Shown here: in pieces, positions 1-64,000 of the stretch
Numbering within the stretch: the first letter of the stretch is position 1
How the letters are laid out: every line of letters starts with the position of its first letter
Assembly (NCBI GenBank): GCA_016722945.1
Contig: JAEQMT010000037.1
Span: forward strand, 124,001-188,000
Direction of reading: 5' to 3'
From: Desulfofustis sp. PB-SRB1
GTDB lineage: Bacteria > Desulfobacterota > Desulfobulbia > Desulfobulbales > Desulfocapsaceae
DNA length: 64,000 bases
The notes under the pieces: generated by a model
The model's input: only the letters and a program-made list of their open reading frames with translations
What the model was told of the DNA's origin: nothing
Databases searched by the model: none
Translations under genes and position numbers: made by a program

Positions 1-936
1 ATCTGGAACATGATGATGAGTTTTGCCGGCTATTCCTTCTGCAAGCCGCACTCCGCCTCCTATGCCCGGGTATCGTTTCAGGCGGCCTATCTGAAGGTGC
101 ACCGGCCGGCGGAATTCATGGCGGCGGTTATCTCCAATCAGGGTGGCTATTATTCGACGTTTGCCTACGTCTCGGAGGCCAAGCGGCTGGGGTTGACCAT
201 CGAGCCGCCCGATGTCACCATCAGTAACTACCGCTGGCACGGCAAGGACAACCGTCTCCGGGTGGGTTTGCAGGCTATCCGCGATCTCAGCGGCAAAACG
301 GTGCGGCGACTGCTGGCGGCCCGGGCGAACAAGCCGTTTACCTCGTTTGACGATTTGTGCCAGCGGGTACACCCCGCCGTCGATGAACTGACCGCCCTGC
401 TTGACAGCGGCGCCCTTGACGGGTTCACCGCCAACGACGGCCGCGCCGCACTGGCCTGGCAGATCGCGGTGCGAAGACAAAAGCGCCGCGGCCCCACCAA
501 GACATCGCTGTTTGCCGAGCAACCGGTAACGCCGCCGCTGCCGGAGCAACCGGAAATCGAGCGGCTGCGAAAAGAGTATCGCACCCTTGGCTTTTTGACC
601 AAACAACACCCCATCGAACTGCTCTCGCTGGCACATCCGCGGACCCTCAAGGCAGTCGATCTCGCCCGTCATGTCCACAAACGGGTGCGTTTTGCCGGCT
701 GGCTGCTCACCGGCAAGCTGGTCTCCACCAGAACCGGAGACCCCATGGAATTTCTCAGCTTCGAAGACGAAACGGGAATCATCGAGGCCACCCTCTTTCC
801 CCGCGTCTATCGGCAGCATGCCCACCTGCTGGGCAGCGGCCGCCCCTACCTGCTGAGAGGCACCGTGGAAGAAGACTTCGGCGCCATCACCCTGACCGTG
901 GAAACCATAAAAACCTTGCACTCCACACCGGCCTGA
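1..936 (+). CDS. DNA polymerase III alpha subunit (DnaE family), C-terminal part
   Basis: The reading frame is open from base 1, so the gene begins before the window and only about 311 C-terminal residues are seen. The start of the fragment carries the DnaE-type stretch SFCKPHSASYARVSFQAAYL, the end of the polymerase core. A helix-hairpin-helix-like region follows (LAARANKPFTSFDDLCQRV), and then an OB-fold of the tRNA_anti type (about residues 225-300: RFAGWLLTGKLVSTRTGDP, EFLSFEDETGIIEATLFP). The protein ends soon after the OB-fold and lacks a long tau-binding tail, which fits short DnaE forms or the error-prone DnaE2/ImuC branch better than E. coli DnaE1. Without the N-terminus I cannot choose between replicative and translesion roles. 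Confidence 0.85.
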   Translation: MWNMMMSFAGYSFCKPHSASYARVSFQAAYLKVHRPAEFMAAVISNQGGYYSTFAYVSEAKRLGLTIEPPDVTISNYRWHGKDNRLRVGLQAIRDLSGKTVRRLLAARANKPFTSFDDLCQRVHPAVDELTALLDSGALDGFTANDGRAALAWQIAVRRQKRRGPTKTSLFAEQPVTPPLPEQPEIERLRKEYRTLGFLTKQHPIELLSLAHPRTLKAVDLARHVHKRVRFAGWLLTGKLVSTRTGDPMEFLSFEDETGIIEATLFPRVYRQHAHLLGSGRPYLLRGTVEEDFGAITLTVETIKTLHSTPA

Positions 937-1028
937 TAAACAATCCGGCCCATCCTTTCTTTGCAGGATTTGTAATATGGCTTACTGTTGGGATACCACA
1001 AGTTTTGATTGATTACTGGGATACGACC

Positions 1029-1982
1029 ATGAACAAACCTGTAGATGTTTCCTCATTGGGGACCGAGCCGGAAATTTTTGAAAAGATACTGGATAGGGCG
1101 GGCAGCTATATCCTCGGCAAGCGACATGAACTGCGACTCGCTCTGTGCTGCATTATGGCCCAAGGCCACCTGCTGATCGAAGATATCCCCGGCATCGGCA
1201 AAACCACCATGGCGAAGATGCTGGCGCACCTGCTCGGCCTCGATTTTCAGCGGGTGCAGTGCACCAGCGACATGCTGCCCGGCGATATTCTCGGCTTTTC
1301 CGTATTCAACCGGGAAAGCGGCGGTTTTTCCTTTCATCCCGGCCCCATCTTCACCCAGATCCTGCTCACCGACGAAATCAACCGTACTCCGCCGAAAACC
1401 CAGAGCGCCCTGCTCGAAGCCATGGAGGAGCGCCAGGTTTCCTACGAGGGCAAAACCAGGGATCTGCCCGCGCCGTTTTTTGTCATTGCCACCCAGAATC
1501 CGCTGGAGCAGAGCGGCACCTATCCGCTGCCCGAATCCCAGCTTGACCGTTTTCTCTTTCGCCTGGAACTGGGCTACCCGGACCGGGACGCGGAACATGC
1601 CCTGCTGAAGGGCGGTGGGGTGGATACCGCGGCCGCCGCCATCGAGCCCATCGTGTCGGCCGATGAGGTGCTTATTCTGCAACAGCGCACCAGCGATATT
1701 CAGGTTACCGGCCACCTTATCGGCTACGTTCAGGATATTCTTGATGTTACCAGGCATTCCGGCCGATTCGTCCTCGGTTTGTCACCACGGGCCGGTCTGC
1801 TGCTGCTGAAAGCGGCCAAGGCATGGGCCTTTCTTGACGGCAGAAGCTTCGTGCTGCCCGAAGATATCCAGATGGTGCTGCCCTATGTGGCCCAGCACCG
1901 GTTGCGTACGGCCGATTCCCACGAGGAGCTGAGCGCCGCCGAGCTGGCTGAGGTGTTTCTGAGCGTTCCGGTACCAGTGTAG
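1029..1982 (+). CDS. MoxR-family AAA+ ATPase
   Basis: A 317-aa MoxR-type AAA+ ATPase, a cytoplasmic chaperone-like ATPase that usually acts on proteins with VWA or DUF58 domains. Walker A is EDIPGIGKTTMAK near residue 55, Walker B is LLTDEINRTPPKTQSALLEAMEE, and sensor 1 is FFVIATQNPLEQSGTYPLPESQ; all are typical of the family. An upstream in-frame TTG at 1005 could add eight residues, but the ATG at 1029 gives the usual MoxR N-terminus. The gene is followed after 2 bp by the DUF58 gene and then by a transglutaminase gene, the standard MoxR-DUF58-TgpA arrangement. Confidence 0.93.
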   Translation: MNKPVDVSSLGTEPEIFEKILDRAGSYILGKRHELRLALCCIMAQGHLLIEDIPGIGKTTMAKMLAHLLGLDFQRVQCTSDMLPGDILGFSVFNRESGGFSFHPGPIFTQILLTDEINRTPPKTQSALLEAMEERQVSYEGKTRDLPAPFFVIATQNPLEQSGTYPLPESQLDRFLFRLELGYPDRDAEHALLKGGGVDTAAAAIEPIVSADEVLILQQRTSDIQVTGHLIGYVQDILDVTRHSGRFVLGLSPRAGLLLLKAAKAWAFLDGRSFVLPEDIQMVLPYVAQHRLRTADSHEELSAAELAEVFLSVPVPV

Positions 1983-1984
1983 CA

Positions 1985-2917
1985 ATGCGCGTCTCCCTGG
2001 CAAGCGCCGCCGTGGTGAAGTCGGCGCACGAGGTCTGGCTCCCGTTTGGTTGGAAAAAACGGCGCTACGCACTGCGGCCGACGCGCTATGGGCTGTTTTT
2101 TCTGGCCATGCTGGCCGCCCTGCTCATCGGCTCCATCAACCACAATAACAATTTCGGCTACCTGCTCACCTTTCTGCTGGGTGGCATGGTGCTGGTATCG
2201 CTGTTTCACACCTTTGCCAATCTTGGCGGGATTTCGCTGCACCCCATGGCGTGCCGCCCGGTATTTGCCGGTGATACGGCATCGGTTTCTTTTTTTCTGC
2301 ACGCCGCCGCCGATAAAGTCGCCATCGCCGGCCGTATTGGCCAGGCAACCAGTGCGCCGGTGGACTGCATCACCGGCGCAGCCGCTTCCATAACGATACC
2401 GGTGCCCACCACAAGGCGAGGTATGCTGACCATACAATCGATAACACTGGTAACATCGTTTCCTTTGTCTCTTCTTGAAATGCGGACAACCGTGCCGGTA
2501 ACCTCTCAATGCCTGGTCTATCCCAAACCGCTTCGCAGCCAATTGTTTGCCACCGGCCACGGCGACCCGGATGGTGACGAATCGCCGTTGCCCACCGCCG
2601 GTGAAACCGAGTTTGACGAATTGTCGCCCTATCGAGTTGGTGACGATATCAGGCGGGCCCACTGGAAATCACTTGCCGCCGGCAAGGAACTGCACACCAT
2701 CAGATTCGAGCAGACCTTGACCGGTGGCACCATGTTTTCGCTGGCCCTCACCCCGGGTGAGGACATCGAAACAAAACTGGGACGGCTCAGCTACATGATC
2801 GTTACCGCTGAGTCCCGCGCCCTGGAATATGGACTCATCCTCGACGAATTAACCATCGGCGCTGGCAAAGGCACCGCCCACCGAGAAGCCTGCCTGAAGG
2901 CACTGGCACTGTATTAA
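1985..2917 (+). CDS. DUF58 domain protein
   Basis: A 310-aa protein with two predicted membrane helices near the N-terminus (about residues 33-75). The C-terminal half carries the DUF58 signature: FDELSPYRVGDDIRRAHWKS around residues 212-231. DUF58 proteins are membrane-anchored partners of MoxR ATPases; their biochemical role is not well established. The start ATG lies 2 bp after the moxR stop, so translation is probably coupled. The stop codon at 2915-2917 is followed at once by a palindromic repeat element. Confidence 0.88.
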   Translation: MRVSLASAAVVKSAHEVWLPFGWKKRRYALRPTRYGLFFLAMLAALLIGSINHNNNFGYLLTFLLGGMVLVSLFHTFANLGGISLHPMACRPVFAGDTASVSFFLHAAADKVAIAGRIGQATSAPVDCITGAAASITIPVPTTRRGMLTIQSITLVTSFPLSLLEMRTTVPVTSQCLVYPKPLRSQLFATGHGDPDGDESPLPTAGETEFDELSPYRVGDDIRRAHWKSLAAGKELHTIRFEQTLTGGTMFSLALTPGEDIETKLGRLSYMIVTAESRALEYGLILDELTIGAGKGTAHREACLKALALY

Positions 2918-2919
2918 CT

Positions 2920-3011
2920 GTGGGGTCTTTTATTGTGGTGTTTTATGAACGTTTTATTTAGTCAGCAAATCACATGATCGCAAAACACCACAATAAAAGA
3001 CCTGACCCCAC
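2920..3011. repeat. Palindromic REP/MITE-like element, copy A
   Basis: Imperfect inverted repeat. The left arm, 2920-2944, and the right arm, 2982-3011, are complementary over the string CTTTTATTGTGGTGTTTT plus the outer GGGGT; the left arm lacks a five-base CAGGT present in the right arm. The loop is 2945-2981. A second copy lies at 61145-61241, and even the loops match when copy A is reversed (both read close to TTTGCTGA). The right arm lies inside the apparent 5' end of the downstream transglutaminase gene. From general knowledge, GGGGTCAGGTCTT-type palindromes are dispersed in some proteobacterial genomes and resemble REP elements moved by REP-associated tyrosine transposases; no such transposase is in this window. 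Confidence 0.85.
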
Positions 3012-4959
3012 CGCTGTGCTGGTGGGGGTGGTGCTGTGCAGTGTGCCGCATTTTCTCAATATATCGATAGTGGCGACGCTGATCTGTCTGCTGCTCTGGA
3101 GTTATCAGGTATTATCGCTGAAGCGGTCGCTGCCGGTACCGGGTTTACTGGTGCGCAGCGTGGCCGGAACGGTGATGTTTCTGATCGCCGTGGGGCTCAA
3201 CGAAGGGCTCACCCTGGAGGCGTTCGTCACCCTGCTGATATTCATGATCACCGTCAAGACCTTCGAGCTTCGCACCAGGCGTGACCAGATCGTGACGATC
3301 ATCCTCTGCTATTTTCTCATCTTCAGTGCGATGTTCTTCAACGACTCGTTCATCCTCTTTGCGTATCTGCTGTTCACCATCACCTGCCTTACCGCCGGGC
3401 TGATCTCGGTGAGTTTCGCCGGCCTGCGCCCCCGCCGGACCATGCGGCTGGCTGGCCGTCTGCTTCTGCAGGCCATACCCTTCATGATCGTGCTGTTTCT
3501 CTTTTTTCCCCGCATGCAGAGCGGGTTGTGGGGACGGCCACCGGTGATATCGCAGGTGTCGGGCTTTACCGATGAGGTGACATTCGACTCCTTTGCCAAC
3601 ATCGCTCAGAGCGGTAAGACCGCCTTTCGCGTTACCTTCGATACCGAGATACCGCAACCGGAACAGCGCTACTGGCGCGGCATCGTACTCTCCCGGTTCG
3701 ACGGTCGAACCTGGCGGGAAGACAGGCACAGGCCCTTTGCCCGCGGCGTCGTCAACAGCGAGCAGGAGATTCTTCGCTACACCGTTACCCTGGAACCGCA
3801 TAATCACCGTACCCTGTTTACCCTGGATCTTCCCTTTCGCATCTACTCTCCCCGGGCGCGGCTACAGGCCGACTATACCTACCAATTGTGGCGGCCGCTC
3901 TCCGGCCGTATCCAGTATGAGGCACGCTCCCAGCCCGGCGCCAGCCAGCGGGCCGGAAAAACCGATGTTACCGCAAATATCGGGTTGCCGGAAACCGGCA
4001 ACAGCCGGGTGCGGGCACTGGCATCGCAGTTACGGGCGGAGAGCAGCTCACCTGTTGAGTTCGTGCAGCGTACTCTTTTCTTTTTTCAGAATGGTGATTT
4101 CACCTACAGCCTCAATCCAGCCCCCATTCCCGCCGACCGGATCAGCCAAGACGGCATCGACGCATTCATCTTCGATACGCGGGAGGGATTCTGCGAACAT
4201 TTCGCCTCGGCCTTTGCCGTGATGATGCGGGCCGGCGGGGTCGCCGCCCGCCTCGTGGGTGGGTACATGGGCGGCGAGATGAACCCGTATGGTGATTATA
4301 TGGTGGTACGCCAGTCAGATGCCCACGTCTGGTGCGAGGTATTGATCGACGGGGTCTGGCAGCGGATCGATCCAACCGTGGCGGTGGCGCCCGGACGCGC
4401 CCTGCAAAACCGTGCGGGAACAGAAGTTGCCACCGGCGCCGGTTCGCTGCTCAATGTTCAGTTGCCCGCCTTTGCCGACTTCTTTTCCTCCTTCACCAAT
4501 TACACCGACATGCTCAACATGCGATGGAACCAGTGGGTACTGAGCTATTCCCGGGCGAACCAGGTGGAGCTGTTCAGGGCCATCGGCATCGATATACAAT
4601 TGCCCGGCGGCGTTGTCCTGGCCGTGGTAGTCGGCGGAGTTCTGCTGGTGGCCTGTGGCTTTATCGCCATTGTTCTGGTCAGGGATATACGCACCAGAGA
4701 CGATGATGGCGCCACCTACTGGCGAAGGTTCTGCGCGGTGATGAAAAAAGAGGGTTTGCCAAAACCCGCCCATCAGGGTCCCATCGAGTATGGCCGTGAT
4801 ATTGTGAGCAGGAGGCCGGATCTGCAAAACGGCGTCGCCAAGATCACTGCTCTTTACAGCCAGCTTCGCTACAACCCCACATGCACGGAAGATACCCTGC
4901 CTCGCTTTATCGAGGCGGTGAAATCGTTTCGACCATCTCCCAAAAAGCGGCAGCGCTGA
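2974..4959 (+). CDS. Transglutaminase-like membrane protein (TgpA/DUF3488 type)
   Basis: A 661-aa protein with several hydrophobic helices in its first 200 residues, a large extracytoplasmic domain, another helix near residue 550 and a short cytoplasmic tail. The transglutaminase core has all three catalytic residues: Cys in REGFCEHFASAF (about residue 406), His in SDAHVWCEV (about 450) and Asp in QRIDPTVAV (about 465). The family is thought to act on peptides or proteins in the periplasm together with MoxR and DUF58. The assigned ATG lies in the loop of repeat copy A, so the first dozen codons (IAKHHNKRPDP) come from that element. No good ribosome binding site precedes it. GTG codons at 3016 or 3022 are alternative starts. 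Confidence 0.88.
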   Translation: MIAKHHNKRPDPTAVLVGVVLCSVPHFLNISIVATLICLLLWSYQVLSLKRSLPVPGLLVRSVAGTVMFLIAVGLNEGLTLEAFVTLLIFMITVKTFELRTRRDQIVTIILCYFLIFSAMFFNDSFILFAYLLFTITCLTAGLISVSFAGLRPRRTMRLAGRLLLQAIPFMIVLFLFFPRMQSGLWGRPPVISQVSGFTDEVTFDSFANIAQSGKTAFRVTFDTEIPQPEQRYWRGIVLSRFDGRTWREDRHRPFARGVVNSEQEILRYTVTLEPHNHRTLFTLDLPFRIYSPRARLQADYTYQLWRPLSGRIQYEARSQPGASQRAGKTDVTANIGLPETGNSRVRALASQLRAESSSPVEFVQRTLFFFQNGDFTYSLNPAPIPADRISQDGIDAFIFDTREGFCEHFASAFAVMMRAGGVAARLVGGYMGGEMNPYGDYMVVRQSDAHVWCEVLIDGVWQRIDPTVAVAPGRALQNRAGTEVATGAGSLLNVQLPAFADFFSSFTNYTDMLNMRWNQWVLSYSRANQVELFRAIGIDIQLPGGVVLAVVVGGVLLVACGFIAIVLVRDIRTRDDDGATYWRRFCAVMKKEGLPKPAHQGPIEYGRDIVSRRPDLQNGVAKITALYSQLRYNPTCTEDTLPRFIEAVKSFRPSPKKRQR

Positions 4960-4987
4960 TTCGGGCGAGCCCAGCGGACGGCCATCT

Positions 4988-7900
4988 CTAGTTAAACAAT
5001 CCCTCCAGCAGTTTGCCGGCCTCTTCTTGGAGCCGTTGACGGGCTGCCTGATTGATCAGATCGGTGGCGGCCCGCTGCACCGTCTGCACCGAGATATCAG
5101 GCTTGGCCAGGGTGCCGCCGATGGGTACTCGAATCACCGTCCCCCGCAAATATTGATACACCTCAGCGCCCACCAGGGCCTGGGTGACTTCGGCCTGCAC
5201 CAGATAATCGAGACTGGTATCAAATCCCATGGAGCCGCTGACTATCAGATCAGTGTCACTGAGATTGGTGGTTAACGGGGTCGTCGTAATCCGGCCATCT
5301 GTGGCCGCAAAGCGGATCTGCTCACCGCTGAGATCAAGGCTGCTGTTTTGAGCCCCAAGTGTTTGCAGCAGGGTGCCGAGCATGGCTGATGATTGCAATT
5401 GCACCTCGGCAAGGTCAATACGGCCCGAAAACTGCCGTTTATCGGTATTGTCGTCGCCAAGCGGCCAGTAAAAACGTTCAAAACTCAGATCGACGGCGCC
5501 GCTCATCTGGCCGGCACCCATAAACAGCGGATGGATGCGGGCAAGAAAACTCTCGGCCACTTCTCTGGTAAGCTGCATGTCACTGATCACCCGGCCCTCG
5601 GGGATAGTCAGCAGCGGCGGCTCATTGCGCATGTCAAGCAGCGGCTGCACGGCAAGAGTCCCCTGATTGATTGTACCCTGCACATCGGCCCGGGCAAGAC
5701 CGCCTGAAATGACAATAGGAATCTCCAGCCCGCTGAGCTCAATCCCCATTAGCTTCACCGCATCCGCCTGAGCGGCGCCGGAAACATCGATATGATTCCA
5801 CCACTGGGTACGCTGATCTTCGCTCATTATGCCCCGCAGGGTAAACGGACGCGCTCCGCCGCCCGCCATCACCAGATCGAGTTCGGAGAAACCACGCACC
5901 AGGGCACCGATGCGGGCCAGATCCATACCGAGATCCCCGCTGATCGCAAACTCTTCTCCCCCCTCCGCCGGGCGAACAAACCCCGCAGCAGTGAGCTCGA
6001 CCAGCGGAGTGTTGATGGCAAGCCGGTTGAACTCCGTGGTACCGGTGGATGGTTCTCGCGTGCCGTCCAGTACAATTCTTGCCGTCTCATCGCTAAAAAT
6101 CTGGGCACCCCTGCCGGCGAGGCTGAAATTTCGCAACTCGGCAGCGATGTCATAGCTCATCTGACCATCACCTGCCGGTGCACCAGCCATGGTCAGTTCG
6201 ACGATACCGGTTGTGGACACATCAGGCGGCAGAACATACCAGTCAGCCATCCCATCAAGAACCGTATCGATGTCGAAGCGCGCCTGCCCTGAACCGCTGA
6301 GGGTATTGCCTGCCGCGCCCCAGTCGCCGATGGAAAAACGTTCAAGAGCGATCATACCGGTGGCGGAATCGATATGCAGCGGCGCCAACGAGAGTGACCG
6401 CTGCCCGGTATCGATTTTCCCGGAAGTATCGATCACCACTTTTTTATCCCGATAAGCTTTGCCATCCATCACCAGCACGAAATCGGAGGTTTCACTGGTG
6501 AGCGAGGCAAGTTCGATACCCGCGGTGGAATAGTCTAAAGCTATGGAAAATGAGTTTGCCCCACCCATGGTGAGCCCCTTAGGCAGAACGCCCAGGGCGC
6601 CGAGCAGTGCGCTTAGTCCAGCCAGATCGGTTTGCCCCGAAAAGCTCAGTCCCGCCAGCCGCGACGTGGCCACTTCAAATAGATCTGCCCGGGCTGACCC
6701 GTTGCCAAGCCAGCTCTGGTAGGCGAGACGGGGGTTGGCGATGGTATCGATCCCGCCGAAATCAAGCTCAGCCGACAGGGGCAGATCGACAACAACGGAG
6801 AGCTGCAGCGGCTTGCCGGGAATGATGACGGTGTCGCCCTGTTGCACCAGCAGACTCTCAGATGCGAGCTCGGCCGTTACCGAAACCGTACTTTCATTGT
6901 TTCGTTTTGCCTTTAGGGAACCGGTAAGACGCCCTTTGGCCGGGTAATCCGGCAGCGCGACAAATTGTTTAACCTCCGCCAAAGCGGCGCCGAGATCAGC
7001 CTCCAGGGATACCTCCATGTTGGTGAGATCACCCTGGCCCCGGCCCCGCAGAAACGATGACTCAATCGAGAACTGCTCCAGAGTAAGTCCATCGCTGTCC
7101 TGACTGCCCACTGCCCTGAAGGTGAAGGGCTCGCTCAGGGAGATGTTCCTGCCATCCTGGGCACCGGCCAGCCCTTCCACCCGGGTGTTGATATCAAAAC
7201 GGTGCCGGCCTTGTTCAGACATGACCCGGCCGGTCAGGCTCAGCACTCCGTCACCGATTCGCAGCCCTTCTTGAAGATTCAATGTGTGCGGAATCTGACC
7301 GGCAAGAATGGCCAGATCCACCGTGAGACCGGTCTCCAACCGCAGGTCGTCGCCGGCAAGCACACCGCTCAGGCTGCCGGAGGCAGGCGGCGACGAAAGG
7401 GTGAGGGAGTCGAGCTCAATCAGATCCCGACCGATACGGGAGGTAAAGACGACGGAGGCGAGATCGATAGACGGTTGATCATCGCCCAGCACGCCGCCGG
7501 ATAGGTGAAGATCGCTGCAATCAATGGCGCCATCTACCTCTATACCACCGTCGAGGGAACCGTTATGGGAGAGTGTGCCGGCAAGGATGCCGCCGCCCCG
7601 CGGAACGTCGCCATAGGTGGCGGCAAGCTCGAGAAACGTCGATATATTCCAGGTTTGCAGGCTGAACTCACCGGTTGAAGCAATCGCGCCCAGTGTCGTC
7701 GCAGCCGCGGTCTTCACCCTTCCTTGAGCCGAAAGGCGGCCGGCAAGGTCGGGAGAAACCATGGTCAGGGTGTAACTGATATCATCGGTGGCAGCATCCA
7801 GTGCAAGAGTCACATCCACATCCCGCGCCACCGCGGTGAGAGTTTTCCCGGCAGTGACCACACCGATGGTGCCGTCCGCGACCACCAGACGGCCGCTGAT

Positions 7901-8383
7901 CGGCGGCAGGGTGAAGGGTGCATCCGGTAGTGAGCCTTCACCTGATGCGGAAGGTTTGTCATCACCATCCGAGCCGTCGCCAGACTGCGGCGGTTGCTCC
8001 GTTCCGGGCCGGCTGGAACCCGGGGCAGGCAATGCAATCTCGATATCCGGGCCGGTGAAGGTAATTGTCCCCACCTCCGAGCGGTTCAAAAGCAGGGCGA
8101 AAAGCCCCTTTTCAATAACCAGATCACCATCTGCCACCCGTATATCACCATTATGGTCCGCATAACTCAGACCAGTAATGTTCTGCTTCCCAAACCAGCT
8201 CAGCGACCAGCTCTCGATCTGTATCGTTCCCGGCAGGTGCGGTGCGGCCATGGCCAGCAGCCGCTGTTTTCCCCACTGGCTGGAAAGCAAAACGGGCAAA
8301 AGCGCGATGAGGCAGACGATCAAGAATGCAAACAGCGCTATGAAATACCCCAAACGACCTTTTTTTTCCCTTGTGTCACTCAT
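4988..8383 (-). CDS. AsmA-like inner-membrane-anchored envelope protein
   Basis: A 1131-aa protein with one N-terminal transmembrane helix (YFIALFAFLIVCLIALLPVL, about residues 13-32), followed by a long beta-rich periplasmic region with many repeats of the type found in AsmA/TamB/YhdP proteins (GRVMSEQGRHRFDINTRVEG and the C-terminal GSMGFDTSLDYLVQAEV with GGTLAKPDISVQ). The end of the protein matches the AsmA C-terminal pattern of a last beta strand followed by a helix. Such proteins are linked to phospholipid movement between the membranes. Residues 120-150 form a low-complexity linker rich in Gly, Ser, Pro and Asp. The gene converges with the transglutaminase gene, 28 bp away. The exact subfamily is not assigned. 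Confidence 0.78.
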   Translation of the reverse strand: MSDTREKKGRLGYFIALFAFLIVCLIALLPVLLSSQWGKQRLLAMAAPHLPGTIQIESWSLSWFGKQNITGLSYADHNGDIRVADGDLVIEKGLFALLLNRSEVGTITFTGPDIEIALPAPGSSRPGTEQPPQSGDGSDGDDKPSASGEGSLPDAPFTLPPISGRLVVADGTIGVVTAGKTLTAVARDVDVTLALDAATDDISYTLTMVSPDLAGRLSAQGRVKTAAATTLGAIASTGEFSLQTWNISTFLELAATYGDVPRGGGILAGTLSHNGSLDGGIEVDGAIDCSDLHLSGGVLGDDQPSIDLASVVFTSRIGRDLIELDSLTLSSPPASGSLSGVLAGDDLRLETGLTVDLAILAGQIPHTLNLQEGLRIGDGVLSLTGRVMSEQGRHRFDINTRVEGLAGAQDGRNISLSEPFTFRAVGSQDSDGLTLEQFSIESSFLRGRGQGDLTNMEVSLEADLGAALAEVKQFVALPDYPAKGRLTGSLKAKRNNESTVSVTAELASESLLVQQGDTVIIPGKPLQLSVVVDLPLSAELDFGGIDTIANPRLAYQSWLGNGSARADLFEVATSRLAGLSFSGQTDLAGLSALLGALGVLPKGLTMGGANSFSIALDYSTAGIELASLTSETSDFVLVMDGKAYRDKKVVIDTSGKIDTGQRSLSLAPLHIDSATGMIALERFSIGDWGAAGNTLSGSGQARFDIDTVLDGMADWYVLPPDVSTTGIVELTMAGAPAGDGQMSYDIAAELRNFSLAGRGAQIFSDETARIVLDGTREPSTGTTEFNRLAINTPLVELTAAGFVRPAEGGEEFAISGDLGMDLARIGALVRGFSELDLVMAGGGARPFTLRGIMSEDQRTQWWNHIDVSGAAQADAVKLMGIELSGLEIPIVISGGLARADVQGTINQGTLAVQPLLDMRNEPPLLTIPEGRVISDMQLTREVAESFLARIHPLFMGAGQMSGAVDLSFERFYWPLGDDNTDKRQFSGRIDLAEVQLQSSAMLGTLLQTLGAQNSSLDLSGEQIRFAATDGRITTTPLTTNLSDTDLIVSGSMGFDTSLDYLVQAEVTQALVGAEVYQYLRGTVIRVPIGGTLAKPDISVQTVQRAATDLINQAARQRLQEEAGKLLEGLFN

Positions 8384-8515
8384 TTCGCCACCAAGACTTC
8401 GTTCCTGAATGTAGTGGTTTTCTCCGACCTTATCGGGTATAAAACATTACTCATTTCGCTTTTACATAATTGCACCGTGATTCTCAACCAGAAGCCGCAC
8501 AAGGAGGGCACAGAA

Positions 8516-9562
8516 ATGGACGATATAATGCGTGTTATGACCCCGCGGCCACGAAATGCCGAAACCCCGCGCTCATACCTGCGCTCCTGGATTACCGCCA
8601 ACAAGGTTTTTTTCGATCGAAATCAGGGTGAAATACCCCAGGAGGAGATTGATCTTTCCACCTGGAACCTGACCATAACCGGTATGGTCGAGAACACCAT
8701 CACCATCGATTTTGATCAACTTCTTGCCATGCCCAAGGCAATTGTCGCCAATACCCTCGAATGCTCCGGCAACAGCCGTTCGTTGTTGAGCGAAAAGGCT
8801 TCCGGCAACCCCTGGACCATCGGCGGGGTGGGAAACGCCGTCTGGGGGGGCGTCTGGCTCAAAGACCTGCTGGCCTTGGCCGGAGTGGCGGCGGGCGCCA
8901 ACCATGTCGCCTTTGCCGGTTACGAGAAATCGCTGGGCAGATCACAGATCAAGTTCATTCGCTCCATCCCCATCGACAAGGCGATGTCATCGACGCTTTT
9001 GGCCTACGAGATGAATGGCGAGCCGCTGCCAGTAAAGCACGGTTTTCCACTGCGTGCCCTGGCACTGGGCTGGACGGGGGCCAATTGCGTCAAGTGGCTG
9101 GAGGAAATCACCGTGATGGAGAAACCCTATGAAGGGTTCTTCATGGACAAGGTGTATCGCATTCATCAGCCTGGTGAGGATCCCGCAACCGGAGAGTATG
9201 TCAAAGGCATCCAGATAAAAGCAATCATCACCCAGCCGGAACCCGAACAGGTTTTGAAGCCAGGCAATATCACCATCCTGGGCGCCGCCTATGGTGGTGA
9301 AAAAGACGTCGCCACCGTGGAAGTGTCCACCGATGGCGGTGCGTCCTGGCAAGGCGCCGAGTTCATCGGCCCGCACGAGCCATTTGCCTGGCGCCAGTGG
9401 CAGTATGTTTGGAGCGTTACCCAACCCGGCCGCTACACCATTTTAGCGCGGGCAACCACCACCGATGGTGAAACTCAGCCCATGCAGGCGAGCTGGAACA
9501 AACTGGGCTACAACAACAACGGCGTGGAAGAACACGGCATCCCGGTGGAAATCGTCCCCTGA
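8516..9562 (+). CDS. Sulfite-oxidase-family molybdopterin oxidoreductase
   Basis: A 348-aa protein. The frame stays open far upstream, but the ATG at 8516 is preceded by AAGGAGGG at a good distance, which fixes the start. The Moco-binding domain (about residues 40-210) contains NTLECSGNSRSLL, where Cys83 is the expected molybdenum ligand, and HGFPLRALALGWTGANCVKW. The C-terminal part (about 225-345) is the Mo-co dimerisation domain (ILGAAYGGEKDVATVEVSTDGG). No Sec or Tat signal is visible, so it is predicted to be cytoplasmic, unlike many bacterial SorA or MsrP enzymes. No haem domain is present. The substrate is unknown; sulfite is only the family default. Confidence 0.88.
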   Translation: MDDIMRVMTPRPRNAETPRSYLRSWITANKVFFDRNQGEIPQEEIDLSTWNLTITGMVENTITIDFDQLLAMPKAIVANTLECSGNSRSLLSEKASGNPWTIGGVGNAVWGGVWLKDLLALAGVAAGANHVAFAGYEKSLGRSQIKFIRSIPIDKAMSSTLLAYEMNGEPLPVKHGFPLRALALGWTGANCVKWLEEITVMEKPYEGFFMDKVYRIHQPGEDPATGEYVKGIQIKAIITQPEPEQVLKPGNITILGAAYGGEKDVATVEVSTDGGASWQGAEFIGPHEPFAWRQWQYVWSVTQPGRYTILARATTTDGETQPMQASWNKLGYNNNGVEEHGIPVEIVP

Positions 9563-9589
9563 CAGCCCCGGCCCGACTAGTTGAAGAGT

Positions 9590-9778
9590 ATGGACGACTT
9601 TGATCAAGATCCCCTGGATCTGCTTGAAGACGATGGTGACGGTGTCATCGAGACCATCCTGCTGGAAGATGAAGAGGGCCGTACCGCATCGCGGAACAGC
9701 GGCTGCGCCGTCCTGCTTCTTGGCTTTGTTTCATCTATGGCTGCTGGCGGCTGGGTGGTATCCCGGCTCTTTAGCTAG
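9590..9778 (+). CDS. Small acidic single-helix membrane protein
   Basis: An open frame of about 62 codons, starting at ATG 9590 (a TTG at 9581 adds three residues) directly after the molybdoenzyme gene. The N-terminal half is very acidic (DDFDQDPLDLLEDDGDGV). The C-terminal half holds one hydrophobic helix (CAVLLLGFVSSMAAGGWVVS). I do not recognise a family. The acidic-then-helix composition and the position 27 bp after a gene on the same strand make real coding plausible, possibly as a membrane tether for its neighbour. Confidence 0.45.
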   Translation: MDDFDQDPLDLLEDDGDGVIETILLEDEEGRTASRNSGCAVLLLGFVSSMAAGGWVVSRLFS

Positions 9779-9964
9779 ACCACCCCAAGGGGCATCAACG
9801 CAGGACAAAATTTTTTCCGGCGCAATCCCTACCCGTGGCTACCCTCAGCTCGCCGCCGCGCCGCTTGCCGGCGGCACGGCTCGTCCCTACCTTACTTGCA
9901 CGATGAAGACGCACTGTAGAAAAAACCACCGAACCACAATCTTTTTTTCACCAGGGAGCAGACC

Positions 9965-10900
9965 ATGAAAATCGGCATCGTCGGGGCCGGCTTCGTTGGC
10001 AGCACAGCTGCCTACGCACTGGCACTGGAAGGTATCGGCCAGGAAATAATTCTGGTGGATATCAATGAGGCGCTGGCCCGCGCCCAGGCGGAAGATATTT
10101 TACACGCCACCCCATACACCAATGCGATACGCATTGGCGCCGGCGGCTTTGAATCACTCAGCGATGCCTCGGTCATCATTCTCGCCTGCGGCGTCAACCA
10201 GCAGGAAGGCGAAAGCCGCCTGCATCTGCTGGAGCGAAATGCCGCCATCTTTCGCGAGGTGGTGGGTCGGCTGGTAGTGGTGGCACCGCGGGCGGTACTG
10301 GTGGTTGCCTCCAATCCGGTGGACGTGATCACTCAGATCACCCTGGGCGTCGCCGAATACCCGGCCCATCGGGTCATCGGCTCCGGCACCATTCTCGACA
10401 CAGCCCGTTTTCGATCCCTGGTGGGCCAGCACATGCGGGTCTCACCGCGCTCGGTACACGCCTACGTGCTGGGTGAACATGGCGACTCGGAGGTGTTAAT
10501 CTGGTCCAGCGCCCATTTGGGCGGGGTGCCGCTGCTTGATTTCGCAAAGCAGATCGGCCGGCCCATCACTGATGAAATCCGCCACACCATCGACGACGGC
10601 GTCCGCCACGCGGCGGGCCGGATCATCGCCGGCAAAGGCGCCACCTATTATGGCATCGCCTCCGGCCTGGCCCGCATCGTCAGGGCCATCAGGGACGACG
10701 AGGGCGCGGTTTTGACGGTCTCCGGCCGCTGTTCCAGCGCCCATCCCGATGTCGCCGGCGTCTGCCTCTCGGTTCCCCGGATTATCGGCGCCGGCGGCAT
10801 CGCCCAGGAAATCTGGCCGGCGCTCTCAGCGCGCGAGCATGAAGAGCTGGTCGGCAGCGCCGAAATCATCAAAAACGCCGCCGCCCAGGTCGGCTGCTGA
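9965..10900 (+). CDS. ldh: L-lactate dehydrogenase (NAD-dependent)
   Basis: A 311-aa LDH/MDH-superfamily enzyme. The N-terminus holds the dinucleotide-binding motif GIVGAGFVGSTAAYAL. The specificity loop reads GVNQQEGESRLHLLERN, where the first Gln after Asn is at the position that selects pyruvate/lactate (malate dehydrogenases have Arg). The catalytic His lies in YVLGEHGDSEV, and the substrate-binding Arg in GTILDTARFRSL. It interconverts pyruvate and L-lactate in the cytoplasm. The start is set by AGGGAG upstream of ATG 9965. The gene stands alone, with 186 bp before it and the end of the BREX locus after it. Confidence 0.9.
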   Translation: MKIGIVGAGFVGSTAAYALALEGIGQEIILVDINEALARAQAEDILHATPYTNAIRIGAGGFESLSDASVIILACGVNQQEGESRLHLLERNAAIFREVVGRLVVVAPRAVLVVASNPVDVITQITLGVAEYPAHRVIGSGTILDTARFRSLVGQHMRVSPRSVHAYVLGEHGDSEVLIWSSAHLGGVPLLDFAKQIGRPITDEIRHTIDDGVRHAAGRIIAGKGATYYGIASGLARIVRAIRDDEGAVLTVSGRCSSAHPDVAGVCLSVPRIIGAGGIAQEIWPALSAREHEELVGSAEIIKNAAAQVGC

Positions 10901-11237
10901 GCACACCGCACACGGCTGAACCCTCAAACGGCGAAGGCAGAGGGCTTGAGTACCGGTGAGTTGTCAGGTAAATGCTGGGCTGGGATGGCATTTTAAAAAA
11001 CAGAACAGTTCGTAGTACACTCTTCCGCTTACTATCTGTGAACCTTGAGAAATGGCCTTTTCGCCCAACTTTTGTGTTGTTCAAGAAATGTTATCCTCAG
11101 AATATCAGATCCGCCTGTGGGAAAATTTCTCACACGCATTGAATTTGAAAGAAAATTCTCATCTTTCAAGGCGCCCTTCTAACTTCAACAGAGCCCTGAG
11201 TATGCTTGATCATTGCTGGGGACAACTCGGTACAAAT
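10901..11237. other. Intergenic gap between ldh and the 3' end of the BREX operon
   Basis: About 337 bases without a credible gene. Base composition drops from GC-rich next to ldh to AT-rich toward brxA, so this is likely one border of the acquired defence locus. No tRNA, transposase remnant, attachment-site repeat or clear terminator hairpin was seen. Confidence 0.5.
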
Positions 11238-11993
11238 CTATAAGATCTTTAATTTCAGAAGCTCATCATCAAAATTATAGCGGATCAAGTCCAGATGCTC
11301 ACTATGCTGTACAATAAACTCACCAGATAACATAGGGAGTTCAAATGGAAAAAATGCTGGATTACTGTACAGAAGATCTTTTATACTTTGCTTTTCTCTG
11401 CTTGCTAATAGAGCTGATTCCAGCAGAATTATGGCAACCTTATAATCAGCAATACTAATTTGAGTAGTTTTCCTGTAACAGCCTTTCTTCTCAGTATCCT
11501 TCAAAACTCCCCAAGAAACAAACGATCTCACCGTATAACGAGCATTTCGCAATACCGTTTCACGATCACCGTACTGTTCTTTCAATCGATAAAATATCTG
11601 CTGCTGAGTTATATACTCTTGAAGATTAAAGAGTCTGCCTGCGTGTCGAGCTACGTTGAACCAAAAAGGATAGGATGCTGAAATCACAGCCCAATGGAGC
11701 GGCAACCATTGATCCGAATTCTTTTTCCCTGCAATGCTGAGCGCGTTATTACGAAAAGAAAGCAGGTCTTGAGCGGGAGCGAACCACGCTGATAGGATTG
11801 CAATGGCCATACCGTAGGTTTTTCTCCCTCTCTCACCAATACCCCCGCTTTGCTTTTGTGTTGACAAGTATTGGTTCAACTCAGCGCGAATATCATTCTC
11901 TGTCAAGCCCGCCAGCATCATCTGAACAGTTTTATCCATCCACTGTTTTCTGACAGTCTGCTTTATACCGAGTTTTTCATACCTTGTGCCCAT
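11238..11993 (-). CDS. brxA: BrxA-like protein (DUF1819 type), last gene of the BREX operon
   Basis: A 251-aa protein of predicted helical, basic character. It occupies the place where type 3 BREX operons carry brxA, a small DNA-binding helical protein. I see no decisive motif; the assignment rests on length, composition (KLGIKQTVRKQWMDKTVQMM at the N-terminus) and position. The ATG at 11993 overlaps the pglZ stop as TGATG, so it is translationally coupled. A hand count of 11581-11640 gives about 33% G+C, against about 60% in brxHII, so this gene differs strongly in composition from most of its operon and may have a separate history. Confidence 0.62.
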   Translation of the reverse strand: MGTRYEKLGIKQTVRKQWMDKTVQMMLAGLTENDIRAELNQYLSTQKQSGGIGERGRKTYGMAIAILSAWFAPAQDLLSFRNNALSIAGKKNSDQWLPLHWAVISASYPFWFNVARHAGRLFNLQEYITQQQIFYRLKEQYGDRETVLRNARYTVRSFVSWGVLKDTEKKGCYRKTTQISIADYKVAIILLESALLASREKQSIKDLLYSNPAFFPFELPMLSGEFIVQHSEHLDLIRYNFDDELLKLKIL

Positions 11994-13987
11994 CACCGTG
12001 TTCTCCTTTCAAACTTCACAAGGGGCACGATGACTTCTTCGATGGCTACACCGCCGTGACCTACGATGGCATCTCCCGGATTCACGAATGCGTCGCGGCC
12101 ACCGGCCACCAGGGGGAAATAATCTGCGGGCAACCCGACCGGCTGCCACTCGTGGGCAAACGGGAAGGCCCCGGCCACCTGAGCGCGGAGTTCCGGCGTA
12201 GGATAGACACGAACCCGCTCGCCGCGAGTTTCAGCAATCACACCTTCAGACGGGCGGCCTTTGCCTTCGCATTGGATGTTGCCGTGATCGGCCGTCAGCC
12301 AGACCTCATAGCCGTATTCCAACAGTTGGCCGACCAGAGCAGCCAGGAACCCGCCCTGGCACCACTGCTTGATCTGGTTGTGCATCCCGGCCGAGCCGAG
12401 CTGCATGCCGTGCATGATCTTGTCGACCTTGTCCACGACCAGCCCCACCACCTTGGTCTTCCCGGGGTGGATTGCGGAGTCGAGGACGCCCGCAGCATCA
12501 CCGTCGCCAAGGCCGCGCTGGTAAGCGACGTCGAGACGGGACAGACCATGGCCTTCCCAGAACTGCTTCCAGAGCTTCTCTTCGCTGTTGGTCGAGTTGA
12601 TGGATGACGGGAAATAGAGCGGCGGCTTGCCCGAGAAGATCGACTGCCGCGATACCGAGGTCAGCGTCGGAATCCAGGCGAAGGTCGCGGATTCGCGCAT
12701 GACCAGATTGGCATCCTGCTTTTGCAGAAGCTGGCGAATGGTCACCCATTGGTCCAGGGCCAGGCCATCGACCACGATCAGCGCAGCACGGCTACTACCG
12801 GAGTCCTCGATGTCCCGAGCCAGGCGGCGCGGCACGTGGTGGAGCATGGCCGGATTGGTTGGCGGAAGGTTGATCAGGCTGGAGTAGTGATCGGCCAACC
12901 AACCGGCAAAGGTCGTGTTTAATGCATCGCCGATTTCCCTGAGACGGGTCTGATGCTCGGTGCTGTTGCCGCAATGAACCAGCGCAGAGAGTTCGGCCCA
13001 TTTCAATGCGAAGGCGGTCCAGTCCGAGTAACGCTCTTCCGCAGTGGGCAGCTCCTTCTCGACAAGGCCAAACAAGCGAGAGATCCGCAGCTCGTCATCG
13101 TCCACGCCGGAGGTGGCGATGCCGCTTCGAACCCAGGACCCGGCGTCCACTTCAATGTCCTTGGCCTCGACTGGGGTGAGTTTCCCTTCCAGGAACAAGT
13201 TGTCGATATAGACCTTGATGTCCTGATGGTCGAACGGCAGGCGGTCAGGGCCGGGATACTTGAGGCCGTATTCCGGCGAATCTTCCCGCACCTGATTGGC
13301 GCTGCCGAGCCTTGATAGAAAGAGCGGCCAGCGTTCCTGCAAAAAGGCGAAGAAGGCCTCATCGTCCGGAACGATCTCGGAGAGCGGCCAGGCTTTGAAC
13401 CCATCATGGCCTTTCAGAACCTGGATGAGCCGCTCGGCCAACATCAATGGAATTTGGAGCTTGCCGTAGTGCAGACGGAGCAAAGCGCGAAGCAGCTCCA
13501 CCTCATTGGCGATCAGTTCCGCCGCAATGCCGAACACATGACGGAGAATGAAATCCTTGGTGGCGTTGTCGCCCATGCGATCCGGCGGCGACTTGCGCTG
13601 GGCTTCAAAAAGCGAATCCAGCAAGCTCCGGTCGAGCTTCTCGATGACCGGGTAGCTCAGATTGGGAAAGAGATCCCCCAGGTTGAACGACAGTTTGCGG
13701 CCCGCCTGGAGCAGGTCGTAAGGCAGGGATTCCAGCTCCGCATCCTGCAAGCGGAGGACCACCACCAGATCGGTGTGCTCACCCCGGTCCCAGATTGAAC
13801 GGTACTTGGACTCATAGGCGTATCTGAATTCGACCGGGTCACTGAACTCGATCAGGTCGAAGCCGCGCCCGCGAAGTTCCAAGGCCAGCTTTTCCTCGGT
13901 CAGCAGACAATCCGGGTCCGCGACCAGGGTCAGCTTGCTGACGTTGGGTACAAAGTCGTTCAGGATGGCGTCTCGCCAACTACTCAT
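11993..13987 (-). CDS. pglZ: BREX PglZ, alkaline-phosphatase-superfamily protein
   Basis: A 664-aa protein. The C-terminal half has the PglZ/alkaline-phosphatase fold: RAALIVVDGLALDQWVTIRQ (metal-site Asp, about residue 400), WIPTLTSVSRQSIFSG, EVWLTADHGNIQ (about 590) and GHGGVAIEEVIVPLV near the end. PglZ is the hallmark shared by all BREX types, and metal-dependent nuclease or phosphodiesterase activity has been proposed for it. The start overlaps the brxHII stop by 4 bp (ATGA), and the stop overlaps brxA. Length and position fit type 3 BREX. Confidence 0.92.
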   Translation of the reverse strand: MSSWRDAILNDFVPNVSKLTLVADPDCLLTEEKLALELRGRGFDLIEFSDPVEFRYAYESKYRSIWDRGEHTDLVVVLRLQDAELESLPYDLLQAGRKLSFNLGDLFPNLSYPVIEKLDRSLLDSLFEAQRKSPPDRMGDNATKDFILRHVFGIAAELIANEVELLRALLRLHYGKLQIPLMLAERLIQVLKGHDGFKAWPLSEIVPDDEAFFAFLQERWPLFLSRLGSANQVREDSPEYGLKYPGPDRLPFDHQDIKVYIDNLFLEGKLTPVEAKDIEVDAGSWVRSGIATSGVDDDELRISRLFGLVEKELPTAEERYSDWTAFALKWAELSALVHCGNSTEHQTRLREIGDALNTTFAGWLADHYSSLINLPPTNPAMLHHVPRRLARDIEDSGSSRAALIVVDGLALDQWVTIRQLLQKQDANLVMRESATFAWIPTLTSVSRQSIFSGKPPLYFPSSINSTNSEEKLWKQFWEGHGLSRLDVAYQRGLGDGDAAGVLDSAIHPGKTKVVGLVVDKVDKIMHGMQLGSAGMHNQIKQWCQGGFLAALVGQLLEYGYEVWLTADHGNIQCEGKGRPSEGVIAETRGERVRVYPTPELRAQVAGAFPFAHEWQPVGLPADYFPLVAGGRDAFVNPGDAIVGHGGVAIEEVIVPLVKFERRTR

Positions 13988-16890
13988 TGAGCGCCTCCTT
14001 TGACAATCCGCAGCATCAGCAGCGGCCGGATTTCCGGCACGATCTGCCTTGCCGATTGCAGTTCATGCCGCCACTCGGATTCGTCCGCATCGCAACGGGA
14101 CAGTCTGAATTGCCGCACCTCCGGCAGTCCAACCCGTTCGATGGCCTTGCGGCGGGAGGCAAAGGAGACGAGTCCGCGTTCCTCCTCGCGAGCCACAGAG
14201 GCGAGATGCGCCTGCTGCAGGGCGTCGAACAGCTCCTGTCCGGCCTGCTCGGCCGCTTCCTGCAACCGTTCATGGGCGATAATGGATTCGTCCTGGCCGA
14301 GGGTGGTCTGCACCTGGGCTTCCGCTGTCTGCAGCGCATCCCAGATATGCCGGGCCGTGGGCAGAAACAGTTTGCCTTCCTCGCTCAGGAACACGCTGAC
14401 ATAGCCGCGCCGCACCATGGGGATGCGCAGGAGTTGTGTCTTCTGGTGCATCCCGGCCTGAAGGCGGATCTCAAAGAGCCCCCAGAGTCCGGAGATGCTG
14501 GCTGGCAGCCCGCTTACGCTAACACATGGCAAGGGCTGGCCAGCCGCGATCTGTGGCAGGTTCAAGGCCAGCCCACGGACACGGCTGTTTTCAAGATTGA
14601 GCAGGGTCGCGTCGGTCAGACGGTCCGCTTCCCGGGCGTTGAACACGGCCTTGCGATGCTCCTGGCCGTCCGGCCAATTCAGATCCCACCAGGAACGTTT
14701 ACGGCTGGCCGCGCCGCCGTGAGAGTTGAGATAGCCCACCGTCATTCGCTCCACCCAATGGGGCAGAGGATGGGAGCGCAGACGCTCAGCCGCCTGCACA
14801 TCCGGCTCCTCGGAAATACCATAGATGGCGGAGGCCTCGCGCACCTGCTGAATCTCATCGCGAAGCCGAGCCACCGTGTGATCGACGGAGGTTTCGATAC
14901 CGTCCGGATTAAGGATGGCCGAGGCGAACACATCCTCGAACAGTTCACCGGCCTGGGCGGAGTCGAGCACGTCGCCGGTCTTGTCGATGCCGAACTCGTC
15001 GAAGATTACCGAGAGCTTCTGCTCCAGCACTTCGCGGACGCGGAACTCGACCGAGTCCTCAAACACGAAGTTGATTGCCCGCACCTTCTTGGGCTGGCCG
15101 ATACGGTCCACACGCCCGATTCGCTGTTCCAGCCGCATCGGGTTCCAGGGGATGTCGTAGTTGATGATGACATGGGCGAACTGCAGGTTCAGGCCCTCAC
15201 CACCCGCATCGGTGGAAACCAGCACGCGGTGCGATTTGCGGAAGGCATCCTGGGCCTGCTTGCGTTCCTCCATATCCATGGAGCCGTTCAGGGTGACGAC
15301 CGATATGCCCCGGGCTTCCAGAAACTCCTTCAGCATCTGCTGGGTAGGCACGAACTCGGTGAAGATCAACACCTTCAGGTCCGGCTCGTTTTCCTCGGCT
15401 TGCAGCTCGTAGACCCACTCGATCAACGCCTCGGCCTTGGCGTCCGGTCCAGCCTGTTCGCAGCGAACCGCCGCATCGAGCAGGGTCTCTACATGGCTGC
15501 CTTCGCTCTGCAGAGCCGACACATGAGACTTCAGCAGCTCATCGAGCAGCTCCTGGCCGTCCATGTCGTAGAGCTCGGCCATTTCATCGTCTGGGCTTTC
15601 CGATCCCTCCGTACCGTTTTCCAGCTCCGCCAGGCGCAGGCTGGCCTGCTGTTCGCCTTCTTTGAGTGCGGCAAGTCGCCGTTCCAGCGTAGTGCGGATC
15701 GCCCGGGTGCTGGAGACCACCAGACGCTGCATCAGGATCATCAGGAAGCCGATGTGGCGCTTCTTCTCGCGCAGGGCCTGGTTGTAGCCCTCGCGCACAT
15801 AGTCGGTCACTGCCTCGTAGAGGAGTTGCTGCAGGTGATGACGGGTCTCCCAGGCCACCGGGGCCATCTGCGTGCGCCGGGGTTTGAAGAGCGGCTTGCC
15901 GTCGGCATCGATGGCCTTGCGCTTCTCGGTACGGATAACATACGGGGCTACCCGCTCGCGGGAGACGCTATCCATGTCTGGAAAGGCGTCGTCATCCAGC
16001 AGGTTCATCAGGCGATGAAAGGCATCGGTCTTCCCCTGGTGGGGAGTCGCCGAAAGGAGCAGCACATAGGGCGCGGCTTCCGCCAGGCCCTTGCCGAGTT
16101 TGTAGCGGGCGACCTGATCGGTGCTGCCGCCCAGGCGGTGCGCTTCGTCCACCACCACCAGATCCCAACCGGCGGAAATCAAATCCTCGAACCGGCTGCG
16201 GTTGTATTCGGCAACGCGCTCGGCGGTCCAGCCGCGCCGTTTGTCCATGGGCTTGACCGAATCCAGAGAGACGATGACCTGATCGAACATTGACCAGGCT
16301 GAGTTCCGCTGGTCAGCCCCTGGAGCCAGACGCTGCAAGGTGCCGATGTCGTCGCCCAGCACGAGCTGGAACTGTTCGTTGAAATGGGTCTGCATTTCCG
16401 CCACCCACTGGGTAGCGATGCCTTTGGGAGAGACGACCAAGATTCGGCGAACCAATCCACGCAGCTTGAGCTCGCGCATGACCAGACCGGCCTCGATGGT
16501 CTTGCCGAGGCCCACCTCGTCGGCCAGCAGGTAGCGCACGCGGTCGCCGGAGATGGCCCGGGACAAGGCGTGGATCTGATGCGGCAACGGAATGACGTTC
16601 GATTCCATGGGAGCCAACAATACATGGCCGTCGGTAGCGCTGTTGGAACCTTCGAGCACCTCCGCAACCTTGGCTGCGGCTGCCACATAGGCTATGCGCC
16701 CGGCCTCGATCTCCGGCTGCAGGTCGGCACTCAGCGGCCGCAAGGCGGAGCGGGGCACGCGCACCACCGCGTCCTGGTTCGGTAACCAGACACGGCACAC
16801 CGTCTGCCCCCACAAGGTCTGTTCTTCGATGACCTTGCAGGCGCTGTTATGAACGGTGCTGTATTGCCAAACATCCTGCATCGGCATCAT
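13984..16890 (-). CDS. brxHII: BREX BrxHII, SNF2/DEAD-like helicase
   Basis: A superfamily 2 helicase of about 968 aa. Visible motifs: Walker A LLADEVGLGKTIEAGL (about residue 125), DEAH box LVVVDEAHRLGG (about 250), motif III LLLSATPHQG, and the C-terminal helicase half with VLVSTDAGGEGLNLQ and RLEQRIGRVDRIGQ. It resembles the DrmD/RapA-like SNF2 helicases of defence systems and is diagnostic of type 3 BREX. The open frame extends to 16953, but the ATG at 16890 overlaps the stop of the upstream 349-aa gene as ATGATG, which is the natural start by coupling. A 4-bp overlap joins it to pglZ. Confidence 0.92.
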   Translation of the reverse strand: MMPMQDVWQYSTVHNSACKVIEEQTLWGQTVCRVWLPNQDAVVRVPRSALRPLSADLQPEIEAGRIAYVAAAAKVAEVLEGSNSATDGHVLLAPMESNVIPLPHQIHALSRAISGDRVRYLLADEVGLGKTIEAGLVMRELKLRGLVRRILVVSPKGIATQWVAEMQTHFNEQFQLVLGDDIGTLQRLAPGADQRNSAWSMFDQVIVSLDSVKPMDKRRGWTAERVAEYNRSRFEDLISAGWDLVVVDEAHRLGGSTDQVARYKLGKGLAEAAPYVLLLSATPHQGKTDAFHRLMNLLDDDAFPDMDSVSRERVAPYVIRTEKRKAIDADGKPLFKPRRTQMAPVAWETRHHLQQLLYEAVTDYVREGYNQALREKKRHIGFLMILMQRLVVSSTRAIRTTLERRLAALKEGEQQASLRLAELENGTEGSESPDDEMAELYDMDGQELLDELLKSHVSALQSEGSHVETLLDAAVRCEQAGPDAKAEALIEWVYELQAEENEPDLKVLIFTEFVPTQQMLKEFLEARGISVVTLNGSMDMEERKQAQDAFRKSHRVLVSTDAGGEGLNLQFAHVIINYDIPWNPMRLEQRIGRVDRIGQPKKVRAINFVFEDSVEFRVREVLEQKLSVIFDEFGIDKTGDVLDSAQAGELFEDVFASAILNPDGIETSVDHTVARLRDEIQQVREASAIYGISEEPDVQAAERLRSHPLPHWVERMTVGYLNSHGGAASRKRSWWDLNWPDGQEHRKAVFNAREADRLTDATLLNLENSRVRGLALNLPQIAAGQPLPCVSVSGLPASISGLWGLFEIRLQAGMHQKTQLLRIPMVRRGYVSVFLSEEGKLFLPTARHIWDALQTAEAQVQTTLGQDESIIAHERLQEAAEQAGQELFDALQQAHLASVAREEERGLVSFASRRKAIERVGLPEVRQFRLSRCDADESEWRHELQSARQIVPEIRPLLMLRIVKGGAQ

Positions 16891-17936
16891 TCCGGAATTG
16901 AAAAATCGTAGTGATAAACCACGGACGCCAACTCGACTGTCCCGTCGGCGCACTCCCAGTAATGAAGATGGAATTCCCTATCGATATCTCGACGCTGCGC
17001 CTTATCAGAGCCACGCATTCTTTGCGGATCATTTCCGCCTGGCCCTGTCCGAAGAGCGTGTACGGCGGGAAGATTATGTCCTTTGATAGTCTCAATGATT
17101 GATCGGAGAATCTTGGGCGGCACGGAGTCCCCTTGGTCGGCGCAAACCTGCTGGCACAACTCCCGGAATCTGGACCCAATGGCTGGAACAACCACGCCGC
17201 TCCAGTCAGGGGAACCACCTTGCGCAATCGCGTTTTTGAACAGAGCGATTCGGATGGCGAGTTCAACTCCAAGGTCGTCAGACGCGCCAACCAGAATGGC
17301 GGATTCATCGAGACAATCGATCAGGCTCCGAAAATCGTCACATACCAATACATCACCTTCAAAGAACTCGGGCGGGCACGGCAAAACCGGTATATCGTCT
17401 CTGGTATGCTCGAGCTCGTGAATATGGGCTCTTACCTGGATTACCTGTTTGGGCGCTTCTCTCAGAATGAGGGAATGGCCCCCAAGAGGTTGGGAGCAGT
17501 GCTTGCGTAGGACGGCGATCAACGTGATGCATCGGGCAAGATCGGACTGGAGGCCGTCATAAGTTGTAAGCCGAATTACATCCGGGTCTGTTTCCAAATT
17601 CTCCGACAGAACATCCTTGACCCGATAATAAGTCTCAAAGGAAGGCGTGAGCGACAGCAGATTTTCCACAACAGTAGCGATGTCATTTGGGCTGTATTCG
17701 ACAACGCCATGCCTATCGAACAGCTCGCGAAGGTGGTGTCTTAAGGGGAAAAGATCGTCATCAATCAAAGCCTCAGAAGCCCGCTCGCTCATGTAAATAG
17801 CAACCCAGGGCTCACCAAGCAACTTGCTCCAGTCCAGTAGTGTGTCAACGTAATGAAAAGCATCATCCTTGGCGCAATCAACATGTGGAACAGCGAGCAC
17901 GCCTGCGTCAATTGTTACGCTGGGCAGGCTATGCAT
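16887..17936 (-). CDS. PIN-like protein of an embedded BREX module, unknown function
   Basis: A 349-aa protein that I do not recognise as any canonical BREX component. The N-terminus SVTIDAGVLAVPHVDCAKDD has the hydrophobic-strand-then-Asp pattern of PIN-like nucleases, with further acidic residues near 230 (CDDFRSLIDCLDE). The C-terminus is distinctive: DKAQRRDIDREFHLHYWE, then a strand-rich end with HYDF. The ATG at 17936 overlaps the ATPase stop by 8 bp, and its stop overlaps the brxHII start. Inference: the ATPase is the sensor and this protein the effector or nuclease of a two-gene defence unit. The PIN assignment is tentative. Confidence 0.7.
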   Translation of the reverse strand: MHSLPSVTIDAGVLAVPHVDCAKDDAFHYVDTLLDWSKLLGEPWVAIYMSERASEALIDDDLFPLRHHLRELFDRHGVVEYSPNDIATVVENLLSLTPSFETYYRVKDVLSENLETDPDVIRLTTYDGLQSDLARCITLIAVLRKHCSQPLGGHSLILREAPKQVIQVRAHIHELEHTRDDIPVLPCPPEFFEGDVLVCDDFRSLIDCLDESAILVGASDDLGVELAIRIALFKNAIAQGGSPDWSGVVVPAIGSRFRELCQQVCADQGDSVPPKILRSIIETIKGHNLPAVHALRTGPGGNDPQRMRGSDKAQRRDIDREFHLHYWECADGTVELASVVYHYDFSIPE

Positions 17937-19851
17937 CTTTATTCCTCCGGCTTGCCTTGCGCTTCATCGCCGCAGCTCTGAGGATTTCCTCGGCCTGCTG
18001 TTGGGATTGATCAAAGAATCCTTCCGGCCAGTCTGAGATGGCTCCATACTCGTTTATCACCACCTCTCGGAAAGCCGACCCCTGCGACGGCTTTTCCACG
18101 AAATAAATCTTGGTCTGGCTGTTCAGCTCCTTCTCGGGTGTTGCCGCGGCAATTCGGAAGCGGAGGCGGTCGATGAAATACTCGCTGTGGGTTTCAACAA
18201 TGCATTGCTTGTTGCACAGCGCCATCGAAAGGAAAAAGTCGCCGAGCAGGGTCTGTACCTTCGGATGAAGGTGCAACTCCGGCTGTTCAAAAACGAGGGT
18301 AGAGTCCGTGTCGGCGAGAAGGCACATGACGAGGATCGGCAGAACCTGGCTGACACCTACACCCACATGCGTGAGGTCATGCGTGCTATCCGAATTGGAA
18401 AGCCCCACCTTCAGCTCGTGCCCCAATTTACCCTGGTCTCGGCTTTTGACTGAGCTGGCGACTCCCAGATATTGGAGCCAATCGATAACCGCTGCCTCGA
18501 GTGTCCGGATAGCGGTTTTTCGATCAATTACTGGATCCTTGAAGTTTGCCGATGGAATGTAGCGGACCTTCTTGCTCTTGTGCAGTTCAAGAATGGAAGC
18601 TGTGTGTTCTCCGCGTAAGCCTACGTCATGTGGGTCGGCTGCTGGCGCGAGCGGATACAGCGGTTTTGGAGCATCCCTTAATGGACCGAGGTACTTTAAA
18701 GACGAAGCGAAAAAATTGTCCAGGTACCAGGTGGCCTCGGTTATCAAACGAGGTGGTCTCAGTGGGGCGAATGCATGTGATTCTGGTCTTTGGTCAATAG
18801 AGTCTTTCATAGCCGCATGAATGCGGTCAAAAAGATCTTCACGCTCACGTAGTAATTGCTGAACCTTCAGGCGGTCATCGCGTTCGATGCGACGCAGCCA
18901 TTCATGCCAATCCCGGAATGTAAGTGTCTCGGACTCAGTACCGAAAAGTGACTCCTGCCGATACTTGTCCTTGAAAGCATGGTCGAAATCGATTGTGCCT
19001 TCGAGGACTTCACGTAAGATCGCAATGATCTCTTCGGAAAGAAGAATCTCCCTTCCCATGCTGCGCCGTAAGCCTATGGCACGACGGCCATCATCCTGGA
19101 GGGCCGTGGTGATGGCGTTGGCGTCCTCTTCGATAGTATCGATGGCGTAAACAATTCTCTCGGGAAGGAAGTGTCGAAGCATGCAGCCGATTGGCTTGGC
19201 CGAGCGAAAGTCATCCTTCACTTCAGCCATGGAGTCATCGTCCAGTTCAACAGAAAATGCTAAGCTGGAGCGTAGCTCTTCGTCGATTTCACTGGCGCTG
19301 TCGGCTCCTTCAATTTCGGAGATGGCCTTGGTGGATTGGTGAATAGTGATGTCTGCTATTTGATCAAGGTTGTCCTCGTCTCTGGATACGCAGGACAATT
19401 GAGTGGCAAAAAGCCGAGGTTGTATTTGGAACAAGTCGCGCTGAGAGTCTGAAGCGTCAGCGTCGAACGATATCTCACAAGCAACCTCCTGAAGATTGCC
19501 CGAATGAGGCCCGTAGTAGAAACCTCGCCGAGGAGATAATCGCGAATGTCTGCGCGGGGCATCGTTCTCGTCAGGAATTGGCCTACAGGTACATTTGATA
19601 GTAATCTGGTTTGATTCGCTATCATTGGACTTCAAGTCGTCAAACTGCCCCAAGCTGGTGAATGCTCCATTCAGGACTACAGATCTTGACCCTACTTTAT
19701 GGGCCAATGTCTGCGCCACGAGAAGGACGGATTGGATGAATGTGCTCTTCCCGCTGCTGTTCGCCCCAGCGAAGATCGTAAGCGGGCCGAGGTCCAACTC
19801 GGTTTCCTCGCGAATTGATTTAAAGTTGAAGACCTTCCATTTGGTGATCAT
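17929..19851 (-). CDS. DUF3696-type ABC/AAA ATPase embedded in BREX
   Basis: A 640-aa ATPase of the RecF/SMC/OLD-like group. Walker A is FAGANSSGKSTFIQSVL at residues 28-44, after an N-terminal KVFNFKSIREETELDLGPLT that is typical of the group. The signature and Walker B lie far downstream as HVGVGVSQVLPILVMCLLA and TLVFEQPELHLHP (about residue 555), followed by the His switch CIVETHSEYFIDRL. The C-terminal FREVVINEYGAISDWPEGFF is the DUF3696 tail. Such ATPases are common in bacterial defence as partners of nucleases or toxins. No TOPRIM domain is seen. The start overlaps the pglX stop by 4 bp (ATGA). Not part of the usual type 3 BREX set. Confidence 0.85.
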   Translation of the reverse strand: MITKWKVFNFKSIREETELDLGPLTIFAGANSSGKSTFIQSVLLVAQTLAHKVGSRSVVLNGAFTSLGQFDDLKSNDSESNQITIKCTCRPIPDENDAPRRHSRLSPRRGFYYGPHSGNLQEVACEISFDADASDSQRDLFQIQPRLFATQLSCVSRDEDNLDQIADITIHQSTKAISEIEGADSASEIDEELRSSLAFSVELDDDSMAEVKDDFRSAKPIGCMLRHFLPERIVYAIDTIEEDANAITTALQDDGRRAIGLRRSMGREILLSEEIIAILREVLEGTIDFDHAFKDKYRQESLFGTESETLTFRDWHEWLRRIERDDRLKVQQLLREREDLFDRIHAAMKDSIDQRPESHAFAPLRPPRLITEATWYLDNFFASSLKYLGPLRDAPKPLYPLAPAADPHDVGLRGEHTASILELHKSKKVRYIPSANFKDPVIDRKTAIRTLEAAVIDWLQYLGVASSVKSRDQGKLGHELKVGLSNSDSTHDLTHVGVGVSQVLPILVMCLLADTDSTLVFEQPELHLHPKVQTLLGDFFLSMALCNKQCIVETHSEYFIDRLRFRIAAATPEKELNSQTKIYFVEKPSQGSAFREVVINEYGAISDWPEGFFDQSQQQAEEILRAAAMKRKASRRNKDA

Positions 19852-22673
19852 AACTCATCCCTTCCCATTCGTGTTACCGCCTGATCGAACCACATAAGCA
19901 GTTTGGGATCTTCTTCCAGGACGTTGTTGGGGATCTTGTCGGCCACGGCGACGATGACGGCGTAGTCGCGCTCCTGCCAGGCTTTCTTGAATCCGGCGCG
20001 AACAGCCTCCAGGCGGAAGACCTTGAGTTTCTTTTTGACCTCTTTGTATTCCTCGAACTCCTTGAGCAGCGCCTTTTCGCGCAGTTTTTCCAGGTCGCCC
20101 GCTTTGTTGGGATCGGGCACGTACCAGCGGTCACGGGCCTTGGCGACCAGAGTCGGGTCGTCCTTGGACAGGTTGCGCAGTTCCTTCCAGTTGGTGGAGA
20201 GGTAGGCGTGGATCTGCTCGGGCACCGGTCCTTTGCCGTCGTAGCTGAGGAAGTTTTGTTCAAGAAGCGTCAAAAGCTCCAGCATCTGTTCGTTTTTGCT
20301 GTATGCCCCAAGTTGTTTCATGAACTGGGGATTGATGTCGGATGTCGATTGTGGTTTTTCTTTGATAAGTAGCCGCAACCATTGGATAGCTGACGCCTCA
20401 TCGGTAACAAAAAGACTGATTTGCTGAATCCCGGTGACGGTAATGCGCTTCTTGTCGAACTCAATGGCTTGATCCGGCAGGAAGTACATTTCTTCGCGCA
20501 CAGAAAAGCGTTGCTCCAGTCCGGCATAGAAATCCGCTGAATTCATGGGGACGGTCACACCTCGGCGAACATGGAATGCCACCATCCGGTCGAAGAGCAG
20601 ATAATTCATTCGCTCTGGAACCAATTCCAATTGTCTGTCTTTGCTCACAAAAACCGGCAATTGCTTGAGATGTGTCCGGACAAAGTCCCATACACCGTCC
20701 TCTGAGCCCGCCTCAAGTTTGAACCGGTCTTCAAGGCCACCATTGGGTTTGTATGCGGAGATTACCAAATCCTGCTTAACAAGCTTCTGGATGGACTGCT
20801 TGTAGGTCTCCTGCTTCTTGTCGAGGGTTCGTACATCGGCGACCACAAAACCTGCCAGTTCAAGAGCTTCTTGAATGGCAACCCAAACACTGTTGCTTGA
20901 ATTATGAAACTCAATAGTGATCCAACGTCCTGATTTCAGCACACGGTGCAGCTCTTCGAATGCCGAAGACATCAATACCTGGTAATCATGGAGCGTCCGA
21001 CTGCGCCCCTTATCCATAACAGCTTCTGGTTCCCGTTGCGTCAAAACCTTGAGCCAAGCTTCCCAGAAGAAATTTAGCTCTGAATAATGGAGATTATTGC
21101 CGAACGGCGGATCAATGAAGATGTAATCAAGGCTCGATACTGGAAGCTCCTGGATGTTGGTTGTGGACTGGCATGTAATAGCGGTCTGGCCAGCAACTCC
21201 GGGCATGGAAAGCTTCATAAGGCGTTTGAGTTTGTTGGTCATCGAGTATTCTGGGGAAACTTCAGAAATCAAGGAACCAACAAACAACGTGCCTGAAAAA
21301 TAGCGATTTACCTGCGACCCTCCGACCCTACCGAATTGAACTGGTTGATAGCGGTTCATTTTTGTAAAGCCAAGGTTATTACCTTGGGCAAAGAAACGTA
21401 CAAACGTAGACGAACACGTATTTAGTTTCTCCCAAAGTCTGGCGTACACCATCGTGGCGCGGCGGAAATAGAAATGATGTAAATGGGTAATGCCTTTAAG
21501 GTGATAGCCATCTTTGCCCTTTCGCTCACCCTCTGGCATTTCAAAAGTAGGAAACCAATCCTGAATGGCTGTATCCTCGATTCGCTTTAGTAACGATAGG
21601 TCAGCATCATCGGGCTTTTTTTCGTAGCGATGTTTCCCAATTTGATAATTGATGAGTACCGGGGCGTAACGCACTAACTGGTGTGTTTCATTGCGGGGGC
21701 CATCAAAGTACGACTGCCATTGGCGTTGGAGCGATTTCTTGTCGAGTTCAGCGGCACAGCTCGGGCACTTGAAATCCTTATTGACAGCGGAAGTCTCCTT
21801 ATCAACAGCCGCTTCAAAGTAAATGATCTCTTTTCCACAATGCGGACAGTTGAATGTCTCACTCCAAACCGTGTAATTAATCTTTCCCTTAGTCTTCCCA
21901 TCCGTATGGAGCGTCTCATACATCCAACCGAACTCCTTCTCGACCTCCTTGAGAATGCGCTTAGCCTCCTTCTCAAATGCTGGCACATCGACTGGTGCGT
22001 TGTAGTTGTAAGCAATAAAGGTCGCTGCCGGTGAGAGATCATTGAGAATCGCTCTGCGGACGCCCAGCTTTGAAAACGGCCGCCAAACCTTTTTGCCATC
22101 TTCATCCGTCTCCTCCTGCAAAATGGTTCCGTCCGGCTTCACCTGGTAGCCAAGAGACATGACCACTTCGCGGTCGCCACACATCTGCGCGGCCACACCC
22201 GTCATGCCGGTTCCACAGAAACCGTCGAACACGATATCCCCCGGCTGCGTGTAGTGGAGGATGTATCGCATGATGGCTTTGTGCGGCACCTTGGTGTGAT
22301 AGGAGTGCGCGTTGTAGATGGGATCGTTCTTGCCCTCGCTCACATCGGCCGCAAATGGCTCCCGGTGATAGTTATAGCCCTCGGGCTGTTCCGGCTTTTG
22401 CGCCTCCCACTCGGCGATGAAGTCGGCGATCCATGGGTTCGGGCAGGCGGTGTAGTACGGCGGATCGCTCAGGTTCAGGATGTCCTCGTCGCTGCCAAGG
22501 GGAAAGCCTTCGATCTTTCGGAACTCCGGGTCGCGCAGCTTCTTGCGCAGTTCCTCGGCGAAATGGGCACGGCGGGCCTCGTCGTTCTCGAACGTCATGC
22601 CGAGACAAGTCACCGGACCGGAGGGCTTCTGCGGCTCTTCAAGCAGCGAGTCGAACAAACTGGTTTCTTTCAT
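19848..22673 (-). CDS. pglXI: BREX PglXI, site-specific DNA methyltransferase
   Basis: About 941 aa. N-terminal NLSDPPYYTACPNPWI (about residue 90) and AdoMet motif DIVFDGFCGTGMTGVAAQM (about 160) are followed by a zinc-ribbon-like insert (CPHCGKEI and FKCPSCAAEL, about 270-310) and the catalytic motif YIFIDPPFGNNLHYSELNF (about 525). This fits an adenine N6-methyltransferase that marks host DNA in BREX. The frame is open to 22730, but AAGGA at 22685-22689 sits 8 bp before ATG 22673, which I take as the start. The middle of the gene is clearly AT-richer than its ends (hand counts 40% at 21361-21420, 60% at 22201-22260), suggesting exchange of the specificity region. Confidence 0.9.
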   Translation of the reverse strand: MKETSLFDSLLEEPQKPSGPVTCLGMTFENDEARRAHFAEELRKKLRDPEFRKIEGFPLGSDEDILNLSDPPYYTACPNPWIADFIAEWEAQKPEQPEGYNYHREPFAADVSEGKNDPIYNAHSYHTKVPHKAIMRYILHYTQPGDIVFDGFCGTGMTGVAAQMCGDREVVMSLGYQVKPDGTILQEETDEDGKKVWRPFSKLGVRRAILNDLSPAATFIAYNYNAPVDVPAFEKEAKRILKEVEKEFGWMYETLHTDGKTKGKINYTVWSETFNCPHCGKEIIYFEAAVDKETSAVNKDFKCPSCAAELDKKSLQRQWQSYFDGPRNETHQLVRYAPVLINYQIGKHRYEKKPDDADLSLLKRIEDTAIQDWFPTFEMPEGERKGKDGYHLKGITHLHHFYFRRATMVYARLWEKLNTCSSTFVRFFAQGNNLGFTKMNRYQPVQFGRVGGSQVNRYFSGTLFVGSLISEVSPEYSMTNKLKRLMKLSMPGVAGQTAITCQSTTNIQELPVSSLDYIFIDPPFGNNLHYSELNFFWEAWLKVLTQREPEAVMDKGRSRTLHDYQVLMSSAFEELHRVLKSGRWITIEFHNSSNSVWVAIQEALELAGFVVADVRTLDKKQETYKQSIQKLVKQDLVISAYKPNGGLEDRFKLEAGSEDGVWDFVRTHLKQLPVFVSKDRQLELVPERMNYLLFDRMVAFHVRRGVTVPMNSADFYAGLEQRFSVREEMYFLPDQAIEFDKKRITVTGIQQISLFVTDEASAIQWLRLLIKEKPQSTSDINPQFMKQLGAYSKNEQMLELLTLLEQNFLSYDGKGPVPEQIHAYLSTNWKELRNLSKDDPTLVAKARDRWYVPDPNKAGDLEKLREKALLKEFEEYKEVKKKLKVFRLEAVRAGFKKAWQERDYAVIVAVADKIPNNVLEEDPKLLMWFDQAVTRMGRDEL

Positions 22674-22704
22674 CTTCATAATCCTTGCTGGCGTCTTGTT
22701 TCTC

Positions 22705-22733
22705 AGCTTGGTCACTTCGCGACTGACCAAGCT
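22705..22733. promoter_or_regulatory. Perfect 10-bp inverted repeat between brxC and pglXI
   Basis: AGCTTGGTCA at 22705-22714 and TGACCAAGCT at 22724-22733 flank a 9-base loop. It lies in the only sizeable gap of the BREX operon (brxC stop 22764, pglXI start 22673), some 32 bp before the methyltransferase start. In RNA it would form a stable hairpin, and as DNA it could be an operator. A further TTGGTCACT occurs at 22742-22750. A role in setting methyltransferase output is inference. Confidence 0.6.
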
Positions 22734-22763
22734 CGGCGGAGTTGGTCACTCGCTTAGTCACTC

Positions 22764-27007
<4,244 letters not shown>

Positions 27008-27599
27008 GGTCGCTCCTTTTTCATTTTCAGGATAATAAAAGCGCTGCTTAACGAGACCAAAAAAGCCAGGTCTTAAAATACAGTAATTTTTACGCTCACT
27101 ATAGGTAATGAATCGGCTACTTCATGGGGCTTGGCAGCACTTGCCATTTACCACTGCGAAGTATATTGTCGAGCGTATCATCTTGTGTTGCGGCGACTCT
27201 TTACACGGCAATTTAATGTAATGCGACTATTGTCAATCTTCCTGGGCAATCCCTCTGGGGCTTCGAATTATGACGCAATGCATGAATCTGCACCATTGTA
27301 TTTACCTGGGGAATCATATAATTTTGCCTCGCTGCTCAATGAATCATTCCGGTTTTTCGACCCAAAACGACCAATCTTGAAGAAGACCGCCCATCTTTAA
27401 TGAAAGTGGGTGGACTGTATTTTCTCTGAATAATCGACTTTATGGAACTTACACACTTTTAACGCATCGTCGCTCTCAGAGCTTACCTGAATGGCGCTCA
27501 AAACTCACTCCGTTTTCACATTCTCAACGGCAGTGATTACATATTGAGTATCACGGTCTCAATTTGAGAACCAATAACACTATCTTTCAGGGGACTATC
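27008..27599. other. AT-rich intergenic region upstream of the BREX operon
   Basis: Roughly 590 bases, AT-rich, with no gene I can support. It must hold the BREX promoter on the minus strand, probably within 27030-27130, and the promoter of the small membrane-protein pair on the plus strand near 27500-27580. I cannot name -35/-10 boxes with confidence. A short hairpin (CCCA-T-CTTT, loop AATG, AAAGTGGG) occurs at about 27389-27409. An open frame at 27131-27400 has no ribosome binding site and no protein-like character. Confidence 0.4.
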
Positions 27600-27782
27600 A
27601 TGTCTAGATTATGGAGAATAAAAGGATTTTTCTTAGCCGCGGCGGCTATTTCATTCTTGCTGTCGGTATATCTGTGGTTTAACGGCTTCAAGGATCAGGG
27701 GTTGTATGTCGGTCTCTGGGTACCGTCCATTTTGTCTTCAGGGGCATTGATGCTGGCCGGAGAGGGTAAAAACCATGAGTGA
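27600..27782 (+). CDS. Small two-helix membrane protein
   Basis: A 60-aa protein starting at ATG 27600, preceded by AGGGGA. It contains two hydrophobic helices (FFLAAAAISFLLSVYLWFNG and GLWVPSILSSGALMLAG) with a short connecting loop, and ends in a charged tail (GEGKNHE). I recognise no named family. It overlaps the next small gene by 8 bp, which argues for a real two-gene unit. It lies just outside the BREX operon on the opposite strand. A function cannot be given. Confidence 0.68.
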   Translation: MSRLWRIKGFFLAAAAISFLLSVYLWFNGFKDQGLYVGLWVPSILSSGALMLAGEGKNHE

Positions 27783-27909
27783 GATGGCACTGTTTCTGGC
27801 CGGCGTGTGCGTGACGCTCATCTGGTCAGCGGGAATCGGATCGCTTTTATGGGCGGCCTGGGAAGGGGCCAAAGAGGAGCAAAAGAGAAAAGAGGGACTT
27901 AAAGATTGA
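27775..27909 (+). CDS. 44-residue single-helix membrane protein
   Basis: Starts at ATG 27775 inside the end of the upstream gene (ATGAGTGA overlap) and ends at TGA 27907-27909. One hydrophobic helix (MALFLAGVCVTLIWSAGIGS, then LLWAAWE) precedes a strongly charged C-terminal tail (KEEQKRKEGLKD). The gene is easy to miss because of its length, but the coupled start, the preceding GAGAGGGTAAA and the helix-plus-tail design support it. It is probably a partner of the upstream 60-aa protein. Confidence 0.62.
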   Translation: MSEMALFLAGVCVTLIWSAGIGSLLWAAWEGAKEEQKRKEGLKD

Positions 27910-27964
27910 GTTCGCTTTTGCCCTGCCCGCGCCGAACTCAAAGCAACAGTCATCGGTATCTCTC

Positions 27965-28017
27965 AGCCGTCTCCTTCAAACGGCTAAGGCGGCCGTTGAT
28001 AAATATGCAGCCGCCTT
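27965..28017 (+). terminator. Tandem hairpins after the small membrane-protein pair
   Basis: Two adjacent stem-loops: AGCCGT (27965-27970) with ACGGCT (27980-27985), and AAGGCGGC (27986-27993) with GCCGCCTT (28010-28017). The second is followed by GGTTACTTTT, a weak T tract. The position 56 bp after the stop suits transcription termination of the plus-strand pair, and it could also act for the converging mscS gene. Confidence 0.55.
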
Positions 28018-28121
28018 GGTTACTTTTACACCAGGAGTGTATGTAAACACGAGTCACCAAATCGGCGGAAACCAGCAAAATAAAAAACCAGTCCCCTTAG
28101 CTGTCCACGTTTCCAGAAAAA

Positions 28122-29603
28122 TCACTCACCCCGGCCACCTCCATCTCCATCTTCCTCTGGCTCGTCGACTCCATAGTCACCGCTGGCATAGCTACCTTCC
28201 TGGCGGGAACGATCCGCATGCTCTTCAGTAAGTACCGAATCCACCATGGGTTCCTCCGCCTTGCCACTCTTTACCACGTGCAGGTGCATATCCGATTGCG
28301 GGAAGGGAATCGAGATACCATGGGAGTCAAAGGCCTCTTTAACTGAACGCTGCAGATCCCAAAAAACCGTCCAATAATCGCCGGTCTTCGTCCAGGGCCG
28401 CACGATTAAATTCACCGAGCTGTCTGCCAGTTCATGAACCCGGATATTCGGCGCAGGGTCCTTCAAAACGAGAGGGTGGTGCGCGACAACCTCTTCCAGT
28501 ACCCTCTGCGCCTGCTCGATCGAATCTCCGTAGCTGATGCCGAAAACAAGATCGACACGACGGGTGTCTGATGCAGTGACATTGGTGATAACGTCGCCCC
28601 ACACCTTGGAGTTTGGGATCACGATTACTTGATTGTCGGGAGTGGTCACCGTCGTCGAGACTATGGAGACATTCCTGACGGTGCCGCCGAGACCGGCAAT
28701 CTGGACATAATCACCTTCGTCGAAGGGGCGGTTGATCATGATCATCAGCCCCGCGGCCAGATTACCCAGTGTCTCCTGCATGGCAAAAGCTATAATGAAA
28801 GAGGCCCCACCCACTAGGGCAAAAAGCGGTGTAATATTCACTCCCAGGGCGGCAAGCACGATCATCAAGCCAAAAGCGATGGTGAGCCAGTACATAGTCA
28901 TGGCAAGAAAACCGCTCAGCAGCTTGGAAAGGGACGGCATCCGGTTAAAAACACGTCGAGCCCAGGCGCGCACGATCCGGGCGACGAGAAAAAGGATGAA
29001 GAGTGCGGTGACAATAACGAGGATGCGAAAACCTACCCCCACTCCACCCTCTTGCGAAGTCAACCACCTCATGAAGCCTTTGTTGAATTCTTTGAGCGTC
29101 AGGTTCGTTTTCTCCTGCGCCGTGATCGCCAACAAATAGTTGCGCAATGTCTGCACCTGTTCTGGATCGCCACCTTTTGCCTCCAGGCTGGAGATCACCG
29201 CCGTGAATTTTTTGAAGATGAGCTCGCGCTCCTGCAAAAGCACCTGGAGCTCATCGAGCAATTCCTTGGCCTTGGCCCCTTCGCTGGCGCGGATCTCAAG
29301 TCTCTTTTCGACAACCACCTGGGTGGCCGTACGCACCTGATCCTGCCAGGCAGCGGCGAGTGATCCGAGCTGTTCTACGGTTAAGGGAATGAGCCGCAGA
29401 CGCAATTCCTCAGGGCCGATGGATGGATCATCGAGGCCTGCCGGATACGCCGGTATCTCTTCTTTTGCCGGTTCGACCGCCTGTGTTTCGGTTGTCGCAT
29501 CTTGCCCCCAGCCTGCGCCGATTGACAGCAGAAAGGCCAGCACAAAGATACAAATACCGGCACTGATTGTTGGTGTTCTTTCTGACCTGAGTCGCTGTTT
29601 CAT
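28122..29603 (-). CDS. MscS-family mechanosensitive channel with N-terminal periplasmic domain
   Basis: A 493-aa protein. A signal peptide (ICIFVLAFLLSIGAGWGQ, residues 18-35) is followed by a periplasmic coiled-coil-like region, then transmembrane helices from about residue 205 and the MscS pore and beta domain: LFALVGGASFIIAFAMQETL, NRPFDEGDYVQIAGLGGTV, TVTTPDNQVIVIPNSKVWGD. The C-terminal tail is acidic and Gly-rich. It releases osmolytes upon hypo-osmotic shock and sits in the inner membrane. GGAGGAATC precedes the ATG. Single gene; no operon partner in the same orientation is close. Confidence 0.92.
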   Translation of the reverse strand: MKQRLRSERTPTISAGICIFVLAFLLSIGAGWGQDATTETQAVEPAKEEIPAYPAGLDDPSIGPEELRLRLIPLTVEQLGSLAAAWQDQVRTATQVVVEKRLEIRASEGAKAKELLDELQVLLQERELIFKKFTAVISSLEAKGGDPEQVQTLRNYLLAITAQEKTNLTLKEFNKGFMRWLTSQEGGVGVGFRILVIVTALFILFLVARIVRAWARRVFNRMPSLSKLLSGFLAMTMYWLTIAFGLMIVLAALGVNITPLFALVGGASFIIAFAMQETLGNLAAGLMIMINRPFDEGDYVQIAGLGGTVRNVSIVSTTVTTPDNQVIVIPNSKVWGDVITNVTASDTRRVDLVFGISYGDSIEQAQRVLEEVVAHHPLVLKDPAPNIRVHELADSSVNLIVRPWTKTGDYWTVFWDLQRSVKEAFDSHGISIPFPQSDMHLHVVKSGKAEEPMVDSVLTEEHADRSRQEGSYASGDYGVDEPEEDGDGGGRGE

Positions 29604-29748
29604 GATTCCTCCTCATGCACAAAATTTGCCTGCTGGCCATATAACGGACAACAGCTTCGTGCGTTGTTAGATCCTTTCTTGTGAGATAACCTATTTCACA
29701 ATGGGTAAATGTCCAACAGGCGGAACGGCAATGCTTTATTTTTCTCCG

Positions 29749-30612
29749 TCACCCGCCGCAGAGCAGGGGGCGGCAAAATTGGAATTCGTGGATACGTCCG
29801 CAGAGACGACATCGATGCCGCACGTGGATCTTTTCGCACTTCAAATCGGGGGCATCCCATATCCGTCGTTTGATTGATCCACCGCATTCACAGAAGGTTG
29901 ACTCCACGATATCAAGTATCATACCCCGGTACGGAACCTCATTGACATGAAAGTCGAAAAGGCCGTCATTTCGGAGAGAATCAAGCAGCCGATGGAAAAA
30001 ATCGAGCGTATCCGGAGCTTTCTCGGCAGCGAGCATCCTGCCGGTATTGGTCATCATGATTTCCGGGGCATACCGGGCATAGGTCAATTCCACGCTTATC
30101 CGATGCAGTAAAGTCCGGTTCAGGCCTCTGCCGCGCAGACCTGCTTTGATCAGGAAATTACCAACTCCGGACAAGCCGAGTTTATCAAGATTGTCGGCAT
30201 CAAAGAGGATCTTTGCCAACAAGGATAATTCAGAACCGTGCGAGTAAACCTGTAAAATCGCTTCTGCCACCTGGTCAACAAGCTCGGCTCGCATGCCTGT
30301 TCCCCGCGTCATTTCATAGAGAATTCTTACCGAGCCGTCCTCTTCTTTCAGCTTTCCCGAGTGATAGGAGCCGTTTTTGAATTTTCCCGCATCATGGAAG
30401 AGCCCGGCCAGTCGGCTGGCAGTGCGATCGACACCTTCCCGCATGCCGATTTTTTCAGCCAGCGCGGCGACCCGAAGAGAATGACTCCATAAGCTGTCAG
30501 TCAATTCGAACTTATCGCCATGATACGCCCCCTCCTCTTGTTGGATCAATTGCTGCAATCGGGTTTCAACACCATTGAGAGCATTCCGGGTATGGCTATT
30601 GTGAGCTGACAT
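29749..30612 (-). CDS. HD-domain phosphohydrolase with C-terminal zinc ribbon
   Basis: About 287 aa from ATG 30612; the frame is open to 30744, but the extra stretch looks non-coding. The HD domain carries HSLRVAALAEK, GLFHDAGKF and FDADNLDKLG, the metal-binding His/Asp set of HD phosphohydrolases. The last 60 residues hold four cysteines in CECGG and CRLCGRIHEFQFC, a probable zinc ribbon, which is an unusual extension. The substrate is unknown (nucleotides are usual for the fold). The gene follows the outer-membrane barrel gene by 141 bp and may be the last gene of the redox operon or independent. Confidence 0.75.
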   Translation of the reverse strand: MSAHNSHTRNALNGVETRLQQLIQQEEGAYHGDKFELTDSLWSHSLRVAALAEKIGMREGVDRTASRLAGLFHDAGKFKNGSYHSGKLKEEDGSVRILYEMTRGTGMRAELVDQVAEAILQVYSHGSELSLLAKILFDADNLDKLGLSGVGNFLIKAGLRGRGLNRTLLHRISVELTYARYAPEIMMTNTGRMLAAEKAPDTLDFFHRLLDSLRNDGLFDFHVNEVPYRGMILDIVESTFCECGGSIKRRIWDAPDLKCEKIHVRHRCRLCGRIHEFQFCRPLLCGG

Positions 30613-30752
30613 TCGAATATCGAGATGTTCCGCGGGATTTCGTGTGCTTGCTTTGACGTTACCAGCCGATGGGCAACAAGCAGCCTGAGGCCTGCTTCTT
30701 ATTGGTAAGATTGAGTTGACGCAACTGCCTGGTCTCCCCGCCACACCTTAGC

Positions 30753-32555
30753 TTAGAAAAACATGTACAGTGCCGCCTGGAGCGTGAACCAGTTCTCCGC
30801 GCTTCCTCCCACTGCCTCCTCAATCGCTTCCCCCGGAATCCCGACGGAGGCAATGCCCTGGAGAAACAGGTGGGTGTTGATGTAATGAAACATGCTCAGG
30901 GTAAATTCCTGGCCGATATCCTTGGAGGCAAGGGTCTGCAGCGGTCCGATTCCACCGAGATTGTTTAATGTATCGGCCCGATGGTTGAAATAGTCCAGAG
31001 TCAATTCCAGGGTATCCAGAGGCATGATGCTGAGGGTCGCCCGGTTGGTGGTCAAATTCGAGTTTTTATATACCTTGCTGAACACGATTCCTGGTAGAAA
31101 GTTGCCCAGACCTCCTGAAAACAGGGGATCGAAGCGCTCGAAGGTTGGCGTTTCCGGATTGTCACCGGTAAATATCGACCATCGGTAGCTCAATGCAGGC
31201 TGCCAACCATATTCCTCGGCCCGATATCCGGCCCACACATATCCGGCCTGAGCCGACATGTCGAAATCCTCGTGGTTTTGATAGGCATACTCTGCCTTCA
31301 TCCACGAGCCTTTCACGTTGAACAAGTCGGTGAATGAGAGGCTTGGGTTAAAGGTACGGAGCCCCTCTCGCGGCAAGCGATCCCCACTTGGCGACCGGTA
31401 GGTGGTTTTCGATTGGGGAACATAGAAATAGCTAAAAGCCACATCCGCCCCTCGGAACGTGTTCCTGAGATCGAATCCCGCCACCTGGGTATCCGAAGCT
31501 ATCTCAGAAATTTCACTTGGTTCAATAATAAATGCATCCAGACCCAGATCAGCTGATTTGAGCTTGGCCAGCGCAGTGAACTCTGAGGTGATACGAGGCC
31601 CGAGATAGAGCGCGGCTCGCTCGCCGATCGAGGTGGAGACCGGAATCTTGGACAACAGAAAGCCGTCTCGTATCTGATAAATTTGCCGGCCGACGGAAAC
31701 ATCCAGTAAGGATTGTTCACCCGGCAAGTCCCAGATCAAACCGGCATAGAGCTTCTCAAAATCGCCATAACCCCGCGTCCCTGAATTATAGATATCGTGT
31801 CCGGCAGATCCGGAAATCAGGTAAGATACAGCACCGTAGGGATACAGCGGATAATCGGAGAGCTGAAAGATGCCGCCGATACCTGGTTCTATATAACCTT
31901 CAAGCCATGCCGATGTACCAGGTCCCAAGGGATCTTCAGCGGTGGGATTGCTACCGTTGAAGGCTTCACCATAGCCGCCGAACCATGGTTCGATATCACT
32001 GAATATGCCGGCTCCACCGTTCAGGATAAAGACGAATTTGGCGCGGTCGTCCTCATAGATCGTCGGAAACTCCCCAACATCACCGGTGGCCACTATTCCC
32101 TTGTCCTTTGGGGGTATTTTTGCTGTCTCCTTCATTGGTGATACCAGCAAAGCAAGCACCACCTCACGGCCGCCGCTCACCGTTTTATAGATCCTGAGCT
32201 CTGCCTTTTGAACCGGATCAAGCTGTTGCACCCGTTTGACGCCGAATTCAGCTAAAACCCGCCGGAAGTACGCCCCCTCCCTGAGGGTGAAGGCCGCCGC
32301 CACCTGACTTTTTAAGGTGTCGTCCTGATCCGGATCCCCGGTAGAGGACATCAAGTGGATATATACCTGACCGATCGGCAGCCCTTCCGCCAGCTCAACC
32401 TGTATTTCTACTCCCTGCCGTGCATTGTCGCCGGGTGTTTCGGCACGTAATACACCAGGCCAAACAAGCCAGATCAATAAAAATGCAGTGAGGGGACGCA
32501 CGGCAAGCCGTAGATTTGGCGCGAGGAATCTCACGCTTTGTGGTGTTTTGAGCAC
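30753..32555 (-). CDS. Outer-membrane beta-barrel protein (alginate-export/porin-like)
   Basis: A 600-aa protein with a signal peptide (LTAFLLIWLVWPGVLRAETPG, cleavage near residue 39) and a beta-rich body that ends in a C-terminal Phe (LQAALYMFF), as expected for BAM-assembled barrels. The stretch after residue 150 (KFVFILNGGAGIFSDIEPWF) and repeated amphipathic strands suggest a barrel of 16 or more strands of the alginate_exp/porin kind. It starts with GTG at 32555, only 2 bp after the stop of the split-Soret gene, so it belongs to that operon. It probably admits or exports a substrate of the redox module; the ligand is unknown. Confidence 0.72.
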   Translation of the reverse strand: MLKTPQSVRFLAPNLRLAVRPLTAFLLIWLVWPGVLRAETPGDNARQGVEIQVELAEGLPIGQVYIHLMSSTGDPDQDDTLKSQVAAAFTLREGAYFRRVLAEFGVKRVQQLDPVQKAELRIYKTVSGGREVVLALLVSPMKETAKIPPKDKGIVATGDVGEFPTIYEDDRAKFVFILNGGAGIFSDIEPWFGGYGEAFNGSNPTAEDPLGPGTSAWLEGYIEPGIGGIFQLSDYPLYPYGAVSYLISGSAGHDIYNSGTRGYGDFEKLYAGLIWDLPGEQSLLDVSVGRQIYQIRDGFLLSKIPVSTSIGERAALYLGPRITSEFTALAKLKSADLGLDAFIIEPSEISEIASDTQVAGFDLRNTFRGADVAFSYFYVPQSKTTYRSPSGDRLPREGLRTFNPSLSFTDLFNVKGSWMKAEYAYQNHEDFDMSAQAGYVWAGYRAEEYGWQPALSYRWSIFTGDNPETPTFERFDPLFSGGLGNFLPGIVFSKVYKNSNLTTNRATLSIMPLDTLELTLDYFNHRADTLNNLGGIGPLQTLASKDIGQEFTLSMFHYINTHLFLQGIASVGIPGEAIEEAVGGSAENWFTLQAALYMFF

Positions 32556-32557
32556 TG

Positions 32558-33379
32558 CTATTTGAACAGCTCCTGGTGGCAGTGTATGCAGGCCATTTTT
32601 CCCTGCTGATTATTCATGCCATCTTTGTCATGCCACATATCAGCGACGCCGTGGCAGGCCAAACATTTCGAGTTCTCTTCCGCAAATGGATAATGTCGTG
32701 GGGTATACCTGCCCTCATGATAGCGGTTGAGCATCGTTACCATCTGATAGATGGTCTCACCGGTTACCTTGGCGCACCGGTCTTTCTTTTCCTTTGAGGT
32801 AACGGTGGCGCCGGCGGCCAGAGTCCATTGGGACACGGAAATATGACACAGCGGGGTTTTCGCGTTTCGTTGCACCTGGTTCGGAAAATGGCAGATATCG
32901 TCGAATCGTTTTGTAGGGAAGTCAGTGCGGCTGTACCACTGAAACAACTCATCGATCATGTGGATGTGCGTTTGCGCCTCATCGGCGGCAACCATGCGAA
33001 AATACTGAGACGCAACTCCGAGGACACCGCAGAGTGTCCCCTGACCGCCAAAACCGGCTGATACATGACTGAACATATGATCCGGCATGGTTGTCCAGGG
33101 ATAACCGACAGATTCCTGCAACAGGCCGAGGACCCCCAGCCAGGCACCGTTGCCTCAGCCTCCGGCCTCAAGGTATATATGATATGCTCGTGTGCCCGCC
33201 TCCATGGGGTCGATGCTCGTCCACTTCCACGGCAGTGGTTGGGCGGCGGGAATTGTTTGCTTCGGAGCTTCAGAGGCATTGGCCGTGACACTGCCGAGCA
33301 CGCCGCCAGCCAGTAAAGCGGTGCTGGTTTTCAGAAACAGTCGGCGAGAATACTCGGCCAATTTTTTTCCACTACCCAT
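32558..33379 (-). CDS. Split-Soret-type dihaem cytochrome c, candidate selenoprotein (in-frame TGA)
   Basis: One continuous frame of 274 codons interrupted only by TGA at 33155-33157 (codon 75). Before it are a Tat signal (YSRRLFLKTSTALLAGG) and the sequence YHIYLEAGG. After it come GNGAWLGVLGLLQESVGYPW, GTLCGVLGVASQ, PLCHISVSQW and RCAKVTGE, and two haem sites, CLACH and CIHCH. These features match split-Soret cytochromes, whose C_GCAxxG-type fold has Cys where the TGA falls. I read the TGA as selenocysteine. The ATG at 33379 follows GGAGA. A nonsense mutation or sequencing error is the alternative. The protein is predicted to be periplasmic and redox-active, transcribed with the octahaem cytochrome. 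Confidence 0.8.
33125..33154 (-). promoter_or_regulatory. Possible bacterial SECIS hairpin after the in-frame TGA
   Basis: On the minus strand, 9 bases after the TGA, GCCTGG (33145-33140) can pair with CCTCGGC (33131-33125) around a G-rich loop CTGGGGGT (33139-33132). A stem-loop with G at the apex at about 15 bases after UGA is where bacterial SECIS elements lie. The stem is short and has a small bulge, so this is only a candidate. Confidence 0.35.
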
Positions 33380-33461
33380 TATGCAGTTCTCCTTTCTCGA
33401 ATTTCTATTTGTTAGCGGATTTTTGTTCAGTGCGTTCAACTCGATTGTGCTCGGCTGTCTC

Positions 33462-34451
33462 TCATTTCTCCCGGGCGCTTTCAAGATCGTGAGCAGATCG
33501 GTGGCAGGCAACACAAATGTCTGGATTTATCATCACATGCCGCGGATGGGGCGCCCCGTGACAGTACTGGCAGTCCACCGAGGCTGTATGCCTGTCCTGA
33601 TGGCAACGCACACAGGCAATATCGCTGTGTTTACCGCGGCTCGAGGCAAGCACGTAGGCGGCCTCCTGATGGCAGGGTAAGCAATATTCAGATGGCACAT
33701 TCCAGGTGTGGCGGACTTCAGCGGCGGTATGGGCCCGGTGACACGCACCACAGGAATCCTCATCCATCTGGTCGGAATGCGGTTCATGGCATTCCAGGCA
33801 CCCAGTGTAGAAATGCTCCTGCTCTGGTGGATGGCCGACATGGCATTCCGTGCACCCCACATTCGTGTGTCTGCCGCCTTTGGCCACCAGGTCGCTGGTC
33901 TCTTGTTTGTGACACGCTATACATTGTGTAAATTCAGCAATTGCATCCGGCTGGGTATTGACGACCCGCAGGTCCCCGTCAAACAATTTCATTTTCCTGG
34001 GTTTGAAACCGTCGTCCACCGTGACCTCATCCTTGTCATGCCCAACTCCGCCATCGACGACCGTCCAGTTCATGCCAAAAGCCGAAAAGCTCGCCGTATG
34101 ATCAATAACCCTGATGTCGGTCATCGGGTAAGGTCCGCTCGGAGGCGGCTCGTCCATCATACTGAAGCCCATGAGCCAATTGTCCACCTGCTTCTTATTG
34201 TCCACATCAACCAGGTAGTAATAGATGGCGCCTGATTCAGGTTTGTAGCCACGCTCATCGGGAGTGCCCAGAGCCGGACTCCCCTTAAATTCAAGCCAGA
34301 ACTGCACCCGATCCCTGGTGCCGTCCTTGGTGTAGTCAAATTCAATCACCTCGGTGTAAGCGATAGCGCCGCTGATCTCTTTCAGTTGAGCGGCCGCCAG
34401 CTGGCCGCAGAGCATCAACGAGATAATCGATGTCGCTAGCAAAACTCTCAT
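33462..34451 (-). CDS. Octahaem c-type cytochrome with N-terminal non-haem domain
   Basis: A 329-aa exported protein with a signal peptide (VLLATSIISLMLCGQLAAAQ). Residues about 25-180 form a haem-free domain (AIYYYLVDVDNKKQVDNWL). The rest holds eight CXXCH sites: CIACH, CTECH, CLECH, CGACH, CLPCH, CVRCH, CQYCH and CVACH. It is predicted to carry electrons in the periplasm. The ATG at 34451 overlaps the stop of the preceding 120-aa gene (TAATG), and the split-Soret gene follows after 82 bp. The partner proteins suggest that it receives electrons from the AOR/ferredoxin pair. I do not know a named family for this layout. Confidence 0.85.
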   Translation of the reverse strand: MRVLLATSIISLMLCGQLAAAQLKEISGAIAYTEVIEFDYTKDGTRDRVQFWLEFKGSPALGTPDERGYKPESGAIYYYLVDVDNKKQVDNWLMGFSMMDEPPPSGPYPMTDIRVIDHTASFSAFGMNWTVVDGGVGHDKDEVTVDDGFKPRKMKLFDGDLRVVNTQPDAIAEFTQCIACHKQETSDLVAKGGRHTNVGCTECHVGHPPEQEHFYTGCLECHEPHSDQMDEDSCGACHRAHTAAEVRHTWNVPSEYCLPCHQEAAYVLASSRGKHSDIACVRCHQDRHTASVDCQYCHGAPHPRHVMINPDICVACHRSAHDLESAREK

Positions 34452-34813
34452 TATGTGGCCTCCTTTAATACCATGCGGGCCTGGTTCAATCGATGACCCA
34501 CAAGTTCGTAGACCTTCTGGCAGCCCTCGACATAATTATTCCGTGCACTCACGACCGCCCGGATTGATTCGGCGAGTTCCGGGTCTCCGATACTTTGGGC
34601 AATCCAATTCGGCAGCGTCTGTAAATCGATGCCGGGAAGCGTCGCTTCATCCGGTTCAAGAAACAGGTGGAGCTCAACCAGACTGCGTATATCACCGCCA
34701 ATGATGCCGACGGGCGGCTTCAATCGACCCGCCGGAAAACGCTCTTTGAATGCAACCGGGGTCAGTATCTTGCGGGACAACGCCTCGCTGGGCAGGGCAA
34801 AACCATAGATCAT
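34451..34813 (-). CDS. 120-aa protein between AOR enzyme and octahaem cytochrome, unknown
   Basis: A 120-aa soluble-looking protein without signal peptide, membrane helix or cysteine motif (one Cys). Predicted helical in its C-terminal half (LAESIRAVVSARNNYVEGCQ). The start overlaps the AOR stop by 4 bp (ATGA), and the stop overlaps the cytochrome start, so it is tightly coupled to both. An assembly or cofactor-insertion role for the tungsten enzyme is possible but is inference only. Confidence 0.7.
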   Translation of the reverse strand: MIYGFALPSEALSRKILTPVAFKERFPAGRLKPPVGIIGGDIRSLVELHLFLEPDEATLPGIDLQTLPNWIAQSIGDPELAESIRAVVSARNNYVEGCQKVYELVGHRLNQARMVLKEAT

Positions 34814-36954
34814 GACGCGTCCTCCCCCAACTTGCCGGCTGCTTCGAGGGTATCCGCCACATACCCCATCTCCATCTGTTCAAGGGTGGTGCGGGTGGGC
34901 CAGCCTGTTTTACTATCCCAGCCCTCGAGCTGGTAAAAAATGCTTTTCCATTCCTCGACTTTCTCTCGATCCAGCGAACGACCCATCAAATCCTGGTAGC
35001 GCCAATTCCCGTTATCGTCTCGACAGGTCCACATGAAAAATGGAAAGATTTCGCCTTTTTTGTAAATGGTTTTGTAGATATACGGGGCGAAATGCACCAT
35101 ATCACGATGCCTTCCCTGGAGCACCCAGATCGCGTTGTCCAAATTCCAGATGCGCCGCCCGATTTCGATACCTTCCTCGAAACTGATGGCATCACCGGTC
35201 ACCGCGTTCCAGAATACCTGTTCACCGGCGTCCAGAGATCCGGTGGCACCTTCGAAATTCGACACGTTGGTGTTCACGAAATCGGGCCACTTCAAGTCAC
35301 AGAACAGCGCGGAATTCTTGTAGAATCGGCAATAATGCTGCTGCCAGCGGACCAGTTGGGCAACCGCTTCCGAATACATATTGGCGTCGCTGTAATCGAG
35401 CACCTCGGGCCGATCCTTGGCGTAGGGGGATAACTTTTTGGCATGCAGGGTTACCATTTGTTCGGCCCCAATGCGCAGTGGCTTCCCAAAAGCAAATGCC
35501 GCACTGACATTGGTAAAGATATAGTTGAAACAGTGCGTATTCGTGTCGCGGTCACCCATGAGGCTGCCGTAGCCCCATTCCAACTCTGCCCGTGGATCAT
35601 ACCCGTGCTCGGGGACACCCCAATAGGAAAACTGGAGGGCACCGGTATGAAGGTCCTCCTCACGGCCCCATTTCAATGCAGCCTGCACCCATCCCTCAGC
35701 CAAGTCAGCGCCGATGTCCGTCTTCGTCGAGAGGGCGTGAATGAGTTTTTCGGCAAAATCGAGCGTGCCAATCGACTGCCACGGCAGCTCTGAAGGGATC
35801 TGCCGGCCCGGCCCGAGAATGCCCTCTTCATAGAGGTGTTCAAGCCAGTGCAAACCGGGTTGAAGTACAAAAGAGTTAAGGCCGTATTTCTGAACGATAT
35901 CGGCCGACTTCAGGTTGATTTCGGTGTCCTCGGCAGAATTTTTTGCAATTTTACGAACGTATGGCCCATACCAGAAGGTTTCCTGGCAGGCGGACTCGTT
36001 GCCGTAGCCAATATTGTAGCGCGACCGGCAGCCGTTGATACATCCCTGGCAGGCCTGGGGGCGGCGCTCATCAGTCGGCATCGCGGTCTGGATGAGCGGT
36101 TTCGGCAAATTACCCACCCGGGTCCAGGCGTGAAAATCCGGGGTCTGCCAATTTACGACATATTTTTCCTTGGTTATCATACGGGCCCGCAGCAAGGTCT
36201 TGGGATCGTGCACTTTGATGCCGCCGGTACCGATAACGCTGATCGCTTTGAGGTTCTTCGAGCCCCAGACCGCCCCAAAGCCTCCCTGACCGGCCCCGTT
36301 TCCGGCGTCATGAATCAAGGCGGCGTGAGGTGTCTGATACTCTCCCGCAGGCCCGATACACAGAATTGCCGGTTTTTGGGTGGTCCGGTCAGATTGTTGT
36401 TCCGCGTAGCCGCGGTCATCGGCTAAGGGCAGTGCGTCGAGATTTTGCCAGTGGGCTTGCGTACCGCGTTTGATGTGAAGAAGCTTTCGGATCTCCTGCT
36501 GAGTGGCCCAGGTATCCTTTCCCCATAAATCATCGGCGGTATGGAAGAGTACCTGGTCATTGCGAATGTCAATCCAGACGGGCTCGTCTGCCGTACCCTC
36601 GATGACAATGCCATCCCATCCCGCGTATTTGAGCATGGTCGAGAAACGTCCGCCAAAATTCGAACGGGTAAACCAGGAGACAGGGTACTGGCCGACACCG
36701 ACGCCGACCACCTCACAACGGCCACCCGCCGAAGGCACGATCGTGCCGCAGAGCGGAGAGGTCATGACGCAGCAGACATTGGCCGGGTGTCTACCGTCAG
36801 TAATGGTCTTGTCGGTGCAGAAATCCCAAAAAAGCGCGGATCCCATGCCGTGACCGCCCCCCCATCTTCGATAAGGCGCGGTGTCAATCGCAACAGCTTT
36901 TCGATTGGTCATGTCCAGGCGCAGAATTTTTCCGGCGTAACCGTGATACGTCAT
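34810..36954 (-). CDS. Aldehyde:ferredoxin oxidoreductase family (tungsten/molybdenum) enzyme
   Basis: A 714-aa AOR-family protein. The N-terminal AOR domain holds SAGGRCEVVGVGVG, TRSNFGGRFSTMLKYAG, GWDGIVIEG and GAGQGGFGAVWGSKNLKA. The 4Fe-4S cysteines lie in ACQGCINGCRS (about residue 305), with a later Cys in the C-terminal region. These enzymes use a bis-pterin tungsten or molybdenum cofactor to oxidise aldehydes or related carbonyls; BamB and E. coli YdhV are relatives. The length and the neighbouring ferredoxin recall the ydh gene set. There is no signal peptide of its own, but the adjacent ferredoxin has a Tat signal. GAGGATGATAG precedes the ATG. The substrate is unknown. Confidence 0.88.
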   Translation of the reverse strand: MTYHGYAGKILRLDMTNRKAVAIDTAPYRRWGGGHGMGSALFWDFCTDKTITDGRHPANVCCVMTSPLCGTIVPSAGGRCEVVGVGVGQYPVSWFTRSNFGGRFSTMLKYAGWDGIVIEGTADEPVWIDIRNDQVLFHTADDLWGKDTWATQQEIRKLLHIKRGTQAHWQNLDALPLADDRGYAEQQSDRTTQKPAILCIGPAGEYQTPHAALIHDAGNGAGQGGFGAVWGSKNLKAISVIGTGGIKVHDPKTLLRARMITKEKYVVNWQTPDFHAWTRVGNLPKPLIQTAMPTDERRPQACQGCINGCRSRYNIGYGNESACQETFWYGPYVRKIAKNSAEDTEINLKSADIVQKYGLNSFVLQPGLHWLEHLYEEGILGPGRQIPSELPWQSIGTLDFAEKLIHALSTKTDIGADLAEGWVQAALKWGREEDLHTGALQFSYWGVPEHGYDPRAELEWGYGSLMGDRDTNTHCFNYIFTNVSAAFAFGKPLRIGAEQMVTLHAKKLSPYAKDRPEVLDYSDANMYSEAVAQLVRWQQHYCRFYKNSALFCDLKWPDFVNTNVSNFEGATGSLDAGEQVFWNAVTGDAISFEEGIEIGRRIWNLDNAIWVLQGRHRDMVHFAPYIYKTIYKKGEIFPFFMWTCRDDNGNWRYQDLMGRSLDREKVEEWKSIFYQLEGWDSKTGWPTRTTLEQMEMGYVADTLEAAGKLGEDAS

Positions 36955-36964
36955 ACTATCATCC

Positions 36965-37648
36965 TCATTTTGTGGTCATCCCGAGTTTCAACCAGGCAGA
37001 ATCTCGGAGATTGGTATTATACGATGATGGCGCTCCCTGCTCCGGCATTTCCGTGGTAAAGGTGATGGCATTCACCGGACAGACCCTGGCGCATACCTGC
37101 ACGCCACCAGGCCCGCCCTGCTCATCCAGATACGGTGTATTGGCACACAGGTCACATTTCTGAGATTTCTGCTGTAATGCATCCCACTGGATCCGGCTCG
37201 GGGTGAATGGGCAACGGGTCAGGCACTGTTTGCAGCCAATACACAGGTTCTGATCGATCATCCGCGCATAGCCCCAGTCAGGGTTCGGTTTATTGGCCCG
37301 AACCGGTCGAACCGGGCAGACGGAAACACAGGGGGCGTCCTCACACTGACGGCAGATTGCCATGAAGACATCATCGGGCCAATTGGCAAACGAATCCTGC
37401 TGAATTTGGATACGGGACAAGCTGTACGAAGCCTCTCCTGAATGCGCCAGCGCACACGCCATCATGCAAGTACCGCAGCCCTGGCATTTCTTCAGGTCAA
37501 CCAGAAGATATCCCTCCGAATCAGGCATGCTTACCGGTATGGCGAGCAGGCTGCCAGGCAAGATAAGGGCCGCCCCGGCCGCACTTGAGGTGACGAGGAA
37601 TTGTCGTCTCGTAATCCCTGAAGATTCAATATGCTTTGTGTGTTTCAT
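36965..37648 (-). CDS. Tat-exported 4Fe-4S ferredoxin-type electron-transfer subunit
   Basis: About 227 aa from ATG 37648 (GGAG upstream; a TTG at 37663 is less likely). The Tat signal is ITRRQFLVTSSAAGAALILPG. The mature part is of the HybA/DmsB/YdhX kind with four cysteine clusters: CQGCGTCMMAC, CRQCEDAPCVSVC, CIGCKQCLTRC and CDLCANTPY...CARVC, predicted to bind up to four 4Fe-4S clusters. It ends 10 bp before the AOR gene and is likely its partner. A Tat signal on the small subunit raises the possibility that the AOR enzyme is carried out with it. Confidence 0.87.
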   Translation of the reverse strand: MKHTKHIESSGITRRQFLVTSSAAGAALILPGSLLAIPVSMPDSEGYLLVDLKKCQGCGTCMMACALAHSGEASYSLSRIQIQQDSFANWPDDVFMAICRQCEDAPCVSVCPVRPVRANKPNPDWGYARMIDQNLCIGCKQCLTRCPFTPSRIQWDALQQKSQKCDLCANTPYLDEQGGPGGVQVCARVCPVNAITFTTEMPEQGAPSSYNTNLRDSAWLKLGMTTK

Positions 37649-37669
37649 GGAGACTCCGGTCAATCAAGG

Positions 37670-38197
37670 TTAGTCTGCATAGAGAAGATCTGTGATGCAG
37701 GTGCTTGTTGTAAGCAGTTCGGTAAGCAGTTTCTTATTGAAATCATCAGAAAAATGATCTCGAACAAGTGCGGTTATGGTTATTTCACCTTTTGAGCCTT
37801 TCTCCAACCAGCCCTTTTCAACCATCTTGTCAATTTTTCTCCTCACGGTTTCCCGCGGAATTCCCGTCGATTCGCTGATCGAATAGGCGTTTGTTGCCTC
37901 CTGGTGCTTAAGCCGCTCAGCAGCAGCGGGTGCATCGCCGCGTAGTTTCAGACACCCGCCTTCCAGATGATAGAACTTGCTTATGCTATGGTGTGCGATC
38001 TCACCGAGAATGATAGGGGTGATAAGATCCCCTTCAAACTTTTCATACAGCAGGAGGTGGTAGCGGAGCATGTATCGCCCCATCAATACAGCAATCGTCC
38101 GCTTATGTTTCTCATAGCGCTCCGACTCAAACAGGACGTCTTCTCGATCCTGATTATCTTCATAGCCGGGAACTGGAGTATTGGATTGGTCCTTCAT
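37670..38197 (-). CDS. Winged-helix transcriptional regulator of the redox operon
   Basis: About 175 aa from ATG 38197; the frame runs on to 38296, but the extra part is probably upstream leader. The C-terminal half has a helix-turn-helix of the winged type (AYSISESTGIPRETVRRKID, then KMVEKGWLEKGSKGEITI). The N-terminal half is helical with no recognised ligand domain. The gene is 21 bp upstream of the Tat ferredoxin gene on the same strand, so it probably controls this operon and itself. A perfect palindrome lies about 75 bp before the start. No ribosome binding site is clear. Confidence 0.7.
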   Translation of the reverse strand: MKDQSNTPVPGYEDNQDREDVLFESERYEKHKRTIAVLMGRYMLRYHLLLYEKFEGDLITPIILGEIAHHSISKFYHLEGGCLKLRGDAPAAAERLKHQEATNAYSISESTGIPRETVRRKIDKMVEKGWLEKGSKGEITITALVRDHFSDDFNKKLLTELLTTSTCITDLLYAD

Positions 38198-38270
38198 GAA
38201 CACTTTTCGGCTAGGTAACACTCTAATAATGGGAACGATAACTACATCAAATTGTCCCTTTATTCCAGTC

Positions 38271-38297
38271 CATGACTGCCCATTTTGGGCAGTCATG
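38271..38297. promoter_or_regulatory. Perfect 11-bp palindrome upstream of the regulator gene
   Basis: CATGACTGCCC at 38271-38281 and GGGCAGTCATG at 38287-38297 flank the loop ATTTT. It lies upstream of the chosen start of the winged-helix regulator, where an autoregulatory operator would be expected. It could also form an RNA hairpin in the leader. Confidence 0.6.
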
Positions 38298-38839
38298 CCA
38301 GATTATCTGTTATTGTTGGCAACCAATACTGCCTGTATTGCAGAGGGGTGCGGCATAGGCATATAGTGCATGTTAATTACTGAACCATCTGAGTTGATCT
38401 CGCTCACGGTAAAACCCTCCCAATGTACTGCTTCGGCTTATTCACATTGAGCAACTCAAGACCAATATTCAGGACGGCAGCAAAGATCTTTTCCGCCCCT
38501 TCGTCGTTTCAGGTGGATTTGATGAGGTTGCCTGCCGGTGAACCGATAAGGTAGATCATTGCGAGAACGGTCTTGAGGTACGATATCCTCCTGCTCTGGC
38601 ACGGGTAACCTGGAAGATGCTGGTAAAGCCTGCCGAAAGAGGGGCAGAAAGAGGGATGAATCTTTATCTTTGACACACACTGCGGAGCAATAGAGTAAGG
38701 TTTTTTATTTTGGTCTTTGTGCTGGGGACTATCGGCCCAAGGTTTTCTTTCTCACTCGTCTGGGCGGAGTTCAGAGTCCAGTATCGGGGTTGGCGGCGCA
38801 CCTGTGAATTGACCTCGGTGTGGGTGGTTTCACACTAAT
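38298..38839. other. Gene-poor region with a possible decayed gene
   Basis: About 540 bases with no intact gene. On the minus strand between 38400 and 38600 there are short protein-like stretches in shifting frames (LKTVLAMIYLIGSPAGNLIK and FAAVLNIGLELLNVNKPKQY) broken by stops, which suggests a decayed gene of unknown family. At 38698-38723 the string AGGTTTTTTATTTTGGTCTT closely resembles one arm of the palindromic element found at 2920 and 61145. Confidence 0.4.
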
Positions 38840-39388
38840 TCAGGTAAGGGTCGCCCTGCTGACCAATGCAAAGCGTTCCTTCAATGGGATTTCTATCTTT
38901 GCATTGCGGTCTTTCAGGATGATCTCGATGGTCCATACTCCATAGAGGTCTTTCAGCTCCGCGATAAAATCAATGACCAGATATGTCCTGCGAATATTGT
39001 CGGCAGGACCGATCAGTTCTTCACTGGCGCATTTAAGGTCAGTTTCGTCAGAGGAGAGGGTGCCGTCCGGCCTGGTTATTTTCAAATCACATGTGAGATC
39101 AATTCTATTTTCCGTGTCGATTTGCGGATTTTTGTAGAGAGTTAGAATGGTGATTTTCTCTCCCAGGCCAATTTCATTCACCGTGGTCAACTGAGGCAGA
39201 ACACTCTCCGCCGAGTCGAATTTCTCTTTCCAGTCCGGATCGGAGGTAATCAGCAGCCAGCCGGAAAAACCAGCAATGGTCTTCTTGTTTTCCGTATTTG
39301 GCAGAGGATAGCCATAGGGGTCCGTCCAGCCTTCGGCGAAGGCTGAGAGCGGTAAAGCAAGCAGGATGACAAGAAGAAGTCTTTTCAT
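38840..39388 (-). CDS. Secreted periplasmic protein of unknown function
   Basis: A 182-aa protein from ATG 39388 with a clear signal peptide (MKRLLLVILLALPLSAFAEG). The mature part is predicted to be mostly beta, with WKEKFDSAESVLPQLTTVNE and a C-terminal GVWTIEIILKDRNAKIEIPL that resembles an immunoglobulin-like or carbohydrate-binding sandwich. I recognise no family. The frame is open to 39454, but the upstream part lacks signal character. It stands alone between the gene-poor region and the tRNA gene. Confidence 0.68.
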   Translation of the reverse strand: MKRLLLVILLALPLSAFAEGWTDPYGYPLPNTENKKTIAGFSGWLLITSDPDWKEKFDSAESVLPQLTTVNEIGLGEKITILTLYKNPQIDTENRIDLTCDLKITRPDGTLSSDETDLKCASEELIGPADNIRRTYLVIDFIAELKDLYGVWTIEIILKDRNAKIEIPLKERFALVSRATLT

Positions 39389-39524
39389 TTCAATTATCCA
39401 AACAGTGGTTTCATAAAGCTTCGCTCGTGGCTGATTATGCACTTTGTCTACCACATGCCTTTCGTGGGTGTAAACCCGGTTATTCTTAAAACGGGAGCAG
39501 GGACTGCGAATAGTGCTGGGTGAA

Positions 39525-39560
39525 CAAAAAAGCGGTTAAGCCATTTCGACCTAACCGCTT
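39525..39560 (-). terminator. Rho-independent terminator after tRNA-Arg
   Basis: Inverted repeat AAGCGGTTA (39530-39538) and TAACCGCTT (39552-39560), followed in the minus-strand direction by a run of six T. It begins about 9 bp past the tRNA 3' end, so it is the terminator of the tRNA transcript. Confidence 0.85.
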
Positions 39561-39568
39561 AATTTTAC

Positions 39569-39645
39569 TGGTACACCAGGAGCGATTCGAACGCCCGACC
39601 TACGGATTCGTAGTCCGTTGCTCTATCCAGCTGAGCTACTGGTGC
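39569..39645 (-). tRNA. tRNA-Arg (anticodon ACG)
   Basis: Folded by eye. Acceptor stem GCACCAG pairs with CTGGTGT, followed by ACCA encoded in the DNA. D arm is GCTC/GAGC. Anticodon stem ACGGA/TCCGT has loop CTACGAA giving anticodon ACG. T loop is TTCGAAT. All standard features are present in 77 nt. It lies between RNase E/G and a periplasmic protein gene; no integrase or duplicated tRNA end was seen next to it. Confidence 0.96.
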
Positions 39646-39687
39646 ATGTCTGCTACATGGTAGCGCACAATCCTCGGTAACTCAAGG

Positions 39688-41640
39688 TTATTTGTTGCCG
39701 GCGTCCTCTTTTTCCGCCTTTACAAAGCTGATATCGTGTTCGGTAGGCTTCATGGCCGGATCGGCGGAAATTACCAGTTCGGTCTGGTATTTTTCTTCCA
39801 GTTCCAACAGCTCGTGACGCTTGTTGTTGAGCAGAAAATGGGTAACCTCGAGGGGGAAGCGGCATTCAATCCTGGTGACCTGGCGCCGGCTGGCGCCGGT
39901 ATGAATGCGGCGCAGGTAGAACAGCGCCAGGGTCTCGACGGATCTGATTGTGCCGCGCCCACGGCAGTATTGGCATATTTGATAGTTACCCGATTCGATG
40001 GGGGAGCCGAGTTTCTGCCGCGATATCTGCATGAGCCCTAGACGAGAGATGCGGCTGACGTCAAACTTGGCCTTGTCCCGTTTCATCATCTGCTTGACCT
40101 TTTTTTCCACCTCGCGAATATTTTTGGTGACGCGCATATCGATGAAATCCACCACGATCAACCCACCCAGATCACGCAGTCGGAGCTGGCGGGCAAGCTC
40201 GGCGGCCGCCTCCATATTGGCTTGAAAAATAGTCTCCTCAAAATTCTTGCCCTTGGAGGTGGAGCCGGAGTTGACGTCGATGGAGACCAGCGCCTCGGTG
40301 GGCTCGATAACGATGGAGCCGCCGGACGGCAGGTTGACCCGCGGCTGGTAGATGGATTCGATCTGATCTTCGACGCTGTACTGGTTGAAGATCGGCCGCG
40401 CTCCGCGATGCAGCTTGACCCGCACCTTCTTTTGCCGGGCCGGCAGCATCTCGACGAAGTCCTGCACCTTTTCAAAGGCGGCGAGATCATCCACCATGAT
40501 TTCCTGAATCATCGGGTCGAAATGCTCGCGCAGAAAACGCATGACGCAGTCATGATCCTGATAGAGCAGGCCTACTCCCGCCAGAGTCTGGCCCTTGGTC
40601 TTGATCTCTTTCCAGAGCTTGATGAGAAAGCGCACGTCTCTGTTAAGTGCGGTCTTGGTCATGTCAATGCTGGCGGTGCGCACGATCCAGCCGACGCCTT
40701 CGGGAATCGGCAGCGCGTCCATAATCTCGCGCAACTCCCGGCGCCGCTCCTCGCCGGCGATCTTGCGGGAAATACCGTGCGAGTCGGAGCCCGGCATGAG
40801 GACCACGCAACGCCCCGGTATGGAGAGATAGGTGGTCATGTTGGCGCCCTTACTGCCCACCTCTTCCTTGACCACCTGAACCAGCATCTCCTGGCCTTTT
40901 TCCAGAACATCGGTGATGGACACCTTCTTCCACTGGTGGGCCTCCACCAGTTCGCGGATGTCGTCGCTGAGATCCTGGCGGAAATATTCGGGGTGGATCT
41001 CACTAAATGGCAAAAACCCGTTTTTTTCCGTGCCGTAATCGACAAAGGCGGCCTGCAGGTTGGGCTCAATCCCCGTCACCTTCGCCTTGTAGATGTTGTT
41101 GCGGGTGTTGATCCGGCTCACCGTGGTGACGTAGATGGACTCCAGCCGACCATCTTCCAGCAGGGCCAGGCGGCACTCCTCAGGTTCCTCGGCATTGATA
41201 AGCAGTTTCACCACGTTGGCGCGCTCGTCCTCCTCGCCCTCATCATCTTCGGGAACTGCCTGACTCTGCTCTTTTTTCGGTTTGGATTTTTTCCGCGGCC
41301 CGCGTCCCCGCTTTTTTTGCACTGGCGGTGGTTCCGCCTCCCCGGTTAGAGATGGTGCATCACCTGACGGTGCGGGCTCTTCAGCCTTGTCCTGTGCGCC
41401 AGTGACCGGGGGTGGTTCATCCTTGCTAGGGGCCGGGGGATGATCCGCTTTCGTCGCTTCCGCCGGCTGACCGTGATCTTTCACTGGAGCCTCGTCCGGT
41501 TCTGGCTTTGCCGGGGGTTTTGCGGCATCACCGGGCTCGGCGGTCACGGTACTTTTCCACCAGGCGCCGGTGGTGGCCTTACGCTGTTTCTCCGTGCCGG
41601 TGGTGTTTGTTGTCTCTTTTTTCTCTTGTTGATTTGCCAT
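39688..41640 (-). CDS. rng: Ribonuclease E/G family endoribonuclease
   Basis: A 650-aa protein. Residues 1-125 are a low-complexity Pro/Glu/Lys-rich extension ending in basic KKRGRGPRKKSKPKKEQSQ. The catalytic part begins with LLINAEEPEECRLALLEDGR and includes an S1 RNA-binding insert (YKAKVTGIEPNLQAAFVDYG). Catalytic Asp residues lie in ALVSIDVNSGS and GLIVVDFIDMRVTK; the zinc-link motif is CQYCRGRGTI. It cleaves single-stranded RNA in rRNA maturation and mRNA decay. Having the disordered segment at the N-terminus instead of the long C-terminal scaffold of E. coli RNase E is notable. The symbol rng or rne is interchangeable here. Confidence 0.92.
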   Translation of the reverse strand: MANQQEKKETTNTTGTEKQRKATTGAWWKSTVTAEPGDAAKPPAKPEPDEAPVKDHGQPAEATKADHPPAPSKDEPPPVTGAQDKAEEPAPSGDAPSLTGEAEPPPVQKKRGRGPRKKSKPKKEQSQAVPEDDEGEEDERANVVKLLINAEEPEECRLALLEDGRLESIYVTTVSRINTRNNIYKAKVTGIEPNLQAAFVDYGTEKNGFLPFSEIHPEYFRQDLSDDIRELVEAHQWKKVSITDVLEKGQEMLVQVVKEEVGSKGANMTTYLSIPGRCVVLMPGSDSHGISRKIAGEERRRELREIMDALPIPEGVGWIVRTASIDMTKTALNRDVRFLIKLWKEIKTKGQTLAGVGLLYQDHDCVMRFLREHFDPMIQEIMVDDLAAFEKVQDFVEMLPARQKKVRVKLHRGARPIFNQYSVEDQIESIYQPRVNLPSGGSIVIEPTEALVSIDVNSGSTSKGKNFEETIFQANMEAAAELARQLRLRDLGGLIVVDFIDMRVTKNIREVEKKVKQMMKRDKAKFDVSRISRLGLMQISRQKLGSPIESGNYQICQYCRGRGTIRSVETLALFYLRRIHTGASRRQVTRIECRFPLEVTHFLLNNKRHELLELEEKYQTELVISADPAMKPTEHDISFVKAEKEDAGNK

Positions 41641-41906
41641 GGTTTGGGTACTGCCGCCCGATGAAAACCGGCCGGCGAAAAGATTATGTGCGAGAGGTAT
41701 CTTTTGGACGATAAATATAAATTATGCGGAAACTACAGCCAATCCCCTTTATTGGCAAGGCAAAACTCTAATTTTGCCTTGACACTGAACAGGCCTCCCC
41801 GTACACTTCACGCCTTGATCGTCTTCCTGCAATACTACTGACAATTGGCCGCTAAAACCTCGTATCACGGCGGGCACGATATCTACCCGCCGAAAAGGAG
41901 TGCACC

Positions 41907-44207
41907 GTGACCATCCGTTTTTTGCAATACCCCTGGCTGATCATATGCTGTTGCGTCTTTATCTTCGGGGTGTATCCCGTCCATGGACAGGAATCCTTAT
42001 CCACCGAGGAGTGGGATATAACGGCGGATCGCATCATCCGTTTCGATGATCCGCTCAGCGTGGTTGCCGAAGGTAATATCGAACTGGTCAAACGTCGATT
42101 GCAGCCCCCACCACCGCCCAAAGTCGAAGAGGAAATCACCGAATGGTCGGTGCTGCTGGAAGAGGAACCGGAAATAAGCGAGCCCACCCCGGAAGATGTC
42201 GAAGCCGCTGAACAGGAACCTCAATATATCACCGAAATTACGGTCAAGGCCGACTGGGTCGCCTACGACATGGCCCTGGGTGTTATCCGCGCCCGCGGCA
42301 ATATCTCCGTGGTAACCGATGAGGAGCAGCTTTACGCCGAGCAGGCCACCATCAACCTGGAGCAGGAAACGGGGAGTTTCAAACAGGCGACCATCATCCG
42401 CGACACCCTTGATATGCACCTGGAGGGCGCGGTTATTGAGAAAACCGGCTACAGGACCTATCACATCGAAGACGGCTGGGTCATCACCTGTAAAGTAGAA
42501 GAGGGCGAAACGGCGCCCTGGAGCTTCGCCGCCAAGGATGCGGTCATCGAACAGGACGGCTATGCAACCCTCAAGCATGCCCGCTTCCGGGTTAAAGACG
42601 TACCGCTTCTCTACTCCCCCTACCTTATCGTACCGGTGAAAACCAAGCGTCAGACCGGTTTCCTGCTGCCGGAGCTGGGTGCCAGCAAGAATAACGGCTT
42701 CTCCTTCAATCTGCCGTTTTTCTGGAATATTTCAGACTCCGCCGATATGACCATCTACACCGAGTATATGGTCAATCGCGGCTATATGCCTGGTCTTGAA
42801 TTTCGTTACGTGAAAGAGGATACCGATTTTGCCACCTTTATGGCCAACTATCTCTATGATAATCTCACCGATCCTTCCGAGACGGACTATTACCAGTCCA
42901 CCGGTTTTACCCATGACAACAAGGATCGGTACTGGCTGCGCGGCAAGGCAAATCATGATTTCGGGGGCGGTTGGACGTCGCGGCTCGATGTGGATGTGGT
43001 CTCTGATCGTGACTACCTCACCGAGTTCAACACCGGTATCACCGGCTTCAGCAGCAGCAATGACCTGTTTCTCGAACAGTTCGGACGCAGCCTGGAAAAC
43101 AGAACCGATGATCAGCGCACCAACAATTTCGGGGTGTTGAAATCTTGGGGACCGATGTCGCTGACCGGCAATTTTCTCGCCATCAACGACGTACGGGCCA
43201 ACAAGAGCGGCGACAGCCCTTTGTGGAACCTGCCCTCAATCGACTTTACCGGCGCCCTGCCCCTTGAGAGTTTCGGCAATCTCACCTTCGAGTGGGATAC
43301 CGACTACGTCAACTTCTGGCGCGAAGAAGGAGTAGGCGGCCATCGTTTCGATATCTACCCCCGGCTCTCAGCCCCGGTGCCGCTTGGCTCGTATCTGGAA
43401 TCACGGGCTGAAGTGGGGGTCCGTGACACTTTCTATAACGTGCAGACCTACGGCGATGCCACTTGGGATGATAGCGACAGCCAAAACCGGCTGCTGTTTG
43501 ACGTCAACACCGAAGTCGCCACCACGTTGATGCGGGTATTTGCGCTTTCCGGCGAAGGCGCCGACGGCTTTCGCCACGAACTGCGTCCCTATGTAGGATA
43601 TGTTTATGTGCCCGACGTCGATCAAACCGATTTACCAATTTATGACAGTGTTGACAGGATCTCCCAGGAAAACCAGTTTGCCTATGGGATCGACAACTTC
43701 TTTGATCTGATGAACGGTACCTCCACTGCTCGCGACTACGGGTCATTTAAAATCAGACAGTCGTACAGCTTGATCGACACCGATTCAGATGAGCCGTTCT
43801 CCGATATCAACATGCGGCTGCGGATGGAACCGCTGCTTCAGTTCTTTCTTGATTATCGCACCGATTTGAGCGTCTATGGCAACGGATTTGTCCGCCATGA
43901 CCTGGAAGGCAGGTACACCAACAGCCGTGGCGATCGATTCGGCCTGCAGTATGTGCTTGACGATACCGACGGCACCGAACAGATAAATGCCCTGGTTGAG
44001 TCAGTAGTGTTTGCGAACTGGAGCACCCGGTTCAGCATCGAGCATTCCCTGGCCGACAAAGAGACCAACGAAGCCAATCTTGCCCTTATTTATCAGGCGC
44101 TCTGCTGGTCGGTGGAATTTGCCGGCTCATACACCCCGTCCGACAATTCCATCTGGGTGTTGTTCCGGCTCGCCAACATCGGCGTACCCATCGGTTTCAG
44201 TTACTGA
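41907..44207 (+). CDS. lptD: LPS-assembly outer-membrane protein LptD
   Basis: A 766-aa protein with signal peptide (WLIICCCVFIFGVYPVHG). The periplasmic OstA/LptA-like domain spans about residues 30-210 (WDITADRIIRFDDPLSVVAE and LGVIRARGNISVVTDEEQLY). The barrel follows (SPYLIVPVKTKRQTGFLLPE) and ends near IGVPIGFSY. It inserts lipopolysaccharide into the outer leaflet. It starts with GTG 41907 after AAGGAG. A hairpin (CGGCGGG 41868-41874, CCCGCCG 41886-41892) sits just before the ribosome binding site. It is the first gene of a plus-strand run with the DHH, mltB and mltA genes. Confidence 0.9.
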   Translation: MTIRFLQYPWLIICCCVFIFGVYPVHGQESLSTEEWDITADRIIRFDDPLSVVAEGNIELVKRRLQPPPPPKVEEEITEWSVLLEEEPEISEPTPEDVEAAEQEPQYITEITVKADWVAYDMALGVIRARGNISVVTDEEQLYAEQATINLEQETGSFKQATIIRDTLDMHLEGAVIEKTGYRTYHIEDGWVITCKVEEGETAPWSFAAKDAVIEQDGYATLKHARFRVKDVPLLYSPYLIVPVKTKRQTGFLLPELGASKNNGFSFNLPFFWNISDSADMTIYTEYMVNRGYMPGLEFRYVKEDTDFATFMANYLYDNLTDPSETDYYQSTGFTHDNKDRYWLRGKANHDFGGGWTSRLDVDVVSDRDYLTEFNTGITGFSSSNDLFLEQFGRSLENRTDDQRTNNFGVLKSWGPMSLTGNFLAINDVRANKSGDSPLWNLPSIDFTGALPLESFGNLTFEWDTDYVNFWREEGVGGHRFDIYPRLSAPVPLGSYLESRAEVGVRDTFYNVQTYGDATWDDSDSQNRLLFDVNTEVATTLMRVFALSGEGADGFRHELRPYVGYVYVPDVDQTDLPIYDSVDRISQENQFAYGIDNFFDLMNGTSTARDYGSFKIRQSYSLIDTDSDEPFSDINMRLRMEPLLQFFLDYRTDLSVYGNGFVRHDLEGRYTNSRGDRFGLQYVLDDTDGTEQINALVESVVFANWSTRFSIEHSLADKETNEANLALIYQALCWSVEFAGSYTPSDNSIWVLFRLANIGVPIGFSY

Positions 44208-44249
44208 TCGGCAGCATCGACCCGATCTTCGGCTACCCGCCACCATGTG

Positions 44250-45236
44250 ATGCCCACCAGCTCATCCACCAACAAGCCGGCCGGCTACGATGTGTTCAAC
44301 GGCGATGCCGACGGGCTCTGCGCCCTGCACCAATTGCGGCTGGCCGAGCCTGTCGAGGAAGCAGTGCTGGTTACCGGGATCAAGCGCGATATTGCACTGC
44401 TTAAAAACATCGAGGATGTGCGCGACAGCATCATTACGGTACTCGACATCTCCCTGGATGTGAACCGGGAGTCCCTTGCAAAACTATTGGCGGCAGGCAA
44501 TCGGATCACCTATGTAGATCACCACTTTGCCGGTGATATCCCCACCTCGACCGCCTTTGATTATCGCATCGATCCATCGCCTGATACCTGCACCTCACTG
44601 CTGGTGAACGAGCTGCTTGGCGGGCGCCATGTAGGCTGGGCACTGTGCGGCGCCTTTGGCGACAATCTGCACCCGCGGGCACACGCACTGGCGGCGGATA
44701 CCGGGTTTAGCTCCTCTCAGCTGGAGAAACTCAAAGAGATCGGCGAGTTGCTCAACTACAACGGCTATGGCGGCAGTCTTGCCGATCTCTATTTTCATCC
44801 CCGTGATTTATATACATCACTGCATAAGTATAGTGACCCGTTTGACTATTTCGAGCAGTCGACGGCGTTACGCACCCTGCGCCTTGGCTATCGCAACGAT
44901 ATGGCTATGGCGCTGGCCCAGCCGTTATTCAGTAAACAGGGGACGAACCGGGTATTCAGATTCCCGGACAACGCCTGGGCACGCAGGATATCAGGGGTTT
45001 TCACCAACCTCAAGGCGCGGGAAAACCCCACCGGCGCCCATGCCCTGATCACCGAAAACGAAGATGATACATTGCGCATCAGTGTACGCGCCCCGCTTAC
45101 TCACCGCCAGGGGGCTGATCTGCTCTGCCGCGCCTTTCCCACCGGCGGCGGCCGGGCCGCGGCAGCCGGCATCAACAACCTGCCGGCCGATCGGCTCGAC
45201 GCATTTCTGCACGCCTTTACCAACGCCTTTAAATGA
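44250..45236 (+). CDS. DHH-family phosphoesterase
   Basis: A 328-aa protein (an in-frame GTG at 44247 adds one residue). Motifs: FNGDADGLCALHQLRL, ITVLDISLDVN, ITYVDHHFAGD (DHH motif, about residue 90) and a C-terminal DHHA1-like GGGRAAAAGINNLP. Members hydrolyse phosphodiester bonds in short oligonucleotides, cyclic dinucleotides or related molecules using Mn. No second domain shows which. It starts 43 bp after lptD and its stop touches the mltB start, so it lies in the same transcription unit. Confidence 0.85.
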   Translation: MPTSSSTNKPAGYDVFNGDADGLCALHQLRLAEPVEEAVLVTGIKRDIALLKNIEDVRDSIITVLDISLDVNRESLAKLLAAGNRITYVDHHFAGDIPTSTAFDYRIDPSPDTCTSLLVNELLGGRHVGWALCGAFGDNLHPRAHALAADTGFSSSQLEKLKEIGELLNYNGYGGSLADLYFHPRDLYTSLHKYSDPFDYFEQSTALRTLRLGYRNDMAMALAQPLFSKQGTNRVFRFPDNAWARRISGVFTNLKARENPTGAHALITENEDDTLRISVRAPLTHRQGADLLCRAFPTGGGRAAAAGINNLPADRLDAFLHAFTNAFK

Positions 45237-45237
45237 T

Positions 45238-46335
45238 ATGATACCGACTACCATTTCTCGTTCACCTACGACGTCAACGCCCATCTCTCTTATTAACCGG
45301 CCCGGCATGCTTGTCTGCGCGCTGCTTGCGGCACTGCTGATAGCCATCGGAGTTCCGCTTGCAGCGGCGGAAAAACCGTTGGCGGCTGATCTCGTCACCG
45401 ATGGCCAGCCCATCGATCTTACCAGCACCCGGTACCAGGAACTCTTTGCCGAGCTCCATGACGAGTATGGCTTCACAGCCGAAGAACTCCACCAGCTTTT
45501 TGCCGGCGTACAAATCAGCAAGCGGGTCCTGGAGCTGATGGACAAGCAGTGGGAGGCCAAGCCCTACTATCTTTATCGCCCGCTCTTCGTTACCCCGGCG
45601 ACCATTGCCAAGGGCAAACAAAAGCTGGCGGAGCATAGGGAACTGCTTGACCGGATCGAGATTGAATTCGGGGTCAACCGGGAGGTGATCATCGCCATCT
45701 GGGGTATCGAATCCCGGTTTGGCACGCACCGCGGCAGCTTCAACGTGTTTCAAACCCTCAACACCCTCTTTGACGCCTACCCGCGCCGCTCGAGCTTCTT
45801 TCGCACCCAGCTTGTTCACTTCCTGCTGCTATGCCGGGAAAACAACATCGACCCACTCACCGTGGACGGCTCTTACGCCGGCGCCTTCGGCCAACCGCAA
45901 TTCATTCCGTCCAGTTTTCGTGAGTATGCGGTGAGTTTTGACGGCAACGAGACCCGCGATATGTTCGACTCCATCGACGACATCCTCGCCTCCATCGCCA
46001 GCTATCTGGGGCGTCACGGCTTTACTCTTGATACGCCGCTCTATGAGGATATCGGCTCCGAACTCAAATCACAGGAACTGATCAGCGCCCATCTCAAAGG
46101 CAGGAAAGCAAAGGTGGACTACCAACTGGTAAGCAGCGTCCAAGGCATCGACCTGCCCACCCCGCCCGGCGGCAAAAAAGTGACCATTGTCGGGCTTGAA
46201 AAAAATCCGCTCACCGGCGGCGGCTACCGCTTCGTGGCCGGTTATCCCAATTTCCAGGCGATTACCGCCTGGAACCACTCCAACCGCTACGCCATGGCGG
46301 TGGCCGAGCTAGCCGAATCGATCACCATTGAGTAA
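45238..46335 (+). CDS. mltB: Lytic murein transglycosylase B
   Basis: A 365-aa enzyme starting at ATG 45238, one base after the DHH gene stop. A signal/anchor helix (MLVCALLAALLIAIGVPLAAA) is preceded by about 22 polar residues. The catalytic Glu lies in IAIWGIESRFGTHRGSF (about residue 160), and SYAGAFGQPQFIPSSF follows, both typical of MltB/SltB. It cleaves peptidoglycan with formation of 1,6-anhydromuramic ends. No lipobox Cys is evident. The mltA start overlaps its 3' end by 8 bp. Confidence 0.9.
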   Translation: MIPTTISRSPTTSTPISLINRPGMLVCALLAALLIAIGVPLAAAEKPLAADLVTDGQPIDLTSTRYQELFAELHDEYGFTAEELHQLFAGVQISKRVLELMDKQWEAKPYYLYRPLFVTPATIAKGKQKLAEHRELLDRIEIEFGVNREVIIAIWGIESRFGTHRGSFNVFQTLNTLFDAYPRRSSFFRTQLVHFLLLCRENNIDPLTVDGSYAGAFGQPQFIPSSFREYAVSFDGNETRDMFDSIDDILASIASYLGRHGFTLDTPLYEDIGSELKSQELISAHLKGRKAKVDYQLVSSVQGIDLPTPPGGKKVTIVGLEKNPLTGGGYRFVAGYPNFQAITAWNHSNRYAMAVAELAESITIE

Positions 46336-47518
46336 CAATGATCCCGGCGGCTGGCGCCTCCGGCGCCAGCTTTCCATAGTTGTGGTGTGGATTATACTGG
46401 CCGGGGCCACCTTCGCCCGCGGTGCACCGGAGATAGACACTCCGCCACCCTTTTTTATCGATGACGGCTCCCGGCAGAGCCTGAACGTCGCCCTAGACGC
46501 CCAGATATCCTGGCTGACGGAGCTCGACCATACCCAGCAGTTTGCCCTGGGCTCAACCCGGATCAGCAGCCGGAAACTGCTGCACACTGTTCGCTCGTTT
46601 AAAGAACTCATCGAGGCGGATCTCAATCCGGTTGGTCTGAACGAGGCGCTGCGCCGCTCCTTCTCCCTGGTGAAAAGCCCCGGCCGTAACGGCAGCGGAA
46701 AGATGCTGGTAACCGGCTATTATGAACCGCTTTTTGCCGGCAGCCTCACCCCTGACGGTGGATGCCGATACCCGCTCTATGGGTTGCCGGATGATCTGAT
46801 CAGCATCGATAAAGGCGGCAGGCGGGTCATCGGCCGCCGGACAGACACAGGCAATCCAGCACCTTACTGGAGCCGAAGCGCGATCGAGACGAACGGGCTG
46901 CTCCGCGGTAACGAACTGGTCTATTTGTGCGATCCGTTTGATGCCTACCTGCTCCACATTCAAGGGTCGGGCCGTATTCGTCTGAGCGATGGCACGGTGA
47001 AGTCGGTTCGATTCGCCGGTTCTAACGGGCTGGAGTATATGAGCCTGGGCAAGCTGTTCGTGGATCGGGGAATTATGGAACTCAGCGAGGTCAGCATTCC
47101 CGCGATGCGCGACTATTTCAGCGATCATCCGGAGAAGCTCACCCAGATGCTTCATCATAACCCACGTTATATCTTTTTTGGCTTCGGAGACAAAGGTCCG
47201 CCCCATGGCTCGCTCTCCATAGCCCTTACCGCCGGGCGCTCGGTGGCGGTTGATGATACATCCTGGCCTCCCGGCATCGGTTATCTTGTCAGCCGGCGGC
47301 CGGTACTGGATGGTAACGGCGCCATCAATCACTGGCGCCCGTTCGGACGCTTCGTGGTGGTTCAGGACAGCGGCACCGCCATTACCGGGCCTGGCCGGGT
47401 AGACATCTTCTGGGGCAATGATGAGTATGCTGAAGTAAGCGCCGGCATCATGAAAGAAGAGGGTGAGCTCTATATCCTGGTGGCAAAAAGTTCAGATGAA
47501 CTGGGGGATAGCCGCTAA
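46328..47518 (+). CDS. mltA: Membrane-bound lytic murein transglycosylase A
   Basis: A 396-aa protein. N-terminal helix LSIVVVWIILAGATFARG is a signal or anchor. The MltA domain shows LVTGYYEPLFAGSL (about residue 135) and DAYLLHIQGSGRIRL (about 205). The 3D domain near the end holds VVVQDSGTAITGPGRVDIFWG, with the catalytic Asp in the DSG/DIFWG stretch. TTG 46328, overlapping the mltB stop, is the start chosen. Two different lytic transglycosylases in one unit after lptD make this an envelope-maintenance cluster. Confidence 0.88.
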   Translation: MSNNDPGGWRLRRQLSIVVVWIILAGATFARGAPEIDTPPPFFIDDGSRQSLNVALDAQISWLTELDHTQQFALGSTRISSRKLLHTVRSFKELIEADLNPVGLNEALRRSFSLVKSPGRNGSGKMLVTGYYEPLFAGSLTPDGGCRYPLYGLPDDLISIDKGGRRVIGRRTDTGNPAPYWSRSAIETNGLLRGNELVYLCDPFDAYLLHIQGSGRIRLSDGTVKSVRFAGSNGLEYMSLGKLFVDRGIMELSEVSIPAMRDYFSDHPEKLTQMLHHNPRYIFFGFGDKGPPHGSLSIALTAGRSVAVDDTSWPPGIGYLVSRRPVLDGNGAINHWRPFGRFVVVQDSGTAITGPGRVDIFWGNDEYAEVSAGIMKEEGELYILVAKSSDELGDSR

Positions 47519-47614
47519 TACCCAGCTGCTGCAATACGGACTCTTCGTGATATCAAAATGTTGCTAACCGAGCGTGGCGGCGCCGAAAAAAACCCTGAAA
47601 GTGCCTTGAACCGC

Positions 47615-47641
47615 CATTCCCACGAAAGCTGGAATCCAGTA
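47615..47641. repeat. Degenerate REP-like repeat unit
   Basis: CATTCCCACGAAAGCTGGAA followed by TCCAGTAA is a slightly decayed form of the dispersed motif ATTCCCGCGAAAGCGGGAAT that I know from many proteobacterial genomes. It is a short imperfect palindrome in the 230-bp gap before the aminotransferase gene. Nothing else was seen in this gap. Confidence 0.5.
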
Positions 47642-47748
47642 ATTTCTATTAGTTATGGTTGCCGGATCAAGCCATGCACGATGTATGCAGAGGGTTTTAC
47701 GAGAACCTCAGACTGAATAAATCCGAAAAACTTCACCGAACAGAAAAT

Positions 47749-48954
47749 ATGAATAAACCACTCCGACTGGCTGCAAGAGTCGACAATCTCGGCATTGAAA
47801 CTGCCTTTGTGGTGGCCGCCCAGACAAAAGCCCATGCCGATGCGGGCAATACGGTCTACCCGTTCCATCTCGGAGACCTGAACCTCGCCACCCCGGAACA
47901 TATCATCGAAGCGGCATACCGGGCGATGAAAGAGGGCAAAAACGGCTATACCCCCAATGCCGGCATCCCCCAACTCCGTGAGGCGCTGGCGGAGATGGCC
48001 AACCGCACCAGAAACACCTCGTACTCCATGGACCACGTGGCCATTCAGCCGGGCGGCAAGCCGGTTATTGCAAAATTTCTGCTTGCCGTCATGAACCCCG
48101 GCGATGAGGTGCTCTACCCGAATCCCGGCTTTCCCATCTACGAATCGCAAATCCGTTTTCATGGAGGGGTGGCCGTCCCCTACTCCATCGTCGCGGGAGC
48201 GACAAACTTCTCTTTTGACATTGACGCCATTGAACGATCAATCAGCAATAAAACCCGTATCCTGATTATCAATGATTTGCATAACCCCACCGGGGCGGAA
48301 TGCAGCCCGGAGGATCGACGGCGAATCGCGGCTCTGGCAGTCAAGCATGACCTTCTGGTACTGCTGGATGAGGCCTACTTTGATGTTCGTTTCGAAGGTG
48401 TCTCCGCCTCTCTGGTTTCCGAGCCGGGCATGGTGGAGAGAAGCGTGATCCTCTACACCTTCTCCAAACGCTTCGCCATGACCGGCTGGCGGATAGGAGC
48501 CGCCCTGGGACCAGAAGAGCTGATCGACATCATCATCAAACTCAATGTCAATGATGAGTCCTGCACCAGCCATGCCGGCCAATACGCCGCACTCGAAGCC
48601 TTGCACGGAAACCAGAGTGGAGCGGAGTTGATTCTCACCACCCTGAAGAAACGAAGAGATCTCTGTGTTGAGTTGCTGAACAATATCGAGGGCGTCCACT
48701 GTTTCAAACCGGATACAACCTTCTACCTCTACCCTGATGTAACGGAGGCAATGGCTGCAAAGGGGTGCAGCGAATACAACCACTTTCTCTCGGAGGTGCT
48801 GAACCATACCGGCGTTTCCATGTGCGCCCGATCACACTTCGGTTCACCGCTGCCGGGCGAACAAAGAAAGTACCTGCGCGTGGCCTATTCAGGAATTACC
48901 CGTGCATCGATAGAAGAAGGGCTGAAAAAACTCAAACAGTATCTTGAAAAGTAG
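47749..48954 (+). CDS. PLP-dependent aminotransferase, class I/II
   Basis: A 401-aa fold-type I aminotransferase from ATG 47749. Motifs: GYTPNAGIPQLREALAEM, YPNPGFPIYESQ, NDLHNPTGAECS, VLLDEAYFDV and the PLP-lysine site YTFSKRFAMTGWRIG (about residue 240). The C-terminal RVAYSG contains the carboxylate-binding Arg. It resembles aspartate/aromatic or LL-diaminopimelate-type aminotransferases; the amino donor cannot be fixed from the sequence. It is monocistronic or paired with the following SAM hydrolase gene, 29 bp downstream. Confidence 0.85.
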   Translation: MNKPLRLAARVDNLGIETAFVVAAQTKAHADAGNTVYPFHLGDLNLATPEHIIEAAYRAMKEGKNGYTPNAGIPQLREALAEMANRTRNTSYSMDHVAIQPGGKPVIAKFLLAVMNPGDEVLYPNPGFPIYESQIRFHGGVAVPYSIVAGATNFSFDIDAIERSISNKTRILIINDLHNPTGAECSPEDRRRIAALAVKHDLLVLLDEAYFDVRFEGVSASLVSEPGMVERSVILYTFSKRFAMTGWRIGAALGPEELIDIIIKLNVNDESCTSHAGQYAALEALHGNQSGAELILTTLKKRRDLCVELLNNIEGVHCFKPDTTFYLYPDVTEAMAAKGCSEYNHFLSEVLNHTGVSMCARSHFGSPLPGEQRKYLRVAYSGITRASIEEGLKKLKQYLEK

Positions 48955-48983
48955 ATTCAAAAATCGGGCCGGGATACACTACC

Positions 48984-49868
48984 GTGAGCAATAGCGAGAT
49001 TGTCCGAAAAAGCCACTTCGCCGGAGCCCAATCCAGTCCACTCAAAACCATAACCCTCACCACCGATTTCGGCAGCCGGGACGGGTATGTGGGGGTGATG
49101 AAAGGGGTGATGATTGCGATCAACCCGGATATCCACATTATCGATCTCAGCCATGGTATCGAGCCGTTCAATATTGCTCAGGCGGCCCGATTGCTGAGTG
49201 CCAACTACCGCTATTTCCCAGACGGCAGTATCCATGTGGCGGTGGTTGATCCGGGCGTCGGCAGCAACCGCCATATCCTGGCGCTGCACGCCGATAACCA
49301 TCTGTTCATCGGCCCCGACAACGGCATTTTTACCCCGTTTCTCAAAGCGTGCGAACTCCTCCGGGTGCACCGGATCACCAATCACGACCTCTTTCTCAAG
49401 CCGCCCAGCACCACCTTCCATGGCCGGGATATCATGGCCCCGGTGGCGGCAAAAGTGACGGCCGGGATGGCTGTGGCCGAGGTGGGCGAGCAGGTTGCCC
49501 CCGCTGATTGCATCACCATTGCGCAGACCATTGCCACCGTGGAGCGAGGCCTGATCCGCGGCGAGGTCATATCGGTTGATCGGTTCGGCAATCTGCGCAC
49601 CAATATCGATCAGACACTGCTTGCCCGATACGGGTACGATGCCCTGTGTGTTTGTATCGGTGACCGGCGGCTTCCCCTTGTCGGTGGCAGTTACCAGGAT
49701 CTGGCCGGGGTTGAGGCGGGGGCACTGATCAACAGCAGCGGTGAGCTTGAGATATGCGCCCCGCGGGAAAGCGCCGCGCACAGATTGTCGGCAGCGGCGG
49801 GAGATGAAGTGGTGGTACAACTACCGCTCAGTTCAACGGCGCCTTCTTCATCACCAGAAAGAGCCTGA
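48984..49868 (+). CDS. SAM hydroxide adenosyltransferase (DUF62 family)
   Basis: A 294-aa protein of the SAM-dependent halogenase / SAM hydroxide adenosyltransferase family. Motifs: ITLTTDFGSRDGYVGVMKGV, IDLSHGIEPFNIAQAARLL, VAVVDPGVGS, IGPDNGIFTPFL and SVDRFGNLRTNID. These enzymes split S-adenosylmethionine into adenosine and methionine; true halogenases are rare and need other residues. The start is GTG 48984. The last 41 bases overlap the convergent abrB-like gene. Confidence 0.88.
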   Translation: MSNSEIVRKSHFAGAQSSPLKTITLTTDFGSRDGYVGVMKGVMIAINPDIHIIDLSHGIEPFNIAQAARLLSANYRYFPDGSIHVAVVDPGVGSNRHILALHADNHLFIGPDNGIFTPFLKACELLRVHRITNHDLFLKPPSTTFHGRDIMAPVAAKVTAGMAVAEVGEQVAPADCITIAQTIATVERGLIRGEVISVDRFGNLRTNIDQTLLARYGYDALCVCIGDRRLPLVGGSYQDLAGVEAGALINSSGELEICAPRESAAHRLSAAAGDEVVVQLPLSSTAPSSSPERA

Positions 49869-50337
49869 CCAGCAGCGGCACCACCATAAAGAGGGTAAAG
49901 ATGCGCACCAGGTGGATAAAGGCGACAATTGATGTCTGATGCCCCTCAGTCTGGGCCAGGATTGCCATGCCGGACATACCGCCCGGTGAAAAACCAAACA
50001 GAGCCGTGCCGAAATCAACCAGCCCCAGCCTGCTGGCCAAAAGCGCCATACAGACCGCCACCAGCAGCAGGATGAGGGTGCTGACCAGGGCCAGCGGCAG
50101 GGCCTTGGCAACCAGCGGCAGCAGTGAGCGATTGAAGGTCATCCCCAGCGAAATACCCAGCACGATCTGAATTGCCGTACTCCAGTGCGAAGGCACACTC
50201 AAACCCTGCGGTATCAACAGAGCGGCAGCGGCGGACAACACCATGGCGCCCACCACGGCGCCGCCCGGCACGTTGAGCCGCTGGGCCGCCAATCCGCCGA
50301 CAATGCCGGCGCAGACAACCAGGAGGTATCGTTCCAT
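49828..50337 (-). CDS. AbrB-family membrane protein (single repeat)
   Basis: A 169-aa hydrophobic protein, half the length of two-repeat AbrB (ammonia-monooxygenase-like) proteins. Motifs: NVPGGAVVGAMVLSAAAALL and GFSPGGMSGMAILAQTEG, with about six helices. The start at ATG 50337 is set by GAGGTGATT. It lies 2 bp after tctA and is often found next to tripartite tricarboxylate transporters. The role is unclear; a transport or regulatory partner is likely. The frame is open to 50442, but that part is within tctA. Confidence 0.8.
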   Translation of the reverse strand: MERYLLVVCAGIVGGLAAQRLNVPGGAVVGAMVLSAAAALLIPQGLSVPSHWSTAIQIVLGISLGMTFNRSLLPLVAKALPLALVSTLILLLVAVCMALLASRLGLVDFGTALFGFSPGGMSGMAILAQTEGHQTSIVAFIHLVRIFTLFMVVPLLVRLFLVMKKAPLN

Positions 50338-50339
50338 AA

Positions 50340-51860
50340 TCACCTCGTATCTTTTGCCTTTGTCAGCATCGATCTGATCAGCGGCAGGCTCAGGATGAAA
50401 ATCGTGCACACATTGATTACCAGGGTTATCGGCCGCTCCCACATAAACGACATGGATTCGTCGTAGATCATCAATGACCGACGCAGGTTGTCCTCCATCA
50501 GCCCGCCCAGGATAAAGCCCAGCAGCAGCGGCGCCATGGGAAAATTCATGAGCCGGAAGGCGAGGGCGGCAATGCAGAAAAAGACCATCATCATGATATC
50601 GAAATCATTGAAGGTGACCAGATAGACGCCCATAAGCGAGAAGAAGAGGATGATGGGTACCATCAGGTTACGCGGAATGGCCAATAGTCTTGCAAAATAG
50701 GGGATAAGCGGCAGGTTCAGGATGAGCAGAAAGACGTTGCCGAGATACATGGACATGATCACCCCCCAGAACACGTCCGGCCGCTCCACAAACATCCGTG
50801 GCCCCGGTTCGATACCGTAGGCGATCAGCGCCCCGAGCATCACCGCGGTGGTGCCGGAGCCGGGAATGCCCAGGGTAAGCAGCGGCACGAAGGAACCGGA
50901 ACTGGCGGCGTTGTTGCCGGTCTCCGGGGCGGCAAGGCCGCGCAGGCTGCCCTTGCCGAATTTTTTCTGCTCTTCCGGCGGCGCCAGATTTCGCTCCATG
51001 CCATATGACATGAACGAGCCAAGGGTTGCCCCGGCGCCAGGCAACACGCCGATAAAAAAACCAAGCAATGACGACCTGAGTACCGAAGGAGCAATCAGTT
51101 TGAACTCCTTGCCGGTTACCTTGAGGCTCTTGAAGCCAATGGTCTTGGGTTTGAAGCTGTCAGAGGAAGGATCCCGCTTCAATACCAGGAGCAACGCTTC
51201 AGTAAGGGCGAAGGTGGCCATGGCCAGCAGAAGAAACTCGATACCGTCGAGCAACTCAAGGGAGCCGAAGGTAAACCGCTGCACCCCGGATGTCTGGTCG
51301 GTGCCCACCGTGGCGAGCATCAAGCCGAGAACAACCATCAACAACGCCTTCAAGACCCTGCCTCTGCCGGCAAAGGCGGATACTGCTGTGAGCCCCAGGA
51401 TCATAAGGGCGAAATAGTCGGCCGACTGAAAACTTTTTGCCACCGAGGCCAGCATCGGTGCAAAGAACATCAGCAGGACAACAGCGATGGTGCCCCCGGA
51501 AAACGAAGAATAGGCGGCAATGGCCAGCGCCTTGCCGGGATATCCCTGGCGGGCCAGCGGGTAGCCGTCGATGGCGGTGGCCACCGTAGCCGCCTCGCCC
51601 GGCGCATTGATCAGAATCGAGGAGGTGGAGCCGCCGAAAATAGCACCGTAATACACCCCCGCCAACAATACCATGCCGGTGGTCGGCTCGAGCCCATAAG
51701 TCACCGGAATCATCAGGGCTACGGCGGTAATCGGCCCGAGACCGGGGAGCATGCCGATCAGGCTGCCAGAAAAGCAGCCGAACAGTACCATGGCGATATT
51801 TATGGGAATCAGCGTGGTGGTGATTCCGGTGGCCATCCCACTGATCATTCCTTCCCACAT
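50340..51860 (-). CDS. tctA: Tripartite tricarboxylate transporter, large permease TctA
   Basis: A 506-aa membrane protein with about twelve helices. Family motifs: GSLIGMLPGLGPITAVALMI, YGAIFGGSTSSILINAPGEA and IGVLPGAGATLGSFMSYGME. It is the main channel subunit of a secondary transporter that takes up a carboxylate bound by TctC. The start overlaps the tctB stop by one base (TGATG-like junction). Confidence 0.93.
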   Translation of the reverse strand: MWEGMISGMATGITTTLIPINIAMVLFGCFSGSLIGMLPGLGPITAVALMIPVTYGLEPTTGMVLLAGVYYGAIFGGSTSSILINAPGEAATVATAIDGYPLARQGYPGKALAIAAYSSFSGGTIAVVLLMFFAPMLASVAKSFQSADYFALMILGLTAVSAFAGRGRVLKALLMVVLGLMLATVGTDQTSGVQRFTFGSLELLDGIEFLLLAMATFALTEALLLVLKRDPSSDSFKPKTIGFKSLKVTGKEFKLIAPSVLRSSLLGFFIGVLPGAGATLGSFMSYGMERNLAPPEEQKKFGKGSLRGLAAPETGNNAASSGSFVPLLTLGIPGSGTTAVMLGALIAYGIEPGPRMFVERPDVFWGVIMSMYLGNVFLLILNLPLIPYFARLLAIPRNLMVPIILFFSLMGVYLVTFNDFDIMMMVFFCIAALAFRLMNFPMAPLLLGFILGGLMEDNLRRSLMIYDESMSFMWERPITLVINVCTIFILSLPLIRSMLTKAKDTR

Positions 51861-52339
51861 CAGAGTATCCCCAACTGGTAGAAAATCTCACCCGGCGCGA
51901 TATAGACGCCGAGCAGCGATGACATGATCACCCACAAAACCAGCACCAGCGGAATGCAGGTGAACAGCATAAGCAGCCAGCGGCGCTCACCCAATATCCA
52001 GAAGCCGATGAAGAGAAAAAATATCGAGGCAAGTATGAAGCCGAGCCATTTCATGGTCAAACCGTAGGCAAACATCAGGCCGATCAGAAAGATTGCGGTG
52101 CGCCAGTCCATCCCGGCCGTTTCCTTACCAAGGCCGTGCTTGCCTTCTTCATCGGTGGTGGGCAAAACCAGGATTGCCAGTGACATGACGGCGCCGATAA
52201 CCGCCAGTGCATACGGCATCGTTCGGGGGGTAAAGGTTTCCTGCTGGGCCAGAAAGGTAAGCGGTATCCTGGTGGCCAGCAGACCATAGGCGATTGAAAA
52301 CATGAGCATGATCAAGGCGCCGACTTTCTCACGTGCCAT
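51860..52339 (-). CDS. tctB: Tripartite tricarboxylate transporter, small permease TctB
   Basis: A 159-aa protein with four hydrophobic helices, as expected for TctB. The ATG at 52339 is preceded by AGGAGGATGC, which decides against longer open-frame starts. It sits between tctC (117 bp upstream) and tctA. Confidence 0.88.
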   Translation of the reverse strand: MAREKVGALIMLMFSIAYGLLATRIPLTFLAQQETFTPRTMPYALAVIGAVMSLAILVLPTTDEEGKHGLGKETAGMDWRTAIFLIGLMFAYGLTMKWLGFILASIFFLFIGFWILGERRWLLMLFTCIPLVLVLWVIMSSLLGVYIAPGEIFYQLGIL

Positions 52340-52456
52340 GCATCCTCCTGCGAAAAACAGATGATGATCAGGTCGCCGCGATGGCCACGGCAACCTGATC
52401 TGGAAACCGGATCGGAGCGAATAAACCAACTCATCCGCGACCGGAGCAGCGGCTGG

Positions 52457-53443
52457 TTATTGAATAAAACCCAGTTTACGCATCATGCCGCCGATATCCT
52501 GCTCCTGCTTCTCAAGAAAGGTGAAAAACTCATCACCCGGTTGATAGAGGTTCTGCCAGCCGCGCTGGCTGCGAATCTCTTCCCACTCGGGCTTGTCGTA
52601 CATCTCTTTGAGCACGGCCCGATACGCCTCGGCCTTTGCCGGATTCAGCTCGGGAATGGCAAAAAATCCGCGCCAATTGGCAAAGGTGACGTCATAGCCC
52701 GCTTCCTTTACGGTGGGGACATCGGGGGCCTGGCTCAACCGCTCGGCCGAGGTAACCACCAGTATCCGTACCTCACCCTGATTGGCCAGACCAACCGCTT
52801 CGCCAAAGCCGGTGGAAAGCAGCTGGGTGTCGCCGGAGAGCAGGCCGGCCATGGCCTTGCCGCCGGCATCATAGGGAACGTAGACCAACTGCAGAGGATC
52901 GACCCCGGCGGCCTCAAAAATCATCGCCGGAACCAGGTGATCCATACCGCCTTTGACTGACCCGCCCGCTACCTTTACCGACCGTGGATCATTTTTGAAA
53001 TCGGCGATAACTTCTTCAAGACTCTGGTACTTGGAATCTGTGGGCACCACCAGGGCGGCATAGTCGGCGATCACCGAAGCGATCGGGGTGAGATCCCTGA
53101 ACGACTGGGGAAAGACGCCGGTAAGGGAGCGGATGATGATCGGCGTAGAGTTGACCAGCAGGGTATTTTCCTGACGGGTCGCGGTGGAGATCAGGTGGTT
53201 GAGGGCCTTGCCGCCACCTCCGCCCGACATGTTTTCAAATGAAGCCTCTTCGATGAGCCCGGAATCGAGCAGCGCTTTGCCAACGCCCCGTGCGGTGCCG
53301 TCCCAGCCGCCGCCGGCGCCGCCGGGAATGAGAAAGTGAATCTCCTCCACCTCGCTGGCCGCCGCGGTGGACGCCATCACGGTAAAGCCCAGCAGGCCGG
53401 TCAACAAGAAAGTGGTCAGAAACAACAGATGTCTCTTTTTCAT
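52457..53443 (-). CDS. tctC: Tripartite tricarboxylate transporter, periplasmic binding protein TctC
   Basis: A 328-aa secreted protein starting at ATG 53443 (GGAGGCG upstream). Signal peptide LLFLTTFLLTGLLGFTVMAS. The mature protein begins with IHFLIPGGAGGGWDGTARGV, the TctC/Bug ligand-binding start, and contains GGSVKGGMDHLVPAMIFEAA. It captures an organic acid in the periplasm for TctAB. Neighbouring CoA-transferase and lyase genes suggest a di- or tricarboxylate or branched hydroxy acid. Confidence 0.9.
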   Translation of the reverse strand: MKKRHLLFLTTFLLTGLLGFTVMASTAAASEVEEIHFLIPGGAGGGWDGTARGVGKALLDSGLIEEASFENMSGGGGGKALNHLISTATRQENTLLVNSTPIIIRSLTGVFPQSFRDLTPIASVIADYAALVVPTDSKYQSLEEVIADFKNDPRSVKVAGGSVKGGMDHLVPAMIFEAAGVDPLQLVYVPYDAGGKAMAGLLSGDTQLLSTGFGEAVGLANQGEVRILVVTSAERLSQAPDVPTVKEAGYDVTFANWRGFFAIPELNPAKAEAYRAVLKEMYDKPEWEEIRSQRGWQNLYQPGDEFFTFLEKQEQDIGGMMRKLGFIQ

Positions 53444-53524
53444 GGTCTTTTTTCGCCTCCATGTGTGGTTGATAAATGGCCGATTACTCGGCACTTTGGG
53501 CCCGTGGCCCAAATGAGGTTACCA

Positions 53525-54721
53525 TTAGTCCGCAAGCTGGATTATTTTTTCCTCCACCATTGTTTTTAAGTGAATCTCACTCACGCCGATGCGCTCGAAC
53601 AGTTCCCGCGCCCCCTCGCCCACCCGGGGTGGCTGGCGACGCAGGGCGAGCGGCTTGTTGTCCAGTTGCAGGGGGAGTTTGGGTAGCAGGGCACTGGCGC
53701 CGCCAGGCATCCGCACATCGTCGAGGCCGCCCGATTTGATCAGGTGCTCGTCAGTAACAAGATCGACGGGCCGATTGACCGGGGCAAAAGGAATGCCCGC
53801 CTCCTCGGCCAGCGCCATCAGTTTCTTTTTATCCAGCCGTGCCAATCGTTTGCCCAGCTCCGGCAAGAACCAGTCACGGGCCTCGATACGACCCTGGTTG
53901 GTGGCCAGCCGGTCATCAACCAGCCAGTCATCATAGCCAAAGGTGGTGCACAGCCTGCTGAAATGTTTGTCGGAGGTGACTCCGATAAAAAGCTGTTCGC
54001 CATCCGCCGTAGTGAACAGATCGTACACCGACCAGGCCCGGCCCCGTTCCGGCATGGGCGGCGGCGCCTCACCCGAAACGGCGGCAACGCCGATATGCTG
54101 ACTCACCAGAAAGGCCACCGATTCAAACAGGCTGGCCTTGACGAACTGGCCGACACCGGTCTCACGTCGCTTAATCAACGCCGCCAGGATGCCGATGGCG
54201 CCGAAGCTGCCGCCGACGATATCGGTCACCGATGCCCCGGCCCGCAGCGGTCTGCCGGAGGGTCCCGTCATATAGGCAAGACCACCCATCATCTGGACCA
54301 CTTCGTCCAAGGCCGGACGATTCTCGTACGGCCCCGGCATAAACCCTTTCAAGGAGCAGTAGATAATGCTTTCGTTACGGGCCCGACAACTCTCATAGTC
54401 CAGACCGAGCCGGTTCATGGCGCCGGGACCAAAATTTTCGATCAGCACATCGGCGTGCTCCACCAGCCGCAGGAACAGATCCCTGCCCTTCTCGTGTTTC
54501 AAATCAAGTGAGATGGACTGCTTGTTGCGGTTGAAACAGGTAAAGAACCCGGAGCCGAACCCTTTGAGTGATCTGGTGTCATCACCATTGCCGGTCTTCT
54601 CCACCTTATAGACCTCGGCGCCCAGATCCGCCAGAATCATCCCGCAGGTGGGTCCCATAACGGTATGGCCCAGCTCGAGAACGGTAACACCTTGCAATGG
54701 CAGCGATGGTCTGTTTTTCAT
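53525..54721 (-). CDS. Family III (CaiB/BaiF) CoA transferase
   Basis: A 398-aa enzyme. N-terminal GVTVLELGHTVMGPTCGMIL and DLGAEVYKVEKTGNGDD are family-typical; the catalytic Asp is expected in LKHEKGRDLFLRLVEHADVL / RPALDEVVQMMGGLAYMTGP (about residue 145). It moves CoA between carboxylic acids. It is encoded between the HMG-CoA-lyase-like gene (39 bp upstream) and the TctC gene (81 bp downstream), so it probably activates the acid imported by the transporter. Confidence 0.9.
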   Translation of the reverse strand: MKNRPSLPLQGVTVLELGHTVMGPTCGMILADLGAEVYKVEKTGNGDDTRSLKGFGSGFFTCFNRNKQSISLDLKHEKGRDLFLRLVEHADVLIENFGPGAMNRLGLDYESCRARNESIIYCSLKGFMPGPYENRPALDEVVQMMGGLAYMTGPSGRPLRAGASVTDIVGGSFGAIGILAALIKRRETGVGQFVKASLFESVAFLVSQHIGVAAVSGEAPPPMPERGRAWSVYDLFTTADGEQLFIGVTSDKHFSRLCTTFGYDDWLVDDRLATNQGRIEARDWFLPELGKRLARLDKKKLMALAEEAGIPFAPVNRPVDLVTDEHLIKSGGLDDVRMPGGASALLPKLPLQLDNKPLALRRQPPRVGEGARELFERIGVSEIHLKTMVEEKIIQLAD

Positions 54722-54760
54722 GATGGAATATTGGAAGTCATGGCAGGCTGGTTAAAACGC

Positions 54761-55660
54761 TCATCGTATTGCATGCGCCGCCAACACACGATTCATCCGG
54801 CCGGGCAGTCTCCTGCCCAGCAGACTTTCAAACAGGGTGGTAACCGCGCACAATCTTTCTATGTCGATGCCGGTTGCCACCCCCATGGATTCGAACAGGT
54901 TGACTGCATCCTCGGTGGCCACATTGCCCGCCGCACCCTTGACAAAGGGGCAACCACCGAGACCGCCGACGCTGGTATCAAAGATGCTCACCCCGGCTTC
55001 GTAACCGGCCACCATATTAGCGATTCCCAGCCCCCTGGTGTCGTGCAGATGGAGCGACAATGCAGCCTCGGGTACAATCGCCGCCACCACCCCCACCAAC
55101 TGTTTTATCTGTCTGGGGTTGGCCATGCCGGTGGTATCGGCAAGGTTAAGTTCGGTGGCGCCGGCCTGGGCCATACGGGCAAGGGCCTCGACAACCGCGG
55201 CCTCGGCGACGGCACCTTCATACACACAGCCAAAGGCACATTGGGCGCCGGCCCGCACCGTTATGTTCGCCGCACGCGCCTGAACGATCAGGTCGAGCGC
55301 CAGTTCAAGGGCCTCGGCGGCCGATTTACGCACGTTTTTCCTGCTGTGGGTATCGCTGACCGAGACGGAAAGAGAAATATGATTCAGCCCGGCCGAGACG
55401 GCCCGTTGCAGACCTTTATCATGTAAGACCAGGCCGGTCACCAGTACATCTTCAACCCCGCCAAGTTCTCTGACCAGCTGGTCGGTATCGGCCATTTGCG
55501 GGACAACTTTGGGATTGACGAAGGAGCCCACCTGGATACGGGCCACACCGGCTGCCCGCAGCATGTCGAACAGGCGGCGCTTGTGGGAAAACGGCAGGAC
55601 AAGGTCTTCGAACTGGAGGCCGTCGCGCAGCGATTCGTCCTCTAGTACAACCGCGGGCAT
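54761..55660 (-). CDS. Hydroxymethylglutaryl-CoA lyase-like enzyme (DRE-TIM metallolyase)
   Basis: A 299-aa TIM-barrel enzyme. Metal and catalytic motifs: LEDESLRDGLQFEDLVLPF (near the N-terminus), LNLADTTGMANPRQIKQLV, LSLHLHDTRGLGIANMVAGY and GGLGGCPFVKGAAGNVATED with the Cys of the HMG-CoA lyase signature. It cleaves a 3-hydroxy-acyl-CoA to acetyl-CoA or a similar product. GGGAGGT precedes ATG 55660. It is the first gene of the transporter operon, so the operon likely imports, CoA-activates and cleaves one hydroxy acid. Confidence 0.88.
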   Translation of the reverse strand: MPAVVLEDESLRDGLQFEDLVLPFSHKRRLFDMLRAAGVARIQVGSFVNPKVVPQMADTDQLVRELGGVEDVLVTGLVLHDKGLQRAVSAGLNHISLSVSVSDTHSRKNVRKSAAEALELALDLIVQARAANITVRAGAQCAFGCVYEGAVAEAAVVEALARMAQAGATELNLADTTGMANPRQIKQLVGVVAAIVPEAALSLHLHDTRGLGIANMVAGYEAGVSIFDTSVGGLGGCPFVKGAAGNVATEDAVNLFESMGVATGIDIERLCAVTTLFESLLGRRLPGRMNRVLAAHAIR

Positions 55661-55756
55661 GGGTTTACCTCCCTTGTGGTTCCATTAGCTATTACCACCG
55701 AGCCGGAACAGGTGCGGATAAATGGTTTACATGAACAGGGTAAAAAGTAAAGGGTA

Positions 55757-57028
55757 TTATGGGGTGAGCAGGGCGAAGCGATGCCAGAAATCGGGAAATG
55801 ATTTGACTACGCAGGTTTCGCCGTGAATTTTCACCCCCGGCACCCGCAAACCGGCCACCGCCAGACTCATGGCCATACGATGATCGTTGTAGGTGTCAAT
55901 GTCGGCACCGTGTAAAGTGCGCCCACCCTCACCATGGATAACCATGGCATCGTCATGCTCATCGACCCGTACTCCCAGTTTGGTGAGTTCGCGCACCGTG
56001 GCGGCCAGACGATCACACTCCTTGATTCGCAGATGAGCGATGTTATTGATGGTTGTGGGTCCGTGGGCAAAGGCCGCCACCACCGCCAGGGTGGGCGCCA
56101 CATCGGGCATATCACCCATATCAACGGTAATGCCTTGCAGATCTTTCGTCCCCTGAACCCGCAAACCGCTCTTTGTCTGTTCAACACTGCATCCCATCCG
56201 GGCCAGCAGCGGCACGAACATGGCATCACCCTGCAAGGACGGCAAGGGAATATTGGTTATGGTCACCGACCCATCGGTAATCGCTGCCGCCGCATGGAAA
56301 TACGAACTATTTGAGGCATCACCCTCGATGCGCCAGGTGTGTGGCTGATAGCGGCCGGGAGCAACCTGAAAAAAACGCAAATCTTTGCTTGCTTCGATAG
56401 CAGCGCCGCATGCAGCCATCATCTGCAGGGTCATAATGGCGTAAGGTTTGGAAAGAATCGCACCCTGGGCATGCAGGCGAGCCTCATTCCTGGCGTACGG
56501 GGTCACCAGCAGGAGCGAAGAGAGGTATTGGCTGCTTTGGGATTCGGCCAGGGTGGTTTCACCGCCCTCGATTCCGTCCGCGACAATGGAAAGCGGCGGG
56601 CAGCCATTGCCGTGGATGGATTCGATATCCACCCCCCAGCCGCGCAGGGCCTCCACCAGCGGACCAATGGGGCGCTGCCGCATGCGGGAATCGCCGTCGA
56701 TAATGCACTCACCCTGACATAAACTGACCACCGAAGTAAGAAAGCGGGTGGCGGTGCCGTTGTTACCCAGATAGATATCATCATCAGGGGTTGTCAGCCT
56801 GCCGCCGCGACCATGCACCCGCCAGCGATCGTCCTGCCGGTCGATCTGAATGCCGAGCTGGTGCAGCGCCTCACTGGTCAGGATGGTATCTTCACTGCTC
56901 AGGGGGTCGATGAGGGTTGATACGCCATCGGCCAGGGCGGCGATAATCAGGGCACGCTGGGTGATGGATTTCGAGCCGGGCACGGCAAGCTCGGCGTTCA
57001 GGGTGGTGATAGGTTTAATTTCTATCAT
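55757..57028 (-). CDS. aroA: 3-phosphoshikimate 1-carboxyvinyltransferase (EPSP synthase)
   Basis: A 423-aa enzyme of the shikimate pathway joining shikimate-3-phosphate and PEP. Motifs: LAVPGSKSITQRALIIAALA near the start, YLGNNGTATRFLTSV and DSRMRQRPIGPLVEAL, and near the end RIKECDRLAATVRELTKLG and TYNDHRMAMSLAVAGL. It is the last gene of the pyrK-pyrD-aroD-aroE-aroA run, 22 bp after aroE. Confidence 0.95.
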   Translation of the reverse strand: MIEIKPITTLNAELAVPGSKSITQRALIIAALADGVSTLIDPLSSEDTILTSEALHQLGIQIDRQDDRWRVHGRGGRLTTPDDDIYLGNNGTATRFLTSVVSLCQGECIIDGDSRMRQRPIGPLVEALRGWGVDIESIHGNGCPPLSIVADGIEGGETTLAESQSSQYLSSLLLVTPYARNEARLHAQGAILSKPYAIMTLQMMAACGAAIEASKDLRFFQVAPGRYQPHTWRIEGDASNSSYFHAAAAITDGSVTITNIPLPSLQGDAMFVPLLARMGCSVEQTKSGLRVQGTKDLQGITVDMGDMPDVAPTLAVVAAFAHGPTTINNIAHLRIKECDRLAATVRELTKLGVRVDEHDDAMVIHGEGGRTLHGADIDTYNDHRMAMSLAVAGLRVPGVKIHGETCVVKSFPDFWHRFALLTP

Positions 57029-57050
57029 GAATTTTCGTAGTTATGCTCTT

Positions 57051-57881
57051 TCAGACAACGCCGGCAGCCCGGCGCAGGGCGGCGCGCATGGTATCCACCG
57101 GCGCCGTGCAACCCGTCCATAACTCGAACTGGACTACTCCCTGATAGAGCAGCATCTCCAGTCCGTCGATACAGGTGCAGCCGGCGTCCGCCGCCTCGCG
57201 CAGCAAAGTGGTGTGCAGCGGCGCATAGATGATATCCATGACCACCGAGAACCTTGTCAGAACATTCGCCGGCAGCGGGCTGAGTTGCTGGTTGGGGTGC
57301 ATCCCCACCGCTGTTGCATTGATGAGGATATCGAACTCTTTCTCGGGCGGCTCGGTCAGTGGCTGCCAGGGGCAGCCAAGCTCCGTTGCCAGTGTAGTTC
57401 CGGTTGATTCGGTGCGGCTCCAGATTTCAATATCGGCGCCCGCCTTTTTCAGCCCGAAACCAATCGCCCGGGCGGCGCCGCCGGCGCCTAATATAACCGC
57501 CCTACTGCCGGCCAGGGTAAGGTGCCGGCCAAGGGCGTGGTTGGCGCCCAGCCAGTCGGTATTGCAACCTTGCAAACTTGCCGCCGAGCCGCGGCGCGAT
57601 ACAACGATGGTATTGGCGGCGCCGATGCGGCGGGCGGTCTGGTCAACCTCATCGAGATGGGCGAGCACCGCCTCTTTGTGGGGAATGGTAACACTGAGCC
57701 CGTCGATCGAAAGCGCCCGCACCCCGTTCACGGCCCCCGCCACATCTTCCGTAAGAAACGGCACATAGACCCCGTTGATACCCAGTTCAGCAAAGGCGGC
57801 GTTATGCATGGCGGGGCTCAGTGAATGGTTGACCGGATTGCCGATAATCCCGAAAACCCGGGTATCACCGTTGATTTTCAT
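57051..57881 (-). CDS. aroE: Shikimate dehydrogenase
   Basis: A 276-aa enzyme that reduces 3-dehydroshikimate with NADPH. Motifs: GNPVNHSLSPAMHNAAFAEL (substrate binding), LSVTIPHKEAVLAHLDEVD (catalytic Lys), GCNTDWLGA and the nucleotide loop VILGAGGAARAIGFGL. The start overlaps the aroD 3' end by 17 bp, so the two are coupled. Confidence 0.95.
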   Translation of the reverse strand: MKINGDTRVFGIIGNPVNHSLSPAMHNAAFAELGINGVYVPFLTEDVAGAVNGVRALSIDGLSVTIPHKEAVLAHLDEVDQTARRIGAANTIVVSRRGSAASLQGCNTDWLGANHALGRHLTLAGSRAVILGAGGAARAIGFGLKKAGADIEIWSRTESTGTTLATELGCPWQPLTEPPEKEFDILINATAVGMHPNQQLSPLPANVLTRFSVVMDIIYAPLHTTLLREAADAGCTCIDGLEMLLYQGVVQFELWTGCTAPVDTMRAALRRAAGVV

Positions 57882-58611
57882 GCCGCTCCCCCTGCCTGCT
57901 GAACCTGTTAATCATTTCCCGCAACACACCACTCTCTATCTGGCCAGACGCCGTTACAGCCGCACCTTCCGGCGAACAATAACTCATATAACCACCCAGC
58001 AGCAGGGTCGCCACCCGGCTGAACATACCTATCTCGCCCATGCAAAAAGATACCAGGGGGAAATCGAGTTCCCCGGCCACATCCTGCAGGCCCAGCACCC
58101 GTGTCATATCCCGGCGGGTATTCGCGGTGGTGACAATTTTGCCCACCTGGGCGCCCTGGCCGTGCATGCGGCGCACCAGCTCTTCCAGGATGACACGCTC
58201 GGGGGTTGCGTTAAAATCGTGCCAGGAGAGAATCAGCCTGGCGTGATTCTGACCGACCGCCTCAGCGACACGATCACGGCTCTGCGTGGGCGCCCGTAAC
58301 TCTATATCCACATAGGCGGCGCCCAGTTGTGCCGATGCCCGCAACAACTCCACCCGACTATCCTCGTCACCGTCAAAAAACCCGCCTTCCCAGCGCGGCC
58401 GGCAGGTGAACAGCAGGGGCGTAGCGGCAACCTCGACGAATATGGCCGGATCGGGATCGGCCAACAGGTCAAGCCGAATTTCCACAAGATCAGCATGGTC
58501 GCCCGCTGCCCGGAGCAGTCGCAGGGCCTCATCGGTATCCTCCACCCCGATGCTGACGCAGATTTTGCCGGGAATCGGCAGGCACTGGGGTGAGGGATGC
58601 GGTTCACTCAT
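57865..58611 (-). CDS. aroD: Type I 3-dehydroquinate dehydratase
   Basis: A 248-aa enzyme of the Schiff-base class. Motifs: ADLVEIRLDLLADPDPAIF (substrate carboxylate binding), LILSWHDFNATPE (general-base His in SWHDF) and QVGKIVTTANTRRD (Schiff-base Lys). It converts 3-dehydroquinate to 3-dehydroshikimate. It lies 15 bp after pyrD and overlaps aroE. Confidence 0.94.
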   Translation of the reverse strand: MSEPHPSPQCLPIPGKICVSIGVEDTDEALRLLRAAGDHADLVEIRLDLLADPDPAIFVEVAATPLLFTCRPRWEGGFFDGDEDSRVELLRASAQLGAAYVDIELRAPTQSRDRVAEAVGQNHARLILSWHDFNATPERVILEELVRRMHGQGAQVGKIVTTANTRRDMTRVLGLQDVAGELDFPLVSFCMGEIGMFSRVATLLLGGYMSYCSPEGAAVTASGQIESGVLREMINRFSRQGERHENQR

Positions 58612-58626
58612 CTGGGAAACTCCAAT

Positions 58627-59565
58627 CTAACACTCGAGGGCACCGATAATGTCTCTGATGGATGTCAGCTTTTCCCGGGTCACATACTCGCCAAGACCAT
58701 CCACGATCTGCTCGGCACCCCGCGGATTGACGAAATTGGCGGTGCCGACCTGGACCGCGGCGGCGCCGGCCAGCATGAACTCCAGGGCATCTTCGGTGGT
58801 ACTGATGCCACCGATGCCGATAACCGGAATCGTTACCGCCCGCGCCACCTGGTAGACCATGCGCAGGGCTACCGGCTTGATGGCGGGCCCGGAAAGGCCG
58901 CCGAACATGTTGGCCAGTACCGGTTTTTTACGGTCTACATCGATGGCCATACCGATAAGTGTATTGATCAGCGAAATGGAGTCAGCCCCAGCCTCCTGCA
59001 CCGCCACCGCAATGGCGGCGATATCGGTGACATTGGGAGAGAGCTTCACCATAACCGGTACATCGGCTGCCGCCTTCACCGCCCTGGTCACCGCTGCCGC
59101 CATCTTGGTATCAGCGCCGAAGGAGACCCCGCCATGAGCGACGTTAGGACAGGATATATTGACCTCGAGGGCGCTGATACCCTCGACTCCGGCCAGGTTT
59201 GCCGCGATCTGCCCATATTGCTCCACCGAATCACCTAAAATATTGACGATGACCGGAACGTTCAAACCACGTAGATAGGGAATCTTTTCACTGACAAAAC
59301 GCTCTACCCCGACATTTTGCAAACCAATGGCATTGAGCATTCCGCAGGCGGTCTCGGCAATCCGCGGCGGCGGGTTGCCTTGACGCGGATGCAGGGAGAT
59401 ACCTTTAACGATAATGCCGCCCAGCCGATGCAGGTTGATAAGATTTTCGAACTCGCGGGCGTAACCGAAGGTGCCCGAGGCGGTCAGCACCGGGTTGGCA
59501 AGCATCAGCGAGCCGATATCGACGCGCAGATCGGCGCCGCCGGTGTCCCCGGCTAAAGCTGCCAT
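58627..59565 (-). CDS. pyrD: Dihydroorotate dehydrogenase B, catalytic subunit
   Basis: A 312-aa FMN enzyme of class 1B. Motifs: LANPVLTASGTFGYAREFEN, NISCPNVAHGGVSFG with the catalytic Cys of class 1 enzymes, VMVKLSPNVTDIAAIA and GIGGISTTEDALEFMLAGAA. It oxidises dihydroorotate to orotate with electrons passing to the PyrK subunit and NAD. The start overlaps the pyrK 3' end by 13 bp, so subunits are made together. Confidence 0.95.
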   Translation of the reverse strand: MAALAGDTGGADLRVDIGSLMLANPVLTASGTFGYAREFENLINLHRLGGIIVKGISLHPRQGNPPPRIAETACGMLNAIGLQNVGVERFVSEKIPYLRGLNVPVIVNILGDSVEQYGQIAANLAGVEGISALEVNISCPNVAHGGVSFGADTKMAAAVTRAVKAAADVPVMVKLSPNVTDIAAIAVAVQEAGADSISLINTLIGMAIDVDRKKPVLANMFGGLSGPAIKPVALRMVYQVARAVTIPVIGIGGISTTEDALEFMLAGAAAVQVGTANFVNPRGAEQIVDGLGEYVTREKLTSIRDIIGALEC

Positions 59566-60341
59566 TGCAAATCCCTCGCGTCGAAGACCGGACCGTCGAC
59601 GCAGACATGCACATAGTTGTCGTCATGGCCCATGACGGTACACCCCAGGCACGCCCCCATGCCGCAGGCCATCACGCTTTCCACCGATACCTGGCAGGGG
59701 TTGCCGCTTTTTACGCAGATACCGTGCAGGGCGGCCAGCATGGGCTGGGGCCCACATCCGTAGATAACCGTATCGGTGGACAGGGGATGCGTAATCAGCA
59801 GATCGGTGGCCAATCCTTTCTCGCCAAAGGTGCCGTCCTCGGTTATACAGTGAAGCGACAGGCCGAATTGAGCATAATCCTCTACCAGCGGCTCAACGTC
59901 AGCCCTGCTTCGCCCGCCCAGAATGATCCGGTCGTCTGCCGCATGATGGCCACCGCGGCTGCGTTCTTTGGCCAGAAAAAGCAAGGGTGCAATCCCCAGG
60001 CCGCCGCCTATGAGACAGGCGGGCGCATCCTTGACCAATTGGTACCCCCGGCCCAGTGGGCCGAGCAGATCAAGTTCATCATCGACGCGGGCCGAGGCCA
60101 GAATCGCGGTTCCCCGCCCAACCACGTTGAAATATATCTGCAGGGTGCCTGAACCGGTTGCCTGATGAATGGAAAACGGCCGTCCCAGCAAGGGATCGTG
60201 CCGCTCTGAGGGCCGTATCATGATAAACTGGCCGGGCCGGGCAGCCCCCGCTATGAGCGGTGAACGCATGGTCAGCCGCAATGTTTGGGTGGACAACCGC
60301 TCCACCCGTGTTATGCTTGCCTTTTCCTGATACTGAGTCAT
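59553..60341 (-). CDS. pyrK: Dihydroorotate dehydrogenase B, electron-transfer subunit
   Basis: A 262-aa FAD/2Fe-2S protein. The flavodoxin-reductase-like part holds GQFIMIRPSERHDPLLGRPF and CLIGGGLGIAPLLFLAK. The iron-sulfur cysteines lie in ESVMACGMGACLGCTV with a fourth in YVHVCVDGPVF. It passes electrons between PyrD and NAD. Its start codon (CAT at 60339-60341 on the plus strand) shares bases with the divergent pilD ATG, so either that pilD start is wrong or the two promoters lie inside each other's coding region. Confidence 0.95.
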   Translation of the reverse strand: MTQYQEKASITRVERLSTQTLRLTMRSPLIAGAARPGQFIMIRPSERHDPLLGRPFSIHQATGSGTLQIYFNVVGRGTAILASARVDDELDLLGPLGRGYQLVKDAPACLIGGGLGIAPLLFLAKERSRGGHHAADDRIILGGRSRADVEPLVEDYAQFGLSLHCITEDGTFGEKGLATDLLITHPLSTDTVIYGCGPQPMLAALHGICVKSGNPCQVSVESVMACGMGACLGCTVMGHDDNYVHVCVDGPVFDARDLQWQL

Positions 60342-61146
60342 GATAGGCTATTCGATGATATCACTTGATCCGTTTGTCGCTCTTGCCGTCTTTGTGTTCG
60401 GCGCCGCCATCGGCAGCTTTCTCAACGTGGTTATCCTCAGGCTGCCACAGCCGGGCGCCTCCATCGTTTTCCCCGGCTCACATTGCCCACACTGTAAACA
60501 TCGTCTGCGGTGGCGCGACAATATCCCGCTGCTCAGCTTTATCATGCTGCGTGGTCGCTGCGCGTACTGCCGGGCCCCTGTTTCGTTCCAATACCCGGTG
60601 GTGGAAGCACTTACTGCCTTGCTGGCACTGGCAAATGCGGCGGTATTCGGGATCAGTGTGGCGGCACTGGGCTATTTTGTCTTTTGTGCGGCCCTTGTCA
60701 CTATAATCTGGATCGACATACACCACCAGATAATACCAGATGTCATCAGCCTGCCCGGTATCGGGTTCGGTCTGTTGTTTTCCTTTGTCTCTCCGCTTGT
60801 CACCTGGCAGGATTCACTGATCGGCGCCGTCGTCGGTTTCGGTATTTTCTATGCGATCTCACTTGCCTACTATCTGCTGCGCGGCCATGACGGACTGGGC
60901 GGCGGCGATGTCAAGCTGCTTGCCATGCTGGGCGCGTTTCTGGGTTATAAATCCCTGCTCTTTATCATATTTGTCAGCTCGTTTACCGGCACCATAGCGG
61001 GGTTATGGGCGATGCGCACGCAGAAACTGGGCGGCCGAACCCGTATCCCGTTCGGCCCGTTTCTCTGCGTCGGCGCCATGCTGTATCTTTTCCTTCATAC
61101 CCGAATCGATGCTCTCTGGCACTGGTATATCAGCTTGCTGGCTTAA
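60340..61146 (+). CDS. pilD: Type IV prepilin peptidase / leader peptidase
   Basis: A 268-aa polytopic membrane aspartyl protease that cleaves and methylates type IV pilin-like precursors. Zinc cysteine pairs CPHCKHRLRW and CAYCRAPVSF come after the first helix. Catalytic Asp residues lie in IIWIDIHHQIIPD (about 128) and GLGGGDVKLLAMLGAFLG (about 190). An ATG at 60355 is an equally good start and would separate it from pyrK. No pilin genes are in the window. The stop codon at 61144-61146 is the first base pairs of repeat copy B. Confidence 0.93.
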   Translation: MIGYSMISLDPFVALAVFVFGAAIGSFLNVVILRLPQPGASIVFPGSHCPHCKHRLRWRDNIPLLSFIMLRGRCAYCRAPVSFQYPVVEALTALLALANAAVFGISVAALGYFVFCAALVTIIWIDIHHQIIPDVISLPGIGFGLLFSFVSPLVTWQDSLIGAVVGFGIFYAISLAYYLLRGHDGLGGGDVKLLAMLGAFLGYKSLLFIIFVSSFTGTIAGLWAMRTQKLGGRTRIPFGPFLCVGAMLYLFLHTRIDALWHWYISLLA

Positions 61147-61241
61147 CTTGGGGTCAGGTCTTTTATTTTGGTGTTTTGCTATCAGGTGGTTTGCTGAAAA
61201 AAGTTTATAAAACACCAAAATAAAAGACCTGACCCCAAGTT
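61145..61241. repeat. Palindromic REP/MITE-like element, copy B
   Basis: Perfect 33-bp arms (61145-61177 and 61209-61241) contain GGGGTCAGGTCTTTTATTTT and are separated by a 31-base loop with TTTGCTGA. It starts in the stop codon of pilD and ends before the SDH proteinase gene. It is homologous to copy A at 2920-3011 in arms and in loop (copy A is inverted). In RNA it would be a strong hairpin and may end pilD transcripts. Confidence 0.92.
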
Positions 61242-61280
61242 AACTGAAGTTAAGTTCAACCTAATTCGGACATCAAGACC

Positions 61281-62294
61281 ATGATCACATCGAGCAACTC
61301 CAAAAAGAAAATCAAGAAGCCGCCGGTTCTGTTTCAGCAAACCCAGGAGATATTGGCCGGCATCCAGGCCAAACTGGACATGCAGATCCTTACCTACTGG
61401 AACTCCCATAACGGCTCGGTCTGCTATAACGACGTCAACGCCATGTATGAGATTCTCAAAAAAATCGGCAAGCAGGAGCGATTGGCCCTGTTCATTAAGT
61501 CCGGCGGTGGCAACGGCCAGGCCTCGCTGCGCATCATCAATCTGTTACGCCAGTACTGCCCGGAAATTATTGCGCTGGTGCCGGTGGAGTGCGCCTCCGC
61601 CGCCACCATGATCGCCATCGGCGCCGATACCATCCAGATGGGGCCACTTGCCTATCTCACCGCCGTCGACACCTCGCTGCGCCATCAGCTTTCACCGCGG
61701 GACAAGGAAAACCGCAGCGTCTCGGTGAGTCTGGACGGGGTCAATCGGGTCATCCAACTCTGGGGCAAGGAGGCCCATGCCAACCATACCAATCCGTACG
61801 AGGCGCTGTTTCCCTATATTCATCCCCTGGTAATCGGCGCCATCGACCGGTCTGAATCGCTGTCCATCAAGATCTGTCGGGAAATCATGTCGTATCATAT
61901 TGAGGACGCCGAAAAGATCAACGAAATCAGTACCCAGCTCAACGCCAACTACCCCTCGCACGGCTACCCCATCACCCTGCGAGAGGCCCGCAAGATCGGC
62001 CTGCCGGCCCATGAAATGGACGACGGCGTAAATACCCTGCTGCTGGAACTCAACAAGGTATATACCGAAATGGGGCAACAGGCGGTCACCGACTACGATG
62101 AGTTCAACTATCACAACCACGCGATTTTAAATATCATTGAAGGCAATGAGATACAGGTCATTTTTCAGACCGATGAGGACTGGCACTACATCAAGGAAGA
62201 ACAGCGGTGGAGCTCAACAAATGACGCCAGCGCCTGGCATGTGACGCAAACCTTAAACGGCAAAGTGGTGAAATCGGTGCTGCACATCAGCTGA
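61281..62294 (+). CDS. SDH-family Clp-fold serine proteinase
   Basis: A 337-aa protein of the SDH (serine dehydrogenase proteinase-like) family with ClpP/crotonase fold. The oxyanion region is ALFIKSGGGNGQASLRIINL and the likely catalytic Ser is in LVPVECASAATMIAIGADTI (about residue 105), with a downstream MGPLAYLTAVD. No signal or membrane helix is seen in it, so it is predicted to be cytoplasmic. The N-terminus is basic. Substrates are unknown. It stands alone, between repeat copy B and the convergent TRAP transporter. Confidence 0.82.
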   Translation: MITSSNSKKKIKKPPVLFQQTQEILAGIQAKLDMQILTYWNSHNGSVCYNDVNAMYEILKKIGKQERLALFIKSGGGNGQASLRIINLLRQYCPEIIALVPVECASAATMIAIGADTIQMGPLAYLTAVDTSLRHQLSPRDKENRSVSVSLDGVNRVIQLWGKEAHANHTNPYEALFPYIHPLVIGAIDRSESLSIKICREIMSYHIEDAEKINEISTQLNANYPSHGYPITLREARKIGLPAHEMDDGVNTLLLELNKVYTEMGQQAVTDYDEFNYHNHAILNIIEGNEIQVIFQTDEDWHYIKEEQRWSSTNDASAWHVTQTLNGKVVKSVLHIS

Positions 62295-62340
62295 TGATGT
62301 TTGCTGCCGGTCACCTGCCAAAAAAGAAAAACCAGGGGAA

Positions 62341-63645
62341 TCAGTGCACCAGATTCGGCAGCCAGAGCACCAGTCCGGGAAAAACGATGAAAATAATCAG
62401 GCCAACCGTTTCCACCAGGGCAAAGGGAATGGCGCCGCGAATGACATCCATCAGCGTCACCGAGGGTGGTGACACCCCTTTAATGACAAATAGATTCAGC
62501 CCTACCGGCGGCGTCTCCGTGCCGATCTCACAGGCAATGGCCATCACGATGCCGAACCAGAGGCTCGAATAACCCATCTGCAGCACGATCGGCAGGAGGA
62601 TGGGGGTGCTGATGAGAATAACCGAGACCACATCCATGAACATGCCCATGATATAGATCAGGGCAAAAATGCAGAACAGGATTGCCCAATTCGGCACATC
62701 CAGGGTGGCAACGAAGGAGGCCAGTTCCTGCGGCACCTGCAGGCGGGTCAACACATAGCCGAAGAGCAGCGCCGAGGCGAAGATCAGCATAATCATGGCA
62801 CTGGTGCTGATGGTGGACCGAAGAATCGTTCGCATGGTCCGCCAGCTCAATTTCTTTTTAAACCAGGCCAGGATGAGCGCGCCGATACAGCCCACCGAGG
62901 CCGCCTCGGTGGGCGTGGCGATGCCCTTATAGATACTTCCCAGCACCAGCACGATAAGCAACACCGCCGGCCATATCTGAAACAGGGCGGAAAAGCGCAT
63001 TGCCCAGGTGACCGTATCGGTGGTGCGTGGGGCGATATCGGGACGGACAATACCCACCACGAAGATATAGCCCATCATCAGAGCGGCAAGAACAATGCCC
63101 GGAACAATGCCGGCAATAAAGAGTTTGCCCACCGATTCGTCGCCGACCACGCCATATAGAATCAAGGCGACACTGGGCGGGATAAGCAGGGCCAAACCAC
63201 CGGAAGCGGCGACGCAGCCGGTGGCAAGGGACTTATCATAACCGCGGCGAAGCATTTCCGGGATGGCAAAACTGCCGATGGTGGCGGCACCGGCAACACT
63301 GACCCCGCACAAGGCGCTGAAAATAGCACAGGCGGCAACGCTGGCCATGCCCATGGAACCGGGCAGCCGATTGCACCAGCGGTTGGTGGCGGTAAAGATG
63401 TTCGAGCCGATGCCCGAATGAAAGATGATTTCACCCATGAGAATGAACAGCGGTACCGCAACCAGGGGAAAAACCGCCAGACGGTCGTAGATGACGCCGG
63501 GAACCGCACCGAGTCCCCGCCCCCCCTGCACCAGCAGAATACCGACGACACTGGCCGTTCCCAGAGCGCCGAACACCGGCATGCCAAGAAACAGCAGGAC
63601 GAGAAAAATACCGATTATAATGAGGGTAATGGCAACAGGATCCAC
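62341..63645 (-). CDS. TRAP transporter large permease (DctM)
   Basis: A 434-aa polytopic protein of the DctM family with about twelve helices. Typical regions: PLFILMGEIIFHSGIGSNIF, ICAFSALCGVSVAGAATIGS-like stretch near residue 120, CVAASGGLALLIPPSVALIL and a C-terminal GTETPPVGLNLFVIKG. It imports carboxylates with sodium. The start is GTG 63645, 5 bp after the dctQ-like stop. The binding-protein gene must lie beyond the window or elsewhere. Confidence 0.92.
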   Translation of the reverse strand: MDPVAITLIIIGIFLVLLFLGMPVFGALGTASVVGILLVQGGRGLGAVPGVIYDRLAVFPLVAVPLFILMGEIIFHSGIGSNIFTATNRWCNRLPGSMGMASVAACAIFSALCGVSVAGAATIGSFAIPEMLRRGYDKSLATGCVAASGGLALLIPPSVALILYGVVGDESVGKLFIAGIVPGIVLAALMMGYIFVVGIVRPDIAPRTTDTVTWAMRFSALFQIWPAVLLIVLVLGSIYKGIATPTEAASVGCIGALILAWFKKKLSWRTMRTILRSTISTSAMIMLIFASALLFGYVLTRLQVPQELASFVATLDVPNWAILFCIFALIYIMGMFMDVVSVILISTPILLPIVLQMGYSSLWFGIVMAIACEIGTETPPVGLNLFVIKGVSPPSVTLMDVIRGAIPFALVETVGLIIFIVFPGLVLWLPNLVH

Positions 63646-63650
63646 GATAA

Positions 63651-64000
63651 TTACTGCTCTTCTAGCTGATTATCAGTTGTGTCGGCTACCCCGGCGCCGC
63701 TGATCAGACCAGTGATCCGCACCACAATCTGCATCGCCAACAAGAGTGAGCCGATGGGAATAATGGCGTAGGGAATCCACATGGGAACGTTGAGCAGGGA
63801 ACTGGAGTGATAGCCGCCGCGAAACGCCATAAGCGAGGATTTTGCACCCTGCCAGACAATAATGAGGCAGAAGCAGAGAACGATGCAGGAGGTAATGATA
63901 TCAAGCACCCGGCGGGCGTTGCCGGGCATGAGACTGATGACCGAGGTCATCCGCACATGCTTGTCTTGGTGCATCACCCAGCCGGCCGCCATAAAGGCGA
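63651..64000 (-). CDS. TRAP transporter small permease (DctQ), partial
   Basis: The frame runs off the window end (codons for Ala-Phe precede the Met at 63992), so only about 116 C-terminal residues are seen. It has two to three hydrophobic helices (ITSCIVLCFCLIIVWQGAKS and WIPYAIIPIGSLLLAMQIVV), the normal end of DctQ. It partners DctM in one operon. Confidence 0.87.
   Translation of the reverse strand, partial: AFMAAGWVMHQDKHVRMTSVISLMPGNARRVLDIITSCIVLCFCLIIVWQGAKSSLMAFRGGYHSSSLLNVPMWIPYAIIPIGSLLLAMQIVVRITGLISGAGVADTTDNQLEEQ

Follow-up and report, generated by a model that had tools for sequence, protein, structure and literature searches.

The split-Soret cytochrome c of Desulfovibrio desulfuricans ATCC 27774 has a solved structure (PDB 1h21), the entry title of which reports a novel iron centre. 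Expression of the split-Soret cytochrome in D. desulfuricans responds to nitrate and NO (PMC5701242), and in D. alaskensis the fitness of mutants in the split-Soret cytochrome was not affected (PMC4215793). What split-Soret cytochromes do in general is poorly known. Selenoproteins of the C-GCAxxG-C-C family (PF09719) have already been published in a 2026 catalogue (PMC13188914, 'form 1' and 'form 2') and a 2022 review (PMC9312934), and the available text of both also lists a few selenocysteine (Sec) cytochromes. ExtKL and the tetrathionate-reductase-family octahaem protein, as given in the available text of the catalogue, resemble the gene described here in being c-type cytochromes with a predicted Sec, but are set apart by their description there as other protein families (NF040886 and TIGR04315, respectively). 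A split-Soret cytochrome is not among the selenoproteins described in the available text of either paper (PMC13188914, PMC9312934), and a literature search found nothing linking 'selenoprotein' with 'split-Soret'.

Here a stretch of 64,000 nucleotides from Desulfofustis sp. PB-SRB1 (the window) was analysed, in which the frame of one gene is interrupted by exactly one in-frame TGA, at codon 75. From the comparisons described below, it is very probable (about 0.93) that this UGA is read as Sec in a split-Soret cytochrome. In the predicted protein a twin-arginine signal region is followed by a core of the C-GCAxxG-C-C type and, towards the C-terminus, by two haem sites. The locus carries the following features.

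32558..33379, minus strand: predicted gene of a Sec-containing split-Soret cytochrome c; 273 residues, of which number 75 is Sec; TAG stop codon; translated with TGA=U
33155..33157, minus strand: TGA codon 75, in all probability read as selenocysteine; position of the first Cys in the C-GCAxxG-C-C motif; the codon is also TGA in 12 other genomes
33124..33141, minus strand: bSECIS-type hairpin GGCUGGG-GGUC-CUCGGCC; 14-31 bases 3' of the TGA, fold of -9.7 kcal/mol
33389..33395, minus strand: ribosome-binding site AAAGGAG upstream of the ATG at 33379-33377; read directly in the sequence
33263..33379, minus strand: Tat signal region, residues 1-39, with SRRLFLKT; TIGR01409 E 0.016 and PF10518 E 0.02, both just below cut-off
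32651..32665, minus strand: first haem site CLACH, residues 239-243, from the translation; C239, C242 and H243 invariant in the 61-sequence alignment
32576..32590, minus strand: second haem site CIHCH, residues 264-268, from the translation; invariant among the eight TGA orthologues of A1

In a preliminary description of this DNA the frame on both sides of the TGA had been assigned to a single protein, and the profile matches bear this out: both the split-Soret model NF047622 (residues 11-269, E 5e-40, 137.7 bits) and PDB 1h21 (residues 49-269, E 3.2e-26, phmmer) match across the TGA. The motifs cited there were recovered as well, namely the Tat signal SRRLFLKT and LEAGG before the TGA and GNGAWLGVLGLL and the two CXXCH sites after it. 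With 137.7 bits the equivalog cut-off of NF047622 (400 bits) was not reached, and by these matches the gene product belongs to the wider split-Soret family, outside the curated equivalog. An AlphaFold2 model (pLDDT 84) was matched to 1h21 by Foldseek with an E of 1.3e-10, a probability of 1.00 and TM scores of 0.66/0.74. The likeness to the D. desulfuricans protein comprises the fold, the four cysteine positions and the two C-terminal CXXCH sites; the difference is that here Sec replaces the first of the four Cys, at 29% identity in the fold alignment. PF09719 matches with 29.5 bits against a gathering score of 27, and this match begins only downstream of Sec75, at residue 83; Sec takes the place of the first motif Cys. 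Residues 75, 117, 178 and 202 are the cysteine positions of the C-GCAxxG-C-C motif and are all Cys in 1h21. In an alignment of 61 sequences, with TGA written as C, these four columns and the first haem site were among the invariant ones, but the second haem site was not invariant family-wide. The twin arginine of the Tat signal was invariant in the eight TGA orthologues of A1.

Counting the window and 12 other genomes, 13 distinct genes that are 46-55% identical carry the TGA at this codon. Within the same taxonomic class, a search brought up seven genomes encoding a protein of 46-50% identity (local alignment), in each of which the only TGA stands at codon 75. Further TGA genes (L073, L074, L077, L091 and L104) came from a named collection of genomes and from a sample of the phylum. 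The named collection also contained eight genes with Cys at this position and 45-52% identity (L075, L076, L081, L082, L084, L086, L087 and L090), from records labelled Gammaproteobacteria, Betaproteobacteria, Steroidobacteraceae, Thermoanaerobaculales, Deltaproteobacteria and Anaeromyxobacteraceae. At position 75 all scorable homologues have either Cys or TGA; the fragment L033 does not cover it and was left unscored. This agrees with the initial claim that the family has Cys at this site, and homologues with neither Cys nor TGA, which had been named as a refuting case, were not found among those scorable. The TGA gene L077 (JAOUIN010000011.1) lies in a record labelled Betaproteobacteria, the genome of which has SelA and SelB; it may reflect genuine transfer, or the contig may have been mis-sorted.

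The host genome encodes SelA (E 2e-156), SelB (E 6e-111, over cut-off), SelD and selC, a tRNA-Sec with UCA anticodon, so that all four components for which the preliminary description had advised a search are present. SelA was found in 12 of 12 TGA genomes tested, the host included, versus 3 of 8 Cys genomes (Fisher's exact test, p about 0.004, calculated by hand). A SelB match over cut-off was obtained in 11 of 13 TGA genomes and not in G106 and G253, where incomplete assemblies plausibly account for the miss. TGA also serves neighbouring genes as an ordinary stop, and the code is therefore not simply changed. The SelD gene of the host (L043, C1:254885-255808) itself contains one in-frame TGA and probably encodes a second selenoprotein.

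Downstream of codon 75, at 33141-33124, lies a hairpin with a 7-bp stem and a GGUC loop that starts 20 nt after the UGA. According to the available text of PMC13188914, bSECIS elements have an apical loop of 3-9 nt with G in the first two loop positions, an upper stem of 4-16 bp, a distance of 16-37 nt from the UGA and a minimum free energy of at most -7.5; the hairpin of the window agrees with this model in loop, stem, distance and energy. A SECIS hairpin had been proposed before at bases 9-30 after the TGA; its presence was confirmed, but its actual position is 14-31. At these bases it is kept in 13 of 13 TGA genes, one of which (L104) has a single stem mismatch. An equally good hairpin follows 11 of the 2237 TGA triplets in the window, and a search of Rfam gave no match. 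The folding energy after the TGA was not unusual compared with dinucleotide shuffles and was for this reason not counted as evidence. By itself the hairpin is no proof; it is the conservation across 13 genes that exceeds chance.

In a codon alignment of 12 TGA genes, gene pairs sharing a residue had a codon identity of 1.00 at the hairpin codons +6 to +10 versus 0.46 elsewhere, the highest value of 200 five-codon windows. Stem cells were paired in 97.8% of cases, and in 38-71% when the partner was slid by 1-3 bases. L073, L074 and L091 have altered residues within the hairpin, and the stem is still formed. One-sided stem changes that preserve pairing are present among the TGA genes; two-sided compensatory changes were not found among them, since the hairpin hardly varies. 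In seven Cys genes codon identity at codons +4 to +11 was 0.40 versus 0.56 elsewhere, the residues are YLA/SLL instead of WLGVL, and the hairpin was not found at the corresponding position.

If codon 75 is read as Sec, SelB carrying Sec-tRNA would bind the hairpin 14-31 bases downstream, and Sec would be inserted instead of termination. Two other accounts of the TGA were weighed. A pseudogene or a faulty sequence, with the TGA as a genuine or spurious stop, is in line with the ORF being cut by TGA under table 11 and with a host assembly of 71 contigs, but the same TGA in 12 other genomes rules out the sequencing error that had been named as a refuting case, and a fresh pseudogene as well. The frame beyond the TGA is intact in 11 of these 12, at about 50% identity the TGA genes still share the haem and cysteine motifs, and the hairpin is conserved, so that a dead copy is extremely improbable. 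In the exception, the TGA form L091 (L091:1913-2634), the match passes into another frame after about residue 134; a faulty assembly or a frameshift is the probable cause.

It is also very unlikely, if slightly less so, that the codon is read through in another way, by a near-cognate tRNA or with insertion of Trp or Cys, the conserved bases then acting as a read-through enhancer and not as a SECIS. The inserted residue cannot be named from sequence data alone, which leaves room for this account; against it, the site is Cys and not Trp in all other scored homologues, SelA occurs in every TGA genome tested, and the hairpin geometry fits the bSECIS model as given in the available text of PMC13188914. 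Sequence evidence shows the Sec insertion signals, the Cys/Sec exchange, the family and the fold, and the selenoprotein reading put forward initially is upheld by those refuting tests that were run.

Within the window the gene is part of an array that resembles an operon. Upstream of it, at 34451-38296 on the minus strand, are genes for an HTH regulator, a 4Fe-4S protein with a Tat-type signal, an aldehyde:ferredoxin oxidoreductase-family enzyme and a 120-residue protein; for the latter a Pfam match was not found. Directly before the gene (33462-34451, minus strand) a 329-residue c-type cytochrome with cytochrome c3/c7-type matches is encoded, and the frame of a 600-residue Alginate_exp-like (beta-barrel) protein (30753-32555, minus strand) begins right after the stop of the split-Soret gene. 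Relatives of the eight neighbouring genes tested were not found around other copies in the fetched stretches, which covered at most about 8 kb on each side and often less. The conserved operon had been used as an argument against a pseudogene, and this argument has to be dropped, as the array was not found around the other copies. As no neighbours are shared within the fetched stretches, the surroundings of the gene do not settle its function.

Phylogenetic trees were calculated from 61 sequences and from 32 sequences, the latter built without the Sec and hairpin columns, with seven of the Cys genes included. These seven form one branch (98/94) nested within the TGA genes, and a constraint of the TGA genes to a single clade was rejected (AU p 0.0015). 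On these alignments, one Sec gain and one reversion to Cys would be the simplest reading. Three separate Sec gains without reversion are possible, but each would need to arrive at the same hairpin. According to the available text of PMC13188914, Sec-to-Cys reversion is rare, and the documented cases mainly concern FdhA and SelD.

The published C-GCAxxG-C-C selenoproteins (PF09719; PMC13188914, available text) share with the window gene the PF09719 core above cut-off. In a PF09719 search many short one-TGA genes were found in the phylum, and in 9 of the 10 short members fetched the TGA coincides with the first motif Cys, as it does in the window gene. The fetched members differ in being short, in having no haem sites and in carrying other sequences 3' of the TGA, which in L132-L135 and L137-L141 are unlike the cytochrome hairpin; the tree makes the Sec described here a separate gain within the cytochrome branch. 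In the remaining C-GCAxxG-C-C gene, L136 (G376:C30:14450-15150), the first motif position is still Cys, and 17 residues further on there is an in-frame TGA, which may encode Sec at another site or not be Sec.

With respect to function, the precursor with its twin-arginine signal probably folds in the cytoplasm and would then be exported by the Tat pathway, after which two c-type haems would be attached in the periplasm at the C-terminal CXXCH motifs. Sec75 would most likely be a ligand of, or a reactive residue at, a four-cysteine iron centre, with electrons passing between this centre and the haems. Such roles in export, metal ligation and electron transfer or reduction are extrapolated from 1h21 and the motif. 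All four cysteine positions of the predicted iron centre are present, with 75 as Sec; that Sec75 is a metal ligand would have about even odds. We tentatively propose, at somewhat less than even odds, the combined reading that Sec75 is a natural ligand of a periplasmic cytochrome iron(-sulfur) centre and that the branch records Sec-to-Cys reversion upon gene transfer into lineages several of which are without the Sec machinery.

Alternatively the protein is a selenoprotein in which Sec is not a ligand of the iron centre but a catalytic selenol that might, for instance, reduce a small molecule, a peroxide or a thiol partner. We regard this as doubtful but well worth considering: most known bacterial Sec residues are redox-active according to the available text of PMC13188914, and Sec occurs only at the first of the four Cys, here as in 9 of 10 short C-GCAxxG-C-C genes, which suggests a special role of that residue. 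The four cysteine positions are, however, invariant together, which along with the iron centre in the title of 1h21 favours a shared metal site.

The gene had initially been described as a new selenoprotein; this stands for the split-Soret branch and not for the wider C-GCAxxG-C-C family, which is covered in the available text of PMC13188914 and PMC9312934. If codon 75 is read as Sec, an apparently unlisted selenoprotein group is added, in Desulfobacterota and some other lineages. The newness is apparently confined to the split-Soret cytochrome branch and depends on whether the published 'form 2' protein, WP_012158890, which we take to be from Desulfosudis/Desulfococcus oleovorans, belongs with the short C-GCAxxG-C-C proteins or with the split-Soret cytochromes. 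The group would be a haem protein of anaerobic, sulfate-reducer-type bacteria with Sec at one of four cysteines that are invariant in the family. Where TGA is misread as a stop, annotation can easily split a gene of this kind into two fragments. The Cys branch nested among the TGA genes has the appearance of a Sec-to-Cys reversion, the type of event called rare in the available text of PMC13188914. As the predicted Sec site is common to a solved structure with a reported iron centre, the role of selenium there would be directly testable.
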